From positions 1 to 64,000 of the forward strand of contig CACEDS010000004.1 of the NCBI GenBank assembly GCA_902558395.1: 64,000 bases of DNA, in the 5' to 3' direction. The position numbers were made by a program, and so were the translations under genes. Shown here in pieces: positions 1 to 64,000 of the stretch. This stretch comes from an uncultured SAR86 cluster bacterium (GTDB lineage: Bacteria; Pseudomonadota; Gammaproteobacteria; Magnimaribacterales; D2472). The first letter of the stretch is position 1, and each line of letters begins with the position of its first letter. The notes under the pieces are model-generated. The model worked only from the letters and a program-made list of their open reading frames with translations. It ran no database searches and was not told the origin of the DNA.

Positions 1-1
1 T

Positions 2-322
2 GTGAATGCTGATAATGGTAAAGAAGCAATATCATCATTTAAATTAAAAAAACTATTAAATTCTGCATGTTTTGTAGAAATAGATATTTTTACAGGAAGA
101 ACTCATCAGATTAGAGTACAAAGCAGTCATATAGGACATCCAATATTAAATGATGCTAAATATGGTGATAAGAATTTTAATAAGACAATATCATCTAAAA
201 AAATTAAAAGAATGGCACTTCACTCATCAGAAATTAGGTTTGTCGATCAAGATGGAATAAAGATTCACGCTAAGTCTAAAATTGATGAAGCTTTCACAAT
301 ACTCTTAGATACATTAAAGTAA
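2..322 (+). CDS. rluC: Ribosomal large subunit pseudouridine synthase C, C-terminal part
   Basis: This is the C-terminal third of an RluA-family pseudouridine synthase; the reading frame is open to the window edge, so the start and the catalytic Asp lie outside. The family motif TGRTHQIRVQ is clear, followed by GHPILNDAKYGD and the ALHSSEIRF strand, which matches the end of RluC better than RluD. RluC modifies three uridines of 23S rRNA. The position directly before rpmF agrees with the usual gammaproteobacterial rluC-to-rpmF neighbourhood, although the small genes that lie between them in E. coli are absent. A terminator follows the stop. Confidence 0.85.
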   Translation: MNADNGKEAISSFKLKKLLNSACFVEIDIFTGRTHQIRVQSSHIGHPILNDAKYGDKNFNKTISSKKIKRMALHSSEIRFVDQDGIKIHAKSKIDEAFTILLDTLK

Positions 323-337
323 ATATATCTACCAATA

Positions 338-369
338 ATCCTATAATTTTGATAGGATACGTTTTTTTT
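338..369 (+). terminator. Rho-independent terminator after rluC
   Basis: A hairpin with 7-bp arms (ATCCTAT and ATAGGAT, loop of seven bases) is followed after three bases by a run of eight T. It separates rluC from rpmF and ends 10 bases before the rpmF start codon. Confidence 0.8.
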
Positions 370-379
370 AAGGGTAACT

Positions 380-589
380 ATGGCAGTTCAAAAAAGTAAA
401 GTAACAAGATCTAGAAGAGGGCAGAGAAGATCTCATGACTCTCTTAAAGCGTCAACTCTATCTATTGATCCAGTTTCTGGTGAAAAGCATGCTCGTCATC
501 AAATGACCAAGGATGGTTTTTACAAGGGTAGACTTGTTAAAGATTTAAGAAAAGTTGAAAAAGAGGAATCAGAAGAAACCTCTGTCTAA
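380..589 (+). CDS. rpmF: 50S ribosomal protein L32
   Basis: A 69-residue basic protein with the L32 N-terminus [16 protein letters not shown] and the central [15 protein letters not shown] segment. It lacks the four zinc-binding cysteines of the zinc-dependent L32 form, as in other gammaproteobacteria. It has an acidic C-terminal tail ([10 protein letters not shown]). L32 sits in the large ribosomal subunit. In most gammaproteobacteria rpmF is followed by plsX and fabH; here fabD follows after 7 bases, so those two genes are missing from this locus. Confidence 0.96.
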
Positions 590-596
590 ATAGATA

Positions 597-1517
597 ATGC
601 CAAGGCATATAAGTCTAATCTTTCCAGGTCAAGGTTCACAATCCATTGGTATGCTCGATTCTTTTTCGGAAGATGAGCTTAATTATGTTACAAAAATATC
701 TAAAGAAGTTTTAGATATTGATATAATTGACTGCATTAAAAATGGTCCAGAAGAAGATCTCAATAAAACATCAATAACTCAACCGGCATTATTAGTTGCT
801 TCATATTTATATTACAAAAAATTTCTTAATCTTTTTGATTTAACTCCAAATCTATTAGCGGGACACTCATTGGGTGAATATTCTGCATTACTTGCTTCAA
901 ATTCAATCACAATTGACGATGCTATTTCACTTGTACATAAACGTGGTAAGTGTATGGAGAACTCACAAAAAGGCTCAATGTTTGCGATTTTAAATTTAGG
1001 CCTCAATGAGATAAATCAAATCTGTAAGGTTGTTGAAGAGGAAACTGGTGAAGTTATTAGTCCTGCCAATATAAACTCACCTAATCAAGTTGTGATAGCA
1101 GGTTCTGATAAAGCAGCAACAATTGCTGCTGATAAATGCAAAGAAGCTGGAGCAAAAAGATGTATACAGTTAAAAGTTAGCGTAGCTTCACACTGTAATT
1201 TGATGGATGAAGCTGCTAGAGTCTTCAAAAAGGAGTTAGATGAACATACATTTAATACACCTAACGTATCAATAATACATAATGTTGATGCAAAAATCGA
1301 AGAAGATATAGCAAATATTCCAAAAAAACTTTTAGAGCAACTGACCTTACCTGTGCAATGGACTAAAACAATGGAGTATATAAAAACTTTCGATGGAGTT
1401 GTAATTGAATGTGGTCCTGGAAAGGTTTTATCTGGACTTGCAAAAACAAATGGACTAGCTAATATCTTATCAATGTCTTCAGAAACTTTTGAAGATGATT
1501 TTAAAGGATTATTATGA
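597..1517 (+). CDS. fabD: Malonyl-CoA:ACP transacylase
   Basis: A 306-residue protein of the normal FabD length. It starts with the IFPGQGSQ loop and carries the active-site serine in GHSLGEYSAL near residue 91, with the conserved Arg in KRGKCM and the His in VASHCNLM. It loads malonyl groups from CoA onto acyl carrier protein for type II fatty acid synthesis in the cytoplasm. It is followed by fabG with a 4-base ATGA overlap and then by acpP, so the three substrates and enzymes of one elongation module are co-transcribed. The start follows the rpmF stop by only 7 bases. Confidence 0.96.
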   Translation: MPRHISLIFPGQGSQSIGMLDSFSEDELNYVTKISKEVLDIDIIDCIKNGPEEDLNKTSITQPALLVASYLYYKKFLNLFDLTPNLLAGHSLGEYSALLASNSITIDDAISLVHKRGKCMENSQKGSMFAILNLGLNEINQICKVVEEETGEVISPANINSPNQVVIAGSDKAATIAADKCKEAGAKRCIQLKVSVASHCNLMDEAARVFKKELDEHTFNTPNVSIIHNVDAKIEEDIANIPKKLLEQLTLPVQWTKTMEYIKTFDGVVIECGPGKVLSGLAKTNGLANILSMSSETFEDDFKGLL

Positions 1518-2230
1518 GCAAAGAAGTTGTCTTTATATCCGGTGCTTCAAGAGGAATTGGTACTGCGATTGCTGAAAGTTTTGCACAATTAGGACACACA
1601 GTAATTGGAACCTCCAGAAGTGAATTTAAATTTGAAAGCAATTTAGATAATTTAATACCACTCGCATTAGATATAGCAGATAGAAATTCAATAAATAACT
1701 GTGCTGAATATCTAAAAGATAATAATTTAAAGCCTAGTATATTAATTAATAATGCAGGTATTACTTCTGATCAAATATTCCTAAGAATGAAAGACGAAGA
1801 GTGGGATGATGTAATTGCAACTAATTTAACGGGAACTTTTAATCTTACTAAAGCTTTAATTAAAAATATGATTAAAAATAGATATGGAAGAATTATTAAT
1901 ATATCTTCTGTATCTGGATTGATGGGTAATCCTGGTCAAGTCAATTATTCATCAGCTAAAGCCGGTTTGAGTGGCTTTACAAAATCACTTGCTAAAGAGG
2001 TTGGCTCAAGAGGTATTACAGTAAATTCAGTTGCACCAGGTTTTATAGAGACAGACATGACTGCATATCTTGACGACAATGCTAAAACTAGACTAATTGA
2101 TGATATACCTTTAAAAAGGTTAGGTTCGGTTCAAGATATCTCAGATTTAGTTATTTTTCTTTCAAGCGAGGATGCTTCATACATAACAGGTCAAACCATC
2201 TCGGTTGATGGCGGCCTTTTCATGTATTAA
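1514..2230 (+). CDS. fabG: 3-oxoacyl-ACP reductase
   Basis: A 238-residue short-chain dehydrogenase with the NADPH loop GASRGIG at the N-terminus, the NNAG motif, catalytic Ser in NISSVSG and YSSAK as the Tyr-x-x-x-Lys pair, and the FabG-specific C-terminus ITGQTISVDGGLFM. It reduces 3-oxoacyl-ACP to 3-hydroxyacyl-ACP. The gene overlaps fabD by 4 bases, and acpP follows after 76 bases. The position between fabD and acpP distinguishes it from the second SDR in the window at 5162-5932. Confidence 0.96.
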   Translation: MSKEVVFISGASRGIGTAIAESFAQLGHTVIGTSRSEFKFESNLDNLIPLALDIADRNSINNCAEYLKDNNLKPSILINNAGITSDQIFLRMKDEEWDDVIATNLTGTFNLTKALIKNMIKNRYGRIINISSVSGLMGNPGQVNYSSAKAGLSGFTKSLAKEVGSRGITVNSVAPGFIETDMTAYLDDNAKTRLIDDIPLKRLGSVQDISDLVIFLSSEDASYITGQTISVDGGLFMY

Positions 2231-2306
2231 AACCACTTCTGTAATTAAATGTGCAACTTTTAATAAATAGATGTAAAATAGCGACGTTTTTTACCATGGA
2301 GCATTT

Positions 2307-2537
2307 ATGAGTATTGAAGACAGAGTTAAAAAAATTGTTAGTGATCAATTAGGGACATCATTAGATGAAATCCAAAGTGATTCTTCTTTTGTTGATGATC
2401 TTGGAGCTGATTCATTAGATACAGTTGAACTAGTTATGGCTCTTGAAGAAGAGTTTGATCTTGAAATTGCTGACGAAGATGCAGAAAAAATTTCAACTGT
2501 TAATGACGCTGTAGAATATATTAATTCAAATTCTTAA
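2307..2537 (+). CDS. acpP: Acyl carrier protein
   Basis: A 76-residue acidic protein with the phosphopantetheine attachment serine in [18 protein letters not shown] near residue 37 and the typical N-terminus ([10 protein letters not shown]). It carries the growing acyl chain. A strong terminator follows 55 bases after the stop. In E. coli and Pseudomonas fabF follows acpP; here it does not, so the condensing enzymes must be encoded elsewhere. Confidence 0.97.
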
Positions 2538-2592
2538 ATTTTTTAGAATTAATATTTAGTTATATATATAACTAACAATCCGAAATATTTAA

Positions 2593-2627
2593 AACGAGAT
2601 TCTATATAATTGGAATCTCGTTTTTTT
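2593..2627 (+). terminator. Rho-independent terminator after acpP, touching the mltG start
   Basis: Perfect 10-bp arms AACGAGATTC and GAATCTCGTT around a 10-base loop, followed by a run of seven T. The T run ends directly at the mltG ATG at 2628, so the mltG message must come from read-through or from a promoter inside or just before the hairpin. Confidence 0.9.
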
Positions 2628-3602
2628 ATGAGTTATAAATACATAATGCTATTTTTAAGAATAATATTTATCGTTTCTATAGTATGGCTATCTTTTTTTG
2701 GACCCTATAGCGCATTCTTAAATTCAAATCCTATTAAAGATAAAAACTTCATTGATGTTTTTGAAGGATCATCAATGTATGCTGTTCTCGATAATCTAAA
2801 ATTAAGTTCTTTAATAAATAAATTATTTTTTAGAATTTATTTAGATACAAATTCAATTAAATCTTTTCAAGCTGGCGAATATGATATTAAAAATAAAAAT
2901 TTTAAAGAAATAATAGATCTTTTAGTAAAAGGTAAAACATACACCCATTCTTTTACGATAATTGAAGGAATGAATATTTATGATATTGAGAGTGAGCTTG
3001 AAAACAGTTCTCTGATTAATGACTGCAGTTTATTGGTTTGTATAAAAACAAATTATCCATTTAAAGAAGGGGTTTTATATCCCGATACATATTTTTACAA
3101 GAAAGGTATGAAGGCTTCTGACCTATTAAATAAAAGCCATAAGAAACTCGATGATTTCTTGAATACAATTTGGATAAAGAAAGTTGATAACGATATTTTA
3201 AAAGATAAATATCAGGCCTTGATATTAGCTTCAATCATAGAAAAAGAAGCAGGGAATCACTCTGAAAAACCAGATATAGCAGCTGTTTTTTTAAAAAGAA
3301 TAAGTATTGGCATGAAGCTTCAAGCTGACCCAACAATCATATATGGATTGCTTCCAAAATTTGATGGAGATATTCGAAAATCTGATATCCTTGATGAGAA
3401 TAATATATACAATACATATATGATTAATGGCCTTCCTCCAACTCCTATTTCTATATCTTCGATGAGTTCGATTGAGGCTGCAATTTTGTCAATACCAGGT
3501 GAATATCTCTTTTTTGTAGCAAATTCTCCTAACTCTCATTATTTTTCAAGAACATATGAAGAACATTTAAATATGATTAAAAAGGTTGGACTTGATAAAT
3601 GA
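2628..3602 (+). CDS. mltG: Endolytic murein transglycosylase (YceG-like)
   Basis: A 324-residue YceG family protein. An N-terminal membrane anchor (about residues 4-25) is followed by a LysM-like region and the YceG catalytic region, seen as LASIIEKEAGN (the catalytic Glu) and ADPTIIYGL, then NGLPPTPIS and FFVANSPNSHYFS near the end. It cleaves nascent glycan strands at the inner membrane. The ATG at 2628 is preferred; an upstream in-frame TTG at 2610 lies inside the acpP terminator stem. No Shine-Dalgarno sequence is evident. It overlaps tmk by 4 bases and forms a run with tmk and holB, as in other gammaproteobacteria, but pabC is absent before it. Confidence 0.92.
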   Translation: MSYKYIMLFLRIIFIVSIVWLSFFGPYSAFLNSNPIKDKNFIDVFEGSSMYAVLDNLKLSSLINKLFFRIYLDTNSIKSFQAGEYDIKNKNFKEIIDLLVKGKTYTHSFTIIEGMNIYDIESELENSSLINDCSLLVCIKTNYPFKEGVLYPDTYFYKKGMKASDLLNKSHKKLDDFLNTIWIKKVDNDILKDKYQALILASIIEKEAGNHSEKPDIAAVFLKRISIGMKLQADPTIIYGLLPKFDGDIRKSDILDENNIYNTYMINGLPPTPISISSMSSIEAAILSIPGEYLFFVANSPNSHYFSRTYEEHLNMIKKVGLDK

Positions 3603-4195
3603 AAATCATAAGTTTTGAAGGTGTTGAGGGTGTTGGAAAGTCTACTCAAATATCAATGTTAGATTCCTATTTAGTATCCAAGGGTTTTTCTACTGAAGTT
3701 CTAAGAGAGCCTGGCTCAACACAAGTTGGCGAAAATATTAGAGAGATTTTATTAAATACATCTGCTGAATTATCTAATGAATCTGAATTATTGCTTATGT
3801 TTGCTGCTAGAGCACAATTAATCAATGAAAAAATAAATTATTCAGATAAAGATATAATTTTATTTGATAGATTTTATGATGCATCGCTAGCTTATCAAGG
3901 ATCTGGAAGAGGCTTATCTCAAGAAATTATTAAAAGTCTAATATCTTTTACTAAATGCCCTTTACCTGATATTACTTTTTTACTTGATATTAAAGTAGAG
4001 GAGGGCTTTAAGAGAAAGCTTAATGATAAAAAAGATAGAATTGAATCTTCTGGTATAGCATTTTTTGAAAAAGTTAGATCTGGTTATTTAGAACTCAGTC
4101 AAAATGAACCCAATAGGATTAAAGTACTGGATGCTAAGAAATCTATTGATGATTTACATAAAGACATAGTATCTTTTGTTGATATTATTTTATGA
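3599..4195 (+). CDS. tmk: Thymidylate kinase
   Basis: A 198-residue P-loop kinase: FEGVEGVGKST at residues 6-16, the DR-Y motif in LFDRFYDASLAYQG and the short LID SGRGLSQ. It phosphorylates dTMP to dTDP with ATP. It begins within the mltG stop (ATGA) and ends within the holB start, also by 4 bases, which suggests translational coupling across mltG-tmk-holB. Length and order are those of gammaproteobacteria. Confidence 0.96.
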   Translation: MKIISFEGVEGVGKSTQISMLDSYLVSKGFSTEVLREPGSTQVGENIREILLNTSAELSNESELLLMFAARAQLINEKINYSDKDIILFDRFYDASLAYQGSGRGLSQEIIKSLISFTKCPLPDITFLLDIKVEEGFKRKLNDKKDRIESSGIAFFEKVRSGYLELSQNEPNRIKVLDAKKSIDDLHKDIVSFVDIIL

Positions 4196-5178
4196 GCATA
4201 GAGAAGTACGATTGGTTAAAAGATATTTATAACCAAATAAATTTCAATAACTTACCTCATGGCATTATCATCAATGGTCCATCTGGTGTAGGAAAAAAAA
4301 TATTAGCAAAGGAAATATCACAAAAAATAATTTCAAACTTTAAAGAACGTTTAGATCCCCAAAATCAATCATTATTTAATACAGATCATCATCCTGATTT
4401 CTATCTTTTGGATAGAGATAAAATTTACTTAAAAGATATTATTAAGCAAAAAAAAGAATCTAAGTACTGGGATGATGAAAAAGGATATAAAGATGTAGTT
4501 TCTTTTCTAACACTAACTCCATCGATATCAAAAAATAAAGTTGTTTGTATTATGAATGCTGACAGCATGAATGAAGAATCACAAAATGCACTTCTGAAGT
4601 CTTTAGAAGAGCCTGCTTCATATTCTTACATTATTATGACCACCAGTAGACCTAAGTCATTAAAACAAACTATTTATAGCAGATGCCAGGTTTTGAACAT
4701 ACCTCATATATCATCATATAAAATCGATGAATGGTTAAATGATCATGGAGTTACTGATTATTCATCAACTGATTTTCCAAGTTATGCAATGCCATTAAAT
4801 ATACTTGATGATATCCAAAGTGACAGACATAATTCATATAAAGAATTCATTTCAATTATTAATCAATTTTTAGATCAAAAAATAGATCAGGGACAAGCGA
4901 TAAAATATATTAATGACTTAGATATAAACTTTATTTCAAAGGTAAACTATTTTGTAGAATTGTTAAAAATACTTTTAAAGTCAAAATTAACAAATGAAAG
5001 CTTAAGCGGTACTTATAAAAGCTTTAACTCTAAAAAATTTAGTAATTTAAAAATTTCAAATATTATTGTTGAGCTTAATGACTTACGTCATGATTTTTAT
5101 GATGTCTCATCAATAAATGAAACCCATGTATTAAATTATTTTTGTAGCGAATTAAAACAATCTATCCGACAGCAATAG
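4192..5178 (+). CDS. holB: DNA polymerase III subunit delta'
   Basis: A 328-residue clamp-loader protein with a degenerate P-loop (GPSGVGKKILA), then MNADSMNEESQNALLKSLEEP (residues shown in two halves: sensor region and SLEEP) and SRCQ. Delta' is the non-ATPase stator of the clamp loader in the replisome. The stretch where E. coli delta' has its four-cysteine zinc module (between the P-loop and the DHHPD segment) contains no cysteine, so that module seems lost. The C-terminus overlaps the converging SDR gene by 17 bases. Confidence 0.9.
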   Translation: MSIEKYDWLKDIYNQINFNNLPHGIIINGPSGVGKKILAKEISQKIISNFKERLDPQNQSLFNTDHHPDFYLLDRDKIYLKDIIKQKKESKYWDDEKGYKDVVSFLTLTPSISKNKVVCIMNADSMNEESQNALLKSLEEPASYSYIIMTTSRPKSLKQTIYSRCQVLNIPHISSYKIDEWLNDHGVTDYSSTDFPSYAMPLNILDDIQSDRHNSYKEFISIINQFLDQKIDQGQAIKYINDLDINFISKVNYFVELLKILLKSKLTNESLSGTYKSFNSKKFSNLKISNIIVELNDLRHDFYDVSSINETHVLNYFCSELKQSIRQQ

Positions 5179-5932
5179 TCCCTCCATCAATGACTATTGT
5201 TTGCCCGTTAATATAGGTACCTGCCTTTGAAGACAGCATTATAGCTGCACCAGCTATCTCATCTGGATCACCAATTCTTTTCATGGGGTTGGTATGTAAC
5301 ACTGCTTTTAAAATATTAGGATTTTCCCAAAGCCCTTTTGCAAAGTCAGTTTTTATTAAGCCTGGGGCTATTGAATTAGCTCTAATATTTTTATGACCAA
5401 ATTCAGCTGCTATATTTTTAACAATCATAACATCAGCTGCTTTGCTGATGTTATAAGCACCCAGCATTGGACTACCTTTGATTGCAGCAATACTTGAGAT
5501 TATTATTATAGATCCATCTTCTTTCTCAATCATACCTGGAAGACATAGGTTGCATAAGAGTTGATTGGATCTTATGTTGTTATGCATCACTTTATCAAAC
5601 TGTTCAATGCTCATATCAAGCATGGATCCCATAAAAGTATTTGTTGCAGCATTACAAATCAAAGTATCAATACTTCCTAGGGTATCAATGGTTTTATCTA
5701 CAAGATTCTTTAATTGATCGTCATCGGCTATATTACAAGCTATTGGAAAAGCAACTTCTTTACCAATATCATCATTTATCTCCATAGCAGTAGCTTCACA
5801 AGCATCCTTCTTTCTTGATGATATAATTACTTTAGCGCCCATAAGCGCAGATTGGTGAGCTATAGACTTTCCAATACCTTTAGAACTACCGGTTATTAAA
5901 ATTGATTTATCTTTAAGGCTAAATAATGACAT
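5162..5932 (-). CDS. Short-chain dehydrogenase/reductase
   Basis: A 256-residue classical SDR: cofactor loop GSSKGIGKS near residue 15, CNAA in place of NNAG, catalytic Ser in IISSIAAIKG and YNISK as the Tyr-Lys pair, ending in INGQTIVIDGGT. Substrate is unknown. SISSR after the second strand suggests NADP preference because of the basic residues in SSRKK. It stands alone on the - strand, converging on holB and diverging from the glutaredoxin gene 37 bases away, so both may share a small promoter region. Confidence 0.88.
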   Translation of the reverse strand: MSLFSLKDKSILITGSSKGIGKSIAHQSALMGAKVIISSRKKDACEATAMEINDDIGKEVAFPIACNIADDDQLKNLVDKTIDTLGSIDTLICNAATNTFMGSMLDMSIEQFDKVMHNNIRSNQLLCNLCLPGMIEKEDGSIIIISSIAAIKGSPMLGAYNISKAADVMIVKNIAAEFGHKNIRANSIAPGLIKTDFAKGLWENPNILKAVLHTNPMKRIGDPDEIAGAAIMLSSKAGTYINGQTIVIDGGTIAVG

Positions 5933-5969
5933 TTTGATTATAATAAATTAACTAATAAGGAATAATATC

Positions 5970-6200
5970 ATGATGATTGAAATATACGGAAAAACCTTCT
6001 GTCCATATTGCGATAAAGCAAAAGCTTTGTGCGAAAGAGAAGGGTTTGAATATTCTTACAAAGAATTAGACAAAGATTTTACAAGAGAAGAATTCTTTAA
6101 TATTTTTCCTACAGCTAGAACATTTCCTCAGATCAAAATAGATGGTAATGATATTGGTGGTTATACAGAATTAGAAGCTTGGTGGCAAAATAAGGAATAA
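5970..6200 (+). CDS. Glutaredoxin
   Basis: A 76-residue dithiol glutaredoxin with the active site CPYC at residues 12-15, a cis-proline loop in TFPQIKI and the GGYTEL glutathione-binding segment. It reduces disulfides with glutathione. Two consecutive ATG codons are possible starts (5970 and 5973). The symporter gene follows after 3 bases, so the two are probably co-transcribed, though no functional link is obvious. It resembles GrxC most but is short. Confidence 0.9.
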   Translation: MMIEIYGKTFCPYCDKAKALCEREGFEYSYKELDKDFTREEFFNIFPTARTFPQIKIDGNDIGGYTELEAWWQNKE

Positions 6201-6203
6201 ATT

Positions 6204-7880
6204 ATGGATCAATTTAATGAATTTCTAATATTACTTGATAGTAATTTAAGTGGATCATGGTGGTTCCCAATTTTATTAGTTGGAACAGGTATATTTTTCA
6301 CTATATATCTTGGCTTTCCTCAATTTAGGTTTTTTGGTAAAGCTTGGCATTTAGTTTCAGGAAAGAATAAAAAAACTGATGCCGATGGGGAAACAACAGC
6401 TTTTGAGGCTCTTACTACAGCTATGTCTGGAGCAGTAGGCACTGGTAATATTGGAGGTGTAGCTTTAGCTATCTGGACTGGTGGCCCAGCAGCAATTTTT
6501 TGGATGTGGATAACAGCCATATTTGGTATGACAACTAAATTTGTTGAAGTAACAATGGGTCATAAATACAGAACAAAATTAGCTGACGGGAGTATTTCTG
6601 GTGGCCCGATGTATTACATAGAAAGCGCTTTAAATATGAAATGGGCTGGAATTCTTTTTGCATTTTTAATGATGATTACAGCTATTGGATCTGGGAATAT
6701 GCCGCAAATCAATAATATAGCACTGGTAATGAATACTGAATTTTCAGTACCAAAATTATTTACAGGATTATTTTTAGGAATTTTATTATGGATAATTATT
6801 ATTGGAGGTATTAAAAGAATTGCATCTGTCGCTAGTAAAATAATTCCAATAATGGGTCTAATATATTTTGGTGGTGCTTTAATTATTCTTACAGAGAATT
6901 ACCAAAACATTATCCCTTCGTTTAATGCTATTTTTTCTCAAGTATTTACAGGTTCTGCTGCAGTGGGTGGTTTTCTAGGAGCAAGTTTTGCTATGAGCTT
7001 AAAATATGGAGTTGCTAGAGGGCTATATTCAAATGAAGCAGGTCAAGGCTCATCACCAATTGCTCATGCATCATCAAAAAATAAATCTATAGATCAGGGA
7101 GTTGTATCTATATTAGAACCCTTCATTGATACTATTGTAGTATGTAGTGTTACAGCTTTAGTTATTTTATCAAGCGGAGTTTGGACACAAAAATTTGATA
7201 CAACGTTTGCTAAAACAGATATGGTTATTCTTGATGGCATTTATTCTGATGAAAAAAATTCTGATGGATCATATGTTCATCCGGGTCACATAAATGAATT
7301 AACAAGTTATGTTCAATCACTGGACTCAAATGTAAAAGAATATTCAGGAACTATTTATATTGAAGAGGGAATGATAATTGAATCTAACATAACAGTTCTT
7401 CACTCCAGATCAATAGCTGAAGATATAAAGGTTATAAACAATGATAAAAAGTTATATTCAGGAACTCTAAATATTGTTGAAGGAAAAATATCTGAGCCAG
7501 TTATATTAGAGGGTAAATCATTAGTTAGTTCCGCTGAATTAACTGCAAAAGCTTTCTCTCAAGGTGTTTTTGGAGAATATGGTGGTAAATTAGTTGCAAT
7601 AGCGCTTCTTTTGTTTGCTTTTTCTACAGCAATAACATGGTGTTATTACGGAGATAGATCAACCGCATATATCTTTGGTGAAAGAGGGGTATTTTGGTAT
7701 AGGAATTTTTATGTCCTGTGTTTTATATTAGCAGCTGTAATTGATACAACAATTGTATGGAATATTGCATACGTTGTAGTAGCTTTAGTATCGATACCAA
7801 ACTTGATTGCATTATTTGTACTCAGAAATGAAATGAAAGATCTGACTAATGATTTTGTTAAAGAAAACAATTACAATTAG
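6204..7880 (+). CDS. Alanine/glycine:cation symporter (AGCS family)
   Basis: A 558-residue polytopic inner-membrane protein. AGCS hallmarks are TTAMSGAVGTGNIGGVALAI (loop near residue 75), GGPMYYIESAL, SNEAGQGSSPIAHAS near residue 275 and EPFIDTIVVC. The family imports small neutral amino acids with Na+ or H+; sodium use would fit the Na+-NQR pump encoded further on. It is about 100 residues longer than typical members because of a hydrophilic insert at about residues 333-440, between two membrane segments, containing two similar YSGTI/YSGTL strands. Substrate cannot be read from the sequence. Confidence 0.92.
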   Translation: MDQFNEFLILLDSNLSGSWWFPILLVGTGIFFTIYLGFPQFRFFGKAWHLVSGKNKKTDADGETTAFEALTTAMSGAVGTGNIGGVALAIWTGGPAAIFWMWITAIFGMTTKFVEVTMGHKYRTKLADGSISGGPMYYIESALNMKWAGILFAFLMMITAIGSGNMPQINNIALVMNTEFSVPKLFTGLFLGILLWIIIIGGIKRIASVASKIIPIMGLIYFGGALIILTENYQNIIPSFNAIFSQVFTGSAAVGGFLGASFAMSLKYGVARGLYSNEAGQGSSPIAHASSKNKSIDQGVVSILEPFIDTIVVCSVTALVILSSGVWTQKFDTTFAKTDMVILDGIYSDEKNSDGSYVHPGHINELTSYVQSLDSNVKEYSGTIYIEEGMIIESNITVLHSRSIAEDIKVINNDKKLYSGTLNIVEGKISEPVILEGKSLVSSAELTAKAFSQGVFGEYGGKLVAIALLLFAFSTAITWCYYGDRSTAYIFGERGVFWYRNFYVLCFILAAVIDTTIVWNIAYVVVALVSIPNLIALFVLRNEMKDLTNDFVKENNYN

Positions 7881-7907
7881 TCGTCGTATAATAATCAATT
7901 AAAATCA

Positions 7908-9023
7908 ATGAAACTTAAATCAATTTTTAACATATTGTTAATTATAACTCTTGCTGCATGTGGTGGTGGGGGCGGAGGTTCATCTGAATCTGGCGGTGGA
8001 TCTGGAGGTGGATCTGGAGGAGGATCTGGTGGCGGATCAGGTGGCGGATCAGGTGGTAGCTCTTCGATATATGATGTTGATAAAGATTCATATTGTGCTA
8101 CACCATCCAATGATTCTACTTCATATTGGATTGAAGATTTTTCATCTAATGCATTGGATAATAATATCTTTACATATCAAGAATCGAATGGATTTTGCGT
8201 AATCCCCGGATGTCCAAATGGAGACTCCGACTTTATTTCTGGTTGGGGTAATAACGAAGCTCAATACTATACAAGTTGCAACGAAGGTTATTCAAAGAAT
8301 TGTAATCAAGACCTTAATACTACTGAAAACGCTTTTATTGAAAATGGGTTTCTTAAAATTCAACCAATTTATGACATTGTAAATAAGTTTGAAGATCCTT
8401 ATTGCGCTGATAGATCATGTAACTATACATGGGATTACACATCAGCAAGAATCATGACATCTGGTAAAAAGGTGATATCTCCTGGTAGTGAGATTACAGT
8501 ATGTTTTAAAAATCCAGATGGAATGGGTCATTGGCCAGCTGTATGGATGCTTTCCCAAGGCTTTGTTGAAGGTCAGAAAAGATGGCCTCAAGATGGTGAG
8601 AATGACTTAATGGAACATATGCGAAATCTCCAAGCATACGAAACTCAATCAACAATACATTTTGGATCAAGCGGCTCATCTAGAAATATTTATAAAATAG
8701 AATCTGTTCCAGCTAATGTAGATTTTTATGATAAATTTCATTCTGTAACTCTAAAATGGCAAACTGATAAATTAGAGTATTTTTTAGATACTCAAACCGA
8801 ACCATATTTTACAGTTATTAAAGATAGCCAGACTGAGTTTAATACAGAATACTGGCCTTTTAATGAAGACTTCTATTTGATTATAAATGTAGCATCTGGA
8901 GGAAGCGCCGGTGGAACTCCCGACACTTCAATGTTTTGTCAAGATGCAAGCTGCTCTAATCTAGCTGAACCAGATAGAGGAAGGTTATTAATTGATTATA
9001 TTGAAATTAAATCTATTGATTAA
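7908..9023 (+). CDS. Lipoprotein, glycoside hydrolase family 16 (laminarinase-like)
   Basis: A 371-residue lipoprotein. The signal peptide ends in the lipobox LAAC, with the acylated Cys at residue 18, followed by a glycine/serine linker (residues 19-53) of Gly3-Ser repeats. The rest is a GH16 domain: GHWPAVWML near residue 205, then ENDLMEH, the ExDxxE catalytic motif (nucleophile and acid/base glutamates). GH16 enzymes cut beta-1,3/1,4-glucans or galactans such as laminarin or agar; the exact substrate is unknown. Many cysteines suggest disulfides in the periplasm or on the surface. It overlaps the converging hisIE gene by 11 bases. Confidence 0.85.
   Translation: MKLKSIFNILLIITLAACGGGGGGSSESGGGSGGGSGGGSGGGSGGGSGGSSSIYDVDKDSYCATPSNDSTSYWIEDFSSNALDNNIFTYQESNGFCVIPGCPNGDSDFISGWGNNEAQYYTSCNEGYSKNCNQDLNTTENAFIENGFLKIQPIYDIVNKFEDPYCADRSCNYTWDYTSARIMTSGKKVISPGSEITVCFKNPDGMGHWPAVWMLSQGFVEGQKRWPQDGENDLMEHMRNLQAYETQSTIHFGSSGSSRNIYKIESVPANVDFYDKFHSVTLKWQTDKLEYFLDTQTEPYFTVIKDSQTEFNTEYWPFNEDFYLIINVASGGSAGGTPDTSMFCQDASCSNLAEPDRGRLLIDYIEIKSID
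7992..8063 (+). repeat. 12-bp tandem repeat encoding a Gly-Gly-Gly-Ser linker
   Basis: Five in-frame 12-base units encode GGGS (7992-8051) and a sixth degenerate unit encodes GGSS. The units differ at synonymous positions (GGATCT or GGATCA ends). The repeat forms a flexible spacer between the lipid anchor and the GH16 domain. Its length can change in multiples of four residues without breaking the frame. Confidence 0.93.
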
Positions 9024-9615
9024 TATTTCTTATTTTTAATTCATTAAAAACATCTTCAATAGATTTATTTTGTGATTTTAACAATACTAGTAAATGAAAA
9101 AATAAATCAGAAGCTTCATCAATAAGCCTTCCATCGTTTGTTACAGCTGAAATTGATGTTTCGCCTGCTTCTTCTGTAACTTTTTTTGCTATTTCTTTTA
9201 CACCTTTCTTAAGCAATGAGGAGACGTATGATTTTTCAGAAGACTCACTTTTTCTTTCATTAATTATATCTTCTAGTTCACTTATTATTGAAAAAGAATT
9301 TCTTTTCTCTGATTTAAAGCAAGAATAATTATCTAAATGACATGTTGGCCCAAGCTGTCTTGCTTTAATCAATAATGCATCTTTATCACAATCAAATTCA
9401 ACTGATTGCAACAGTAATTTATTACCTGATGTCTCACCTTTAGTCCAAAGCCTCTGTTTTGATCTACTAAAAAATGTAACTTCTTCAGTTTTAATAGTGT
9501 GTTGAAGTGAGTCTCTATTCATATACCCAAGCATTAAAACATTATAAGAAATTGAGTCCTGAATTATTGCTGGAATTAAACCTCTGTCATCGTAGTTTAA
9601 GTTTTCTATATCCAT
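9013..9615 (-). CDS. hisIE: Bifunctional phosphoribosyl-AMP cyclohydrolase / phosphoribosyl-ATP pyrophosphatase
   Basis: A 200-residue two-domain protein for steps 2 and 3 of histidine synthesis. The HisI part (residues 1-105) has MLGYMN, FFSRSKQRLWTKGETSGN and the zinc cysteine region DCDKDALL..GPTCH. The HisE part (about 110-200) has EEAGETSISA and EASDLFFHLLVLL. It is the last gene of the his operon; hisF lies 2 bases upstream. Its 3' end overlaps the GH16 gene. Domain order is as in E. coli. Confidence 0.95.
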   Translation of the reverse strand: MDIENLNYDDRGLIPAIIQDSISYNVLMLGYMNRDSLQHTIKTEEVTFFSRSKQRLWTKGETSGNKLLLQSVEFDCDKDALLIKARQLGPTCHLDNYSCFKSEKRNSFSIISELEDIINERKSESSEKSYVSSLLKKGVKEIAKKVTEEAGETSISAVTNDGRLIDEASDLFFHLLVLLKSQNKSIEDVFNELKIRNINQ

Positions 9616-9617
9616 AT

Positions 9618-10385
9618 TTAGTACCTTATGTTTATTGATTGTTTTCTTAAAAAGTCTTTAAGTTCACTTATTTTAATTAAGTCTTTATGAAATACACTTG
9701 CTGCAAGAGCTCCACTAGATTCAGTCTTAGAGAGCACTTCTTTGAAGTGATCTTCGATTCCCGCACCTCCAGATGCTATCAATGGAACATCACAATTTTT
9801 TAACATAATATTTAACTGATTGATGTCATATCCATCTCTAACACCATCTTTATTCATGCAATTTAAAACGATTTCTCCCGCACCAAGATTTTGAACTTGA
9901 TCTATCCATGCCTTAGTTTCTATTTGTGTATTTTTTATTGTTTTTTCATCTCCAGTATTTGAATAAACAATATATTTGTTATCTATACATCTAGAATCAA
10001 TACCTACAACAACACATTGACTTCCAAACTCATTTGCTAGCTCTTGAATTAAATTAGGGTTCGCAAGAGCTGGGGAATTAATTGAAATTTTATCTGCACC
10101 ATTGTTTAGAATATCTTTGGCATCTTTAAGATTTTTTATTCCACCTGCAACACAAAAAGGAATATTAATAAGTTCTGCAATCTGTTTAACCCATTCTTTA
10201 GATACAATACCATCATAAGTACTTGCACCAATGTCATAAAAAACTAATTCATCGGCACCATCTTCATTATATTTACTTGCCAAATCTAAAATCGACCCAA
10301 CAATCTCATGATTTTTAAATTTTATACCTTTAACTACATATCCATTTTTAACATCTAAACATGGAATAATTCTTTTAGTTAACAT
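9618..10385 (-). CDS. hisF: Imidazole glycerol phosphate synthase, cyclase subunit
   Basis: A 255-residue TIM barrel: [16 protein letters not shown] at the N-terminus with the catalytic Asp, [23 protein letters not shown] and LIASGGAG phosphate loops, and a second catalytic Asp in [12 protein letters not shown]. With HisH it makes IGP and AICAR from PRFAR and ammonia. It overlaps hisA by 11 bases, consistent with translational coupling. Confidence 0.96.
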
Positions 10386-11094
10386 TTAGCAAATCTCCAA
10401 GCGATATTTTATTTTCATATATAGCCTTACCTACGACACATTCATGGCATGATATTAATTTTAAGTTGTAAATATCATTGATAGAGCCAATACCACCAGA
10501 TGCTATAAGATTTATATTTTTATAATTTAATAGATTTTTATATATATTCAGATTGGGTCCTTGAAGTGTTCCATCAACAGAAATATCAGTAGCTAATATA
10601 TTCTTAATCCATGAGTTTTCATCAATATAGTCAAATAGATTTATATTTGTATTATTTGTCCATCCATCTATTGAAAGAAGAGGGGAGTTTTTAATGATGT
10701 TAAAGTCCAATCCAAATATAATGTTTTCAACATTAATATTTTCTTTTAGATCATTTCTAAATTTAATATCTTTAATAGCTGCTGTACCTACAATAATTCT
10801 TTTTACTTTGTTTGATATAAGATCTTTTGCTTTATCAATCGTTCTTATACCGCCACCAACCTGGATTTCTATATCTTCAATATTTGCAATATCTTTAATA
10901 ATTTTAAGGTTTTCATCACCACCAGTTTTAGCAGCATTTAAATCAACTATATGAATAGTTTTAAAGCCTGCTTTTTTAAAGATATTTACCTGTGTCAAGG
11001 GGTCATTATTATACTCAGTAACCTTAGAATAGTTTCCTTTCACCAACCTAACACATTTACCATTTAAAATATCAATAGCAGGAATTATTTTCAT
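10375..11094 (-). CDS. hisA: Phosphoribosylformimino-5-aminoimidazole carboxamide ribotide isomerase
   Basis: A 239-residue TIM barrel homologous to His[48 protein letters not shown] with the second catalytic Asp, and IASGGIGS. It isomerises ProFAR to PRFAR, the substrate of HisF/HisH. It overlaps hisH by 4 bases and hisF by 11. The standard order hisH-hisA-hisF-hisI is kept. Confidence 0.95.
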
Positions 11095-11666
11095 ATTGAA
11101 TTAATAAAATTTTTTAAAAACACTTCACCTGCTTTGGAAGATTTTTCTGGATGGAATTGACAACCTAAAAAATTATCTTTTTTTATAATCGATGAAAATT
11201 GATTGCCATAAGAGGTAAAGCCAACTGTGTAATCACTGTCTTTATTGAAATAACTATTAGCAAAGTAATAGTAACCATCCAAAGTATCATCAAGCTTACA
11301 TTCGACCTTATTCCAGCCCATCTGTGGAACAGCGATAACATCATTTTTATCAAATTTAGTTACATTTCCTTTAATCAAACCTAAGCACTCAGTATTATCT
11401 TCTTCAGAATAATCAAATAAAATTTGCATTCCTACACAAATTCCAAGTACCGGTTTATTGGTTTCCTTAATAAAGCTAATTAAATTTTTTTTTGACAATG
11501 TTTCCATCACTTTTCCTGCAGAACCGACACCGGGTAATACCAATGCATCCATTTGTATGAGTTCATCAATGGAATTAGAAATAAATGAATCTATATTCAA
11601 TCTTTTAAAGGAATAATAGATTGAATTAAGATTTGCACCTCCACAATCAATAATTCCAATTTTCAT
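11091..11666 (-). CDS. hisH: Imidazole glycerol phosphate synthase, glutamine amidotransferase subunit
   Basis: A 191-residue class I glutamine amidotransferase: IIDCGGANLNSI, LPGVGS for the oxyanion strand, nucleophile Cys in LGICVGMQ, and the His-Glu pair in CQFHPEKSS. It releases ammonia from glutamine for HisF. Its start overlaps the end of the hisD-hisB fusion by 4 bases. Confidence 0.95.
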   Translation of the reverse strand: MKIGIIDCGGANLNSIYYSFKRLNIDSFISNSIDELIQMDALVLPGVGSAGKVMETLSKKNLISFIKETNKPVLGICVGMQILFDYSEEDNTECLGLIKGNVTKFDKNDVIAVPQMGWNKVECKLDDTLDGYYYFANSYFNKDSDYTVGFTSYGNQFSSIIKKDNFLGCQFHPEKSSKAGEVFLKNFINSI

Positions 11667-13537
11667 AGACTTCCTTTGGTTGATGCAATATTTGTATTAT
11701 TTCTCTGTAAAGCTTTACTTAATGCTCTTGTAAAGCTTTTAAAAGTTGCCTCAACAATGTGATGGCTATTTTCTCCTTTAGTTTCTATATGGCAGGTAAA
11801 ATTTAGAGCGTTTACAAAAGATATAAAAAAATGTTCAAACATTTCAGTTGGAAAATCACCAACAAATTCTCTTAATTTGGATGTTTTCATTTTTAAAAGC
11901 GTCCTAGATGCCATATCAATACTTACATTTGAAATAGTTTCATCCATAACTAGTGATTCATTAGATGAATACCTTTCGATATTTTTTCTATCTCCCAGAG
12001 CAGATTTAAATGCTTCACCTAATGCTATAGCAACATCTTCTATGGTGTGATGTTGATCAATTTCTAAATCACCAAAAGATTTTATAGTGATATCAAATTG
12101 ACCATGTTTTGCCAGTTGCTCAAGCATATGATCAAAAAATTTAAGACCGGTATCCACATTATAGTTACCAGTACCATCAATATTTAAATTTATAAATATA
12201 CTAGTTTCTTTAGTAGACCGTTTTATAAAAGAAGTTCTAGGTAATAAGCCTGCATCATTGATAGCATAAATTTCTCTAACTTGTACTGCGTTTGTATGAG
12301 CATCTAAGCTTTCGGCTTCAGCAAGGGTCTTGACTGTTGGAGCAAGAGCAAGAAACCCCTCAGGAGTTGCAGTTTGGAAGGTAATAGTTTTACCAAAGTC
12401 TTTTACAGAGAGTCCAGAATATGTTTTAGCAGCTTGTCCGGTTGGAAGTGTATGATTTGAACCAGATGCATAGTCTCCAAATGATTCAGGTGAATACTTA
12501 CCACAAAATACAGAACCTGCATTGTTAACGTATGGTGCAATTTTTACAAAATCATCATCGATTAATATTAAGTGTTCAGGCGCATTATCATTAATAAAAT
12601 CTATTATTTCTTTGTCATTTTTGGCTTTAACTAAATATGTATTTTTTATACTTTCATTAAGTATAGATTGTCTGCTTAATGATTTTTTTTGATTATTGAT
12701 AGTTGTTTTTATATCTTTAAGCAACTTTTTATTTTTTGAAATTAAAACTGCTTTGGCATCGATACTATGCTCAAGTTGTGAAAGCAAGTCAGACGTTATG
12801 ATATCTACTTTCTCTAAATCGTCTGAAACAACATAAACTTCACTTGGCCCAGCTGGCATGTCAATTGAGATATCTTTACTAACCTGTAATTTTGCTTCTG
12901 TAACATATTTATTACCAGGTCCAAATATCTTAAAGCATTTTGGGATAGACTCTGTTCCATATGCCATTGCAAAAATAGCTTGAGAACCTCCAACTTTGAA
13001 TACATTTTTAATATTTAGTAAGTCAGCAACCCACAATATAGTTGGATTTATTTTCCCATTTTTATCAGGAGGGGTACAAATAACAATATTTGGACAACCC
13101 GCAATAATTGCTGGTATTGCTTGCATTAATAGTGAGCTGAATAGCGGGGCGGTGCCACCAGGTATGTACAACCCAACACTATCAATAGGCCTAAACTCAG
13201 ACCATAAGGAAACACCTTTTGTGGTTTCTATTTTATTAATTGACAATCCATCCAATTGTTTTTCATGATACTTTTTAATATTTGAATATGCTGTAAGAAT
13301 GGCATTCTTTAATTGATCATTAACTAATTCTTTAGCTTTCTTAAATTCAGAGTTACTTACTTTAAATGATTTAATTTCCTTTTCTTTTAAGATTTTAGAT
13401 ATCTTTCTTAAACCATTATCACCTTCATCTACAACAAGTTTTTTAAATTTATTTATAGTTGTAATATCTTTTGATGAAATTTTTGACTCAGTAAACTCTA
13501 AGATCTTAGATTTTTTATTTAATAGTAATTCTTTCAT
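11663..13537 (-). CDS. hisDB: Fused histidinol dehydrogenase and imidazoleglycerol-phosphate dehydratase
   Basis: One uninterrupted 624-codon frame holds two enzymes. Residues 1 to about 430 are HisD: YIPGGTAPLFSS, FGPGNKYVTEAK, PAGPSEVYV, the zinc ligands in SQLEHS, catalytic Glu-His in NAPEHL, and LDAHTNAVQVR near the end. After a linker containing NDAGLLPRT, residues from about 435 are IGP dehydratase: TKET, FFDHMLEQLAKHG, DQHHTIED, EHFF and HHIVEATFK metal motifs, ending ASTKGSL as in E. coli HisB. They catalyse the last and the sixth step of the pathway. hisC, normally between hisD and hisB, is absent, as is the phosphatase domain of E. coli HisB. hisG lies 1 base upstream. Confidence 0.93.
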   Translation of the reverse strand: MKELLLNKKSKILEFTESKISSKDITTINKFKKLVVDEGDNGLRKISKILKEKEIKSFKVSNSEFKKAKELVNDQLKNAILTAYSNIKKYHEKQLDGLSINKIETTKGVSLWSEFRPIDSVGLYIPGGTAPLFSSLLMQAIPAIIAGCPNIVICTPPDKNGKINPTILWVADLLNIKNVFKVGGSQAIFAMAYGTESIPKCFKIFGPGNKYVTEAKLQVSKDISIDMPAGPSEVYVVSDDLEKVDIITSDLLSQLEHSIDAKAVLISKNKKLLKDIKTTINNQKKSLSRQSILNESIKNTYLVKAKNDKEIIDFINDNAPEHLILIDDDFVKIAPYVNNAGSVFCGKYSPESFGDYASGSNHTLPTGQAAKTYSGLSVKDFGKTITFQTATPEGFLALAPTVKTLAEAESLDAHTNAVQVREIYAINDAGLLPRTSFIKRSTKETSIFINLNIDGTGNYNVDTGLKFFDHMLEQLAKHGQFDITIKSFGDLEIDQHHTIEDVAIALGEAFKSALGDRKNIERYSSNESLVMDETISNVSIDMASRTLLKMKTSKLREFVGDFPTEMFEHFFISFVNALNFTCHIETKGENSHHIVEATFKSFTRALSKALQRNNTNIASTKGSL

Positions 13538-13538
13538 A

Positions 13539-14402
13539 TTAATTTAAGACTTTTTCAACAGGCATAACTAGAATAGAGGAAGCCCCCTTAGCTTTCAGTT
13601 TTTCCATAGTTTCCCAAAATATTGGTTCTTGGCATAAAGCATGTATTGCCACTTTATTCTCATTTTCAAGAGGTATAACCGTTGGAGATTCTGATCCTGG
13701 CAATATCTTACAAATTTCTTTAACTTTTGAAGAGTCAGCATTGAGCATTACATATTTACTCTCAATAGCATTTACTACGCCTTGCATTCTACTAATAACT
13801 TTTTCAGCAATCTTTGTTTTAGCAGTTGTTAGTTTTTTATTTTTTATAAGAATAGCTTGGGATTCAAGAATAGTTTCAATTTCTTTTAAATTATTAGCTT
13901 CTAAAGTTGCACCAGACGAAACAAGATCACATATTAGATCAGACATTCCGATATATGGCGTAAGTTCAACTGACCCATGAATATTAACAACAGAGGCATT
14001 AATATTTTTATCTTTTAAGTATTTTTTAACTGTATTTGGATATGAGGTAGCAATTTTTTTACCTTTAAAAGATTTAATACTTATATTTTCTGGGCATGCA
14101 AAAGATAGCCTGCATCTTGAAAATCCCAAATTAAGGACTTTATCAATATAAGTTCTTTTAAATAATGATTTTTCTAGTAATACGTTTTCACCGACTATAG
14201 CTAAATCAGCATCTCCATTTGAAACAAGAGAGGGTATGTCATCGCTTCTTACAAAAAGAATATCAATGGGTAAATTATTAGATTTTGCTAATAAATTATC
14301 ACCTTTAGTTGAGAAATTAATACCAGACTTTTTAATCAAATCAATACTTTGTTCAAAGAGACGACCCTTTTTTTGAACAGCAATAGTTAATCTATTCTTC
14401 AT
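13539..14402 (-). CDS. hisG: ATP phosphoribosyltransferase (long form)
   Basis: A 287-residue long-form HisG with its C-terminal regulatory ACT-like domain, so it should not need HisZ. Motifs: AVQKKGRLFEQS at the N-terminus, DLAIVGENVL, the PRPP loop region CDLVSSGATLEANNL, and SPTVIPL in the regulatory domain. It commits ATP and PRPP to histidine synthesis and is normally inhibited by histidine. The start overlaps the upstream TrpR-like gene by 4 bases, tying enzyme and regulator expression together. Confidence 0.94.
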   Translation of the reverse strand: MKNRLTIAVQKKGRLFEQSIDLIKKSGINFSTKGDNLLAKSNNLPIDILFVRSDDIPSLVSNGDADLAIVGENVLLEKSLFKRTYIDKVLNLGFSRCRLSFACPENISIKSFKGKKIATSYPNTVKKYLKDKNINASVVNIHGSVELTPYIGMSDLICDLVSSGATLEANNLKEIETILESQAILIKNKKLTTAKTKIAEKVISRMQGVVNAIESKYVMLNADSSKVKEICKILPGSESPTVIPLENENKVAIHALCQEPIFWETMEKLKAKGASSILVMPVEKVLN

Positions 14403-14665
14403 TTATTTATCCTTTTAAGAATTCTTTTGTATCCTTGATAAGGCTCGCTTGATAGAAATCTAGCTACCCTAGTTACAGTTGTTGTACTAGTTTTTAATTT
14501 AGCAGCAATCTCCCTATAAGATAAATTATCTTCATATAAAAGTTGTGCTACAGCCCAGCGCTCTTCTAATGCCTTTAATTCAGCAGGTGTACATAGATCT
14601 TTTAAAAAATCATCTACTTCATTTTTACTTTTAAGTAATAAAAATATTTCATTCAAGTTTTTCAT
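14399..14665 (-). CDS. TrpR-like regulator of the YerC/YecD family, likely his operon repressor
   Basis: An 88-residue helical protein with the TrpR-superfamily pattern: LCTPAELKALEERWAVAQLL, then the helix-turn-helix LSYREIAAKLKTSTTTVTRV, ending with a basic tail. YerC/YecD proteins are predicted histidine regulators in some Firmicutes. Here it is the first gene of the his operon, overlaps hisG by 4 bases, and a palindrome lies 10 bases upstream of its start. This makes autoregulation of the operon in response to histidine likely, but that is inference. It is not tryptophan repressor itself, since no trp gene is near. Confidence 0.83.
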   Translation of the reverse strand: MKNLNEIFLLLKSKNEVDDFLKDLCTPAELKALEERWAVAQLLYEDNLSYREIAAKLKTSTTTVTRVARFLSSEPYQGYKRILKRINK

Positions 14666-14674
14666 GCGTGCTAG

Positions 14675-14694
14675 TGTATTACTATGCTAATACA
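14675..14694. promoter_or_regulatory. Candidate operator of the his operon
   Basis: A 20-base inverted repeat, TGTATTA-N6-TAATACA with perfect 7-base arms, lies 10 bases before the start codon of the TrpR-like gene. The sequence TAATAC within it could also serve as a -10 element of the operon promoter. TrpR-family repressors bind palindromes of about this size, so it is a plausible autoregulatory site. Confidence 0.55.
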
Positions 14695-14702
14695 AAGTAA
14701 AG

Positions 14703-14730
14703 TAAAAAAAGGCACTAATTAAAGTGCCTT
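14703..14730 (-). terminator. Terminator after the small membrane protein gene
   Basis: On the - strand, 8-bp arms AAGGCACT and AGTGCCTT with a 6-base loop are followed by a T run (seen as an A run at 14703-14710 on the + strand). It ends the transcript of the gene at 14745-15173 and insulates the his promoter. Confidence 0.85.
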
Positions 14731-14744
14731 AAGATGTAAAAAAA

Positions 14745-15173
14745 TTAATCGCTAGGATTTAACCAGAGTGGTAAAACAGCAATTAATAGACCTGAGATAT
14801 AAAACATCCAGCCACCTAATGTGCTAATCATATTTCCCTCAGCTTGTGCTGCTAGCCAACCCTGTGAACCAGCTCCAAGATCAATATCACCATTTGCAAC
14901 ATCAAGTGCATTTAAAGCCATTGCATGACCTTCGTAGGTCCCATTGATTAATCCAGCTAGATTTAACCCAATTAAAAATACAGATATAGCAAAAGCTGTA
15001 CCAATTAATTTTGCAACGGTATTTGCGCCTTTATCAACCATAACGCTGCTGAATCTTGCAGCAACCCAAACAGCTATTACTGTAGCAAGAAAAATAGTTG
15101 CATTAGCTCCTCTTGAACTTGCAAAAAGGTTCCATAATTCAATCTCATAAGAAACACTTGTAAATAAATCCAT
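14745..15173 (-). CDS. Small multi-pass membrane protein of unknown function
   Basis: A 142-residue protein I do not recognise. It shows about three to four hydrophobic segments: residues 22-45, 55-80 and 115-138, with a more polar stretch (ALDVANGDIDLGAGSQGW) between the last two. It has a strong ribosome binding site (GGGAGGGG, 7 bases before ATG), unusual among the host genes here, so it may be well expressed. The protein at 43966-44346 has similar size, topology and an equally strong binding site and may be a distant paralogue. It is a single-gene unit with its own terminator. Confidence 0.75.
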   Translation of the reverse strand: MDLFTSVSYEIELWNLFASSRGANATIFLATVIAVWVAARFSSVMVDKGANTVAKLIGTAFAISVFLIGLNLAGLINGTYEGHAMALNALDVANGDIDLGAGSQGWLAAQAEGNMISTLGGWMFYISGLLIAVLPLWLNPSD

Positions 15174-15279
15174 AATTCCCCTCCCAAGGTATTTGATGAA
15201 TATTTATTTATACATTCAAAATATGTTTATATTCAAGTTTCTGCAGACTTTTCATGTATATTAATTAAATATATTTTCT

Positions 15280-16290
15280 TTATTCTCTTGATAATAAAGA
15301 TACTATTTCAAGATGTTTGGTATTAGGAAATTGATCAAAAATTTCTATATTTTTAATAGTGAAACCTTTTAAATTTTTTACGTCTCTTTCATATGTTTCA
15401 TAATTACATGAAATGTAAATTATATTTTTAAATTTACTAATCAGACTTATCACATTTTTATCTAATCCAGCTCTAGGCGGGTCAACTAGTACATGTGAAA
15501 AGTTAAAATCTGAGATGTTTATTCCGTTCATTCTTTTAAAAACTCTTCCTGCAAATAATTCAGAAACCTCTTCAGCTGAAAGTCTTGCATGAAAAATATT
15601 TTTAATATTTTGCTCATCAATTGATTTATTTAGGCACCTTATTGACTGACGGTTATTCTCAGTTGCAAATATCTTATTAAATAATTTTCTCATTGGGAGA
15701 GAAAATGTACCAGATCCACAGTATAGTTCTAAGAGATCTTTTGGATCTTTTATAAAACTCATTGCCTTTGTAACCATTTCAGGCATATGAAAATAATTCG
15801 GTTGATAGAAAGATTGGTCAGTTTGATAAAGTATCGTTTCTAGATTTTCTATATCATCTTCTAACAGGTCACAGTGAGTTGAATATAAATTATTTTTGGA
15901 TCTGAGATTAATGCTAATATCTAAAATATTTGCGATTTTATCTGCTAAACCCTTAATTTTATCATCTAATAATTTGTGATAAATCAGTGACACTAAAACT
16001 CTGTTTTTTCTATTTGATCTAAAGTTAATTTGAAATAATTTAGTTTTAAGAACATTCGATTTATTTATTTGATTTAAGAGTTTTGGCATTAAAGCTTGAA
16101 TAAAAGGCCTAGCTATTGCAAAAGTATTTAAATAAACTATCTCTCCTGAAGGGGAATATATAGTATAAAAATTATTCTTGTAGCCAAATTCACATCTTGA
16201 TCTATAACCATAAGAAGGACTTAAATTAATTACAATATTATCTTTATAATGTTCCTCTATTAATGATGTTGCTATCTGAAATTTATTCAT
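15280..16290 (-). CDS. trmA: tRNA (uracil-5-)-methyltransferase
   Basis: A 336-residue SAM-dependent RNA methyltransferase. SAM-binding LLELYCGSGTFSLP near residue 190, then FVDPPRAGLD-like LVDPPRAGLD and the catalytic cysteine in YISCNYET, with DQFPNTKHLE at the end as in E. coli TrmA. It forms 5-methyluridine at position 54 of tRNA. No N-terminal TRAM domain is present, which separates it from RlmD and RlmC. The DUF2970 gene ends directly at its start codon without a gap. Confidence 0.92.
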   Translation of the reverse strand: MNKFQIATSLIEEHYKDNIVINLSPSYGYRSRCEFGYKNNFYTIYSPSGEIVYLNTFAIARPFIQALMPKLLNQINKSNVLKTKLFQINFRSNRKNRVLVSLIYHKLLDDKIKGLADKIANILDISINLRSKNNLYSTHCDLLEDDIENLETILYQTDQSFYQPNYFHMPEMVTKAMSFIKDPKDLLELYCGSGTFSLPMRKLFNKIFATENNRQSIRCLNKSIDEQNIKNIFHARLSAEEVSELFAGRVFKRMNGINISDFNFSHVLVDPPRAGLDKNVISLISKFKNIIYISCNYETYERDVKNLKGFTIKNIEIFDQFPNTKHLEIVSLLSRE

Positions 16291-16458
16291 TTAATTGATA
16301 AAGAATCTTGTTATAAAAAATATTAGCCCTATAAATGTTATATTGATAAGAATAAATAAGATAATTATTTTTATTATTGAGAATTGTTTAATATCTTTTT
16401 CAAAGTCTTGCTTTGTTCTGATGCCCAATAATGAATCAATTATTCTTTTAAACCACAT
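16291..16458 (-). CDS. DUF2970 family membrane microprotein
   Basis: A 55-residue ORF starting MWFKRIIDSLLGIR, then a polar KQDFEKDIKQ stretch and one membrane helix (about residues 28-51). This is the DUF2970 pattern: an amphipathic start, an R-x(4)-D-(F/Y)-E-x-D segment and a single C-terminal transmembrane helix. The function of the family is unknown. Its stop codon abuts the trmA ATG, so the two are one transcript. The start lies only 6 bases from the diverging nfuA start, so the promoters must overlap coding sequence. A + strand ORF over the same bases has no credible protein features. Confidence 0.72.
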   Translation of the reverse strand: MWFKRIIDSLLGIRTKQDFEKDIKQFSIIKIIILFILINITFIGLIFFITRFFIN

Positions 16459-16464
16459 ATATTT

Positions 16465-17055
16465 ATGGAAAAAATTGTAAATATTACAGAATCAGCTGAA
16501 GAGTATTTAGCAAAACTTCTTCAAGATAAAAATGAACCTAATCTTGCTGTCAGAATTTTTATATCTGACCCTGGCACACCAAAAGCTGAGACATGTTTAG
16601 CTTATTGTAAACCAGAAGAGGCAGATAAAGATGATGTTGTTCTTAAGCTTGATAAGATTACTGTTCATGTGGAGGAAAGAAGTATTCCTTTTTTAGTAGA
16701 TGCAGAAGTTAATTATGATAATGATACTTTTGGTGGTCAACTAACTATAAAAGCTCCAAATGCAAGATTGCCTAATATATCTCCGGACAGTCCTCCTGAA
16801 GATAGGATTAACTATGTTATATACAATGAAATCAATCCAATGCTTGAATCTCATGGAGGAGAAGTAAGTCTTGTTAAATTTACAGACCAAGGTGAAGCTA
16901 TCCTTCAATTTGGAGGAGGTTGTCAAGGATGTGGCATGGTAGATGTGACGCTTAAAGATGGAATTGAAAAAACTCTATTAGAACAAATACCGGAGTTAAA
17001 ATCTGTTAAAGACTCAACAGATCATTCTATTGATGATAATGCCTACTATAAGTAG
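16465..17055 (+). CDS. nfuA: Fe-S cluster carrier NfuA
   Basis: A 196-residue protein with an A-type-like N-terminal domain (residues 1-95, degenerate) and a Nfu domain with the cluster-binding CxxC in GGGCQGCGM near residue 155. It delivers 4Fe-4S clusters to target proteins under stress. Length and domain order match E. coli NfuA. No good ribosome binding site is visible. The stop is directly followed by the end of the converging csiV gene with no gap. Confidence 0.94.
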   Translation: MEKIVNITESAEEYLAKLLQDKNEPNLAVRIFISDPGTPKAETCLAYCKPEEADKDDVVLKLDKITVHVEERSIPFLVDAEVNYDNDTFGGQLTIKAPNARLPNISPDSPPEDRINYVIYNEINPMLESHGGEVSLVKFTDQGEAILQFGGGCQGCGMVDVTLKDGIEKTLLEQIPELKSVKDSTDHSIDDNAYYK

Positions 17056-17916
17056 CTAAATTTCTTTTATCGATATTATTAATCCAAACATTGGATGATC
17101 AAAATAATGTATTTCTTCATTAAATATTCTTCTTTGTTCATCAATAAAGATATTGATTTTATTAGAATTGGGTATATTTATTGTAGGTTCAATTTTACTA
17201 CTATTTATATCCACATACTTATTAGGCTTATTTAATTCAATTTTTAGATCATTTTTTAAATCTTTATTTTTCTCTTTATTAGCTTCTAATATTTTTTTTT
17301 CAAACTTAGCAATTTTATCTTTTGTAATATCAATAGAGTCATTACCTATAACACCTAAATATGATTTTAAATCTGCATGAAGGAATCTACTTCTGTAAAA
17401 TTTTAAATATAGTCCATATTCCTTTTGCTTATCTTCATAAAATAAGAATAGAGCATCATCCTTATAATCAATATTTTGTATCCATTTGAAACTATCTAAT
17501 AACTCATAGTTACTATTGGTTTCTAATTTATTATTTATCTTTTTTAAAACCACTAAGTTATCAGTTTTTCTATACCAAGTTTTTGGATTAGATACTTTTG
17601 ATATATCTTGATCTTTTGTTAAAACATTATTGCTTTTTTTTATTGGATTAAAATCCTTGAACAGCCTATAAAAAAAATTATCTTTTGGTTTTGATTGATA
17701 GGCATTTTCATTGATCTGTAAGGTTGGTTTATAAAAAGATACTGTTTCAATTAAAGGCGGTGCAAATTCTTCATCAAATTTTTCATCAGTCAAAACATTA
17801 GTGTGCTTAAAAATTATTATTTCTATTTCATATTCTTTTAAATCTAAATTTAATTCTGAATTTGCTGATAGAGAACCTAAAAAAAGTGATACAAATAATA
17901 ATTTAAATGATTTCAT
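17056..17916 (-). CDS. CsiV family secreted protein
   Basis: A 286-residue protein with a signal peptide (MKSFKLLFVSLFLGSLSANS), the N-terminal strand YEIEIIIFKH and the C-terminal EQRRIFNEEIHYFDHPMFG, which are the marks of the CsiV (formerly DUF2803) family. CsiV has been described as a peptidoglycan-binding protein. The middle is lysine-rich and poorly conserved. It overlaps the end of mfd by 14 bases, and the csiV-mfd neighbourhood is the same as in Pseudomonas, which supports the call. Confidence 0.75.
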   Translation of the reverse strand: MKSFKLLFVSLFLGSLSANSELNLDLKEYEIEIIIFKHTNVLTDEKFDEEFAPPLIETVSFYKPTLQINENAYQSKPKDNFFYRLFKDFNPIKKSNNVLTKDQDISKVSNPKTWYRKTDNLVVLKKINNKLETNSNYELLDSFKWIQNIDYKDDALFLFYEDKQKEYGLYLKFYRSRFLHADLKSYLGVIGNDSIDITKDKIAKFEKKILEANKEKNKDLKNDLKIELNKPNKYVDINSSKIEPTINIPNSNKINIFIDEQRRIFNEEIHYFDHPMFGLIISIKEI

Positions 17917-20900
17917 TTAATAACTTTATAACTGTTTTTCTTCTAAGGGATGAATTATCTTCACTTAACTCGATAATAAATTTATTTTCTTTATTAATAG
18001 AATAAATATTGGGCTTATTTGTTACTAGAGTCAATATATTCTCAAAAACAGATTTATTAATATTTGCAGAGAGCAATAATGATGTCTTTGAGGAATTAGA
18101 TTTAATATTTATAACGCCCGTATTCTTAATCATCAATAATAGCTTAGAATCATCTATCAAATTTTGAACTTCATTTGTAAATAAACCACATCTGTCTCTC
18201 AGATCTTCTGAGATATTATTAATATCATTAATAGAAGATGCATTATTAAGATTTTTATAAATTTTTAATCTTTCAACTGGGGAAGGCAGATAGGAGTCGT
18301 TAATATAAGATGAGTCATAAAAATTTATTTCTGTATTTATAAACTCTTTTTCATCATTATTTTTAAAGGTATTTATTGCATTTTTTAACATCGATAAATA
18401 TAAGCTCATACCAATAGTATTAATGTGGCCGCTTTGTTTTTCACCTAAGATTTCTCCACCGCCTCTAATTTCAAGATCCTCTTGAGCAATGAAAAATCCA
18501 GAACCTAAATTACAAAGCTTGATTATTGAATCTAATCTATTTTTTGCAATCTTAGATAATTCAGGTGAAGGAGTTAAAAAATAGCAATAACCTTGTTTTG
18601 CAGATCTTCCAACTCTACCTCTTAGCTGATGAAGCTGTGATAATCCAAAATTTTGAGAATCTATTATTAAGATTGTATTTGCATTTGGTATGTCTAAGCC
18701 CATTTCTACAATAGTTGTACAAATCAGAACATCTAGCGAGCCAGTATCAAAGCTTCGCATAACATTTGATATTTCATCTTTCTTTAATTTACCGTGTGCG
18801 ATATCGATTTTAATATCAGGTAACAGCTTGTTTAGTTGATTTCTGAGAGAATTCATTTTGCCTATATTGTTTTGCACTATAAAACATTGACCACCTCTTG
18901 ATACTTCTCTTGAAATAGCCTCTTTAAAAAGCTGATTTGTTTCAATCTTAAGAAAAGATTTTATGCTCAACCTATTAGATGGTGGTGTGTGTAAAAAAGA
19001 AAATTCTTTTAAACCTGAAAATATAAAATTCATTGTTCGAGGAATGGGTGTTGCTGATAAATAGAGTATATGTATATTTTCTTGCTTGCTCTTAATAAGA
19101 TCTTTTTGTCTGATTCCAAACTTATGTTCTTCATCTACAATCAAAATACCAGTATTAGAGAAATCAATACCGCAAGTAAATAATGCATGCGTACCAATGA
19201 ATATATCAATATTTTTATCATTAAATCCTTTTACATAACTATCTTTATTTTTTTTAGAAGTATGTCTATTAATTAGTTTTATAGATGCGCCTGTATTTTT
19301 AAATCTTTCTAGAAATGATTCATAGTGTTGTTCGCTCAGGACAGTGCTTGGACATAGCAAAACTACTTGCTTGTCTGAATTAATTGCCACAAAAGCAGAT
19401 CTCATGGCAACTTCAGTTTTACCAAAGCCAACATCTCCACATAAAACTCTATTCATAGGTTTAACTAAAGCTATATCTTTCTGAATGGCACTAATTGCTT
19501 CTAATTGATCTGCAGTTTCCTTAAATTGAAAATCCTTATTAAAAATATTTAAATCTTCATCATTAGCTCTTAAAACAAATGCAGTAGATTCAAGTCTTCT
19601 TGATTCGATGTCTAATATTTCAGCAGCGTGATCATATGCTCTTTTTTGCGCTTTTTCTTTATTTTTTAACCACTTATTAGATGATAGAGAATCAAGTTTT
19701 ATAGTTTCAGTTAAATCATTTTTGTGATACTTAGTGATTAAATCAACACTTCTAAGTGGCACATATAAGGCCTCATTTGAAGAATACATAATCTTCATAT
19801 ATTCATTAGAATTATTATTAGTTTCTACAACCTCTAAACCTTCATATATGCCAATACCATAATTCTCATGAACAACATAATCGCCATCGCTAAATAGTTG
19901 ATCTCTGCTATGCGTTACTGATTTTCTTTCCTGAGTCTCTAGAAATATTAAGTTTGAATCTTGTTTGTATTCATTATTAAAAATAATAAGTTTTTCTTTT
20001 ATATGAATAGGCCTAACAATGTCAGAAATCATTAAATTTATTCCAAATGAAGCCTGAGAAATATTTTTTATTTCTTTAATATTTGGCTTCAGTCGTTCAA
20101 ATAATGTTTCGTATTCACTTTGAAGTGATGTAATTAAGACAATTTGATATTTGTCTAATTTGTTTTGACCAATATCGTTAACAAGCTCATTAATATTTTT
20201 ATAATTAAAATCTTCATAAATATCAAAATCCCAGATACTTTTTTGTGGGAGTTTATTTTTAATAGTTTCTAACGAACAAAATAAATCATTAGGTAATAAT
20301 AACGGTCTTTGTGAGTCAATATTCTCGTCATCAAATCTTTGATGAATATAGTTATTGTATGAGTCTATTTCATCATCAAAATTATCTAATACAATGAATA
20401 AATGACTATCAAATATTTCAAAAAAATTTGAAGTTTTTGAAAAAAATAATGGCAAGTAAATATCTGAACCTTCTGCTTTTCTAGAGGTATTTAAATTTTG
20501 AAATATTTCACAATGTCTTTCGTCATATTCCTGAAAATATTCTCTCCAATTATCTCGAAATATTTTTAAATTATGATCATCGAATGTATATAAAGAACTT
20601 TTAGATAGCCTAAAATTATCTGATTTTTTAACAGATGATTGTGTTTCAAGATCAAAGAATCTAACAGACTCAACTGAATCATCAAAAATCTCAATTCTCA
20701 AGGGATTTCTATATATAGGAGTATAGATATCTATAATTCCTCCTCTGAGTGAATACTGATTAATACCTTCGATCCTGTTTACCTTTTCGTAATTCAAAGA
20801 AATAAGAATTTTTTCAAGCTTATTTAACGATAAAGAATCACCTAAATTAAAAGTTTCTTTTGATTGAAAAAAATCTTTTGTAGGGTATAGCTCAAATAAA

Positions 20901-21181
20901 CTCTTTATTGTTGTAATAATAATTTTCTTTTCTTTATCTAATGTATTAAGGATTGAAAAACGATCGCTTAAAATATTATCGGGTGCAGAAAAATGGTCGT
21001 AAGGCAGTATTTCATTTTCTGGAAAATAGTTAATATTTTCTGAATTTAAATATAAAGACAGTTCATTATTAATGAGTCTAGCTTCCTTACTATCTTTAAC
21101 AACAATGCACAAAGAAGTATCAGAATCATGATATTTATCAATCAGTTGATGTGCGATTCTATGGTCGTTATTTTTATGCAT
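17903..21181 (-). CDS. mfd: Transcription-repair coupling factor
   Basis: A 1092-residue translocase, slightly shorter than the 1148 of E. coli. N-terminal UvrB-like part (1-370), RNA polymerase interaction domain with GDYVVHENYGIGIYEGLE near residue 435, then the RecG-like motor: Walker A GDVGFGKTEVAMR, DEEH box in VDEEHKFGIRQ, LSATPIPRT, and QLRGRVGRS. It removes stalled RNA polymerase at lesions and recruits UvrA. The start at 21181 faces the acyl-CoA dehydrogenase genes across 75 bases. Confidence 0.97.
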   Translation of the reverse strand: MHKNNDHRIAHQLIDKYHDSDTSLCIVVKDSKEARLINNELSLYLNSENINYFPENEILPYDHFSAPDNILSDRFSILNTLDKEKKIIITTIKSLFELYPTKDFFQSKETFNLGDSLSLNKLEKILISLNYEKVNRIEGINQYSLRGGIIDIYTPIYRNPLRIEIFDDSVESVRFFDLETQSSVKKSDNFRLSKSSLYTFDDHNLKIFRDNWREYFQEYDERHCEIFQNLNTSRKAEGSDIYLPLFFSKTSNFFEIFDSHLFIVLDNFDDEIDSYNNYIHQRFDDENIDSQRPLLLPNDLFCSLETIKNKLPQKSIWDFDIYEDFNYKNINELVNDIGQNKLDKYQIVLITSLQSEYETLFERLKPNIKEIKNISQASFGINLMISDIVRPIHIKEKLIIFNNEYKQDSNLIFLETQERKSVTHSRDQLFSDGDYVVHENYGIGIYEGLEVVETNNNSNEYMKIMYSSNEALYVPLRSVDLITKYHKNDLTETIKLDSLSSNKWLKNKEKAQKRAYDHAAEILDIESRRLESTAFVLRANDEDLNIFNKDFQFKETADQLEAISAIQKDIALVKPMNRVLCGDVGFGKTEVAMRSAFVAINSDKQVVLLCPSTVLSEQHYESFLERFKNTGASIKLINRHTSKKNKDSYVKGFNDKNIDIFIGTHALFTCGIDFSNTGILIVDEEHKFGIRQKDLIKSKQENIHILYLSATPIPRTMNFIFSGLKEFSFLHTPPSNRLSIKSFLKIETNQLFKEAISREVSRGGQCFIVQNNIGKMNSLRNQLNKLLPDIKIDIAHGKLKKDEISNVMRSFDTGSLDVLICTTIVEMGLDIPNANTILIIDSQNFGLSQLHQLRGRVGRSAKQGYCYFLTPSPELSKIAKNRLDSIIKLCNLGSGFFIAQEDLEIRGGGEILGEKQSGHINTIGMSLYLSMLKNAINTFKNNDEKEFINTEINFYDSSYINDSYLPSPVERLKIYKNLNNASSINDINNISEDLRDRCGLFTNEVQNLIDDSKLLLMIKNTGVINIKSNSSKTSLLLSANINKSVFENILTLVTNKPNIYSINKENKFIIELSEDNSSLRRKTVIKLLNEII

Positions 21182-21187
21182 TTAATG

Positions 21188-21200
21188 GTAAATTTTTTAC
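21188..21200. promoter_or_regulatory. Shared intergenic motif, copy 1 (GTAAA-N3-TTTAC)
   Basis: GTAAATTTTTTAC within the 75-base gap between mfd and the acyl-CoA dehydrogenase pair. The same 13 bases, also preceded by TTAATG and followed by AAA, occur at 23568-23580. A TATAAT hexamer follows at about 21210, so the motif sits in the promoter region of the acyl-CoA dehydrogenase operon. Confidence 0.4.
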
Positions 21201-21256
21201 AAATACTAGTATAATGTTGTGCGTATTCTATCAACTCAAAAATAATATAGGTAATT

Positions 21257-22426
21257 ATGGACATTAATTTTTCAAAAGAAGATTTGGCTTTTAGAGATGA
21301 GCTAAGAGAATGGTTGGCTAATGACTATCCAAAGCACGTTAAAGACAAAATGGATAAAGGCGAACACCTTACTAGACAAGATATGGTTGATTATCATAAA
21401 GCTCTATCTTCGAAAGGATGGATGGGCTATAACTGGCCTGTTGAATATGGTGGTACTGGTTGGAGCGCAACTCAACTATATTTATTTAATAAAGAGTTCG
21501 GGATGGCAGGCTGTCCGCCGCTTTTAGCTTTCGGTGTGAGCATGGTTGCGCCTGTTATTTGGACATTTGGAAACGAAGAACAAAAGAAAAGGTTCTTACC
21601 TGATATTTTAGATTTCAATACTTGGTGGTGTCAGGGTTATTCTGAACCAGGTTCCGGTTCTGATTTGGCATCACTCAAAACAAAAGCTGTCAAAGAAGGT
21701 GATCATTATGTAGTTAATGGTTCTAAGACATGGACGACTTTAGCTCAAAATGCTGACTGGATCTTTTTATTAGTTAGAACTGATTCTACTGGTAAGAAAC
21801 AAGAAGGCATATCGTTCCTTTTGGTTGACATGAAAACTCCTGGTATTGAAGTTAAACCAATAATAACTATTGATGGTGATCATGAAGTTAACTCTGTATT
21901 TTTTACAGATGTAAAAGTTCCAGTAGAGAACTTAGTTGGTGAAGAGGGTAAAGGATGGACATACGCAAAATTCTTACTTGCTCATGAAAGATTTGGTATA
22001 GCTGCTGTTGGAGCATCTATGAGAGCTCTTAATGAGTTAAAAGAAGTTGTTGCTGAGTTAAATAATTCAGATTTAGATAAGAAAGTTGCTGAAATGGAAA
22101 TTGCTATATCTGCTCTAGAAATGACAGAATTACGACTGCTATCAGATCTTGAGAATGGTGGTCATCCAGGTGCCGAATCATCTATCTTAAAAATTAAAGG
22201 CACAGAAATACAGCAAGGCCTTACTGAGCTTTTTGTTGAAGCAGCAGGTGAATATGCATTAATGTATCCTGGAGCAGGAGGCTACGGATCAAACGATAAG
22301 CCATCTGGTCCTGAGCATGCAGCTGTTTCATTAGAAAAATTCTTAAACTTTAGAAAAACATCTATATATGGCGGTAGTAACGAGATTCAAAAAAATATTA
22401 TTTCTAAATTTGTACTAGGAGTTTAA
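21257..22426 (+). CDS. Acyl-CoA dehydrogenase, first subunit of a pair
   Basis: A 389-residue acyl-CoA dehydrogenase. The family signatures are CQGYSEPGSGSDLASL near residue 130, the WTTLAQ segment, and IYGGSNEIQKNIISK near the C-terminus for FAD binding. It oxidises an acyl-CoA to the 2-enoyl-CoA and passes electrons to ETF. The next gene, 2 bases on, encodes a shorter relative, a pattern seen in heteromeric enzymes of sterol side-chain degradation such as FadE28-FadE29. The acyl substrate is unknown. The pair sits inside the otherwise conserved mfd-gap-nqr neighbourhood, so it was probably inserted there. Confidence 0.9.
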   Translation: MDINFSKEDLAFRDELREWLANDYPKHVKDKMDKGEHLTRQDMVDYHKALSSKGWMGYNWPVEYGGTGWSATQLYLFNKEFGMAGCPPLLAFGVSMVAPVIWTFGNEEQKKRFLPDILDFNTWWCQGYSEPGSGSDLASLKTKAVKEGDHYVVNGSKTWTTLAQNADWIFLLVRTDSTGKKQEGISFLLVDMKTPGIEVKPIITIDGDHEVNSVFFTDVKVPVENLVGEEGKGWTYAKFLLAHERFGIAAVGASMRALNELKEVVAELNNSDLDKKVAEMEIAISALEMTELRLLSDLENGGHPGAESSILKIKGTEIQQGLTELFVEAAGEYALMYPGAGGYGSNDKPSGPEHAAVSLEKFLNFRKTSIYGGSNEIQKNIISKFVLGV

Positions 22427-22428
22427 AA

Positions 22429-23523
22429 ATGAATTTAAGTTATACAGAAGAGCAGGTAATGCTCAGAGAACAGATTCAGAAATTTTGTGAAACAGAGTAT
22501 GATTTTTATAAAAGAGAAGAGGTAGTTAAATCAGAAAATGATTTTGATGCAAATGCCTGGTCATTATTTGCAGAACAAGGTTGGTTATCAATGCCTTTTT
22601 CAGAAGAATCGGGTGGTTTTGGTTTTGGCCCAATAGAGCTTTCTATATTATTTGAAGAATTCGGGAAATCACTTGTGATAGAACCATATTTATCTAATGT
22701 TGTTTTAGCTGGTTCTGTTTTAGATAAATCTAACTTTGAAGGAAAAGTTGATCTCATAGAAGGTATTTGCTCAGGCTCTATGCATGTATCGCTTGCATAT
22801 GCTGAGGCCGCTCATTCATACGAATACTTAAAACCTGATACAAATGTATCAGATGATAATAAACTCAATGGAACAAAGACACTTGTATTGAATGGTAAAA
22901 ATGCATCAAAAGTAATTGTTTCTTGTGTTAGGAATGGAGAATTATCTTTAGTGCTAGTCGATAAAACTGCCGAAGGTGTTTCTTTTAATACTTTTAGAAC
23001 TATTGATGAAAAGACATGTGCTGAATTTACCTTTGAAAATGTATCTATTCAGGATTCAGATGTTATTGCTTCTGGCGATGAGGCAAAAAATCTTCTTACT
23101 GAAACTATCAACCTAGCAACTTTATGCATTAGTGCTGAAGCTGTTGGTTGCATGGTATCTTGCTACAATAAGACAGTTCAATATACAAAAGAACGTGAGC
23201 AATTTGATCAGCCGATATCAAATTTCCAAGTTTTACAACACCGTATGGTAGACATGTTTATTGACAGTGAACTTGCGAAATCGCTCCTATTTAAAGCTAT
23301 GTTAGAAGTTGATGCTGATTCTGAAGATAAGTTTAAACATGTTTCTGCTTTAAAAGCTCATGTTGGGAAATTTGGTAAACTATCTGCTCAAAACGCTGTT
23401 CAACTTCACGGAGGTATGGGCGTTAGTGAAGAAATGATGATTGGCCATTATCTAAAAAAGATGGTTGCTATTGATGCTATGTTTGGTAATGCTGATTACC
23501 ATCTAAAATCATTCTCTAAATAA
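22429..23523 (+). CDS. Acyl-CoA dehydrogenase, second subunit of a pair
   Basis: A 364-residue member of the same family, more diverged. It has the C-terminal QLHGGMGVSEEMMIGHYLKK motif but no IYGGSNEI motif, which is present instead in the upstream partner. The mid-domain FAD signature is also weak (SLAYAEAAHSY in place of A-TEP-GSD). Complementary losses of this kind suggest that the two proteins form one mixed oligomer. Co-transcribed with the preceding gene. Confidence 0.85.
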   Translation: MNLSYTEEQVMLREQIQKFCETEYDFYKREEVVKSENDFDANAWSLFAEQGWLSMPFSEESGGFGFGPIELSILFEEFGKSLVIEPYLSNVVLAGSVLDKSNFEGKVDLIEGICSGSMHVSLAYAEAAHSYEYLKPDTNVSDDNKLNGTKTLVLNGKNASKVIVSCVRNGELSLVLVDKTAEGVSFNTFRTIDEKTCAEFTFENVSIQDSDVIASGDEAKNLLTETINLATLCISAEAVGCMVSCYNKTVQYTKEREQFDQPISNFQVLQHRMVDMFIDSELAKSLLFKAMLEVDADSEDKFKHVSALKAHVGKFGKLSAQNAVQLHGGMGVSEEMMIGHYLKKMVAIDAMFGNADYHLKSFSK

Positions 23524-23567
23524 ATGATTTTTATTTAAACCTTTATCGATTAAAATAATTTATTAAT

Positions 23568-23580
23568 GTAAATTTTTTAC
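23568..23580. promoter_or_regulatory. Shared intergenic motif, copy 2
   Basis: Second exact copy of GTAAATTTTTTAC, 7 bases before the ATG of the GAPDH gene, again preceded by TTAAT and followed by AAA. So close to the start codon it could be an operator for a repressor or affect translation. Confidence 0.4.
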
Positions 23581-23587
23581 AAAAATT

Positions 23588-25090
23588 ATGGATGATAAAA
23601 AAGATCTAAGTTTTCAATCCACTAAACGTCAGGACCGTATATTACCTGAGGATTCATTTGGAGATTGGAAGTGGAGGGAAGGCCTTTCTGAATTAATGGT
23701 CCCAATCATAGGTGGGCTATATCGCGATGGCATTAATATTCTTATATATGGAAAATCTCTTGTCAATCAATCTCCTGTAGAAATTATGAGAGCTCATAGG
23801 TTTGCTCGTCAGGCAGATGATAATGAACTTAGTGAATTAGAAACATTTCCAATTCTTCAATACGTTGATAATCTAAATTTAGCTGACTGTGAAATAGATA
23901 TTGGTGAATTAGCAATTAAATACCCAGATTTTAGTCAACTAAAAAATGATACTTCTGGTTTAAGCGAATATATAAATGCTGAACTTGCTGATGTAATAGA
24001 TGTTAAACCAGCTAGACCTAAACTACCTAAAGATATTGTTTTATATGGCTTTGGTAGAATTGGTCGTCTTGTTACAAGAATGATGATCCAAAATACTGGT
24101 CCTGGTAATTACTATAGATTAAGAGCAGTTGTTATAAGAAAAGCTGGTGACGATGATATTTACAAAAGAGCAAGTTTATTAACAAGAGATTCTGTTCATG
24201 GTTCATTTGATGGCACAGTAAGAGTTGATGAAGAAAACTCTTCACTCGTTATCAATGGAAATCCTGTAAAAATTATATATGCTTCAGGCCCAGCTGATGT
24301 TAATTATGCTGATTATGATATACATGAACCGCTCGTCATAGATAACACAGGAGTATGGAGAGATGAAGATGGACTTTCCAAACATATTAATTCAGGAGCC
24401 TCAAGGACAATTCTTACAGCTCCAGGTAAGGGAAATATTAAAAATATTGTTTATGGAGTAAATGACGCGATTTTAGAAGATGCAGATAATATTATCTCAG
24501 CTGCTTCGTGCACAACCAATGCAATTGTTCCTGTTTTAAAAGTAATTAATGATAAGTATGGTATAGATGGTGGACATATTGAAACTGTTCACTCATATAC
24601 AAATGATCAGAACTTGATTGATAATTTTCATAAAGGTGATAGAAGAGGCCGTGGAGCTCCATTGAATATGGTAATAACCACAACTGGAGCCGTAAAAGCT
24701 GTTGCTAAAGCAATACCTGAATTAGAAGGGAAATTAACAGGAAATGCTATTAGGGTTCCTACTCCAAATGTAAGTTTGGCAATTCTTTCATTGGTTTTAG
24801 ATGAAGAAGTTATTAAAGAAGAGTTTAATGATTATTTAAAATCAATGGCTTTTCATTCACAATATAGAGAAATCATTGGTTATGTAAACTCTCCTGAGAT
24901 TGTTTCATCAGACTTTTATTCAAGTCCTTTTGCTTCAGTTATTGACTCTCAAGCAACAATTACAAGTGGTAAAAGAGTTACCTTATATTGTTGGTACGAT
25001 AATGAGTATGGATACTCCAAACAAGTTATTAATTTAGCTAAAAAAGTAGCTGGAATCTCCTTAAAAAGATTTCCTAAACCAATTCAATAA
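23588..25090 (+). CDS. gap: Glyceraldehyde-3-phosphate dehydrogenase, long form
   Basis: A 500-residue protein. Residues 1 to about 148 are an extension not found in ordinary 330-residue GAPDH; the dehydrogenase starts at DIVLYGFGRIGRLV. The catalytic cysteine is in SAASCTTNAI near residue 309, followed by HSYTNDQNL, and the C-terminus has WYDNEYGYS. It converts glyceraldehyde 3-phosphate to 1,3-bisphosphoglycerate. The long form lies between mfd and nqrA in Pseudomonas as well, so this locus is conserved. The role of the extension is not known to me. Confidence 0.9.
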   Translation: MDDKKDLSFQSTKRQDRILPEDSFGDWKWREGLSELMVPIIGGLYRDGINILIYGKSLVNQSPVEIMRAHRFARQADDNELSELETFPILQYVDNLNLADCEIDIGELAIKYPDFSQLKNDTSGLSEYINAELADVIDVKPARPKLPKDIVLYGFGRIGRLVTRMMIQNTGPGNYYRLRAVVIRKAGDDDIYKRASLLTRDSVHGSFDGTVRVDEENSSLVINGNPVKIIYASGPADVNYADYDIHEPLVIDNTGVWRDEDGLSKHINSGASRTILTAPGKGNIKNIVYGVNDAILEDADNIISAASCTTNAIVPVLKVINDKYGIDGGHIETVHSYTNDQNLIDNFHKGDRRGRGAPLNMVITTTGAVKAVAKAIPELEGKLTGNAIRVPTPNVSLAILSLVLDEEVIKEEFNDYLKSMAFHSQYREIIGYVNSPEIVSSDFYSSPFASVIDSQATITSGKRVTLYCWYDNEYGYSKQVINLAKKVAGISLKRFPKPIQ

Positions 25091-25168
25091 AACGCTAGAA
25101 TCAAGGGCTCTTTACATTTATAATCATCACGTTTTTGATGGATTTAAATATACTTAGGCTAAGCACAC

Positions 25169-26473
25169 GTGATAAAAATTTCTAAAGGTCTAGATTTACC
25201 AATTTCCGGTATTCCTAACCCTGTAATTTCAGATACTCCTAAAGTTACATCTGTTTCTATATTAGGCAATGATTTTACTGGCATGAAGCCAACCATGCTT
25301 GTTAAATCAGGTGACTCTGTCAAAAGAGGAACCAAAATTTTTGAAGATAAAAAAAATCCCGGTGTTTTTTATACATCTCCAGCAGGGGGCATTGTTAAAG
25401 AAATCAGTAGAGGAGATAAAAGAAAGTTTTTATCAATTGACATTGAGATTTCCGATAACGAAGAGTACATTCATTTTGATACAAGCAATGTTAAATCTCT
25501 TCTAATTGAGTCAGGTCTCTGGAATGGTTTCAGGTCAAGACCATTTAATAGGACACCAGGGGTAGAAGCTAATCCAGATGCATTGTTTATAAATGCTTGT
25601 GACACCAATCCGCTTGCTATAGATCCATATCATATAATTCAAGATGATTTGAAATATTTCAATCTAGCATTAAAAGTATTATCCGAATCATTTTCATGTC
25701 CTGTTCATTGCTGTTATCAAAATTCTGATTTTGATACTTCAATTGATAATGTTCATTATCATCAATTTTCTGGTCCTCATCCAACTGGTCTATCCAGCAC
25801 ACACATTAATAAAATATATCCTGTTAATTTAAAAAGAGTAGCATGGACCATTGGATTTCAAGACTTAATCTCTATTGGATATCTTCTTGAGCATAATTCA
25901 TTGAGAACACATAAGACAATTGCGCTTGGTGGCCCATCTGTATTTAATCCATCATTAATTAAAGCTAGGATTTCAGGAAATATTGATGAAATTACTGCAG
26001 GTAAAATTGAATCTGGATCTAGAATTATTTCAGGTTCAGTTCTTTATGGTCACGCATCTGAGGGTGTAATGAATTATCTAGGGTTTTATGACTCTCTTAT
26101 TTCTGCAATTCCTGACGAAGCTAATGATATATTTTTAAATTGGTTAATGCCTGGTTCAAACCTGCATTCAAAGTTAAATGTATTTATTTCTTCATTGTTA
26201 AAGCCTTCTAAGTTTATATTTAATACCTCAGTGAACGGTGGTGATAGAGCTATAGTTCCAGTTGGATCGTATGATGAAGTCCTTCCTATGGACATATTAG
26301 TTCCGCAATTATTAAAAGCATTGGTAGTAGGTGATAGAGAACAAGCTGTTGATTTAGGAATGCTAGAACTAGCACCTGAAGATTTAGCTATATGCTCTTA
26401 CATCTGTCCTAGTAAGTATGACTATTGTTCAATACTTGCTAATAACTTAAATGAACTATATTTAGAACAATGA
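25169..26473 (+). CDS. nqrA: Na+-translocating NADH:quinone reductase subunit A
   Basis: A 434-residue soluble subunit with a GTG start. The N-terminus ISKGLDLPISGIP and the biotin-like SPAGGIVKEI loop are typical of NqrA, as are NACDTNPLA and the C-terminal CSYICPSKYDY. It belongs to the six-subunit pump that oxidises NADH, reduces ubiquinone and exports Na+. nqrA-F follow each other with overlaps or very small gaps, so they form one operon. nqrB begins inside the stop region (4-base overlap). Confidence 0.96.
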   Translation: MIKISKGLDLPISGIPNPVISDTPKVTSVSILGNDFTGMKPTMLVKSGDSVKRGTKIFEDKKNPGVFYTSPAGGIVKEISRGDKRKFLSIDIEISDNEEYIHFDTSNVKSLLIESGLWNGFRSRPFNRTPGVEANPDALFINACDTNPLAIDPYHIIQDDLKYFNLALKVLSESFSCPVHCCYQNSDFDTSIDNVHYHQFSGPHPTGLSSTHINKIYPVNLKRVAWTIGFQDLISIGYLLEHNSLRTHKTIALGGPSVFNPSLIKARISGNIDEITAGKIESGSRIISGSVLYGHASEGVMNYLGFYDSLISAIPDEANDIFLNWLMPGSNLHSKLNVFISSLLKPSKFIFNTSVNGGDRAIVPVGSYDEVLPMDILVPQLLKALVVGDREQAVDLGMLELAPEDLAICSYICPSKYDYCSILANNLNELYLEQ

Positions 26474-27696
26474 AGGGTTTAAGAAATTACATAAATTCTA
26501 TCAAACCAAATTTTGTTGGTGAGGGTAAATATTCAAAATGGTTCCCATTATTTGATGCTGTAGAAAATTTTGTATTTTCAACGCAAACAAAAACCTCAAA
26601 TCCAGTTCATGTTCGTGATGGTGTTGATATCCAAAAAATTATGGTAATCGTATGGTTATCTACTTTTCCAGCAATGTTTTTTGGTATGTATAATCTTGGT
26701 GCTCATTCACTTGAGTATTTAGAATCCATTAATCAATTAAATACAGGTGATTGGCATCATTATTTAGTAAGTTTAGTGGGTTATGACTCATCAAGTTTTA
26801 TATCAAAGCTTTGGTTTGGTGCATGCTATTTTATGCCTATTTACATAACCGTATTTGTGGTTGGAATTGGTTGGGAAACTTTATTTGCAGTCGTTAGAAA
26901 ACATGAAATAAATGAGGGAGCTTTTGTTTCTACTGTCTTATTTTCATTAAGTTGTCCGCCTGATTTACCATTGTGGCAAGCAGCCCTTGGTATCACATTT
27001 GGATTAGTAATTGGTAAAGAGATATTTGGCGGAACTGGTAAAAACTTCCTTAATCCGGCATTAACAGGAAGAGCGTTCTTATATTTTGCCTATCCTTCAC
27101 AAATATCAGGAGATAAAGTTTGGATTGCAGGTTTGGCTGATAATAACATTGTTCCAGAGGGCTATAGTGGAGCAACAGCATTAGGAGTAGCAGCAGAAAG
27201 CGGTATGGCTGGTATTAATCAAAACTTTACTTGGATGGATGCATTTCTAGGATATATACCAGGTTCCATAGGTGAAACCTCAATAATAGCTATTGGCGTA
27301 GGATTAATAATTCTTCTAGCTACAAAAGTAGCATCTTGGAGAATAGTTGTTGCAACTATGTTAGGAATGATATTTATGTCTGGAATCCTAAATATAGTGG
27401 GTTCTGATACCAATCCTATGTTTGCAATTCCTTGGTATTGGCATTTAGTCATAGGAAGTTTTGCATTTGGCTTGGTTTTTATGGCAACAGAACCTGTTTC
27501 TGGTTCAGGAACTAATACCGGAAGATGGATTTATGGGTTTATAATAGGTGTCACGGTTGTATTAATAAGGGTTATTAATCCAGCGTTTCCTGAAGGCATG
27601 ATGTTAGCAATTCTTTTTGCTAATTTACTGGCTCCAGTAATTGATCATATGGTTATGGTTTCAAATATAAATAGAAGAAAGGCTTTGGCGCAATGA
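26470..27696 (+). CDS. nqrB: Na+-NQR subunit B
   Basis: A 408-residue membrane subunit with about ten helices. The covalent FMN site is the threonine in YSGATALGVA near residue 236. RDGVDIQKIM before the first helix and GRAFLYFAYPSQ are family marks. It carries flavin and riboflavin in the membrane part of the pump. Overlaps nqrA and nqrC by 4 bases each. Confidence 0.97.
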   Translation: MKGLRNYINSIKPNFVGEGKYSKWFPLFDAVENFVFSTQTKTSNPVHVRDGVDIQKIMVIVWLSTFPAMFFGMYNLGAHSLEYLESINQLNTGDWHHYLVSLVGYDSSSFISKLWFGACYFMPIYITVFVVGIGWETLFAVVRKHEINEGAFVSTVLFSLSCPPDLPLWQAALGITFGLVIGKEIFGGTGKNFLNPALTGRAFLYFAYPSQISGDKVWIAGLADNNIVPEGYSGATALGVAAESGMAGINQNFTWMDAFLGYIPGSIGETSIIAIGVGLIILLATKVASWRIVVATMLGMIFMSGILNIVGSDTNPMFAIPWYWHLVIGSFAFGLVFMATEPVSGSGTNTGRWIYGFIIGVTVVLIRVINPAFPEGMMLAILFANLLAPVIDHMVMVSNINRRKALAQ

Positions 27697-28481
27697 ATGA
27701 TTCAATAGTAAAAACTTTAGGTGTTGCATTTGCAATATGCTTAATTTGTTCTTTCGTTGTATCTTCAACTGCTGTAAGTCTGCGAGATATGCAAAATGAG
27801 AACAAAGCCAATGATAAAAGAATGAAAATTCTGCAAGCGGCTGGTATTTTTGATCCCTCTAAAGACATTAAAGAACAATTCGAGACCCTTGAGCCCAAAT
27901 ATATTGATTTTAATTCAGGTAAACTTTTAACTGGCTCATCTTTAGAAGAATTTTTATCTGAGCATAAAGGTGATTACGATCAAATTGCTGCAACAAGAGA
28001 CAGCAACTATTCTAAATCTCTTTCAACTTCAGAAGACATTGCTATTATAAAAAATAGAGAAAATGTTGGTAAATTTTACTTATTACGTAATGAAGATAAC
28101 TCTATTAACAAAGTAATTCTTCCAGTTAGAGGTTACGGTTTATGGGGAACTTTGTTTGGTTATATTTCTATTGAAAATGATTTTAATACAGTTGCTGGTC
28201 TTGAATTTTATGAACATAAAGAGACTCCAGGTCTTGGTGCTGAAGTTGATAATCCAAAATGGAAGGCCCTATGGCCAGGTAAACAACTGTATAGAGGTAA
28301 TGAGGTTGTATTAGAGGTTATTAAAGGGAAGGTTCCTGAAGATGACTCCAATCTAGCATATAAAGTCGATGGACTATCTGGCGCCACTATTACAAGTAGG
28401 GGTGTAAGCAATATGATTAAATATTGGTTTAGTGATTCTGGTTATGCAAATTTATTTAGTGAATTAGATTATGAATCTTAA
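27693..28481 (+). CDS. nqrC: Na+-NQR subunit C
   Basis: A 262-residue subunit with one N-terminal membrane helix and a periplasmic FMN-binding domain. FMN is attached to the threonine of [13 protein letters not shown] near residue 230. [12 protein letters not shown] is the other conserved segment. It overlaps nqrD by 11 bases. Flavinylation would be done by ApbE, encoded five genes on. Confidence 0.97.
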
Positions 28482-29157
28482 TAGATATAAAGAAGCTTTA
28501 TTTAAACCGCTTATCGACGAGAATCCAATAACTCTTCAGATTTTAGGCATATGTTCTGCTTTAGCTGTTACAAATAATTTAACAGTTACTTTGGTAATGT
28601 GCGTTGCTTTAACAAGTGTTTGTGCATTTTCAAATTTATTTATATCTTTAATAAGAAATCATATTCCCAGCAGTATTAGAATAATCGTTCAAATGACTAT
28701 TATCGCATCGCTAGTTATTGTTGTTGATGAATTATTAAAAGCATATGACTATGAAACTAGCAAAAAATTATCAGTTTTTGTCGGTCTTATAATCACTAAT
28801 TGTATTGTGATGGGACGAGCTGAAGCCTTCGCCATGAAAGAGAAGCCTTTACTTAGTTTCTTTGACGGTCTTGGGAATGGGCTTGGATATAGTGTTATTT
28901 TAATTGGTGTTGCTACCATTAGAGAACTTTTTGGAGCTGGAACATTAATGGGTTATGAAATACTTCCTCTAGTATCAAATGGTGGTTGGTACATGGCTAA
29001 TAATCTTCTCTTATTACCACCTAGTTCATTTATTATTATTGGTTTATTTATATGGGCAATAAGATCATACAAACCATCACAGGTTGAAGAGGATGATTTT
29101 GCTTTATCAAAACATCAAACTAGCGAAAATTTAACTAAAAGAGAATTAAATGTTTGA
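28471..29157 (+). CDS. nqrD: Na+-NQR subunit D
   Basis: A 228-residue polytopic subunit. [23 protein letters not shown] and [11 protein letters not shown] are conserved; the cysteine in TNCIVMG is part of the membrane iron site shared with NqrE. About six helices. The C-terminal tail ([11 protein letters not shown]) is hydrophilic. Overlaps nqrE by 8 bases. Confidence 0.96.
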
Positions 29158-29761
29158 ACATTATTTAAATATATTTATCACAACAGTATTTATTGAGAAT
29201 ATTGCTCTTTCCGTATTCCTTGGCATGTGTACATTTTTAGCTATTTCAAAAAAAATTGATGCCGCTATAGGGTTGGGAATTGCTGTCATAGTAGTTTGTT
29301 TGATAACAGTACCTCTCAATAATCTGATATTTAACCATGTACTTAGGGATGGTGCTTTAGCTTGGGCAGGCCTACCTGATACAAATTTAGAATTTGTAGA
29401 ACTTATTAGTTACATAGGAGTTATTGCAGCAGCTGTTCAAATATTAGAGATGTTTTTAGATAAATATGTACCAGCTTTATATAATGCCTTAGGCGTATTT
29501 CTACCACTAATTACTGTTAATTGCGCTATTCTAGGAGCCTCTTTATTCATGGTTGAAAAAGATCTTATGTTTGGTGAAAGTGTTGTATATGGTCTTGGTG
29601 CTGGTTTTGGTTGGGCAATGGCAATTGTTATTCTTGCTGGAATAAGAGAAAAGCTTAAATATTCTGATATTCCTGAAGGTTTAAAAGGTTTAGGTGCTAC
29701 GTTTATCATTGTTGGACTAATGAGTTTTGGTTTCATGTCATTTGGAGGTATATCTCTATAA
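29150..29761 (+). CDS. nqrE: Na+-NQR subunit E
   Basis: A 203-residue polytopic subunit, homologous to NqrD with inverted topology. [17 protein letters not shown] at the N-terminus and [12 protein letters not shown] hold the cysteines of the membrane Fe site. It lies in the same tight operon; nqrF follows after 14 bases. Confidence 0.97.
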
Positions 29762-29775
29762 AAGAGAAATGAATT

Positions 29776-31002
29776 ATGCAGATTGATTTAATACTTGGAG
29801 TTTTAGCTTTTTCAGGAATAGTTTTAACATTAGTTATAGTAATTATTGGTGCTAGATCAAAACTTGTCTCAACTGGTGATGTTTCAATTGAAATTAATGG
29901 AGACTCTTCAAACCCTTTAGTTGTTCCTGCTGGTTCAAAGTTACTTCAAACACTTGCCGATAATAAGATATTCCTATCATCAGCATGCGGTGGCGGGGGT
30001 ACTTGTAGTCAATGTAAATGTGTTGTCTTAGATGGAGGTGGCTCAATCCTTCCAACCGAAGAGTCACATTTCAATTCACGTGAGAAAAATGACGGTTGGA
30101 GACTTTCTTGTCAGGTTCCAGTAAAAAGTGATATGAAAATTGAGGTACCTGAAGAAATATTTGGTGTTAAAGAATGGGAGTGTGAAGTTATCTCTAATGA
30201 TAATGTTGCCACATTTATTAAAGAACTAGTTTTAAAGTTACCAGAGGGTGAGAATGTAGACTTTAGAGCTGGAGGTTATGTGCAGCTTGAAGCTCCAGCA
30301 TATGATATAGATTATAAATCGTTTGATATTCAAGAGGAGTATCATACTGATTGGGATAAATTTAAGATTTGGGATAATAAATCAATAAATACAGAACCGG
30401 TTATTAGAGCCTATTCAATGGCTAATTACCCAGAAGAGAAGGGTATTATCAAATTTAATATTCGAATAGCATCACCACCTCCAGGAACTGACTTTCCTCC
30501 TGGAATAATGTCATCTTGGACATTTAATTTAAAACCAGGTGATAAGGTTAAAGTTTTTGGTCCTTTTGGTGAATTTTTTGCTAAGGAGACTAACAATGAA
30601 ATGGTATTTGTAGGTGGCGGTGCTGGCATGGCACCAATGCGCTCACATATATTTGATCAATTGCTTAGAATTAATACAGATAGAAAGATAACGTTTTGGT
30701 ATGGTGCTAGAAGTTTAAAAGAAATGTTTTATGTTGATGAGTTTAATGCATTAGCAGAAAAATATGATAATTTTGAGTGGCATGTTGCCTTATCAGACCC
30801 TCAGCCTGAGGATGATTGGGATGGTGATACTGGTTTTATACATAATGTTTTATATGAAAATTATTTAAAACATCATGAAGCACCTGAAGACTGTGAGTAC
30901 TACATGTGTGGACCACCAATGATGAATAAGGCTGTGATAGAGCTACTTACAAATATTGGAGTTGAGCCAGAGAATATTGCCTTAGACGACTTTGGTGGCT
31001 AA
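29776..31002 (+). CDS. nqrF: Na+-NQR subunit F, NADH-oxidising
   Basis: A 408-residue subunit. One membrane helix (4-26), a plant-type 2Fe-2S domain with [13 protein letters not shown] and the fourth cysteine in RLSCQVP, then a ferredoxin-reductase module: [11 protein letters not shown] for FAD and [13 protein letters not shown] and [13 protein letters not shown] for NADH, ending in DDFGG. It takes electrons from NADH into the pump. apbE follows after 6 bases. Confidence 0.97.
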
Positions 31003-31008
31003 TCTAGT

Positions 31009-31998
31009 TTGATTTCAAGAAAATTCTTTTCTAAATTACTTGCATTAATAGTAGGCTGTATATGTGTATACATTGCTTATTCATCCAATAATAGCAACAC
31101 ATACTCAATAAATGGATCTGCTTATGGCACTTACTGGTCCGTTACCTCCACAGAATTCATTGCTGATCATCATGAAAAAAACATTATAAAAATTATTAAT
31201 AGGGTTGATATGGTTGCCTCGAACTATAAACCTAACTCAGAGATAGCTCTATTAAATCAAAGACCGCTTGATACACCCATCACAATAACCTCTGATTTGT
31301 ATAATATTCTAGAAATAGCAAAAGATATTCATAACATTTCTGATGGTTTCTATGATATCTCCTTAGGTAAAGTCTCTAGTAAACTGGGTTTCGCTCCATC
31401 ATTTAATCAAGATTTAAAGCAAGATTCATTATCTGGTTATGTATTACTAGATAACTTAACAATTATTAAGTCATCTAATAATTGGTTTGACCTATCTTCT
31501 ATTGCAAAAGGGTATGCAGTGCAACTTATACATGAATATTTAATACAAAATAATTTACCTAATCATCTTATTGATATTGGAGGAGAATTAATTATCAACG
31601 GTAGTAACAAGGATCAGCCATGGAAAGTTGGTATCCAAAATCCAGCTTCTTTATCAGATAATGCAATTTATATTATAGAAAATAATAATGATTTTTTATC
31701 TATAGCTACTTCAGGTGAGTATAGAAATTACAAAGTTAATTCAGATAGTGAAAAAATCACACATACTTTAAATCCAAAAACATTATCCTCTATTAAATCC
31801 AATGCTTTATCAGTAACAGTTGCTCATAAGACTTCTGCAACCTATGCAGATGCCCTTGCTACTGCATTTAACGCCCTAGGTTATCCAAAGTCACTTGATT
31901 ATGCTAACAAGCACAACATAGCTTTAATGTTGGTAGTTGAGCTTGATAATGAATTTAAATTAATGTTTTCTAATGAATGGTATAATTTAGGAATATGA
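31009..31998 (+). CDS. apbE: FAD:protein FMN transferase
   Basis: A 329-residue ApbE with a TTG start and a signal peptide with a possible lipobox (LIVGC, Cys about residue 17). GSAYGTYWSVT, DLSSIAKGYAV, LIDIGGEL and THTLNPKT are family motifs. It attaches FMN to threonines of NqrB and NqrC, which explains its place after nqrF. The next gene, nqrM, overlaps by 4 bases. Confidence 0.93.
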   Translation: MISRKFFSKLLALIVGCICVYIAYSSNNSNTYSINGSAYGTYWSVTSTEFIADHHEKNIIKIINRVDMVASNYKPNSEIALLNQRPLDTPITITSDLYNILEIAKDIHNISDGFYDISLGKVSSKLGFAPSFNQDLKQDSLSGYVLLDNLTIIKSSNNWFDLSSIAKGYAVQLIHEYLIQNNLPNHLIDIGGELIINGSNKDQPWKVGIQNPASLSDNAIYIIENNNDFLSIATSGEYRNYKVNSDSEKITHTLNPKTLSSIKSNALSVTVAHKTSATYADALATAFNALGYPKSLDYANKHNIALMLVVELDNEFKLMFSNEWYNLGI

Positions 31999-32177
31999 GC
32001 ACATTTATAGCAGCATTTCTAGTAATAGCAATTGCATTTTCAGCACTTGCTATTGGCCTAATTCTAAGAAATAAACCAATAGAAGGATCATGTGGTGGTG
32101 TTATGACCTCAGAAGATGGTACTTGTTCTATCTGTGGTAAAACAGAGATGAATACTTGTACTAGAACTGATTCATAG
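31995..32177 (+). CDS. nqrM: Na+-NQR maturation protein NqrM
   Basis: A 60-residue protein with one N-terminal helix (residues 3-25) and a cysteine-rich tail: SCGG, TCSICG and NTC, the DUF539/NqrM pattern. It is needed for iron delivery during NQR assembly. It closes the operon and overlaps the end of the converging aceA by 17 bases with no visible terminator. Confidence 0.92.
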   Translation: MSTFIAAFLVIAIAFSALAIGLILRNKPIEGSCGGVMTSEDGTCSICGKTEMNTCTRTDS

Positions 32178-33741
32178 TATTGTCTTTTCCAGCTGCCTTT
32201 AATGCAGCCTCACCAGCAAAATACTCTTTATGGTCATCTCCCATATCAGAACCAGACATATTTTGATGTTTAACACAAGCTATGCCTTCTCTAATTTCTT
32301 TTCTTTGAACACCTGCAACATAACCTAACATTCCTTGATCGCCAAAATATTCTTTAGCTAAATTATCAGTTGATAAAGCGGCTGTATGGTAAGTAGGAAG
32401 AGTGATTAGATGATGGAAAATTCCAGCTTCTCTAGCTGCATCAGCCTGAAAAGTTCGAATTTTATTATCAGCTTCAATAGCTAATTCACTATCATCATAT
32501 GAAACATTCATAAGATCAGCTCTATCATATGCTGAAACATCTTTACCTTCAGATTCCATAGCATCAAATACTTGCTGTCTGAAATTTAGAGTCCAATTGA
32601 ATGACGGACTATTGTTATATACTAATTTAGCATTTGGTATAACTTTTTTAATTTCTTTCATCATTCCACCGATCTGACCTATATGAGGTTTTTCAGTTTC
32701 GATCCAAATTAAGTCTGCGCCGTTTTGTAAACTTGTAATTGAATCTAAAATACATCTTGCCTCACCAGTGCCTTTTTTAAATTGATATAGATTACTTGGC
32801 AATCTTTTGGGTCTAACCAACTTTCCATCTTGATTTATCATTACATCACCATGATTCATATTGTCTGAATCAACTTCTTCAACATCTAAAAATGAATTAT
32901 ATTGATCACCAAGATCACCTTTTTCATTAGTAATAGCGATCTGCTTGGTTAAGCCTGCACCCAATGAATCAGTTCTAGCTACGATAACACCATCATCAAC
33001 ACCTAGTTCAAGAAATGCATATCTGACTGCGTTAATTTTTGCTAAAAAATCAGCATGTGGAACGGTCACTTTTCCATCTTGGTGACCACACTGTTTTTCA
33101 TCAGATACTTGATTTTCAATTTGAATAGCACATGCACCTGCTTCAATCATTTGTTTAGCCATCAAATATGTAGCTTCTTCATTACCAAAACCAGCATCTA
33201 TATCTGCAATAATTGGTACTACATGTGTCTCAAAATTATCAATTTGATTTTGTATATCAGCCTTCTCTGAGTCAGATGCATTATCTAATTTTCTGTATAA
33301 ATCACCAAGCTCACGTGCGTCTGCTTGTCTGAGAAATGTATATAGCTCTGCAATTAAGCTAGCAACTGAAGTTTTCTCATGCATAGATTGATCTGGTAGG
33401 GGGCCAAACTCTGATCTAAGGGCTGCTATCATCCAGCCTGATAAATAAAGATATTTTTTATTGGTTGTTTTAAAGTGCTTTTTAATTGATATAAGTTTTT
33501 GTTGTCCTATAAAACCATGCCAACATCCAAGCGATTGGGTGTATTTAGAAGTATCAGCGTCGTATTCTTCCATATCCTTACGCATAATAGATGCGGTATA
33601 TTTAGCAATATCCAAGCCCGTTTTAAAACGATTTTGCATTCTCATTCGAGCAACGTATTCTGGATTAATTGAACTCCAATTGGATGCTGACATAGCATCT
33701 ATATCTGATACCTTATTTTTGATATTTTCATGTTCTGACAT
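32161..33741 (-). CDS. aceA: Isocitrate lyase
   Basis: A 526-residue long-form isocitrate lyase like that of Pseudomonas and Acinetobacter. The active-site segment is KQCGHQDGKVTVPH (the E. coli form has KKCGH). VPIIADIDAGFGNEEATY holds metal ligands. It splits isocitrate into glyoxylate and succinate, allowing growth on acetate or fatty acids, which fits the acyl-CoA dehydrogenases nearby. Malate synthase is not in the window. Upstream is a 133-base gap to purB. Confidence 0.94.
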   Translation of the reverse strand: MSEHENIKNKVSDIDAMSASNWSSINPEYVARMRMQNRFKTGLDIAKYTASIMRKDMEEYDADTSKYTQSLGCWHGFIGQQKLISIKKHFKTTNKKYLYLSGWMIAALRSEFGPLPDQSMHEKTSVASLIAELYTFLRQADARELGDLYRKLDNASDSEKADIQNQIDNFETHVVPIIADIDAGFGNEEATYLMAKQMIEAGACAIQIENQVSDEKQCGHQDGKVTVPHADFLAKINAVRYAFLELGVDDGVIVARTDSLGAGLTKQIAITNEKGDLGDQYNSFLDVEEVDSDNMNHGDVMINQDGKLVRPKRLPSNLYQFKKGTGEARCILDSITSLQNGADLIWIETEKPHIGQIGGMMKEIKKVIPNAKLVYNNSPSFNWTLNFRQQVFDAMESEGKDVSAYDRADLMNVSYDDSELAIEADNKIRTFQADAAREAGIFHHLITLPTYHTAALSTDNLAKEYFGDQGMLGYVAGVQRKEIREGIACVKHQNMSGSDMGDDHKEYFAGEAALKAAGKDNTMNQF

Positions 33742-33874
33742 AATTTTTCCCTATTAATAAGAATTATGTAGTGTAGTTAATAATAATAGGTATTTTATGT
33801 CAACATTATTTAAAAAAGTCTATATTAATAGGATTTTCAGGCATATTTTAATGTAGTAATACTACAATTTATTT

Positions 33875-35236
33875 TTAATATGATGATTTGGCTATATCTT
33901 TAGCATTACCAATATAAAGACTTGGCTTAAGATTTAGAAGTTTATTTTTTGAATCATTACTGATTTTAAGAGAATTTATAAAATTAATATATGATTCTTG
34001 GTCTAATTTAGAGCCTCTTGAGAGGTTTTTTAACTGCTCATATGCATCCGGAATACCTTCGTATCTCATCAATGTTTGAACCGCTTCAGTCAAGACTTCC
34101 CAATTATTATTAAGCTCTGTATCAATTACCTCTTTATTTGGTGTTATTTTATTTAAACCATTATTTGTAGATTTAATTGCTAAAGCTGAATAACCAAAGC
34201 CTAAACCTATATTTCTAAGAACGGTTGAATCTGAAAGATCTCTTTGATGTCTTGATTTGGATAATTTATTTGCAAAAAAATCAAGAAGTGCAGAGGAGAT
34301 ACCAAAATTACCTTCTGCATTTTCAAAATCAATTGGATTTACTTTATGCGGCATGGTAGAAGAACCTACTTCATTTTTAAGAAGCTTGAGAGCAAAAATA
34401 TCGTTTGATATATAAATCCATGAATCTTGGCATAGATCAATCATAATATTATTTACTCTAATTAATGAATGACATACTTCAGCAATCCAATCATGAGGTT
34501 CTATTTGAGTGGTATATGGGTTTTGATCTACTGAAAATTGCTTAATAAATTTTTTATTAACTTGAGACCATTTAATTTTGTTATCAACTACAGCAAATGT
34601 GTGATAGTTGCCTGTAGCTCCACTAAATTTTGCAAGTGGTTTAACTGATTTTAATATTGATATTTCTCTATCAAGTCTGGCTGCAAAAACCTTAAATTCT
34701 TTACCTAAAGTTGAAGGTGAGGCTGGTTGTCCATGTGTTCTAGCCAAAAAAGCAACGTTAGCCCATTTTTTTGAATAAGATTTAAGAACTTTATTTAGAG
34801 TTGATATCTCATTTATATATAAAGATATTCCTTTTTTTATCATCACTGCATAACTCAGAGAATTCACATCCTCACTAGTTAATCCAAAATGTATTAAATG
34901 AATATATGAAGAAAGGACTTTATCTTTTTTGAAATAATCTCTAATAAAATATTCAACTGCTTTAACATCATGATTTGTTGTAGCTTCAATTTTTTTTATT
35001 TTTAATACTGATTTATTATCAAATTTATTTTTAAAGTTAATTATTTTTTCTATAGAATTTTTTGATAAAGGTTTAAATGTTTTTGGAAGTTTATTGCATA
35101 AGAATAAAATCCATTCTATTTCTATCTCAAATCTAATTTTTATTAATGCAGATTCGCTGAAATTTTCTCTAAAATTAGATATTTTATTTGCGTATCTACT
35201 GTCAAGTGGTGAAATATTGTTGTGATCAAATTTCAT
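33875..35236 (-). CDS. purB: Adenylosuccinate lyase
   Basis: A 453-residue fumarase-superfamily enzyme: THGQPASPSTLGKE with the catalytic His and the signature GSSTMPHKVNPIDFENAEG near residue 290. It acts twice in purine synthesis (SAICAR and adenylosuccinate). It follows mnmA after 35 bases on the same strand, as in E. coli where mnmA and purB are also neighbours. Confidence 0.96.
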   Translation of the reverse strand: MKFDHNNISPLDSRYANKISNFRENFSESALIKIRFEIEIEWILFLCNKLPKTFKPLSKNSIEKIINFKNKFDNKSVLKIKKIEATTNHDVKAVEYFIRDYFKKDKVLSSYIHLIHFGLTSEDVNSLSYAVMIKKGISLYINEISTLNKVLKSYSKKWANVAFLARTHGQPASPSTLGKEFKVFAARLDREISILKSVKPLAKFSGATGNYHTFAVVDNKIKWSQVNKKFIKQFSVDQNPYTTQIEPHDWIAEVCHSLIRVNNIMIDLCQDSWIYISNDIFALKLLKNEVGSSTMPHKVNPIDFENAEGNFGISSALLDFFANKLSKSRHQRDLSDSTVLRNIGLGFGYSALAIKSTNNGLNKITPNKEVIDTELNNNWEVLTEAVQTLMRYEGIPDAYEQLKNLSRGSKLDQESYINFINSLKISNDSKNKLLNLKPSLYIGNAKDIAKSSY

Positions 35237-35271
35237 ATTTTAATCTTGTATTTGAAAGTAAGAATTATATA

Positions 35272-36351
35272 TTAAAAAGTCTTACAAATAACTCCACCAC
35301 CCAGACATATTTCATTATCATAAAATACTGCTGATTGTCCTGGTGCAATTGCTCTAATTGGCTCAGAGAATGTAACTTTAGTTTCATTAGATAATTTTTC
35401 GATAACACACTTTACAGGATTGTGTTGGTGTCTTACCTGAACTGAACAATTAATTGGATATTGATAATCTATATCATTTATAAAGTTTATATCTTCTACA
35501 TAAAGACCTTTATTCATGAGCAGTTCATTATTGCCACCTTGACATACGTATATCTCATTATTTGGAATATCTTTTTTATAAACATACCATGGTAGCTCTT
35601 CTTTGCCTTTGACACCTCCAATCATAAGACCCTGTCTTTGACCTTGGGTGTATAAAATTGCACCTTGGTGTTGGCCAATTACATTATTATTCTCATCTTT
35701 TATATTTCCTTTTTTAAATTCTATAAATCTGTTTAAAAAATCTTTGAGGTTTTTCTCACCAACAAAACATATACCAACAGAATCTTTTTTATTAGCTGTA
35801 ACTAAATTATTTTTTAAAGCTATATCCCTTACTTCTGATTTCATTAAATTTTCTAAAGGGAAGAGGCATTTCGAAAATTCTTTTTCAGAAACCTCATGTA
35901 GAAAATAAGTTTGATCTTTATTTATATCTTTTGCTCTGGCAAGGTGATACATACCATCTTTATTTATAATCTTTGCATAATGACCTGTAGCAATATAATC
36001 AGCACCTATTTCAAATGCGTAGTCTAAAAATGATTTAAATTTTATTTCTCTATTACACAATACATCTGGATTAGGTGTTCTACCTTTTTCATGTTCACTT
36101 AAAAAATTAGTAAATACTCTATCCCAATATTCATCTGAAAAATTTGCTTTATGTAATGGTATATCTAATTTATCGCATACATCAGAAGCATCCTTAAAAT
36201 CTATCTCTGATGTACAAACTTCTCCTGGTTCTGATTGCCAGTTTTTCATAAACAATGCTTTAACATCATATCCTGCTTCTTTTAATAAATAAGCAGAGAC
36301 AGATGAGTCAACACCTCCCGAAAGTCCGACAACAACAGTTTTTTTAGCCAT
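35272..36351 (-). CDS. mnmA: tRNA-specific 2-thiouridylase
   Basis: A 359-residue enzyme with the PP-loop VVGLSGGVDSSVSAYLL at the N-terminus and the two catalytic cysteines in PDVLCNREIKF and SVGICFVGE. TGHYAK and QTYFL are conserved. It thiolates U34 of Glu, Gln and Lys tRNAs using sulfur passed by Tus proteins or IscS. It diverges from icd; a palindrome lies in the 96-base gap. Confidence 0.96.
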   Translation of the reverse strand: MAKKTVVVGLSGGVDSSVSAYLLKEAGYDVKALFMKNWQSEPGEVCTSEIDFKDASDVCDKLDIPLHKANFSDEYWDRVFTNFLSEHEKGRTPNPDVLCNREIKFKSFLDYAFEIGADYIATGHYAKIINKDGMYHLARAKDINKDQTYFLHEVSEKEFSKCLFPLENLMKSEVRDIALKNNLVTANKKDSVGICFVGEKNLKDFLNRFIEFKKGNIKDENNNVIGQHQGAILYTQGQRQGLMIGGVKGKEELPWYVYKKDIPNNEIYVCQGGNNELLMNKGLYVEDINFINDIDYQYPINCSVQVRHQHNPVKCVIEKLSNETKVTFSEPIRAIAPGQSAVFYDNEICLGGGVICKTF

Positions 36352-36361
36352 ATTCTTTATT

Positions 36362-36385
36362 TTAATGCATATTATATTGCATTAA
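36362..36385. promoter_or_regulatory. Candidate operator between mnmA and icd
   Basis: A perfect inverted repeat TTAATGCA-N8-TGCATTAA (8-base arms) sits between the two divergent genes. A TATAAT hexamer reading towards icd follows at 36393-36398, so the palindrome would overlap the -35 region of icd. No T run follows, which argues against a terminator. Confidence 0.5.
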
Positions 36386-36447
36386 TTGATAGTATAATAA
36401 TGCCCATTTTCAAGCTATTAAATCTTATTATAGGGATCGGTAAATAA

Positions 36448-37701
36448 ATGAAATTCAATAAAATCAAAGAACCAACTTCAGGAGAAAAAATTTCTTATAT
36501 TGATGGTGTATTAAATGTGCCAGATAATCCAATCATCCCTTATATCGAAGGTGATGGTATTGGTGTAGATATTACTCCTGCAATGTTAAATGTAGTTGAT
36601 AATGCTGTGAAATTGGCATATGACGGAAAAAGAAAAATCGAATGGATGGAAATTTATTGTGGTGAGAAATCTACTAAGATATATGAAAAAGATACCTGGT
36701 TACCAGATGAAACAATTGAAGCGCTAAAAGAATATGTAGTTAGCATAAAGGGACCTTTAACTACACCTGTTGGAGGTGGCATAAGATCACTTAATGTTTC
36801 ATTAAGGCAAATATTAGATTTATATGTATGTCTAAGACCAATTAGATATTTTGAAGGAGTGCCTTCGCCGGTAAAAAGACCTCAAGATACAGACATGATT
36901 ATTTTTAGAGAGAATTCTGAAGATATTTATGCTGGAATTGAATTCAAAGCTGAATCAGATGAATCCAAAAAAATTGTTAAAACTTTAGAAGATGATTTTG
37001 GTATTGTTCAAATTAGATTTCCAGATACCGTAGGTATAGGTGTTAAACCAATTTCAAAAGAAGGAACAGAAAGACTTGTTAAAAAAGCAATAGATTATGC
37101 AATTACTAATGATAGAAGCTCAGTAACTCTTGTTCACAAAGGCAATATTATGAAATATACCGAAGGTGCATTTAGAGATTGGGGTTATGAACTTGCTAAA
37201 TCTGCATATAGCGGAGAAGACCTAGATGGAGGCCCTTGGCAAGTAATTAAAAATCCAAAGAATGGTAAAAATATAGTCATCCAAGATGTAATTTGTGATG
37301 CTTTTTTACAGCAAATATTATTAAGACCCAAAGATTATGATGTTATTGCAACAATGAATTTAAATGGTGATTACATATCAGATGCTCTGGCTGCTTGTGT
37401 TGGTGGTATTGGTATTGCTCCAGGAGCTAACTTATCAGATGAATATGCTGTATTTGAGGCCACTCACGGAACCGCACCCAAATATGCTGGTCAAGATAAA
37501 GTTAATCCTGGAAGTTTAATATTGTCTGCAGAAATGATGTTGAGACACATGGGCTGGACTGAAGCTGCAGATTTAATAATTAGCTCAATGGAAAAAACAA
37601 TCCTAGCTAAAAAAGTAACCTATGATTTTGAACGAATGATGGATGGTGCTGATCTGGTATCATGTTCAGGTTTTGGTGAAGAGATGGTCAAAAGGATGTA
37701 A
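36448..37701 (+). CDS. icd: Isocitrate dehydrogenase (NADP+)
   Basis: A 417-residue enzyme, same length as E. coli Icd. [12 protein letters not shown] holds the substrate serine (the phosphorylation site in E. coli), [13 protein letters not shown] and [16 protein letters not shown] are also conserved. It makes 2-oxoglutarate from isocitrate, competing with AceA at the branch point; both enzymes are encoded within 5 kb here. clpS starts on the last base of its stop codon. Confidence 0.97.
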
Positions 37702-38039
37702 TGATCAGGTTATCTAAAGATACCATCGATGCATCAAATGATTTAGGATCAGCAGTACTAGAAAAAGACCCAGAACTTAAAGAACCGCCTTTATATCAAG
37801 TCATCTTAATTAATGATGATTACACTCCAATGGAATTTGTTGTTTATGTTCTTCAAACCGTCTTTAATCACACGCATGAGAAATCTACTCAAATAATGAT
37901 GGCAGTTCATACAAAAGGAAAGGGCGTTTGTGGTATATTTTCTAAAGAGATTGCTGAGATGATGTCATATGAGGTTAATAATATGGCAAAGCATCACAAC
38001 CATCCTTTATTAAGTGAAATAGAACCATTAACTGATTAA
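37701..38039 (+). CDS. clpS: ATP-dependent Clp protease adaptor ClpS
   Basis: A 112-residue adaptor. The N-degron pocket is seen in YQVILINDDYTPMEFVVYVLQ and VHTKGKGVCGIF, and an unstructured N-terminal part precedes it. It feeds proteins with destabilising N-termini to ClpA. It overlaps icd by one base and clpA follows after 2 bases. Confidence 0.97.
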   Translation: MIRLSKDTIDASNDLGSAVLEKDPELKEPPLYQVILINDDYTPMEFVVYVLQTVFNHTHEKSTQIMMAVHTKGKGVCGIFSKEIAEMMSYEVNNMAKHHNHPLLSEIEPLTD

Positions 38040-38041
38040 AT

Positions 38042-40285
38042 ATGTTTAGTAAAGATTTAGAAGTTTCAATCGCCAACCTTTTTGATAAGGCTCAAGAAAT
38101 TAATATTCAATACTTAACTGTTGAGCATCTTTTTTTGATGATACTTAATGACTATGATGTGAAAGATTTTATTGAGGCACAAAATGTTAGTGTTGATTCG
38201 TTAAAAGATGAGCTCAATGAGCATTTAAAAAAATCTAGCATCATGAGAACAGATAACCAAAAAGCTGTTCAACCAACACTTGGCTTTCAAAGAGTTCTTC
38301 AAAGAGCAGTTTTTCATATCCAATCATCTGGAAAAGGGGTAGTAAAGCCTATCAATTTATTAGTTGCTATATTTTCTGAGAAAGAATCAAGATCTGTATA
38401 CATTTTAAATAAGAATAATATTAATAGGCTTGATGTTGTGACATATATATCTCATGGTCCATCTGATAAAAAAACAGATGAAAGTATTACCACAGATGAA
38501 GAAAGTGCTGAACAAGAAAAATTAAAAACAGAAGAAAACGCATATTTAATAAACTTAAATAATCTAGTTAATGAGGATAAGATTGACAATTTAATTGGAA
38601 GAACCAAGGAAGTTGATCGTCTTATCCAAATTCTATCAAGAAGAACAAAAAATAATCCATTACTTGTAGGTGAATCTGGTGTTGGAAAAACTGCAATAGC
38701 AGAGGGTTTGGCATATCTGATTTGTAATAACAAAGTCCCAAATATTTTAAGCAATTCAATTATTTATTCATTAGACATTGCTGCTTTGATTGCTGGCACA
38801 AAATATAGAGGTGATTTCGAAAAAAGACTTAAAGAAGTTTTAAAATTCTTAGAAACTAAAGATAAAGCAATATTATTCATAGATGAAATACACACCATAA
38901 TAGGAGCAGGTTCTGCATCTGGTGGTTCTCTAGACGTATCAAATCTTCTTAAACCAGCGCTTGGAAAAGGCACTTTAAGATGCATTGGTTCAACTACATT
39001 CCAGGAATACAGAGGTATTTTTGATCAAAATCAGGCACTATCTAGAAGATTTCAAAAAATTGACGTTGTTGAACCCTCGTTTGATGAGTGTATTGACATA
39101 ATAAATGGTATTAAAAATATATATGAAGAATATCATAATGTTGCGTACTCAAATGAAGCTGTTAAGGCATCTGTTGATCTGTCTTCAAAATATATTAATG
39201 ATAGATTTTTACCTGACAAGGCTATAGATGTTATCGATGAAACTGGTGCTATGCTTAATATAGCAAGAAAAAATAACAAGAATATAACCGTAAAACAGTC
39301 TGATATTGAAAAAACTATATCTAAAATTACCAAGATACCAGAACAGAACATAACTGTTTCAGATAAGAAAGATCTTAAAAATTTAGAAGAGAATCTTAAA
39401 AGAGTTATTTTTGGTCAGGATTTAGCTGTAGAAACATTAGCAAGTGCTATAAAGCTATCCCGTGTTGGTCTGAGAGATGACAACAAAACAATTGGATCAT
39501 TTTTATTTACTGGACCAACTGGTGTAGGAAAAACAGAAATATCAAAACAATTATCAGAAATCATGGGTATAGATCTTATTAGATTTGATATGAGTGAATA
39601 TATGGAAAGGCATACAGTTTCAAGACTGATAGGGGCACCTCCGGGATATGTTGGTTTTGATCAAGGTGGCTTACTTACTGAAGCAATTGTTAAATCTCCG
39701 CATTGTGTCCTGTTATTAGATGAGATTGAAAAAGCACATCCTGATATTTTTAACATTCTTCTTCAAGTTATGGATGCTGGCGTCTTGACTGACAATAATG
39801 GAAGAAAAGCGGACTTTAGAAACGTGATTTTAATTATGACAACTAATATTGGCGCTGAATTGTTAGCAAAAAGAAATATAGGATTTAGTTCCTCATCTAA
39901 CGAATCAGATGCTATGAATTCTTTAAATAAATTATTTACTCCTGAATTTAGAAATAGACTAGATGAAACAATTCAATTTAATTACTTAGATAAGTCTATT
40001 ATCTTATCGATTGTAGATAAGTTCCTTACAAAGCTTCAGGCTCAATTGGATAAAAGAAATGTTGAAATTGTTGTTTCAAAAGCCGTGATTAACTGGATAG
40101 CAGATAACGGCTATGACAAGGAGATGGGTGCAAGACCGATGGAAAGATTTATTTCCAAGAATATTAAAAAGCCTTTAGTGGATAAATTATTATTTGGCAA
40201 TCTTAAATCTGGTGGTCAAATAAAACTTGATATAGTGAATGAATCTTTAAAATTTTCTGAAATCAAAGATAAAGTGAAAGCCTAA
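38042..40285 (+). CDS. clpA: ATP-dependent Clp protease ATPase subunit ClpA
   Basis: A 747-residue AAA+ unfoldase. N-terminal double Clp repeat (1-140), a first ATPase domain with Walker A GESGVGKTA near residue 220 and a second with GPTGVGKTE near residue 498, followed by LLDEIEKAHPD. Pairs with ClpP, which is not in this window. The order clpS-clpA is normal. Confidence 0.97.
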   Translation: MFSKDLEVSIANLFDKAQEINIQYLTVEHLFLMILNDYDVKDFIEAQNVSVDSLKDELNEHLKKSSIMRTDNQKAVQPTLGFQRVLQRAVFHIQSSGKGVVKPINLLVAIFSEKESRSVYILNKNNINRLDVVTYISHGPSDKKTDESITTDEESAEQEKLKTEENAYLINLNNLVNEDKIDNLIGRTKEVDRLIQILSRRTKNNPLLVGESGVGKTAIAEGLAYLICNNKVPNILSNSIIYSLDIAALIAGTKYRGDFEKRLKEVLKFLETKDKAILFIDEIHTIIGAGSASGGSLDVSNLLKPALGKGTLRCIGSTTFQEYRGIFDQNQALSRRFQKIDVVEPSFDECIDIINGIKNIYEEYHNVAYSNEAVKASVDLSSKYINDRFLPDKAIDVIDETGAMLNIARKNNKNITVKQSDIEKTISKITKIPEQNITVSDKKDLKNLEENLKRVIFGQDLAVETLASAIKLSRVGLRDDNKTIGSFLFTGPTGVGKTEISKQLSEIMGIDLIRFDMSEYMERHTVSRLIGAPPGYVGFDQGGLLTEAIVKSPHCVLLLDEIEKAHPDIFNILLQVMDAGVLTDNNGRKADFRNVILIMTTNIGAELLAKRNIGFSSSSNESDAMNSLNKLFTPEFRNRLDETIQFNYLDKSIILSIVDKFLTKLQAQLDKRNVEIVVSKAVINWIADNGYDKEMGARPMERFISKNIKKPLVDKLLFGNLKSGGQIKLDIVNESLKFSEIKDKVKA

Positions 40286-40297
40286 AATTTTATTTAC

Positions 40298-41221
40298 ATG
40301 AAATGGATTTTTATACCATCTAATTTTCTATTAATTATATTTTCTTTTTTAGCTGTAATAGTGCTAAGTCCTATTTTGGCTATATCCTTAGGATTGATTT
40401 ACTCACTCTTATATAAAAATATTTCCCAAGAGATATCAAAAAAAGTTTCCACAATTCCATTGCAGATTGGCATCGTTTTATTAGGTTTGACTATAAGTAT
40501 GACAACTTTAATAAACATAATAGATGCTTATGCCATATGGGTTTTATTTTTCATTATATTTTCATTTGTATTATTCTTTATCTTAGGAAATATATTTGGA
40601 TTAGATATAAAACTCAATATTTTATTGGCATCAGGTTTATCAATATGCGGCGCAACAGCAATAGCTCTAATTGGTCCGCTGATCAAAGCTAGTACAAAAT
40701 TTATTTTTATATCTTTAGCAATTCTTTTTTCTTTTAATACGCTGGCGATTATTCTTTTTCCAATGCTAGGTGATTTATTGAATATGTCTAATTATGAATT
40801 TGGTGTATTTTCTGCATTAGCTATTCATGATACTGGATCAGTTATTGGCTCTGCATTAGCATTTTCAAATCCATCAGTAGAGGTTGCAACTTCTTTAAAG
40901 CTATTAAGAACTTTGGCTTTAATTCCATTGATTTTATTGTTGAACTATAAATTTAATGCAAATAAAAATGGTTTTGTTTTTCCAAAGTTTATTATTTATT
41001 TCTTTGTTGCTTTAGGCGTAGCTAATATATTTGAGCTATCTTATTCATCGATCGAATATTTAAAAATACTAAGCAAAACTTTCATTATCTTTGGTATTTT
41101 TTGTATAGGCTTACAGTCATCAAAAATAGAATATAAAGAGCTTAGTTTTAAGCCATTAGTATTAGCATTAATGGTTTGGTTGTGTGTAATACCAATGGCT
41201 TACTTTATATCAGTAGCTTAG
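40298..41221 (+). CDS. YeiH family putative sulfate exporter
   Basis: A 307-residue polytopic protein with about ten helices. It matches the UPF0324/YeiH family: LQIGIVLLGLTIS, the conserved ASGLSICGATAIALIGP and IHDTGSVIGSALAFS. Family members are annotated as putative sulfate or sulfonate exporters without firm proof. It follows clpA after 12 bases and converges on cysK, a sulfur-assimilation gene, which is suggestive only. Confidence 0.8.
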   Translation: MKWIFIPSNFLLIIFSFLAVIVLSPILAISLGLIYSLLYKNISQEISKKVSTIPLQIGIVLLGLTISMTTLINIIDAYAIWVLFFIIFSFVLFFILGNIFGLDIKLNILLASGLSICGATAIALIGPLIKASTKFIFISLAILFSFNTLAIILFPMLGDLLNMSNYEFGVFSALAIHDTGSVIGSALAFSNPSVEVATSLKLLRTLALIPLILLLNYKFNANKNGFVFPKFIIYFFVALGVANIFELSYSSIEYLKILSKTFIIFGIFCIGLQSSKIEYKELSFKPLVLALMVWLCVIPMAYFISVA

Positions 41222-41227
41222 TTAATA

Positions 41228-42271
41228 TTATTCAGATACTTTGTATGCAGGAGTTGAATTTAGAATTTTAATCTCTTCACCGTTCATATCGGGTGATATA
41301 TCTTCAAATAAAACACTTGATAAGTATCTTTCTGCAGTGTCAGCTAGCATACATAATATAGTAGATCCCTTGGGAGCTTTATTTGCAACTTCCATAGCTA
41401 CAGCAAATGTAGAACCACCTGATATACCAGTTAATATTCCTTCATGTGCTGCAAGCCTTCGTGACCATTTAATACCATCAGCTCCAGCAACAGGTATTAT
41501 TTCATCAATAAAGTTATTATCTATTGCCTCTTGTAATACAAGAGGAATAAAATCTGTAGTCCATCCCTGAATAGGGTGAGGATTCCAGTCAGGATGTGAG
41601 ACTGCTGGAGCGCCATCATCAGTTCTCTCTTGAGTGGTTCCTTTAGCAACAAGAGGTGCTACATCAGGTTCTGCCATTATTAATTTAGTATTTGGCATAG
41701 ATTTTTTTAGTACCCTCGCAACTCCTGAGAAAGTTCCACCAGTACCATAACCTGAAACCCAATAATCTAAACCTAATTCTTTAAAATCAGATATTATTTC
41801 TTCACCAGTCGTGTTCTCATGAATATTAGCATTAGCTTCATTTTCAAATTGTCGAGCATAAAACCAATCATTTTGATCTGCTAACTCCTTTGCTTTTTTA
41901 TACGCACCAGAACCTGCTTCAGGAGCAGGGGTTATAATTACCTTTGCACCCAAGAATCTCATCATTTTTCTTCTTTCTATAGATGCACTTTCAGGCATAG
42001 TAATTACACAAGGATAATTTTTTGCTGCACAGACAAAAGCTAGACCAATTCCTGTATTGCCACTAGTCGCTTCAACAACAGTTTGACCCGGTTTTAAAAC
42101 TCCTTGTTTTTCAGCTTCATCAATTATGCTAAAAGCTAATCTATCTTTTACAGATGATGCAGGATTAAAAAACTCAGGTTTCACATAAAGGTTAATACCT
42201 TCAGGAGCTAAATTATTAATTTTTACAGCAGGAGTATTGCCTACAGTTTTTAAAATGCTTGAATATATCAT
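41228..42271 (-). CDS. cysK: Cysteine synthase A
   Basis: A 347-residue PLP enzyme: PLP lysine in NPASSVKDRLAF near residue 42, the TSGNTGIGLAF substrate loop and GTGGTFSGVARVLK for the phosphate. It makes cysteine from O-acetylserine and sulfide. It is about 25 residues longer than E. coli CysK owing to an extra C-terminal stretch (ISPDMNGEEIKILNS). A cystathionine beta-synthase-like role is possible but less likely. Confidence 0.88.
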   Translation of the reverse strand: MIYSSILKTVGNTPAVKINNLAPEGINLYVKPEFFNPASSVKDRLAFSIIDEAEKQGVLKPGQTVVEATSGNTGIGLAFVCAAKNYPCVITMPESASIERRKMMRFLGAKVIITPAPEAGSGAYKKAKELADQNDWFYARQFENEANANIHENTTGEEIISDFKELGLDYWVSGYGTGGTFSGVARVLKKSMPNTKLIMAEPDVAPLVAKGTTQERTDDGAPAVSHPDWNPHPIQGWTTDFIPLVLQEAIDNNFIDEIIPVAGADGIKWSRRLAAHEGILTGISGGSTFAVAMEVANKAPKGSTILCMLADTAERYLSSVLFEDISPDMNGEEIKILNSTPAYKVSE

Positions 42272-42493
42272 TATTTAAAGTATAAAAAGGAAAGAATTCT
42301 ATCACAATTTTTTTTAATACAATCTTATGTCTAAATTTATTTTTTATTATCTAAATTCCTTACAGTTTCAGTTTTTTAACTTCTCATATTTTGTCTATAT
42401 ATGCATTTATAAATAAAAAATTTACATTATTTTTTTATTATGTATGTGTTTTTATAATACTATTAAGATAAGTAATTTTAATAGGGAGAAAAA
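42272..42493. other. AT-rich intergenic region before the secreted protein gene
   Basis: This 222-base gap has no ORF that I trust. It contains the 16-base motif described separately at 42414-42429, a TATAAT hexamer at 42453-42458 that may be the -10 of the next gene, and AGGGAG as its ribosome binding site. Confidence 0.4.
42414..42429 (-). promoter_or_regulatory. Possible third copy of the GTAAA-TTTAC motif, inverted
   Basis: TAAAAAATTTACATTA is the exact reverse complement of 16 bases around the site at 23568, but the outer G of one arm is A here. It lies 65 bases before the start of the secreted protein gene. AT-rich composition makes chance similarity possible. Confidence 0.25.
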
Positions 42494-43186
42494 ATGAAAC
42501 TTAATAAGCTAATAATATCTTTCATTAGTGTATTTTTTGTATCTTTTAACTTGAGTGCTTCTGTACCAGAAGGTGCATTTACATCACTACATGTTAAAGC
42601 AAAAAATGTTGATGCTTACGTAAACTATATGAAAGAAAATACTGCTGCATTTAAAATGATTGATTCAGATATTGCTGGAGTATGTGTTGTTAAAACAGGA
42701 AATGAATATCCAGGAGAAATGTTTGTATGGAATGCTTTCCCAAGCGTCGAAAAAGCTTTTATGACATCTGAATTGTATGATCCAATGAATGCTACAACTG
42801 AATTTAATAACTTAAGAAAAGTACTATATTCAGTAACATGGAAACCTTTAAAAGAGTTTGAGTTAAATCCAGGATATGAAAGACTTTGGAGAATAAAAAC
42901 ATCTGATTCAAGAGCTTTTGCAAAAGAAATGACGAAACTGGAAAAAGAAGTTCAAAAAGCAGGTCACGATATGAGATTTGGTGTTTTTGAACCAATGGGT
43001 GGCGGTACCGAGGTAGTTCATTTAAGAGTTGTTACTAATACAGCAGCTGAAAATGGTAAAGTGGTAGATGAGTACTATGCTGGAGCATCATATGGAAAAA
43101 TTTGGGATATGGCTTTTTCTAGATATGTAACAGAGGTTGTAAGAGAAACAACTGAATTTTGTGAAATTATCTACACTAAAGAATAA
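42494..43186 (+). CDS. Secreted protein, possibly two ferredoxin-like (dimeric alpha/beta barrel) repeats
   Basis: A 230-residue protein with a signal peptide ending at LSA-S (about residue 23). I do not recognise a named family. It appears to hold two similar halves: FTSLHVKAKNVDAYVNYM in the first and RLWRIKTSDSRAFAKEM in the second, each a strand followed by a helix, as in dimeric alpha/beta barrel domains. The protein at 43244-43966 has the same apparent design. It has a good binding site (AGGGAG) and its own promoter region, and ends in a bidirectional terminator. Confidence 0.65.
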   Translation: MKLNKLIISFISVFFVSFNLSASVPEGAFTSLHVKAKNVDAYVNYMKENTAAFKMIDSDIAGVCVVKTGNEYPGEMFVWNAFPSVEKAFMTSELYDPMNATTEFNNLRKVLYSVTWKPLKEFELNPGYERLWRIKTSDSRAFAKEMTKLEKEVQKAGHDMRFGVFEPMGGGTEVVHLRVVTNTAAENGKVVDEYYAGASYGKIWDMAFSRYVTEVVRETTEFCEIIYTKE

Positions 43187-43206
43187 TAAAGTTTAGCTTG
43201 AATATA

Positions 43207-43232
43207 AAAAAGGGCCGATAGGCCCTTTTTTT
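43207..43232. terminator. Bidirectional terminator
   Basis: AAAAAGGGCC and GGCCCTTTTTTT around a 4-base GATA loop. A runs on one side and T runs on the other serve the two converging secreted-protein genes. Confidence 0.93.
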
Positions 43233-43243
43233 ATCTAGTATTT

Positions 43244-43966
43244 TTACCTCGTAGCTGGATAAGCTTTAACTGGTGCTATAAGACTTACATTTCTAAGTTC
43301 ACGAATAGAAGCAACATTTTTTACAAATGTTTGAAAAGCCTCAGTTTGTGAATTTGCATCAAAAGTTGTGTATAGATCATCAATTGAATCACCGCCAACA
43401 TAAACAAAATGAGACATCCAACCATTACCAGCTCTATGAGTGATCAGGCCAGCTGAATTAGATTGCTCCAAAGAATTCATCATTTTTGTCCATTCTTTTG
43501 CATACATTGGAGCTTTGCCAAGTTCTACATTAAAATCAAATTTCATAAAATGTTTGTCTTTAGTCCAATCACCAACTTCGAGAGATTGCTCACCAAGTCT
43601 ACTTACATAGTCAGTTGGTTCTGAATGCTTTGATAATTTTTTTATAAGCATTGCAGTTTCAGGACATGAGTTAACAATAGATCTTCCTTTTTCTAACATC
43701 TCATTATTTTTGTAACCAACATAAATAAAATGAGTATGAACAGAACCTAGAACACCCATAAGTACAACTTCTGCCCCTGATTCTGATTGCCATTTTTTAG
43801 CACAATCAGATGCATAATGTTCATCTATAGCGTTAACAAATCCAGCAGGATTAGTAACATTGAAATAATGAAACTCACCTGTTTCTTCACCAGGCTTTAC
43901 ATTATCAGCGCTTACTGTAAATGCAAAAATTAGTGATAATGAAAATATATATTTACTTATATCCAT
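43244..43966 (-). CDS. Secreted protein, possible fold relative of the convergent gene
   Basis: A 240-residue protein with a signal peptide (cleavage after VSA, about residue 20). The mature part again looks two-fold repeated: EFHYFNVTNPAGFVNAIDEH in the first half and KHFMKFDFNVELGKAPMYAK in the second, each followed by a helix and by a HFIYVGYK or HFVYVGGD strand. No function is recognised. It follows the small membrane protein gene on the same strand with a one-base overlap, so the two are probably made together. Confidence 0.65.
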   Translation of the reverse strand: MDISKYIFSLSLIFAFTVSADNVKPGEETGEFHYFNVTNPAGFVNAIDEHYASDCAKKWQSESGAEVVLMGVLGSVHTHFIYVGYKNNEMLEKGRSIVNSCPETAMLIKKLSKHSEPTDYVSRLGEQSLEVGDWTKDKHFMKFDFNVELGKAPMYAKEWTKMMNSLEQSNSAGLITHRAGNGWMSHFVYVGGDSIDDLYTTFDANSQTEAFQTFVKNVASIRELRNVSLIAPVKAYPATR

Positions 43967-44346
43967 TATTTTTTACTCCAAACAATAGATAGCTGAAATA
44001 CAACCACTAATAGAACAAAGAAAGTCTGAACGGGACCGCCAACCGATAGTGGTGAATTAGGGTATGTTGACATTCTTTCTGCTGAAGTTGCCTCAATTGC
44101 AACTAAATTATTAGCTGCAGTTTCCAATATAGCTGCACCGATTTGCTGAGTATAAAACAGCATTATTCCAACTAAAACACAGTATATTGAAGTAAATACT
44201 TTTGCCGCCATGTTTACATCAGTGCTGTTAAATATATTATTGGCCATTCTAAAACCAAGCCAGGTTAATAAGACCATGCCTACGAAATACATAGAATTAC
44301 TAATAAATCCTACGTACATTAAATTAAATATTTGATATTCAGTCAT
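43966..44346 (-). CDS. Small multi-pass membrane protein
   Basis: A 126-residue protein with helices at about 12-32, 45-68 and 103-122. Similar in size and layout to the protein at 14745-15173 (a first pair of helices separated by a short basic/acidic loop, then a polar stretch and a last helix). Very strong ribosome binding site, GGGAGGAG. Function unknown; the next gene encodes a secreted partner. Confidence 0.7.
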   Translation of the reverse strand: MTEYQIFNLMYVGFISNSMYFVGMVLLTWLGFRMANNIFNSTDVNMAAKVFTSIYCVLVGIMLFYTQQIGAAILETAANNLVAIEATSAERMSTYPNSPLSVGGPVQTFFVLLVVVFQLSIVWSKK

Positions 44347-44384
44347 TTTCTCCTCCCAAATTTAAATTGACTTCTTTAATAGTA

Positions 44385-44444
44385 ATACACAAAACACATA
44401 TTAATTAATAAAATACTTATATAAATTAATCATATATTGTGTAT
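44385..44444. promoter_or_regulatory. Spaced inverted repeat in a divergent promoter region
   Basis: ATACACAA at 44385-44392 and its exact reverse complement TTGTGTAT at 44437-44444 lie in the 176-base gap between the membrane protein gene and the ThDP enzyme gene. Two half-sites facing each other could serve the two divergent promoters. Confidence 0.35.
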
Positions 44445-44522
44445 ATTTTATAAATCACCTACAGATATAACGTTTTGATAAAATATTTGAGTTCTAAATA
44501 ATAATTAAAATAGGGGCGAATT

Positions 44523-46076
44523 ATGAAATTAAATGCATCAGATGCATTAATTAAGACATTAATTAATAACGGTCTTGAAGTTGTCTTTGCTAATCCAGGA
44601 ACTTCAGAAATGCATTTAGTTGCAGCAATTGATCATAACCCCAAAGTTAGACCGGTTCTTGGGTTATTTGAGGGTGTTGTGAGTGGTGCTGCTGATGGAT
44701 ATGCAAGAATGTCAGGCAAAGCTGCAGCAAATTTATTACATCTTGGACCTGGTTTGGGCAATGCTTTTGCAAACATTCATAATGCAAGAAAAGCTAATTC
44801 TCCGATGATTAATATAGTCGGTGATCATGCTTCATATCATTTAAAGCATAATGCGCCACTAACTTCAGATTTAGATGGTTTATCTAATGTTAGCTCCGAT
44901 TGGGTAGGAAGATTAGATAATCCATCAAATATTTCTAAACTAGCAAACACTGCGTGGCAAACTGCCAACAGTCCCAATGGAAAAGTAGCAACAATGATTA
45001 TTCCTGCTGATTATGCTTGGAGCGATATTGATATAGATATTGAATCAATTGCATCAATTAATAACCCTAAGTCAGTCGATTATAATGATATTACCAAAGC
45101 ATATGATTTACTTAAGAAAGATAAATCTATGTTATTTATAGGTGGCAGATTTCTTGATGAAACATGCCTTAAATTAGCTTCTCGTATAGCAAGTGCTACT
45201 AATTCCAGGTTAGTGACTGATACATTCATACCTAAAATTAGAAGGGGCGCTGGATTGCCCATTATTGAACAAGTACCATATTTTGCTGAAATGGCTGAAT
45301 TATTTTTAGCAGATACTCAATCAATTGTATTTATCGGCTCTAGGCCTCCAGTTTCATTTTTTGCTTATCCAGATAAAAAAAGCTTTTTATCTCCTGATTC
45401 TGCTGAATTATTTGAGCTTTGTTCTAATGATGATGATGGAATATCTGCGCTTGAGGAGCTGAAAGATCTATCAGGCTCAACTAAAATTGATGAAAAATTT
45501 ATTCAATCATATATTGGTGATGTACCAACCAGTGGGGATTTAGATGCGACTACGCTAGGTCCATTGCTTGCTGGTTTGATGCCAGAGGATTCAATAATTT
45601 CAGATGAAGCAACTACATCTAGTCTTTTAGTTTCTTCATTTGCTCTTCAAGCTAAACCGCATGACTGGTTAGCACTTTGTGGTGGATCAATAGGACAGGG
45701 ACTTCCATTGGCTGTAGGAGCATCATTAGCAAAACCAGATAGGCCTGTTATTACACTTCATGGGGATGGAGGAGCAATGTATACAGTTCAAGCGCTTTGG
45801 ACACAAGCTAGAGAAAATTTAAATATTACTAATATTATATTTTCTAATCGTTCATATGAAATTTTAAAAATTGAGCTTGATAGGGTGCAAGCAATAGAAA
45901 CAGGGGATAGAGCAGCCTCCATGTTTTCATTAGACAATCCTCCTATAGACTGGTGTAAATTATCCGAATCTATGGGAGTGCCTGCATATAACCCTAAAAC
46001 AGTTAAAGAATTTACTGACATCTTTAATAAATCTATTAATGAACCAGGACCATCTTTAATAGAGTTAAATGTTTAA
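44523..46076 (+). CDS. Thiamine diphosphate-dependent enzyme, acetolactate synthase/benzoylformate decarboxylase-like
   Basis: A 517-residue ThDP enzyme. N-terminal PYR domain with NPGTSEMHL and the catalytic Glu in GLFEGVVSGAADGYARM near residue 50; C-terminal PP domain with the GDGGAMYTVQAL...SNRSYEI metal-ThDP motif. No FAD-binding fingerprint is obvious and no small subunit is near, so it is probably not a biosynthetic acetolactate synthase. The next gene encodes a phytanoyl-CoA dioxygenase homologue, so a 2-hydroxyacyl-CoA lyase-like job is conceivable. Substrate unknown. Confidence 0.82.
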   Translation: MKLNASDALIKTLINNGLEVVFANPGTSEMHLVAAIDHNPKVRPVLGLFEGVVSGAADGYARMSGKAAANLLHLGPGLGNAFANIHNARKANSPMINIVGDHASYHLKHNAPLTSDLDGLSNVSSDWVGRLDNPSNISKLANTAWQTANSPNGKVATMIIPADYAWSDIDIDIESIASINNPKSVDYNDITKAYDLLKKDKSMLFIGGRFLDETCLKLASRIASATNSRLVTDTFIPKIRRGAGLPIIEQVPYFAEMAELFLADTQSIVFIGSRPPVSFFAYPDKKSFLSPDSAELFELCSNDDDGISALEELKDLSGSTKIDEKFIQSYIGDVPTSGDLDATTLGPLLAGLMPEDSIISDEATTSSLLVSSFALQAKPHDWLALCGGSIGQGLPLAVGASLAKPDRPVITLHGDGGAMYTVQALWTQARENLNITNIIFSNRSYEILKIELDRVQAIETGDRAASMFSLDNPPIDWCKLSESMGVPAYNPKTVKEFTDIFNKSINEPGPSLIELNV

Positions 46077-46123
46077 AAATATTCGGTTTTTAGTTATTAT
46101 TTTATAAAAAATAGGGAGCAATT

Positions 46124-47293
46124 ATGATTGATGCATCACGTTCAATTAAAGCCTGTGCAGCATATTATGGAGAGAATGCTGACGCTATGGAGTCTTATCT
46201 TAAAGATGGAGAGAGAAAAGCTTTAGAGTTAGGGAATAGAGGCCCAATTAAATTTGATGAAAATGGAAATCTTTGCCCTGAAATACGCAAAGCTTACTCA
46301 GAAAATGGTTTTTACATCTTTGAAAATGTTATAAATCCTGATGAATTAGCAGATATTAAAGAAGATTTAGAAAAACTAAGAACTAATTTTCCAATAGGTC
46401 CAGAATCAAATATAGATGAAAATGGAAATCCTGCTTTCAATGCAGAATCTAAAGCTTTAACTTTAGTATGGTCAAAACCACTTGGCGATCCTCTTGGAGG
46501 TACTGAGTTAGCTAATGGAAGACATCAAATTAAATTATTTGAGCCAGAGGCTAAATCTGATTCCCCTCCAGCTGTTCCTGTCATTCTATTGGGTTCTCTT
46601 CAATTTTCTGATGCATGTCTAAGAACCTATGCGCATCCTGAGCTTTTAAAAGTTGCTGAAGCTATTAATGGAGATGATTTTGCACCCTTTAATGAAGCTT
46701 TATTTATAAAGGAACCTGGTGTTGGTGCAGCTGTATCTTGGCATCAAGATGGTGTTACTCATTGGGATAGTGAAGATTTTGATGAAGATATTCATGGCTT
46801 TAATTTTATGGTTCAAGCATATGGAAGTACTGCTGTTAATGGAGTCTGGGTCATGCCAGGAACGCATAAAGTTGGAAAAATAGACATTAAAAAACTTGTT
46901 GCTGAATCGGGTAGTGAAAGACTCGAAGGAGCAGTTCCTATAGTCTGTAATCCAGGTGATGCAGTTATATGTAATCGTCAATTACTTCATGGATCTTTTC
47001 CTAATTGTGGCTTTGAGAAAAGAGTTACTGTTAATTTTGGTTTTCACAAACGTTCGTCTGTTCTTGGAGTTAAGGGTGGAGGTGTTCATAGTGAAGCTCA
47101 AGTATTTGATGATCAGATAATTGAAAGAAGGTCTAAATCTATTGGTTATGCTATTGAAGCTAGAAAAGCTAAATACAAAGATGAAACACCATATCAATAT
47201 AAGCCTTTTATAGATTCACAAAAGACTTTTATTTGGGATAATCAGGCTAGACAAGACTTAAAAGACTATAATTTAGAGGATTTAAGTATATAA
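46124..47293 (+). CDS. Phytanoyl-CoA dioxygenase (PhyH) family protein
   Basis: A 389-residue Fe(II)/2-oxoglutarate dioxygenase homologue. The first two iron ligands are in VSWHQDGVTHW near residue 207, the distal His in RQLLHGSFPN, and the 2-oxoglutarate arginine follows in EKRVTVNFGFHKR. Proteins of this family hydroxylate acyl-CoAs or small natural products. It has a GGGAG binding site 6 bases before ATG and lies 47 bases after the ThDP enzyme, so the two may be co-expressed. The C-terminus (TFIWDNQARQDLKDYNL) is not familiar. Confidence 0.82.
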   Translation: MIDASRSIKACAAYYGENADAMESYLKDGERKALELGNRGPIKFDENGNLCPEIRKAYSENGFYIFENVINPDELADIKEDLEKLRTNFPIGPESNIDENGNPAFNAESKALTLVWSKPLGDPLGGTELANGRHQIKLFEPEAKSDSPPAVPVILLGSLQFSDACLRTYAHPELLKVAEAINGDDFAPFNEALFIKEPGVGAAVSWHQDGVTHWDSEDFDEDIHGFNFMVQAYGSTAVNGVWVMPGTHKVGKIDIKKLVAESGSERLEGAVPIVCNPGDAVICNRQLLHGSFPNCGFEKRVTVNFGFHKRSSVLGVKGGGVHSEAQVFDDQIIERRSKSIGYAIEARKAKYKDETPYQYKPFIDSQKTFIWDNQARQDLKDYNLEDLSI

Positions 47294-47296
47294 AAT

Positions 47297-50152
47297 CTAT
47301 GGTGTTATTCTAGAGCTTGTACCAAGGCCTGATCCATACACAACTGAGTTAAGCCAAAGTCTATTTGTTCCTAAACTAGAGCCTCTAAAATTAGGTTCCC
47401 CAGAGAATAATATTATTTGACCTTTACCGTATCTTTCTTGAGTTAAATAAGCTGAATTTGCAATTCTTGCAGAAGCTTCAGGCCAAACCAAACCACTCAT
47501 CCTCACGTTTAAATCATATCCTGCAGGAATATCAGACCAGTTAATAGATTTATAAATATCTTGATTAGTATTTTCGGTTAATTCACCAACCCTTATAACA
47601 GCTTTTGAACCCGAACCAGCCATTAATACAGGAAAATTTGAATAGAGAAGGGGTAAAGTATCTATTGTTCCAAATGATAGCCAATGTTTTTTATCAACTC
47701 TTCCTGAAACAAAAGCTCCTGATGGCATAAATAGTGATTGCCAGGAATCTCGTTTTTTCAATGTATCTGAATCAATTTTATTTTCAGTTTCTTCCCATGG
47801 ATATGAGATATCAGAGAAAATTTTATTATTATTCACATAATCTAAGTCTATGGATGTATTTTTTGATAAAAATTCTCTTTGTAACTTTATGTTGTAGTCA
47901 TGACTATTCTCAAATGAATCACTTATATCTTTAATGCTTGAAATTGAATTGTCAGATACAAGCATTCTTGTACTGCCATTATTAGCTATTAATGTTCCAC
48001 CTTGTTTTATCCAATCTTTCAGAACAGACATTTCAGCTTGATTAAGAGATCTATAACCACTTGGCATTATTAATGTGTTGTATCTTCTTAAATCTGCATA
48101 ACCTATCATTGATGTATTAAGTTGACTGTGTCTTATCCCTAAATGATGATCAAGTGACCACCAGCTAACACCTACATCATATGAGCTAAAACCTTCATGG
48201 CTTAATATTGCAATTTGTGGTTTATTTAGCAACCTAAAATGTCTGCCACCCCAGTCAGGTAATTCTTCAGGACCAAAACCTGTATAAAGTGATGATACTG
48301 AAACATTTAAATCTTCAGCAGTATTCTTAACTAATTGCACTAACTTAGAATTTTTAGGATTATCCATAGCTATTACAACAGGGCTTCCTCTAGATAAGCT
48401 CTTACCAGAAAGACTAATATCTTTATCAATAATTCTTACCTGAACACCTTGTTCCATGAGTCTTGCTGCAAAGGTAACTGATAGATCGTCTGTGCCATCA
48501 ACAATCCACATAATAGCCTTTTCATCAACGTCTATTTCTACAGAGGAGGGCTCCCATAACGAAAGATTTCCTTTTACGTATTCTGGGACTGTCACAGCTT
48601 CTAATCCATACATCATAGTAAAATTAAATGCAGTTGTGTCATACATAATTGACGAGCCGTTTCTTAAAGTTGCTTCTCTTTCTTTTTTAAGAACATCTTC
48701 ATCAATTTCAGCATCAAATTCTAATATAGCCGAAATTAAAGGAGCTTCGGGTTGACGATTTGGAATTATCATACTGCCGGCTGGAATATTAAATTCTTCA
48801 ACAATATCACCAGTTTGTTTTAATACATTTTTGACATTAATATTCTGTTTATTGGTGTAGATTTCGATATTTTGAGATTTTAATTTATCAGCAAGAGTGT
48901 TAATTCTAGATGAGTTTTTAGTTGGCAGTATCACAAATGTTTGATTAGCCCAATCACTTTCTTTTGATACATTTAACTTCCTTGCTTCCCAATAGTCGTT
49001 ATACATTGCCTTACTGTTAACTGACAAAGTGTTTAAATTAGTTAAGGAGCTTATAAATTGATGATGGACAGATTCTTTATACGATTGAATAGTTCCTTCA
49101 GGTCTTCGCACACCATCTTCAGCCATACGTGATTGCTCATATAGTATGCCTAAAGTACCTCTAAAATTAACATAAAATGAATAGCCTGGATATAAATCTT
49201 CATGCCATTCACCTGTATAAAAACGCCAGTTTCTTCGATCAAATTCAGATCCTTGATCTTGAGCAAATACATTTCCCCATTTCACAAGATCTCTATCCAT
49301 GTTCTTATTAATTGGCTCACGTGCAGGACCTGTCATAAAAGTATCTTGAGCACCCATTTCATGAGCATCAACAAGTATTTGAGGTTTCCATTCGTTTATT
49401 AATGATACGCGACCTTGAGTTTCAGGTTGTGTTAGATAAATCCAATCTCTATTTAAATCAAAATAATAATGGTTTGTTCTTCCATAGGGCCAGTCACCAG
49501 TATGAATTAATGATTGATCATCATAATTTGGTGCTGTTCCTCTGAACTGTTCCAGTGATTTAGTAAATCTAGATCGACCATCAGGATTCATAACTGGATC
49601 AACAATTATAATCATATTGTCTAAAAGATTCTCAACTTCTGAATCATTACTGGCTATCAGATGATAAATTAAGCCAAGCGCAGCATCTGAACCAGATGTC
49701 TCATTTCCATGAATTGAATAGGCCATCCATGCTATAGCAGGAAGAGAATCAATGATTTTTTTTGCTTCTCTATCATTAGTAATTCTTGCATCTGAAAGAG
49801 AAGACAAATTCTCTTTAATTCCATCAATTTGAGCGATATTTTCTGGAGAAGATATTATTAATGCATGAAGAGGGCGCCCTTCATGAGATACAGCATAATT
49901 TAAAACTTTAATTTTATTAGATTGTTGTTTATAGGTATTTATTGCATTTTCTATTTGTTCAGGTGAGGCGACTCTTTCGCCATAATTAAAATCAAGAAAT
50001 TCATTTGGATGATCGATCGATGGATCATAACTCCCGTTCAATATAATATCTTTATAAAGATCAGAAGAATAGCTAGTAGGTTTTTTTAAAATTTCAGCTG
50101 AGCAGTATACGGTTAATATTAATGATAATGATGTTTGTATAAGTTTTTTCAT
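47297..50152 (-). CDS. Secreted M14 family zinc carboxypeptidase, large
   Basis: A 951-residue protein with a signal peptide (about residues 1-18). The peptidase domain (about 50-400) has zinc ligands in YSIHGNETSGSD (HxxE) and the third His in VDAHEMG, DLNRDW, and the catalytic Glu in LGILYEQSRM. Later parts include a class I amidotransferase-like fold around RYNTLIMPSGYRSLNQ and a C-terminal sandwich. Such large M14 proteins act on peptides or cell wall in the periplasm. It is the last chromosomal gene before the phage block. Confidence 0.85.
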   Translation of the reverse strand: MKKLIQTSLSLILTVYCSAEILKKPTSYSSDLYKDIILNGSYDPSIDHPNEFLDFNYGERVASPEQIENAINTYKQQSNKIKVLNYAVSHEGRPLHALIISSPENIAQIDGIKENLSSLSDARITNDREAKKIIDSLPAIAWMAYSIHGNETSGSDAALGLIYHLIASNDSEVENLLDNMIIIVDPVMNPDGRSRFTKSLEQFRGTAPNYDDQSLIHTGDWPYGRTNHYYFDLNRDWIYLTQPETQGRVSLINEWKPQILVDAHEMGAQDTFMTGPAREPINKNMDRDLVKWGNVFAQDQGSEFDRRNWRFYTGEWHEDLYPGYSFYVNFRGTLGILYEQSRMAEDGVRRPEGTIQSYKESVHHQFISSLTNLNTLSVNSKAMYNDYWEARKLNVSKESDWANQTFVILPTKNSSRINTLADKLKSQNIEIYTNKQNINVKNVLKQTGDIVEEFNIPAGSMIIPNRQPEAPLISAILEFDAEIDEDVLKKEREATLRNGSSIMYDTTAFNFTMMYGLEAVTVPEYVKGNLSLWEPSSVEIDVDEKAIMWIVDGTDDLSVTFAARLMEQGVQVRIIDKDISLSGKSLSRGSPVVIAMDNPKNSKLVQLVKNTAEDLNVSVSSLYTGFGPEELPDWGGRHFRLLNKPQIAILSHEGFSSYDVGVSWWSLDHHLGIRHSQLNTSMIGYADLRRYNTLIMPSGYRSLNQAEMSVLKDWIKQGGTLIANNGSTRMLVSDNSISSIKDISDSFENSHDYNIKLQREFLSKNTSIDLDYVNNNKIFSDISYPWEETENKIDSDTLKKRDSWQSLFMPSGAFVSGRVDKKHWLSFGTIDTLPLLYSNFPVLMAGSGSKAVIRVGELTENTNQDIYKSINWSDIPAGYDLNVRMSGLVWPEASARIANSAYLTQERYGKGQIILFSGEPNFRGSSLGTNRLWLNSVVYGSGLGTSSRITP

Positions 50153-50244
50153 AGATTAATTCTAATCTAGAAAACAGAACTTATCATTCATTTATTTATA
50201 TAGAGAAATAGAAAGGGAAGCCATACTATTTATATATGAAATAA
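50153..50244. other. Host/phage junction zone
   Basis: This AT-rich gap between the start of the M14 peptidase and the first phage frame contains no tRNA and no clear att-like sequence. It should hold the promoter of the peptidase on the - strand. A 9-base direct repeat ATAATATAT occurs at 50241 and 50258 but is low-complexity. Confidence 0.4.
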
Positions 50245-50502
50245 TATATTACTTCGCATAATATATATTTAACCAAATTAGCTAAATTATCTAAATCGTT
50301 ACATAAATCTGACCAACCTGAGAGAACTGTTAGATTTAACATTTTAGGTTGTGCAAATATTTTAACTATTCCAGTTAAAAAACTCAAATCCTTTTACAAG
50401 GACGAGATAGGAACATTCATTGAAATAGCAGGCATGAGCCAGCCAATTCAAGTTCGTGATTCTATTTTTGAAATAAACAGAATGATAAACAAGGAGAGAT
50501 AA
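50245..50502 (+). pseudogene. 5'-truncated phage ORF
   Basis: A frame open from 50245 to the TAA at 50500-50502 with no ATG, GTG or TTG start before residue 60. The part from about 50278 reads as a normal basic protein end (KSLHKSDQPERTVRFNILG..INRMINKER). The stop abuts the ATG of the exonuclease gene, and its last codons supply that gene's ribosome binding site (AAGGAG), so this was a real phage gene whose start has been lost at the junction. A rare ATT start at 50248 cannot be excluded. Confidence 0.55.
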
Positions 50503-51444
50503 ATGGTTGGTAAATTAACATGGTATAGAGCAACATCATCAATAACGTGTGCATTGTTTGATAGGGCAAGGTTCTTCGATAAGCATGGTTGCTTAAAGAA
50601 GGCGATAGCTGAAAAGAATGGAACCCTAGTAGATAACTTTGTGCAAACTAATAGACAAGCTACAGGAGACTTACTTGAACCTGTATTAATAACTGAAGCA
50701 GCAAGAAGGCTAGGTATAGAGAATGTAGAGCCTGAAGTGGACTATAAAATAGACCACCCTGAATTACCTTTACAGGCTTCGTTAGATGGAAGATGTAATG
50801 TTGTTAATGTGAAAGTAGAACATAATCCTGATAATGGTATTTACCTTGTAGGACATCAAGAGCTTATATTAAATGGCGATATACCTATAGAAGTTAAATG
50901 CAGCTCTGATTTCCCATCAGTAGAAGAGCCACCTAAATACTTAGGCGTAGACCAATTACATACAAGCATGGAAATACTAAACGCTGAGTATGGAATATTG
51001 ATTGTGCTATACCAGTCAACTGATTTACGCATATACGTTTATAAACGCGATGAAGCGTATAAAGACGAACTGGCGAGAGTAGTGCTGGACTTTGATAGAA
51101 GAATAGAAGAAGAGGACTATTATCCGCCTGAGACTCCTGAACACGCAGCGACTATTTTTAGTGATGGTAATGATGAAAACGTAAAGATATTGAACGCTGA
51201 TACGCTTGATATTATCGATACAATAGAAGCATTAAAAGAAACTATGAAGATAGCTAAAGAGAAGAAGGATGAACTTATGACTGATTTAATGATGGCTATG
51301 GGTAATCATAGCAAAGCAAGAGTTGCAGAATATGAGTTGGAATGGAAAACACTACCAGCTAAAAAAGAACAGATTAAAGAAGTAACTTATAAAGCTGCAC
51401 CTGAACGTAGAGCAGGTTTTGTGAAGATAAAAAGAGTTGGATAA
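50503..51444 (+). CDS. YqaJ-like phage recombination exonuclease
   Basis: A 313-residue protein with the PD-(D/E)XK pattern of YqaJ/lambda-exonuclease proteins: GDLLEPVLITEAARRLG, the catalytic Asp in LQASLDGRC near residue 93, ExK in IPIEVKC near 130, and VDQLHTSMEI. The C-terminal 80 residues are helical and basic. It would chew 5' ends for single-strand annealing recombination. A strong AAGGAG site lies within the preceding ORF. A terminator follows. Confidence 0.8.
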   Translation: MVGKLTWYRATSSITCALFDRARFFDKHGCLKKAIAEKNGTLVDNFVQTNRQATGDLLEPVLITEAARRLGIENVEPEVDYKIDHPELPLQASLDGRCNVVNVKVEHNPDNGIYLVGHQELILNGDIPIEVKCSSDFPSVEEPPKYLGVDQLHTSMEILNAEYGILIVLYQSTDLRIYVYKRDEAYKDELARVVLDFDRRIEEEDYYPPETPEHAATIFSDGNDENVKILNADTLDIIDTIEALKETMKIAKEKKDELMTDLMMAMGNHSKARVAEYELEWKTLPAKKEQIKEVTYKAAPERRAGFVKIKRVG

Positions 51445-51446
51445 AA

Positions 51447-51513
51447 GAAGGGCAATTAGCTAAATAGAGAGTATTAGATATATGGAGAGTTTAGCATTTG
51501 CCCTTCATTTTTG
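51447..51513 (+). terminator. Terminator after the exonuclease gene
   Basis: GAAGGGCAATTAGCTAAA at 51447-51464 pairs with TTTAGCATTTGCCCTTC at 51490-51506, giving a long interrupted stem with a 25-base loop; ATTTTT follows. It ends the first transcript, and the recurring phage motif starts 8 bases later. Confidence 0.7.
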
Positions 51514-51522
51514 ATTATATTA

Positions 51523-51536
51523 TATAAATATCAAAC
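51523..51536 (+). promoter_or_regulatory. Phage intergenic motif, copy 1
   Basis: TATAAATATCAAAC, directly after a terminator and about 60 bases before the next small gene. It is extended to the left by TA as in copy 4. The place between transcripts suggests a promoter element. Confidence 0.5.
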
Positions 51537-51594
51537 TGGTAATTGTAATAGTTATAAAAATCTATAAAATAAAAAATGGAGAGTATAAATAAAT

Positions 51595-51759
51595 ATGAAT
51601 AAAGATATTAAAGAAAAGAAGGCACTTTGGTTGACACCTGATATGCACGCTGCATTAAAAGAGTTTGCTGATAACAACTACATGAAACTTGAAGGAGCAG
51701 GCGAGTTCTTAATCAAGCTAGGCATTTGTTCACATAAAGAATCTAAGAACAATGACTGA
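51595..51759 (+). CDS. Phage microprotein, 54 residues
   Basis: MNKDIKEKKALWLTPDMHAA... is a small helical protein of unknown function; the ALWLTPDMHAALKEFADNN part resembles a ribbon-helix-helix or antitoxin-like DNA-binding start, but this is weak. A GGAGAG sequence precedes the ATG by about 12 bases. The next gene starts inside its last codons. Confidence 0.55.
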   Translation: MNKDIKEKKALWLTPDMHAALKEFADNNYMKLEGAGEFLIKLGICSHKESKNND

Positions 51760-51919
51760 GTTTTTTACAAGAGTCGAAGAGCAGAGAAAACGATTAGCTG
51801 AAGAAAAGGCTGATACAACAATAGCAATTTATTACTACCAAAAAGGTGCTGGAAAAGAGTACAGATATATTAAGTACGAAAGCGGTAGAGAAGAACTAAT
51901 TAACTTACAAGATGTTTGA
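51752..51919 (+). CDS. Phage microprotein, 55 residues
   Basis: MTEFFTRVEEQRKRLAEEKA is a charged helix, followed by strands IAIYYYQ and YRYIKYE. Not recognised. It overlaps the preceding gene by 8 bases and the next by 8, which supports translation as a set. Confidence 0.55.
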   Translation: MTEFFTRVEEQRKRLAEEKADTTIAIYYYQKGAGKEYRYIKYESGREELINLQDV

Positions 51920-52013
51920 GGTATTTAAGACTATATTTCATATGTTTACCATGACAATAGGCACTTTAACTTTATTGGCAATCGTTATTGGTTACATCTT
52001 ATATAAGGACTAA
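51912..52013 (+). CDS. Single-pass membrane microprotein, 33 residues
   Basis: A short N-terminal part is followed by one membrane helix (TIGTLTLLAIVIGYILY) and ends in KD. It overlaps the preceding gene and ends 2 bases before the nuclease gene. Membrane-active roles such as a holin-like or superinfection factor are possible but unsupported. Confidence 0.45.
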   Translation: MFEVFKTIFHMFTMTIGTLTLLAIVIGYILYKD

Positions 52014-52015
52014 TA

Positions 52016-52435
52016 ATGCCTATTAATTCAAGAACCAAAGGAGCAACATTTGAACGTCTAATAGTTCGTAAGATTAATGAATGTTTTGAACGTGAGGGTA
52101 TAAAAGATAGAGTTTCAAGAAACTTTGACCAATCATGGAAGGGTGGATTAGCAGACATTTATTACAAGAACTTTGCTATTGAATGTAAAAGATACAAACA
52201 ATCAAATACCAATATGTATCGCCAAGAATGGTGGGAGCAAGTTTTAAAAAGTGCTGGTGATAAATACATACCTTTACTAATTTATAAGTTTGACCGCAAA
52301 ACAATTATGGCGGTCATTCCTGCTTACTTGGTAAGCAACGCACCTAAGCACAATCAAGTTACCTATATGTGTCCCTTAGAAGATATATGTAAGGACATAA
52401 AGAATATTTTAGAGAAAGCAAATGTATCAGGATGA
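52016..52435 (+). CDS. Phage PD-(D/E)XK nuclease, Holliday-junction-resolvase-like
   Basis: A 139-residue protein. RTKGATFERLIVRKINECF, GGLADIYYKNFAIECKRYK with the D and ExK residues near 52 and 62, and WWEQVLKSAG match Hjc-like archaeal and phage resolvases. It probably clears branched DNA before packaging. It is preceded by an AAGGA site. The following small gene overlaps by 14 bases. Confidence 0.7.
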   Translation: MPINSRTKGATFERLIVRKINECFEREGIKDRVSRNFDQSWKGGLADIYYKNFAIECKRYKQSNTNMYRQEWWEQVLKSAGDKYIPLLIYKFDRKTIMAVIPAYLVSNAPKHNQVTYMCPLEDICKDIKNILEKANVSG

Positions 52436-52598
52436 TGAATTTGAGAGATTTTGTCGTGAAAGATACGAAAAGATATGTCTAGCATTAGAGTTGCTAGGTT
52501 TTGTTAATGACGAGAGTTACGAGAGCTACAAGATGACTAATTATGAATATCTTGAACGCATTTATATAAACAGTATAGGCGATAGAACTATACATTAA
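52422..52598 (+). CDS. Phage microprotein, 58 residues
   Basis: MYQDDEFERFCRERYEKI... is a tyrosine- and glutamate-rich helical protein of unknown function. It overlaps the nuclease gene and precedes the SSB-like gene by 14 bases. Confidence 0.5.
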   Translation: MYQDDEFERFCRERYEKICLALELLGFVNDESYESYKMTNYEYLERIYINSIGDRTIH

Positions 52599-52612
52599 AA
52601 AAGGAGAGCATT

Positions 52613-53212
52613 ATGGAAGATATTTTTTCCAATGATAATAATGGTAGCGGTATTAGTTATATCATGCATAAAAACGCTGATAAAACATGGTACTCAAATG
52701 AGGAAGCTATAACCTTAGATAAGATTATGGTCTGTCCTGATACCATTAAAACAGGTTGGGGTATGTGGAATGGTACATACAACACTGAATACAGCGATAA
52801 ACCATTTATCAAAACACCTAAACCTGAAGATGGCTATAAAGAAGCATTTAGCATAAACCTTTATACAAATGAGAAACGCCAGTTTTTATGGTCAAGATTT
52901 AGCTTTGGTGAGTATCAGGCATTTAAAAAGATGGCTGTTCAGTTCTATAAGAATATTGAAGCTAATAAAGGCAAAGTTCCTGTATTTCAATTTAGTAATA
53001 AATATGAGGTTATTGAGCTTAAAGCATTAAACATCAACGTACCTTTATTTGAATTTTTAGGATGGAAGGATAGACCAGCAGATTTTGTTGTTCCTGTATG
53101 GGAAGAGCCAATGATTGCTGATGGCGAAGTTAGTATGAGCGAACAAGTGGCAGCAGCGACTCAAGCTCAGATAGATAGACAAGAACTAACTGAAGACGAT
53201 ATTCCATTCTAA
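52613..53212 (+). CDS. Putative phage single-stranded DNA-binding protein with SSB-type tip
   Basis: A 199-residue protein with a mixed alpha/beta body (EAFSINLYTNEKRQFLWSRF, VPVFQFSNKYEVIELKAL) and an acidic, disordered tail ending in EDDIPF. This ending copies the DDDIPF tip by which bacterial SSB recruits partner proteins. The body does not look like standard SSB, so the assignment rests on the tip and the context: exonuclease and nuclease before, primase-helicase directly after with the stop abutting its ATG. It has an AGGAG site. Confidence 0.65.
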   Translation: MEDIFSNDNNGSGISYIMHKNADKTWYSNEEAITLDKIMVCPDTIKTGWGMWNGTYNTEYSDKPFIKTPKPEDGYKEAFSINLYTNEKRQFLWSRFSFGEYQAFKKMAVQFYKNIEANKGKVPVFQFSNKYEVIELKALNINVPLFEFLGWKDRPADFVVPVWEEPMIADGEVSMSEQVAAATQAQIDRQELTEDDIPF

Positions 53213-55099
53213 ATGCAAGATTACGATTGGCAAAAAATAGCACCTGATGTAGCAAGACTAATACTAGGTGAACCTAAAATCCAAAAGACCAATGAATGGC
53301 GATGGAATAATAAGGGTTCACTTGTATTTAATCTTGAAACAGGACAATTCTATGACTTTGAGGAAGGTATAGGCGGTGGTGTTAAGTGGCTAATCGAACA
53401 ACATGGAAAAGATGTCTCTGAAATCGTAAAACAGTTTGGTTATGACCTTACATTACAAACCCCTAAAAACTCCATACTGAATGGTAATACCCCTATTACC
53501 AGTAATGTGAGGTCATTCACTCGAGAACAAATGGTTGACTTATATAGACAATCATCAGTAAAGGTTAAATATGCAGACAACTTTATAGTATTAAGACACG
53601 AAGGGTTACCTATGAAATATGCACCTTTTAGCTTGAATCCTAATGGCACTTGGTCAATGAAAAGACCTGAAGGGTTATTACCTATATATATTACCGCAAA
53701 TCAATTAGATAAACCTGTAATCGTTAGTGAAGGAGAGAAAGCGATGCAGGGAGCAAAACGTATCTATAAAGGCGATGTATGTTGCTGGCATGGTGGTGTT
53801 AATGCATGGAAAAAAGCAGATTGGTCACCTATATATGGTAGAGAAGTATGGTTTTGGGCTGATAACGATGAAGCAGGAGTTAAATGTGCTAATGAAATAG
53901 CAAGAGAATTAAAGGCTAATGGTTGTAAAGTTAAGGTTATTGAAGCTCCTGAACACTTTGCAGATAAAGATGATTTATGGGATGCAGCAGAACGTAATGA
54001 TTTTACGCATGATACGTTAGTTAAATACATTAATTCTTTTAAAGAAAAGAAAGAAAAAGGCTCTATAACCTTTACAAGAGCAGATGAAGTATTAACGCAA
54101 GTAACTAATCCTAAATGGCTCATAAAGGACGTATGTGAGCAAGAATCATTAATGCAGATATGGGGTTCACCTAAGAGCGGTAAGTCGTTTGTAGCTATTG
54201 CTATGAGTTGTGCTATTGCATCAGGGCAAGACTTTTATGGCAATAAAGCATTTAAGAAACCTGTACTTTATATATGCGGTGAAGGTCAGAGAGGTGTTAA
54301 AAGACGTTTATCAGCTTGGCAACAAGCACAATACAGTTTAAGTGGCATACCTTTATACCTATCAGATAGAGCAGTAAGAATAGGTGATAAGGACGATTTT
54401 GAGAGACTAACCCAAGAGATAGAAGCTATAAAAGCTGTAGAAGGCGATATTGGCATGATAGTTGTTGATACGTTTCAAAGGAATTTTGGCGGTGGTAATG
54501 AGAACTCAGCAGAAGATGTGGGCAACTTTATTCATCAATTAGATGGTTTGATTGCAACTTATGGCTGTAATGTTTGTATTGTTCACCATTCAGGACATGA
54601 AGGTAATAGAGCAAGAGGGTCAAGTGTTATAGGTGCATCTTTAGATTACGAATTTTCAGTGAAAAGAACCGATAAGAATGAGCAAATGTTTGTATCGTTC
54701 CAACAAACGCTAAATAAAGATGGTCAGGGAATGGCTGAAAAGAACTTTGTATTTACAGAGGTTGAGCTTATAGGCGAAGGATTAGAGCTTACCAGTGGTT
54801 ACTTAGAGCTTACTGACATTGATTTTAAGGCTAAAGATAAGCTGACATATAAGCAAAAATTAGTATTAGAAGCACTAGAACGTGAGTCTATATTTGCTGA
54901 TAAAGATGCTCCTGAAGAACATTATTTCTTTCCAAAAGATTTAAAAGACAAGGTTAGAGATGCTAATGGAAACATATTATCAGTCGATAGTATCAAGAAA
55001 ATTCTCTATAAATTGGTTGAATTAGAAGAAGTTAAGTATTTAGAAACAGTTGGTTATCAATCTGCTCAATATCATAAGTTAGCACCTAAGTTTGATTAG
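53213..55099 (+). CDS. Phage primase-helicase (TOPRIM plus RepA-like ATPase)
   Basis: A 628-residue replication protein. Residues 1-90 resemble a primase zinc-domain region (GQFYDFEEGIGGGVKWL) but without zinc cysteines; TOPRIM at about 165-230 (VIVSEGEKAMQGA, WADNDEAG); RepA/AAA_25 ATPase at about 300-500 with Walker A GSPKSGKSFVA, Walker B MIVVDTFQ and an HH pair in VCIVHHSGHEG; and a C-terminal winged-helix-like end. It likely primes and unwinds the origin. No DNA polymerase gene is visible, so the host enzyme may be used. It ends with TAG. Confidence 0.82.
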   Translation: MQDYDWQKIAPDVARLILGEPKIQKTNEWRWNNKGSLVFNLETGQFYDFEEGIGGGVKWLIEQHGKDVSEIVKQFGYDLTLQTPKNSILNGNTPITSNVRSFTREQMVDLYRQSSVKVKYADNFIVLRHEGLPMKYAPFSLNPNGTWSMKRPEGLLPIYITANQLDKPVIVSEGEKAMQGAKRIYKGDVCCWHGGVNAWKKADWSPIYGREVWFWADNDEAGVKCANEIARELKANGCKVKVIEAPEHFADKDDLWDAAERNDFTHDTLVKYINSFKEKKEKGSITFTRADEVLTQVTNPKWLIKDVCEQESLMQIWGSPKSGKSFVAIAMSCAIASGQDFYGNKAFKKPVLYICGEGQRGVKRRLSAWQQAQYSLSGIPLYLSDRAVRIGDKDDFERLTQEIEAIKAVEGDIGMIVVDTFQRNFGGGNENSAEDVGNFIHQLDGLIATYGCNVCIVHHSGHEGNRARGSSVIGASLDYEFSVKRTDKNEQMFVSFQQTLNKDGQGMAEKNFVFTEVELIGEGLELTSGYLELTDIDFKAKDKLTYKQKLVLEALERESIFADKDAPEEHYFFPKDLKDKVRDANGNILSVDSIKKILYKLVELEEVKYLETVGYQSAQYHKLAPKFD

Positions 55100-55142
55100 C
55101 AGGGAAGTAGAGGGAAGTTTGAGGGATGTTTGAGGGAAGTTT
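55100..55142 (+). repeat. 11-base tandem direct repeats after the primase-helicase gene
   Basis: GAGGGAAGTTT, GAGGGATGTTT and GAGGGAAGTTT stand head to tail at 55110-55142, preceded by a partial unit (AGGGAAGTA) at 55101. A further GAGGGAAG occurs at 55163. Such iterons next to a replication gene are candidates for a phage origin. Confidence 0.6.
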
Positions 55143-55173
55143 TAAAGGAAATCAACAATTAAGAGGGAAGGAA

Positions 55174-55200
55174 GGGATATATTTACGTAGTAAATATCCC
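55174..55200. promoter_or_regulatory. Hairpin after the repeats
   Basis: GGGATATATTTAC and GTAAATATCCC form a stem with a 2-base bulge and a 3-base loop. No T run follows, so it is probably not a simple terminator; with the repeats it may belong to an origin. Confidence 0.45.
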
Positions 55201-55220
55201 TGTTCCCTATAAATGATGAA

Positions 55221-55718
55221 ATGAAAAATTATTTAGAAGAAACATTAGATAAGCAATTAAAAGTCTACAGAGATTATGAATCTTCTATTGAAAGAGAATG
55301 GGGTGGTAGAAAGAGATTACTCAAATGTGTTGATACTCAATTAGAGATTAAGTTCTGCAAAGCACAAATGTTATTTGATGAAACACTTATTGAAGGACAT
55401 CTAAAAAAGAAAATAGAAATGATACAGATGATGTATCGAGCATATAAAGCATTAATCGATAAAGCAGAAGCAAATGGGTATAAAAAACTAGAAGATGATT
55501 TTCGTTGCTACAAATACAGAAACAATAAGATAGCTATTGTTTGCGATATGGATATGCAAATACCTAGATTAAAAGAATTGTATGGAAATGATAAAGATGT
55601 AGTGTTTTTTAGCGTAGAAGAACTATTTAGATTTATGCACCCTGATTACCTTGATGCTAAAGAAACATTTAAGCAAAAGAATATGGATATAACTTTTAAG
55701 AGGGTTAGTTTCGTATGA
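55221..55718 (+). CDS. Phage hypothetical protein, 165 residues
   Basis: A helical first half (residues 1-100, rich in Lys and Glu, possible coiled coil) is followed by strands IAIVCDMDMQ and VVFFSVEELF. No family is recognised. The N-terminus (KNYLEETLDKQLKVYRDYE) is amphipathic. It is followed by phage motif copy 2. Confidence 0.65.
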   Translation: MKNYLEETLDKQLKVYRDYESSIEREWGGRKRLLKCVDTQLEIKFCKAQMLFDETLIEGHLKKKIEMIQMMYRAYKALIDKAEANGYKKLEDDFRCYKYRNNKIAIVCDMDMQIPRLKELYGNDKDVVFFSVEELFRFMHPDYLDAKETFKQKNMDITFKRVSFV

Positions 55719-55739
55719 GAAAAAAATTTATATTAGTTT

Positions 55740-55753
55740 TATAAATATCAAAC
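55740..55753 (+). promoter_or_regulatory. Phage intergenic motif, copy 2
   Basis: TATAAATATCAAAC in the 50-base gap between two genes, 16 bases before the next ATG. Confidence 0.5.
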
Positions 55754-55768
55754 CTATGGTTAATAAAT

Positions 55769-55894
55769 ATGACTAAATGGCATGGCGGTAAGGGTTCTAA
55801 ATATAAACCCTATAACAAAGAAAAGTTTGATAAGAATTTTGAAGCAATATTTGGCAAGAAGAAAAAGAAAAAGGAAAAAAAAGAAAATGAGTAA
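55769..55894 (+). CDS. Lysine-rich phage microprotein, 41 residues
   Basis: MTKWHGGKGSKYKPYNKEKF then a very basic tail of lysines ending in NE. It may bind nucleic acid. It overlaps the next gene by 8 bases. Confidence 0.45.
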   Translation: MTKWHGGKGSKYKPYNKEKFDKNFEAIFGKKKKKKEKKENE

Positions 55895-56345
55895 TTTTTA
55901 TAATAGAGATTTACCTTATGGCGAAGCTGGGGAAAAAGTTGTACTAGACTTAATAAAATTAAAATACCCTAAAGCACACAAAATAATAGGCAATCATTCT
56001 GAATACGACATTATGATTCCTGAAACAAATAAAACAGTAGAGGTTAAAAGAGATGCAATATCACATTTAACTGGCAATGCTTTTATAGAAACTCGTTGCA
56101 ATGGCATAGAGTCAGGTTTGAATATAACTACAGCAGACTACTGGACATATATGACAAATGAAAAAATATGTTTAATTACGCCACACGATATTAGATTGTG
56201 TATAGAACATAACAATATCAATGAAACTGGTCACTTAATACAAGGTAAAGAAATAGATGCTTATGTAATCCCATTAAAGTTTTTATATAACTATTGCATA
56301 AAAACATACAGTTTAGATGAGGAGCAGTTATGCCAGTTAAATTAA
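55887..56345 (+). CDS. Second phage PD-(D/E)XK nuclease-like protein
   Basis: A 152-residue protein starting MSNFYNRDLPYGEAGEKVV. The residues of the nuclease core are E in GEAGEKVVLDL, D in SEYDIMI near residue 44 and ExK in VEVKRD. It resembles small restriction-like nucleases of marine phages. The ATG at 55887, after a purine-rich AAGGA stretch, is chosen rather than the upstream frame from 55782, whose first 35 residues overlap the lysine-rich gene in another frame. Confidence 0.65.
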   Translation: MSNFYNRDLPYGEAGEKVVLDLIKLKYPKAHKIIGNHSEYDIMIPETNKTVEVKRDAISHLTGNAFIETRCNGIESGLNITTADYWTYMTNEKICLITPHDIRLCIEHNNINETGHLIQGKEIDAYVIPLKFLYNYCIKTYSLDEEQLCQLN

Positions 56346-56515
56346 AAGCAAGTCAAAAGATTAGAGATAGAGCAACAGGTAAGACAAGAACCGAGCATTA
56401 CTATCTAAAGTGTATGACACTAAAAGAACTTAACGATTACATTGAATCATCAAGTGCAAAGAAAAAGGTCATACAAAAATGTAAGAATGAAATAACTAAA
56501 AGGAGAAAAAAATGA
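56330..56515 (+). CDS. Small basic phage protein, 61 residues
   Basis: MPVKLKASQKIRDRATGKTRTEHYYLKCM... looks like a conserved small protein type seen in marine phages, of unknown function. GAGGAG precedes the ATG by 6 bases. It overlaps its two neighbours by 16 and 4 bases. Confidence 0.6.
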   Translation: MPVKLKASQKIRDRATGKTRTEHYYLKCMTLKELNDYIESSSAKKKVIQKCKNEITKRRKK

Positions 56516-56808
56516 ATAATGAATTGTATAAAATTGTTAAAGAACAAGACCTAGAATTGCTTGGTGTTCAAGAATATAACGAAATGCTTAATTGGTTAAA
56601 TATAGCTTCAGAGGATATCAATGAGCTTTGGAATCACATTGACCCTGAACGCAAAATAAAAGAAGAATTAGATAATGAACCTTTGTATATAAATATAGAA
56701 AATATTTGCTATGAAGCAAGATTAATGCAAACCATAATGCTTAATTTAGAAGCAATCATTAATATGCTTAAACTTTCAAAAGATAATTTTAATAAGAGAA
56801 GCAAATGA
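56512..56808 (+). CDS. Phage hypothetical protein, 98 residues
   Basis: An acidic helical protein (MNNELYKIVKEQDLELLG...). Not recognised. It starts after a perfect AAGGAG site and ends overlapping the DUF3310 gene by 4 bases. Confidence 0.6.
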   Translation: MNNELYKIVKEQDLELLGVQEYNEMLNWLNIASEDINELWNHIDPERKIKEELDNEPLYINIENICYEARLMQTIMLNLEAIINMLKLSKDNFNKRSK

Positions 56809-57026
56809 AAGCAGATTTAGTAAACAAGCCACCGCACTACAATAAGGGCGGTGTTGAATGTATAGACTACATAAAGCAACAGTTAGGCGGACAATATCCA
56901 GCTTACTTAGAAGGTTCAGCAGTTAAATATTTGCATAGACATAAGTATAAAGATGCCAACATACAAGACTTAGAGAAGTGTGTTTGGTATCTCAATCGCT
57001 TGATAGAACACTACAAAAATTTATAA
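56805..57026 (+). CDS. DUF3310 phage protein
   Basis: A 73-residue protein with the DUF3310 pattern: VNKPPHYNKGGVECIDYI, then AVKYLHRHKYKDANIQDLEKC and WYLNRLIEHY. The family is common in tailed phages and is sometimes labelled nucleotide kinase-like, without firm function. The fourth, weaker phage motif overlaps its end. Confidence 0.8.
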   Translation: MKADLVNKPPHYNKGGVECIDYIKQQLGGQYPAYLEGSAVKYLHRHKYKDANIQDLEKCVWYLNRLIEHYKNL

Positions 57027-57035
57027 TTATCAAAT
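57022..57035 (+). promoter_or_regulatory. Phage intergenic motif, copy 3 (degenerate)
   Basis: TATAATTATCAAAT agrees with the consensus at 12 of 14 bases. It spans the stop codon of the DUF3310 gene and abuts the ATG of the HTH gene, so a leaderless-like message would result if it were a promoter; it may be chance. Confidence 0.3.
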
Positions 57036-57194
57036 ATGAAAATTAATAAAGATAAATTAGAACAGAAGATAAAACAGGGTAAGTCTAGCCATGATATAGC
57101 TATGACTTATGACGTGCATCCATCTACAGTTAGACGTAAAGCTAAACAATTTGGATTAAAGTTCGCAACACAAACACATTGGAGAAAGCGATGA
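57036..57194 (+). CDS. Small helix-turn-helix phage protein
   Basis: A 52-residue protein with a Hin/Mor-like helix-turn-helix: IKQGKSSHDIAMTYDVHPSTVRRKAKQFGLKF. Likely DNA-binding; it stands directly before the structural genes, so it could control late transcription. It overlaps the next gene by 4 bases. Confidence 0.65.
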   Translation: MKINKDKLEQKIKQGKSSHDIAMTYDVHPSTVRRKAKQFGLKFATQTHWRKR

Positions 57195-57859
57195 CTGTAA
57201 AGATAAACATTCAATCAAACATAAAAGAGGTAGAAAGAAAGCTATCAAGAATAGAGAAAAAGTTTTTACCTGAAATAATTGTTGATTCAGTAAATGAAAC
57301 AGGAGTAAGAGCTACTAATGCTATGAGAACGCAAATAGCTAAGAACTTAGATAGACCTCTTGCAAGTACAATCAAAAGTGTAATGTTCTTTCCTGCTAAG
57401 CTAAGTAGACGTGAGTTCAATGGGTTAGTATTTATTAAGAACAGTTGGGGTAAAGCTGCTAATAAAGGTAGAACCCCAGCAGAATTTTTGAAACCATTGC
57501 TAGAAGGAACTAAGAAGCAACCAAGAAAAGAATATGTGATAACTCCAACTGCTAATACTAAGTTAAACAAGTTTGGTAATATCACTGCTGGTAACAGAGC
57601 TAAATACTTTAACGACAATGAGAAGTATTTTATTGGTAAACCAAAAGGTTTTCCTAGTGCTACCTTTGGTGTATGGGAAAGATATGGTAGGCAAAGTAAA
57701 GGCGATACATCAGGTTATAGAATAAGAAAGGTAGCTAACTTAGTTAAGTCGCAACAGTTCCGCAAGCAGTTAGACTTCTTCAAGACTGTTGGTGGTGTTG
57801 TAAGAAATACTATTAACAAATCGCTAGATAAAAACATGAAAAGGATTTTATACAAATGA
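57191..57859 (+). CDS. Phage minor tail protein Z-like
   Basis: A 222-residue basic protein. RATNAMRTQIAKNLDRPLASTIKSV is typical of the lambda gpZ-like family, which completes the tail end that meets the head. The ATG at 57191 with GGAG 6 bases before is preferred over the TTG at 57179. A tail-completion gene before the terminase is out of the usual lambda order. The end is followed by the candidate cos region. Confidence 0.6.
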   Translation: MTVKINIQSNIKEVERKLSRIEKKFLPEIIVDSVNETGVRATNAMRTQIAKNLDRPLASTIKSVMFFPAKLSRREFNGLVFIKNSWGKAANKGRTPAEFLKPLLEGTKKQPRKEYVITPTANTKLNKFGNITAGNRAKYFNDNEKYFIGKPKGFPSATFGVWERYGRQSKGDTSGYRIRKVANLVKSQQFRKQLDFFKTVGGVVRNTINKSLDKNMKRILYK

Positions 57860-57969
57860 GGCATGCACCCCCATGCGTAGGTTCTTCTTGGCTATTTATC
57901 ATGGGTTATGCCCGACCCCATATTTTTTTTAGCGACAGTCCATATTTAATAGGGTAATAAACGCACTGT
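57860..57969. other. Candidate cos (packaging) region
   Basis: A 110-base gap before the small terminase gene, with GC-rich islands in AT-rich surroundings. It has an inverted repeat GCATG-N6-CATGC at 57861-57876 and GGGT-N8-ACCC at 57903-57918. Phages with Nu1/GpA terminases package from cos, which in lambda lies just upstream of Nu1. Confidence 0.5.
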
Positions 57970-58488
57970 ATGGCTACACAAAGAGAAGTTGCAGACCATT
58001 TGGATTTATCGGTCAAAAGGGTCTCAGAACTTATTAGAGATGGTATTTTTCCTTCAAAACAAGGTAGAAGTCCTCTAAATATAGATGTTTGCAGAGTTTC
58101 ATATATTTCGTACCTTAGAAAGCTAGGTGGATATCACAAACGAAGCGGTACAGGCGATATTGCAGAAGAAAAAACTAAATTAACTGCTGCTCAAGCAAGA
58201 AAAGCAGAATTAGAAGTAGAAGAATTAGAAGGTAGCTTAATACCAGCTAAATTAGTAGAAGATACTTGGATTGACTATGTAGCTAATGCTAGAGCAAAGC
58301 TATTAGGACTACCTTCAAGAATCGCACATCAAGTTATAACAGTAGATAAGTATGCAGAAGCAGAATTAATCATAAAAGAACAAGTGCATGAAGCACTAAA
58401 CGAGTTAGCACAAAATGGAATACCTCAAAAATATAGAAAAGGTGATACAGGAGACGAATCAGACATGGACTCCACCGCCAAATCTTAA
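57970..58488 (+). CDS. Phage terminase small subunit (Nu1-like)
   Basis: A 172-residue protein with an N-terminal winged-helix part (ATQREVADHLDLSVKRVSELIRDGIF) like Nu1 of lambda and a helical LTAAQARKAELEVEELEGSLIP segment common to this family. It should bind cos and recruit the large subunit. The large subunit gene starts 74 bases before its end in another frame. Confidence 0.85.
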   Translation: MATQREVADHLDLSVKRVSELIRDGIFPSKQGRSPLNIDVCRVSYISYLRKLGGYHKRSGTGDIAEEKTKLTAAQARKAELEVEELEGSLIPAKLVEDTWIDYVANARAKLLGLPSRIAHQVITVDKYAEAELIIKEQVHEALNELAQNGIPQKYRKGDTGDESDMDSTAKS

Positions 58489-60235
58489 AATATCAAGCTG
58501 GGCTGATAACTATAGACGATTATCTCCTGAATCTTCAGCAGAAGCAGGAGCTTGGCGAACTGATAGAAGTCCATATCAAAGAGAGATAATGGATTCTTTT
58601 AATGACCCTGACATACAAAGAATTGTATTCATGAAATCTGCTCAGGTTGGTGCTACTGAAATATTGCTTAATGTGATTGGTTACTACATAGACCAAGACC
58701 CAGCTCCAATGTTAATAATGCAACCAACCTTACAAATGGCTCAAGCATTTAGTAAAGATAGACTTGCCACAATGATTAGAGATTCAGAGAAGATTAGAGA
58801 TTGTGTAAAAGACCCTAGAAGTCGTGATTCAGGTAATACAGTTTTATCTAAGAAGTTTGCAGGTGGTAATTTAAACATAGTTGGTTCTAACTCTGCATCA
58901 GGACTAGCATCAAGACCGATTAGAATTGTATTAGCTGATGAGGTTGATAGATATGAGCAATCAGCAGGAGCAGAGGGTGACCCAATATCACTTGCAACTA
59001 AAAGAACGACTACTTTTTGGAATAAAAAGATATATATGTGTAGCACTCCTACAATAAAAGGATTATCAAGAATAGAAACTGCTTTTGAAGAATCAGATAA
59101 ACGCTACTACCATGTTCCTTGTCCTGAATGTAATGAGAGCCAAGTTCTTAAATGGAAGAATGTAGTTTGGGATGAAGATAAGCCTGAAACAGCTTCTTAT
59201 GCTTGCGAACATTGCGGTTCAGTTATAGAAGAACATAAAAAACAATGGATGTTAAAAAATGGTGAATGGATAGCATCAGCACCTAAGTCAGATACAGCAG
59301 GATTTCATATATCAGAACTATATTCAGTATGGTCTACTTGGGCAGATATGGCTAAAAACTTTCTAGAAGCAAAAAAGAATCCTGAGATGTTAAAAACTTG
59401 GATTAACACTGCTCTTGGTGAGTCTTGGGAAGAACAAGGTGAAGCTGTTGAATACGAAACACTATTAGAACGTAGATTAAATTATGATTACACAACTATT
59501 CCTGAGGATGTATTAGTTTTAACTGCTGGTGTTGATACACAAAAAGACAGATTAGAATTGCAATTAGTTGGATGGGGTCACAACTACGAAGCATGGGTTT
59601 GTGATTACAAGATATTTTGGGGTGACCCAAATGCTTTTAATGTTTGGTCAGATTTAGATGCTTATTTAAAAAAGAGATTTAAAACTGAATCTGAAAGATT
59701 AATACCTATATCATGTTGCACAATCGACTCAGGTGGTCATCATACCAATATGGTTTATCAATTTACTAAACCAAGACAAGCTAGAAGAGTGTTTGCTATA
59801 AAAGGTCTATCTACAGCAGGTAAACCAATAGCTAATAGACCTACATTTGTTGGTAAAAACAAGGCTGTACTCTATGGTGTAGGCTCAGATAGTGCAAAAG
59901 AAGCTATTTTTGCAAGATTATCTACTGAACCTGAACAAACAACGTTACATTTCTGTTCAGACCTTGATGAAGAGTATTTTAAACAGCTTACAGCAGAAAA
60001 AAGGGTAACTAAGTATGTAAGAGGTAGAAAAACGCTAGTTTGGAAGCAAATTAGACCAAGAAACGAAGCATTAGATACGTTAGTCTACAATTTTGCAGCA
60101 ATTTACATCTTAAACCCTAATTTTGACTCTATTGAGAACAAAATACTTACTCAAGAGTCAAAACCAAGAGAAAAACAGCAAAATAGACCACAAAAAGGCA
60201 TAAATAGAGGTAATTTTGCTACAAATTGGAAATAA
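58415..60235 (+). CDS. Phage terminase large subunit (GpA family)
   Basis: A 606-residue GpA-type terminase: WADNYRRLSPESSAEAG and YQREIMDSF at the N-terminus, the ATPase with KSAQVGATEILLN (Walker A variant) near residue 78 and Walker B IVLADEVDRY, a CxxC pair in CPECNESQ and CEHCGS, and a nuclease part with GVDTQKDRLELQLVGWG. It cuts cos and pumps DNA into the head. The start overlaps the small subunit; no strong binding site is seen, so coupling is likely. Confidence 0.93.
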   Translation: MEYLKNIEKVIQETNQTWTPPPNLKISSWADNYRRLSPESSAEAGAWRTDRSPYQREIMDSFNDPDIQRIVFMKSAQVGATEILLNVIGYYIDQDPAPMLIMQPTLQMAQAFSKDRLATMIRDSEKIRDCVKDPRSRDSGNTVLSKKFAGGNLNIVGSNSASGLASRPIRIVLADEVDRYEQSAGAEGDPISLATKRTTTFWNKKIYMCSTPTIKGLSRIETAFEESDKRYYHVPCPECNESQVLKWKNVVWDEDKPETASYACEHCGSVIEEHKKQWMLKNGEWIASAPKSDTAGFHISELYSVWSTWADMAKNFLEAKKNPEMLKTWINTALGESWEEQGEAVEYETLLERRLNYDYTTIPEDVLVLTAGVDTQKDRLELQLVGWGHNYEAWVCDYKIFWGDPNAFNVWSDLDAYLKKRFKTESERLIPISCCTIDSGGHHTNMVYQFTKPRQARRVFAIKGLSTAGKPIANRPTFVGKNKAVLYGVGSDSAKEAIFARLSTEPEQTTLHFCSDLDEEYFKQLTAEKRVTKYVRGRKTLVWKQIRPRNEALDTLVYNFAAIYILNPNFDSIENKILTQESKPREKQQNRPQKGINRGNFATNWK

Positions 60236-60238
60236 ATA

Positions 60239-60252
60239 TATAAATATCAAAC
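60239..60252 (+). promoter_or_regulatory. Phage intergenic motif, copy 4
   Basis: TATAAATATCAAAC, extended to the left by TA as in copy 1, beginning 4 bases after the terminase stop and 74 bases before the next start. Confidence 0.5.
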
Positions 60253-60325
60253 CCATATATTGACAATTAGCTAATGCACCTTAGTGTTAATAGTAGATTA
60301 ATCTAATTATTAACGAGGTTTTTGC

Positions 60326-60922
60326 TTGTCTAACGCATTTGATAGAGAAAATTACCCACAAAAAGAACCAAGTACACTGGTGCTTGGTGATTATTGGGCA
60401 TGGAAACGTGACGATTTAGCTGATACCTATCCTATAGGCTCATATGCACTTACTTATGAGTTTCACAATGATGTAGGCGGTGGCGGTACAAAACAATTTA
60501 CCCTTACTGCTATAGAAGCAAACGATACTTATTACATAGAAGCACCATCATCATCAACTACAGCTTATGCAGTTGGCGATTATATTTGGGAAGCATACAT
60601 AACAAAAACAGCAGATTCTAATAGAGTTATGGTTGATTCAGGTAGAACAACTATCTCACAAAATCTAGCTGATACTAATGCTGATTTAAGAAGTCACGCT
60701 AAAAAATGTCTTGATGCAATCGAAGCTGTTTTGGAGAATCGTGCCAATATAGACCAATCATCAATGTCTATAGCTGGTAGGTCATTATCAAGAATGTCAT
60801 TTGATGAACTTAAAAACTTTAGAGATTACTACAAAACTGAATATCTCAAAGAAATCAAACTAGCAAGAATCAGAAATGGGCAAGGAACTGGCAACACGCC
60901 AAAGGTAAGGTTTGTTAAATAA
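60326..60922 (+). CDS. Head-tail joining protein, gpW-like C-terminus with extra N-terminal domain
   Basis: A 198-residue protein with a TTG start preceded by ACGAGG. Residues 1 to about 115 look like an all-beta domain (LTYEFHND, QFTLTAIEAN, YYIEAP). Residues 125-198 look like gpW: LRSHAKKCLDAIEAVLENRA, SMSIAGRSLSRMSFDELKNF. The place between terminase and portal is that of W in lambda. Lambda gpW itself has only 68 residues, so the N-terminal part is an addition. Confidence 0.65.
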   Translation: MSNAFDRENYPQKEPSTLVLGDYWAWKRDDLADTYPIGSYALTYEFHNDVGGGGTKQFTLTAIEANDTYYIEAPSSSTTAYAVGDYIWEAYITKTADSNRVMVDSGRTTISQNLADTNADLRSHAKKCLDAIEAVLENRANIDQSSMSIAGRSLSRMSFDELKNFRDYYKTEYLKEIKLARIRNGQGTGNTPKVRFVK

Positions 60923-62418
60923 TGGCATGGTACAACAGAATATTAGGAATCAACGAACCTAAAAAGAAAAAAAGACAAGCATTTAGAAGAAGCTACTCAG
61001 GAGCTAATACAGGTAGATTATTTGCAGATTTTGTAACTACATCTACAAGTGCCGATGCTGAAATAAAAGATAACATAAGAATATTAAGAGATAGAGCAAG
61101 AGAATTAGCAAGGAACGATAGCTATATTGCTAGATACTTAAACCTGATGGTATCTAATGTTATCGGTAAGCATGGCATAAGAGTTAGCTCTAAGGCTAGG
61201 AACGATAATGGTTCTTTAGACATTGGAGCTAACCTGCTAATTGAAACAGCATGGAAAGAATGGGGTCAGGTTGGTAATTGTACGACTAATGGCAGATTAT
61301 CCTTTTTAGATTGTCAAAAAATATTTGTTGAATCGCTATGCAGAGATGGTGAAGTATTAATTAGAAAGATAAAAGACAATAAATCACCATTTGGTTTTAC
61401 TTTACAATTTTTAGAAGCTGACCATTTAGACGAAACAAAAAACGATTTTTATAAAGCTACAGGAAACCGAATTAAGATGGGTGTTGAGGTAGATAAATAC
61501 GACAGACCAGTAGCTTATCACTTATATAAAGACCATCCATATGACAGAGTTTATTTAGCTCAAGCTCAACATATAAGAGTACCAGCAGATGAAATAATAC
61601 ACGCTTATTTACCGCAAAGAGCAGAACAAACTAGAGGTGTTTCTTTAGTTGCTACTGCTATGGCTAATGTCAAAATGTTAAATGGTTATTTAGAAGCTGA
61701 AATAGTAGCTGCTAGAGTTGGTGCTTCAAAAATGGGGTTTTTTACTTCAAGTGATGGCGATGGCTATGTGGGTGATGGTGAATTTGAAGATACTTTTAAT
61801 CCAACAACTAATGCTCAAGCTGGCGTATTTGAACAGTTACCAGCAGGCATGGATTTTAAAGCATTTGACCCAACGCACCCTACATCTGCATTTGATTCTT
61901 TTACAACTAGCGTATTAAGAAGTATTGCATCAGGTTTAAATATTTCTTATCACTCGCTATCAAATGACCTTACATCAGTTAATTACAGCTCAATAAGACA
62001 AGGTGCTTTAGAAGATAGAAGCATGTATCAGATATATCAACAGTTTGTAATTGAGCATTTTGTAAATCCAGTATTTCAATCATGGTTAGAAATGGCTATA
62101 TCAACAGGTTATATCAATTTACCAATAAGTAAGTTTGATAAGTTTGCTAGAGCTATAAACTTTATACCAAGAAGTTTTGCATGGATTGACCCTTTAAAAG
62201 AAATGCAAGCTAACGTAATAGGATTACAAAATGGAACACTTACTTATTCTGACATTAGTGCTAGCTATGGCAGAGATACTGAAGAACTTTTTGAACAACA
62301 TCAAAAAGAAATAGAACTAGCTAAACAATACGATATAGAACTAGCTTATCAACCATTTGGTCAGAAACTACCTGTAGAAGCAAAGATACAAGGCGGAGAA
62401 GAGGAAGAAGATGCCTAA
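60922..62418 (+). CDS. Phage portal protein (lambda gpB family)
   Basis: A 498-residue portal: FRRSYSGANTGRL at the N-terminus, RARELARNDSYIARYLNLMVSNVIG near residue 60, CRDGEVLIRK, FLEADHLDE and QTRGVSLVATAMANVKML. It forms the ring at the head vertex through which DNA passes. It overlaps the gpW-like gene by one base and the next gene by 8. Confidence 0.92.
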   Translation: MAWYNRILGINEPKKKKRQAFRRSYSGANTGRLFADFVTTSTSADAEIKDNIRILRDRARELARNDSYIARYLNLMVSNVIGKHGIRVSSKARNDNGSLDIGANLLIETAWKEWGQVGNCTTNGRLSFLDCQKIFVESLCRDGEVLIRKIKDNKSPFGFTLQFLEADHLDETKNDFYKATGNRIKMGVEVDKYDRPVAYHLYKDHPYDRVYLAQAQHIRVPADEIIHAYLPQRAEQTRGVSLVATAMANVKMLNGYLEAEIVAARVGASKMGFFTSSDGDGYVGDGEFEDTFNPTTNAQAGVFEQLPAGMDFKAFDPTHPTSAFDSFTTSVLRSIASGLNISYHSLSNDLTSVNYSSIRQGALEDRSMYQIYQQFVIEHFVNPVFQSWLEMAISTGYINLPISKFDKFARAINFIPRSFAWIDPLKEMQANVIGLQNGTLTYSDISASYGRDTEELFEQHQKEIELAKQYDIELAYQPFGQKLPVEAKIQGGEEEEDA

Positions 62419-64000
62419 ACCAACTGAAGGAATGAAAGTAGAAGCACAAAGAGGTCTTGATTGGCGAGAAGAGCATGGTCGTGGTGGCACTAGAGTTGGT
62501 GCTGTTAGAGCAAGACAAATAGTAGCTGGTGAAAATTTATCTGACGATACAGTGAAAAGAATGTACAGCTTCTTTTCAAGACATGAAGTAGATAAGCAAG
62601 CAGAAGGTTTTAAACAAGGTGAAGAAGGTTATCCATCAAATGGCAGAATTGCATGGGCATTATGGGGTGGTGATGCTGGTTATAGATGGTCAAAAACAAA
62701 AGTAAATCAAATGAAAAATGAAAAAAGTTTTGATTCAAAAGAATCAGAAAAACATCCACTAAATAGTGAGGAGAAAGCTATGAATAAAGAAGATAGACAT
62801 ATCCTCAATGTGAGCGAGACAGACAACTCTGTAGTTGTTGAATTTGCAAAGCATGAGGATGTAGAACATGAAGGTGAAGAACTAGAAGCAACTGACGAAG
62901 TTTCTATGATTGAATCTGAAGAAGAGAGAAAAGTAATTGATATGCCTATGAAATATAGAACTATTGATTTATCAAAACACTCTTATTTAGATGAAGAAAA
63001 AAGAATGGTTCGTATAGGTGTATCTAGCGAAGAACCTGTAGAGAGAAGTTTTGGCATGGAAGTGCTAGGACACTCAGCCGATGATATAAACATGGAGTTT
63101 ATTTCATCAGGTCGAGCACCTCTTTTGTTAGACCATGATATGGAAAAGCAAATAGGTGTTATAGAAGAATTCAAACTAGACGAGACGGCAAAAAGGACAA
63201 CTGCTGTAGTCAGATTTGGTAAATCTGCTTTAGCTCGAGAAGTGTTTGAAGATGTGGTTGATGGTATTCGTATGAATATATCTGTTGGCTACAGAGTCGA
63301 TAACTTAACAAGAATGAATAATGAAGATGAAGTCTACTATAAGGCTCAATGGACTCCTATGGAAGTTTCTTCTGTAAGTGTACCTGCTGACCAAAGTAGA
63401 TTAGTCGGTGTTGGTCGTTCTAAAGATAAACAAAACACACAAACAACAAAGGTGAAAATAATGGAAAACGAAAAACAAGAAATTAATCTTGATGAAGTTA
63501 GGTCACAAACTGTTGCTGAAGCTAAAGCTGAATTTAAAAGAAATTCAAAAGAAATCTTAGATTTAGCTGTAAAACACAACAAAAGAGATTTAGCTGACAA
63601 AGCGATTAGTGATGGTATCTCTGTTGAAGAATTTAGAGGTGTATTATTAGAAAATATTTCTAACAACACTCCTTTAGAAACTCCTTCAGAAATTGGCATG
63701 ACTAAAGAAGAAGTCAGAGACTTTAGTTTGATAAAAGCAATTCGTGCTTTAGCAAACCCATCTGACAGAAGAGCACAAGAAGATGCTGCATTTGAATTTG
63801 AATGTAGTGCTGAAGCTGCTAGACAATATGGTAAAGATGCTCAAGGTATCATGTTACCAGCAGACGTTCTAAGAAATTGGAGCAAAAGAGACCTTAACAC
63901 ATCTGATGATTCAACTTTAGTAGCTGAAGATTACAGAGGTGGCGATTTTATTGATGTATTAAGAAACGAATCATCAGTAATGCAAGCTGGTGCAACAATG
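62411..64000 (+). CDS. Prohead protease fused to major capsid protein, 3' part outside the window
   Basis: An open frame of 530 codons without a stop. Residues 13-100 are a small conserved domain (LDWREEHGRGGTRVGAVRAR, RHEVDKQAEGF, EEGYPSNGRIAWALWGGDAG). Residues 180-335 are an S78-like prohead protease with catalytic His242 (LLLDHDMEKQIG) and Ser291 (IRMNISVGYRV), ending EVSSVSVPAD. Residues 351-430 are a helical delta/scaffold-like part, then the start of an HK97-fold capsid protein (VLRNWSKRDLNT, DYRGGDFIDVLRNES). In-frame starts with binding sites occur at 62780 (GAGGAG) and 63461 (AAGGTG). Confidence 0.85.
   Translation, partial: MPKPTEGMKVEAQRGLDWREEHGRGGTRVGAVRARQIVAGENLSDDTVKRMYSFFSRHEVDKQAEGFKQGEEGYPSNGRIAWALWGGDAGYRWSKTKVNQMKNEKSFDSKESEKHPLNSEEKAMNKEDRHILNVSETDNSVVVEFAKHEDVEHEGEELEATDEVSMIESEEERKVIDMPMKYRTIDLSKHSYLDEEKRMVRIGVSSEEPVERSFGMEVLGHSADDINMEFISSGRAPLLLDHDMEKQIGVIEEFKLDETAKRTTAVVRFGKSALAREVFEDVVDGIRMNISVGYRVDNLTRMNNEDEVYYKAQWTPMEVSSVSVPADQSRLVGVGRSKDKQNTQTTKVKIMENEKQEINLDEVRSQTVAEAKAEFKRNSKEILDLAVKHNKRDLADKAISDGISVEEFRGVLLENISNNTPLETPSEIGMTKEEVRDFSLIKAIRALANPSDRRAQEDAAFEFECSAEAARQYGKDAQGIMLPADVLRNWSKRDLNTSDDSTLVAEDYRGGDFIDVLRNESSVMQAGATM

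Follow-up and report, generated by a model that had tools for sequence, protein, structure and literature searches.

A HisR-type regulator and its predicted operator in the core promoter of the SAR86 histidine operon

The his operon and its first gene

The window, i.e., the whole stretch of 64,000 nucleotides analysed here from an uncultured SAR86 cluster bacterium, carries on its reverse strand a compact set of histidine biosynthesis genes in the order hisR-hisG-hisDB-hisH-hisA-hisF-hisIE, in which adjacent genes overlap or lie 1–2 bases apart. The first of them, hisR (14399..14665), encodes an 88-aa protein assigned to the TrpR-fold repressors of the YerC/YecD family and overlaps by 4 bases with hisG (13539..14402), which is of the long form with a HisG_C domain. 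It is followed by a fused hisD-hisB gene (11663..13537), whose 624-aa product joins histidinol dehydrogenase (residues 26-421) to imidazoleglycerol-phosphate dehydratase (residues 463-606), and by hisH (11091..11666), hisA (10375..11094), hisF (9618..10385), and hisIE (9013..9615). The same order was found in 14 of the 15 SAR86 loci read, while the fifteenth stops at a contig edge. As in the proteobacterial HisR regulon, hisR is thus the first gene of the unit, and both the packed gene order and the family score given below bear out an earlier note on this DNA, which had taken a YerC/YecD-type gene for the first cistron of the his operon. The operon is flanked upstream, on the same strand, by a gene for a 142-aa product (14745-15173) that matches neither Pfam nor NCBIfam at 0.001, and on the other side by a convergent forward-strand gene (7908-9023) that faces hisIE and encodes a Glycosyl hydrolase 16 protein in which a long Gly/Ser stretch lies close to the N terminus.

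Of the 55 family genomes in which the hisD-hisB fusion found a match, 50 gave a single uninterrupted one spanning the two domains and the other five gave partial or fragmented ones; moreover, the linker is in frame and free of stops in all 14 loci having both domains. Among the matches listed for sister families, HisD and HisB were hit separately, with HisD at 33–37% identity. Among the 65 of 369 class genomes passing E 1e-70, no further uninterrupted fusion appeared, and G345 and G457 match both domains, but with internal stops. This fusion is not among the his fusions described in the part of PMC1963479 that was covered, and a literature search for a hisDB fusion in histidine biosynthesis returned no publication. 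The hisC gene sits away from the operon, in a neighbourhood read as a pheA-hisC-tyrA-aroA cluster, and inspection by eye of the 70 bases upstream of it revealed no operator. Three Inositol_P genes are present in the genome, none of which was given the role of histidinol phosphatase.

The hisR product scores 76.6 bits against the Pfam family Trp_repressor (PF01371; cut-off 27) and 52.2 bits against the YerC/YecD family TIGR02531, above its curated cut-off of 42.2, while its 37.3 bits against the TrpR family TIGR01321 fall below the curated cut-off of 67.25. Its AlphaFold2 model (pLDDT 94.9) is closest to the solved TrpR-like structures 3frw, 3g1c, and 3kor (Z 11.7–12.4), with 3frw aligning at Z 12.4 and an rmsd of 1.7 over 86 residues, as befits a YerC-type fold, and E. 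coli TrpR ranks next (Z up to 9.8). Although a Z below about 13 is weak by itself for such a small helical protein, the structural match is strengthened by a sequence search that puts the same three chains first. BLASTP aligns residues 26-77 of HisR with residues 44-95 of TrpR without gaps (31% identity over 52 residues), and this alignment places Arg51, residue 62, and Arg66 of HisR at the positions of TrpR Arg69, Ala80, and Arg84, respectively. The recognition helix reads S60-T-T-T-V-T-R66, and TrpR Ala80 is a residue that touches DNA (PMC9413887).

The TrpR fold, the TrpR-like ends of the operator described below, and the alignment of Arg51 with TrpR Arg69 could also suit a sensor of tryptophan, or of another aromatic compound, that stands in a his operon by chance. 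This reading is very improbable, given that the TrpR family score is under its cut-off, that HisR as published keeps only two of the nine TrpR residues contacting tryptophan, and that a published homologue responds to histidine (PMC9413887); the uniqueness of the operator in the genome and the distribution of hisR among SAR86 genomes, both presented in the following sections, argue against it as well.

The palindrome and the predicted promoter upstream of hisR

Directly upstream of hisR lies the predicted HisR operator (14675..14694), a 20-bp palindrome of the 7-6-7 type, TGTATTA-N6-TAATACA, separated from the hisR ATG by 9 bases (14666-14674). The earlier note had announced a perfect palindrome 10 bases upstream; its two arms indeed show zero mismatches, and the spacing was right to within one base. 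A TGTAnTA-type palindrome of 20 bp in this place is what the proteobacterial regulon displays, although the published right half fits less well. When the genome (1.29 Mb in 8 contigs) was scanned for the operator, this was the only exact copy, and no copy with one mismatch was detected. The fact that the only exact site is at the his operon argues against a tryptophan sensor. At up to three mismatches, 13 operator-like sites occur in the window vs 15.2 expected, and 169 in the genome vs 244 for the reversed pattern. Loose matches are thus not enriched, so similarity score alone is insufficient, and it is position and conservation that carry the claim. A wider HisR regulon is not claimed: 11 of the 12 two-mismatch sites in the genome are situated within ORFs of 60 aa or more (in one case just 86 codons long), and the remaining one (L008) is intergenic, between divergent genes that do not look his-related and whose sequences suggest a KdtA-like transferase and an acyltransferase resembling LpxL.

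The palindrome is embedded in what appears to be the core promoter. A -10-like box, TACACT (14673..14678, reverse strand), overlaps the ATG-proximal operator arm and lies 7 bases before the ATG, and a -35-like box, TTTACT (14696..14701, reverse strand), is 17 bp from it and shows a mean pairwise identity of 95% within the genus of the window. The -10 call in this genus depends in part on the TACA of the operator itself, and a consensus promoter scan of the window flags neither the hisR promoter nor its -35-like box. The arrangement was followed in 53 SAR86 upstream sequences, i.e., those of 54 hisR loci minus L034, whose contig ends without an upstream region, and with the orphan locus L060 (see the next section) kept. 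In 51 of these upstreams, a TANNNT box precedes the ATG by 6–7 nt, vs 7.0 expected from shuffles; the other two have it at 8 and 9 nt, and a Shine-Dalgarno-like motif is seen in none of the 53. The best -35-like spacer is 17 in 50 of the 53, a value partly chosen, being the best of five spacings; these boxes are weak, with 3/6 matches in 38 of the 53 under the same best-of-five choice. Box placement and the missing Shine-Dalgarno motif both conform to RNA synthesis beginning at the start codon; hence, judged by sequence only, the hisR RNA of the window is predicted to start at the ATG or within about a base of it, and the SAR86 his operon is probably leaderless.

Relative to the first base of the -10-like box, the operator spans -16..+3 in 17 loci and -22..-3 in 36. 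These two registers are 6 bp apart, whereas the -10-to-ATG distance stays at 6–9. The operator overlaps the -10-like box in the genus of the window and its near relatives; at the other SAR86 loci read, it overlaps the -35-like box instead. Among 36 loci outside SAR86, only one has TANNNT 6–7 nt from any near start, and the higher GC content of many of these sequences makes a TANNNT less likely by chance; a Shine-Dalgarno-like motif is present in 18. Leaderless starts were also considered, and not retained, as a general feature of this genome. In a 264-kb sample (the window plus ten 20-kb stretches), 88 operon-first genes have 13 strong -10 boxes at 5–8 nt from the start vs 7.2 per four positions elsewhere, a weak excess resembling that of the 89 operon-internal genes (7 vs 4.3). 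A Shine-Dalgarno-like motif accompanies 25 operon-first and 20 operon-internal genes.

This geometry bears on the possibility that the operon is governed by RNA, through leader-peptide attenuation, a T-box, or a riboswitch, with the palindrome being incidental. PMC9413887 indeed names RNA attenuators as the control of his genes across Proteobacteria in general, and a terminator-like hairpin with a T run exists at 14709..14730 (reverse strand); inspection by eye shows similar ones in most rows of the genus to which the window belongs, and also in L029, a locus of another genus. However, the hairpin is located upstream of the promoter boxes and behind the 142-aa gene of the same strand, whose transcript it probably ends, and no such hairpin was seen by eye in the remaining SAR86 genera, which keep the palindrome. 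Moreover, an Rfam scan of the whole window returned no family at gathering score, including neither the His leader (RF00514) nor the T-box (RF00230), and an RNA start at the ATG, as predicted from the -10-like box at 6–7 nt in 51 of 53 upstreams, leaves no room for leader attenuation. Together with the conservation of the palindrome far above its flanks, these results render RNA control very improbable, and they agree with the earlier note, which had likewise seen no his leader peptide or attenuator.

Conservation of regulator and site, and residue 62

Proteins 98–100% identical to the HisR of the window are encoded at named loci (L081-L086) of SAR86 cluster genomes. In the SAR86 family, hisG was found in 53 and hisR in 54 of 107 genomes, and all 53 hisG genomes carry hisR. 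Order-wide, hisR occurs in 54 of 203 genomes, every one of them in the SAR86 family. The presence of the regulator in every hisG genome of the family and in a single genome lacking hisG constitutes a further point against a tryptophan sensor. The 54th hisR genome (G027) harbours an unlinked relative with neither hisG nor any his gene near. This orphan HisR-like gene (L060, 2501-2812, reverse strand) is preceded by a poor operator-like site, and its protein has DLMTP for the DLCTP and TRVQRF for the TRVARF of the other SAR86 rows; the orphan regulator may have a different target.

Conversely, hisR is missing in 53 and hisG in 54 of the 107 family genomes; the 10 listed genomes of genus g3 all lack both. 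These absences suggest the loss of the whole histidine pathway together with its regulator, in genomes that are incomplete. G022 and G088 retain hisD-B pieces, and G040 has a hisG match (G040:C1:750813-751670) with an internal TAG and TAA, representing either a broken gene or an assembly error.

The operator itself was compared with the arm consensus TGTDTTA in the 53 SAR86 upstreams. Both arms match fully in 41, while 4 have one mismatch, 7 have two, and 1 has three; thus, 45 of the 53 have no more than one arm mismatch. In 45 upstreams, the operator score is reached by at most 2 of 200 shuffles, and the eight others (L028, L031, L032, L064, L065, L068, L069, and the orphan L060) are imperfect, with 7–46 of 200 shuffles equalling the score. 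Being related to one another, the upstreams do not give independent counts. In the genus of the window, represented by 13 rows with 11 distinct upstreams, mean pairwise identity is about 95% for the operator arms and the -35 box, compared with 61% at -60..-37, 42% at -90..-61, and 63.5% at the third codon positions of hisR. Outside SAR86, 36 of 37 other named loci, mostly from Alphaproteobacteria, match at least 13 of the 14 arm positions under the looser consensus YGTNTYA and without a shuffle control; under the same consensus, and again without that control, a score of at least 12/14 is reached by 31 of another 32 hisR loci, which come from the same class or phylum, and hisG adjoins hisR in 28 of these 32. 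Comparison with relatives was one of the checks proposed in the earlier note, and the palindrome passed it: SAR86 relatives keep it at the same position, as do hisR loci outside SAR86 that are mostly alphaproteobacterial, and within the genus it is far better conserved than its flanks.

The fourth base of each operator arm varies in step with residue 62 of the recognition helix. In SAR86, with the orphan row included, Ala62 is accompanied by T in 49 of 50 half-sites, and Thr62 by A in 37, T in 10, and G in 9 of 56. In 36 non-SAR86 loci whose site scores 12 or higher, Ala is found with T 15, G 4, and A 3 times, and Thr with G 29, A 18, and T 3 times. The raw half-sites of 119 loci amount to 65 T, 5 G, and 4 A for Ala, and to 87 A, 51 G, 25 T, and 1 C for Thr. 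This association was also evaluated on a tree built without the recognition helix, counting independent pairs on the starred branches. With 88 loci and four independent pairs, an average of 3.3 pairs differ in the predicted way, 0.0 in the opposite way, and 0.7 not at all when T is needed in both arms, and 3.1, 0.2, and 0.8 when only the left arm is considered; with 119 loci and five independent pairs, the averages are 3.2, 0.2, and 1.6. Fewer than six pairs cannot reach p 0.05 and, therefore, the link stays below significance. Loci running against the rule include L070, L113, L134, L152, and L201. The rows dropped were L034 (no upstream), L060 (the orphan), L133 (site score <13), and L218 (<12); repeats of SAR86 rows among the 80 named loci were left out, including L095, L097, L103, and L136, which are titled as other groups. 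The 119-locus set added 32 loci (L183-L202 and L212-L223), and the weaker matches L203-L211 and L224-L235, taken for TrpR or others, were omitted, as were positions that yielded no locus. On these alignments, it is suggestive that HisR residue 62 and operator base 4 vary together.

A model of histidine feedback and its known relatives

Taken together, HisR is very likely a TrpR-fold repressor of its own operon that would act with histidine through the promoter palindrome, with DNA binding, histidine as co-repressor, and the RNA start as the predicted elements of this model. The repressor reading is backed by the gene family and fold, the operon, the single exact site and its conservation, the promoter geometry, the co-inheritance, and the residue–base association. 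When histidine is plentiful, histidine-loaded HisR dimers would occupy the palindrome and cover the -10-like or the -35-like box. Since the palindrome lies within the core promoter, binding would exclude RNA polymerase, and the whole unit from hisR through hisG, hisDB, hisH, hisA, and hisF to hisIE would be turned off; conversely, a drop in histidine would release HisR from the operator. With histidine as co-repressor, a role proposed for SAR86 by analogy, the arrangement would combine end-product repression and autoregulation. The direction of control is itself deduced from sequence, and HisR might instead set only its own level, or act as an activator, leaving the his genes unrepressed. Such a role is very improbable, because hisR and the his genes form one tightly packed unit and the site overlaps a promoter box, which is a repressor position.

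More specifically, and with a confidence a little short of even, his control in SAR86 may have been cut to about 40 bp, comprising an operator set within the core promoter of an autoregulated operon that has no leader, with two registers half a DNA turn apart at a fixed -10-to-ATG distance, and with residue 62 (Ala with T, Thr with A or G) setting base 4 of each arm across Proteobacteria. If so, one small protein and a single site would suffice for amino-acid feedback in a small genome, with no need of an RNA leader, and the residue–base association offers a simple swap handle on specificity in the TrpR fold. What is known already is that HisR heads proteobacterial his operons and has a site upstream (PMC9413887), so that the present analysis adds SAR86, a clade of marine bacteria, to the range of a repressor that has been described but little tested. 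The promoter arrangement and the residue–base association met with no description in the literature covered: 'SAR86' and 'leaderless' are absent from the main text of PMC9413887, 'HisR' was not found in the portion of PMC5343134 covered, and a full-text search found no paper with 'leaderless' and 'SAR86'. Likewise, searches on SAR86 histidine, HisR in named gammaproteobacteria, and leaderless autoregulated repressors gave nothing closer than PMC9413887 among the matches listed, as far as the sources were covered.

Regarding known systems, Ashniev et al. (2022, PMC9413887) reported HisR from 51 gammaproteobacterial and 11 alphaproteobacterial genomes, with hisR heading the his operon in the majority of Proteobacteria and its site immediately upstream. 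The SAR86 system resembles these in having a TrpR-family protein as the first gene of the his operon and a 20-bp palindrome immediately upstream. Its site agrees with TGTAnTA, the left half of the gamma/alpha consensus published as TGTAnTArnnnnyTnTTACA; the printed right half, yTnTTACA, is not a mirror of the left and gives a poorer fit. In contrast to the proteobacterial systems described, the SAR86 promoter looks leaderless, the operator is placed in the core promoter, and hisD is fused to hisB. The HisR of Firmicutes, for which histidine-dependent DNA binding was shown in Ruminococcus gnavus (PMC9413887), shares the fold (3g1c, 3frw, and 3kor) and the regulated pathway, but its operator consensus is cacTTTAnnnnnnTAAAgtg, whereas SAR86 has TGTnTTA arms, and its regulons often take in transporters (PMC9413887). 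Hence, the earlier proposal of repressor control as predicted for Firmicutes is supported in its first part, given the conserved palindrome and the missing attenuator, and not in its second, since TGTATTA arms are of the proteobacterial TrpR-like type and HisR in Proteobacteria had already been published (PMC9413887). Finally, E. coli TrpR is alike in its fold, its 20-bp palindromic operator, its autoregulation, and its partial sequence identity; the ligand-contacting residues of TrpR are mostly absent from HisR proteins (PMC9413887), and SAR86 HisR further differs from TrpR in falling under the TrpR family cut-off and in its target, the his operon that it heads.

Follow-up and report, generated by a model that had tools for sequence, protein, structure and literature searches.

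Evidence for a tailed temperate phage integrated at the dif site of an uncultured SAR86 bacterium

The attP sites of TLC-phi, a filamentous satellite phage, and of GGI, a secretion-system island, have a XerC arm and a central region like those of dif, together with a divergent XerD arm (PMC5357621). LME-1 of Legionella is a phage-like element (IMEX) that integrates at the host dif (PMC9765430). The NO16-type vibriophages are tailless dsDNA temperate marine phages with dif-like sites, and integration by XerCD has been proposed for them (PMC9966536). Filamentous phages, microviruses, tailless phages, islands and one phage-like element are the Xer-exploiting elements described in the open-licence literature; a tailed-phage lineage at dif was not found there. 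Measured against this literature, a dif-integrated tailed prophage is an extension of the known Xer-exploiting elements.

Here, we analyzed the first 64,000 bases (the window) of the 72,734-base contig C4 from an uncultured SAR86 cluster bacterium, a streamlined marine gammaproteobacterium whose genome comprises 1.29 Mb in 8 contigs. With a probability of roughly 0.88, a joint in this window is the left attachment site, attL, of a temperate tailed phage that was integrated at dif via the host Xer recombinases and whose own attP gene was split. The phage site has the makeup of the TLC-phi and GGI attP, namely a dif-like XerC arm and central region and a divergent XerD arm. As with these elements (IMEX), integration would occur at the chromosomal dif without an integrase of the element's own. 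In contrast to them, the phage is tailed, with terminase, portal, head and tape-measure genes, and its attP lies inside an ORF. LME-1, likened here by description, is also phage-like and also has the host dif as target, but it depends on the single recombinase XerL and on another dif. The NO16-type phages are likewise temperate marine dsDNA phages with dif-like sites, whereas they are tailless, have a double-jelly-roll capsid and belong to another virus class. The nearest isolated phage by the exonuclease (29% identity) is the Methylophilales phage MEP301, which also has a 'recombinase family protein' gene just upstream. It differs in its structural genes (tail tubular and internal virion proteins). 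MEP301 was considered as a dif phage and rejected, its best dif-like match having 8 mismatches of 26.

On the host side and at the joint, the window contains the following features.

47297-50152, minus strand: M14-type zinc carboxypeptidase gene of the host (Pfam PF00246), left neighbour of the host dif site
50153-50246, no strand: host intergenic DNA left of dif, 94 bases
50245-50502, plus strand: 3' part of the attP ORF, 85 codons plus stop, its start apparently severed by integration
50251-50269, plus strand: attL core ACTTCGCATAATATATATT, which spans the XerC arm and the central region and reaches into the XerD arm; common to host dif and phage attP

An earlier note on this DNA had described a host/phage junction at which a phage frame lacks its start, and this was borne out. 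The open frame at 50245-50502 (plus strand) has no usable ATG, GTG or TTG near its beginning. It ends with TAA at 50500-50502, and the ATG of the exonuclease gene follows directly at 50503. Relatives of the exonuclease are present in 26 viral contigs, and in the phage relatives the upstream frame is complete, with a start and about 123 codons that span the core. Host DNA reaches up to the joint. Similarity to the phage contigs begins at the core, with its first base between 50239 and 50253 and, for the majority of contigs, at 50246/50247. The note had also seen no tRNA, and indeed the window contains none, nor any other RNA target. Its statement that no att site is present did not hold: the 16-mer TTCGCATAATATATAT at 50253-50268 is half of dif. 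Since the att site is half of dif, neither a tRNA nor a nearby integrase is expected.

The dif site of E. coli reads GGTGCGCATAA-TGTATA-TTATGTTAAAT. By comparison with this site, TTCGCATAATATATAT covers the inner XerC arm and all six bases of the central region, plus one further base. In the dif sites of relatives of the host, it likewise corresponds to the inner XerC arm, the central region and the first XerD-arm base. The copy at the joint is the sole perfect one in the 1.29 Mb genome. Complete sites were searched with TTCGCATAATATATATTATGTTAAAT, allowing up to three mismatches, in 41 genomes (40 relatives and the window's own). Exactly one match each was obtained in 31 of the 41. With the same search, a complete dif was not found in the window's own genome, where the exact half-site occurs at the joint only.

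The gene neighbourhood was compared as well. The M14 peptidase encoded at 47297-50152 has 951 residues. This peptidase gene is also found close to dif, with matching orientation, in four relatives (G018, G021, G033 and G036). Further genes next to dif in relatives have homologues at 39-50 kb of contig C4. Thus, the host side of the window is the left flank of dif. Together with the core, the final ~60 bp of 50153-50246 resemble the empty dif flanks of two genomes of the same genus, G008 and G015 (blastn 84-86% over 63-64 columns including the core). A search of the own genome for the right-hand dif neighbours revealed weak, probably paralogous matches near the end of contig C1 and nothing else.

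On the phage side, 25 sites (24 viral loci and the window) were aligned on the core. The 15 columns TTCGCATAATATATA, which make up the XerC arm and the central region, are fixed or differ in one sequence. Synonymous third positions in the S-H-N-I-Y frame share this near-invariance, whereas the sites become less conserved as soon as the XerD arm begins. As judged from the alignment, the phage site is under selection as DNA. All close phage relatives carry TTCGCATAATATATAT at the joint, or a copy with one or two changes; the change to TGCGCATAA in L024 is a dif variant of some relatives. In the more distant L025 and L026, the site lies 122 bases before the exonuclease gene and has a fuller XerD arm. 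Host side, phage side and common core together support a prophage end, which the earlier note had listed among its options.

A free relative among the 26 viral contigs, G204, repeats 127 bases exactly at its two ends and so represents a circle of 32,199 bp. Its attP ORF is unbroken. The note had regarded a circular phage with this gene intact as a refutation of a prophage. This argument is invalid, since such a circle is the expected unintegrated attP form.

A second joint is found in the independent contig L022. Its first 55 bases agree with the left flank of the empty dif of G010 in 53 of 55 positions, and then the core follows. Right of the core, L022 is identical to the free phage L021 (200 of 200 bases). 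L022 shows no relation to L021 on the host side of the core (15/55), nor to G010 on the phage side (10/30). Empty site (G010), joint (L022) and free phage (L021) were thus all observed. The L022 joint is an independent second attL and speaks strongly against a one-off chimera in the window. An assembly or amplification chimera had been proposed in the note as well; it would have formed between free phage and host at their common 19-base sequence. In principle, an assembler using very short words would give exactly such a joint from the common core; attR is missing, and the phage is common in the form of free virus contigs. However, a stretch of 19 bases is shorter than the usual assembler words. 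L022 combines a diverged phage with another host flank, the host side of the window is a dif neighbourhood, and no intact dif was found elsewhere in the genome, as expected for an occupied site. The conserved dif half within the phages would need an explanation in any case. We therefore consider a chimera very improbable and keep to an attL of a prophage at dif.

To the right of the joint, phage genes follow, all on the plus strand.

50503-51444, plus strand: RecE-like/YqaJ-type exonuclease (phrog_434, E 2e-25), with relatives in 61 viral loci
52016-52435, plus strand: RusA-like Holliday junction resolvase (phrog_244)
53213-55099, plus strand: primase/helicase (phrog_906 and others)
57970-58488, plus strand: terminase small subunit (phrog_57)
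58415-60235, plus strand: terminase large subunit (phrog_15, E 5e-265)
60326-60922, plus strand: head-tail joining protein (phrog_5774)
60922-62418, plus strand: lambda-type portal protein (TIGR01539 above cut-off; phrog_21)
62411-64000, plus strand: start of the major head protein gene, which matches head/protease families

In the remainder of the contig, which ends at base 72734 (L002), genes for major tail, tape measure, distal tail and tail fibre were found. With terminase, portal, major head protein and tail tape measure, the phage belongs to the Caudoviricetes. In total, the phage genes run for 22.5 kb from the joint to the end of C4 and end inside the tail-fibre gene. The stop of the contig at L002:8734 (contig base 72734) falls into this repetitive gene of the prophage, and most likely the assembly broke off there because the gene is variable. 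By comparison with the G204 circle, ~10 kb of the prophage should lie beyond the contig end. This part is expected to hold the tail fibre, holin, lysozyme, a serine-recombinase-like gene, a MarR-like regulator and the start of the broken ORF. With 22.5 kb of ~32 kb present before the contig end, the element might be taken for a decayed, defective prophage remnant at dif. Against this, the genes for replication, packaging, head and tail in the assembled part have open frames, most of them with 75-98% identity to free-phage relatives, and the missing part falls at the contig end, not at host DNA. A remnant is accordingly a poor candidate, and the element is better read as a temperate phage in its integrated form. 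Directly behind the exonuclease gene, at 51444-51521 of the window, lies a variable slot that is empty in this phage. The same slot is filled in L005:1744-3855, L012:3041-4639, L014:2048-3523, L020:6069-6716 and L004:5939-6967. Proteins from the slot of several relatives read like cytosine DNA methyltransferases or other proteins.

We also searched for the other end of the prophage. The contig ends inside a tail gene of the prophage, and neither attR nor the right-hand host flank was found. For the rest of the prophage, no phage-protein match was obtained in the ends of contigs C1-C3 or in all of C5-C8, and the recombinase-like family had no match anywhere in the genome. An exact full dif is present in 14 viral contigs, and in none of them is it joined to the left side of the phage. 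The contigs retrieved with the recombinase-like protein were attP forms or ended before the site, and no attR was among them. In the genome contigs searched, no further integrated copies were detected. In the rest of the order, the exonuclease gave only three matches, all weak and partial, so that integrated copies are rare among the genomes searched. The left end of the integrated element was seen, and its right end is not assembled.

Next to the site, the recombinase had to be assigned. A search for a tyrosine integrase (Phage_integrase, PF00589) detected 14 of 14 controls but had no match in 15 phage records, among them the complete circle G204; for the present prophage, the result is limited to the assembled part. 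The host genome holds two PF00589 genes and no more. One of them is best named XerD, above the cut-off; the other scores best as XerC (330.3 bits vs a cut-off of 335.15). The phage gene nearest to an integrase (L006:3083-3784) encodes a protein that weakly resembles serine integrases in structure (E 4e-4, low TM-score). It is conserved and lies near attP, ~1 kb upstream, and its product could in theory catalyze the integration at dif in place of the host Xer proteins. In the alignment of the family, however, the expected catalytic serine and arginine positions are not conserved as we read it, there is no Pfam recombinase match, and the core common with the host is exactly the XerC arm plus the central region. 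Integration by the phage protein thus has a very small chance of being correct. Because the phage records lack PF00589, the host has two Xer genes and the serine-like protein is without the conserved catalytic pattern, we infer that the host XerC/XerD are the best-supported agent of integration.

The course of integration may be pictured as follows. Inside the ~123-codon ORF just upstream of the exonuclease gene, the phage carries attP, whose XerC arm and central region repeat those of dif while its XerD arm is degenerate. Host XerC and XerD would act on dif and attP and join host to phage. The 3' part of the ORF stays beside the exonuclease gene at attL. Its 5' part would come to lie at the far end, attR, and is predicted to be fused there to the host XerD arm TTATGTTNAAT, which would rebuild a working dif. 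The integration would presumably be reversible. By analogy with TLC-phi and GGI (PMC5357621), attL would bind XerD poorly, and the rebuilt dif at the right end would let the cell keep dimer resolution.

A wider reading, which we offer tentatively and against which the odds seem to stand, is that a widespread marine lineage of tailed phages without an integrase of its own enters lysogeny through the host dimer-resolution system and uses the insertion as a switch. The attP ORF would belong to a gene run leading to exonuclease, resolvase and primase. Integration would split it and sever the replication genes from the upstream promoters; excision would reconnect them. The idea that this splitting acts as a lysogeny switch is attractive but hypothetical. 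Prophage finders that rely on an integrase or a tRNA would miss lysogens of a tailed lineage using dif, and dif joints would be a direct way to assign such viral contigs to uncultured hosts. Such a lineage would also permit testing whether the lysogeny decision is tied to the division-linked recombination of the host.

Some further observations concern the phage relatives. Four distant loci (L117, L119, L130 and L131; 28-30% exonuclease identity) have weaker dif-like strings such as CTCGTATAATATATGTATGTTAAAT, judged by eye, ~1.1 kb upstream of the exonuclease gene. These strings may be attP sites suited to different hosts. Further exact copies of TTCGCATAATATATAT are present at L003:2941-2956 and 2962-2977, L021:2933-2948 and L025:3127-3142, with weaker ones in L012, L019 and L110. 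These copies have the orientation of the attP core and precede it by ~1.7-1.8 kb, immediately ahead of the serine-recombinase-like gene; the two in L003 are 21 bases apart. With such extra copies, Xer could be able to excise the recombinase-regulator segment; alternatively, the copies could serve regulation. In L013:185-847, the attP ORF is partly duplicated in tandem, with two SHNI copies and one mismatch in the upstream core. This duplication may have been left behind by a recombination that was imprecise or took place twice.
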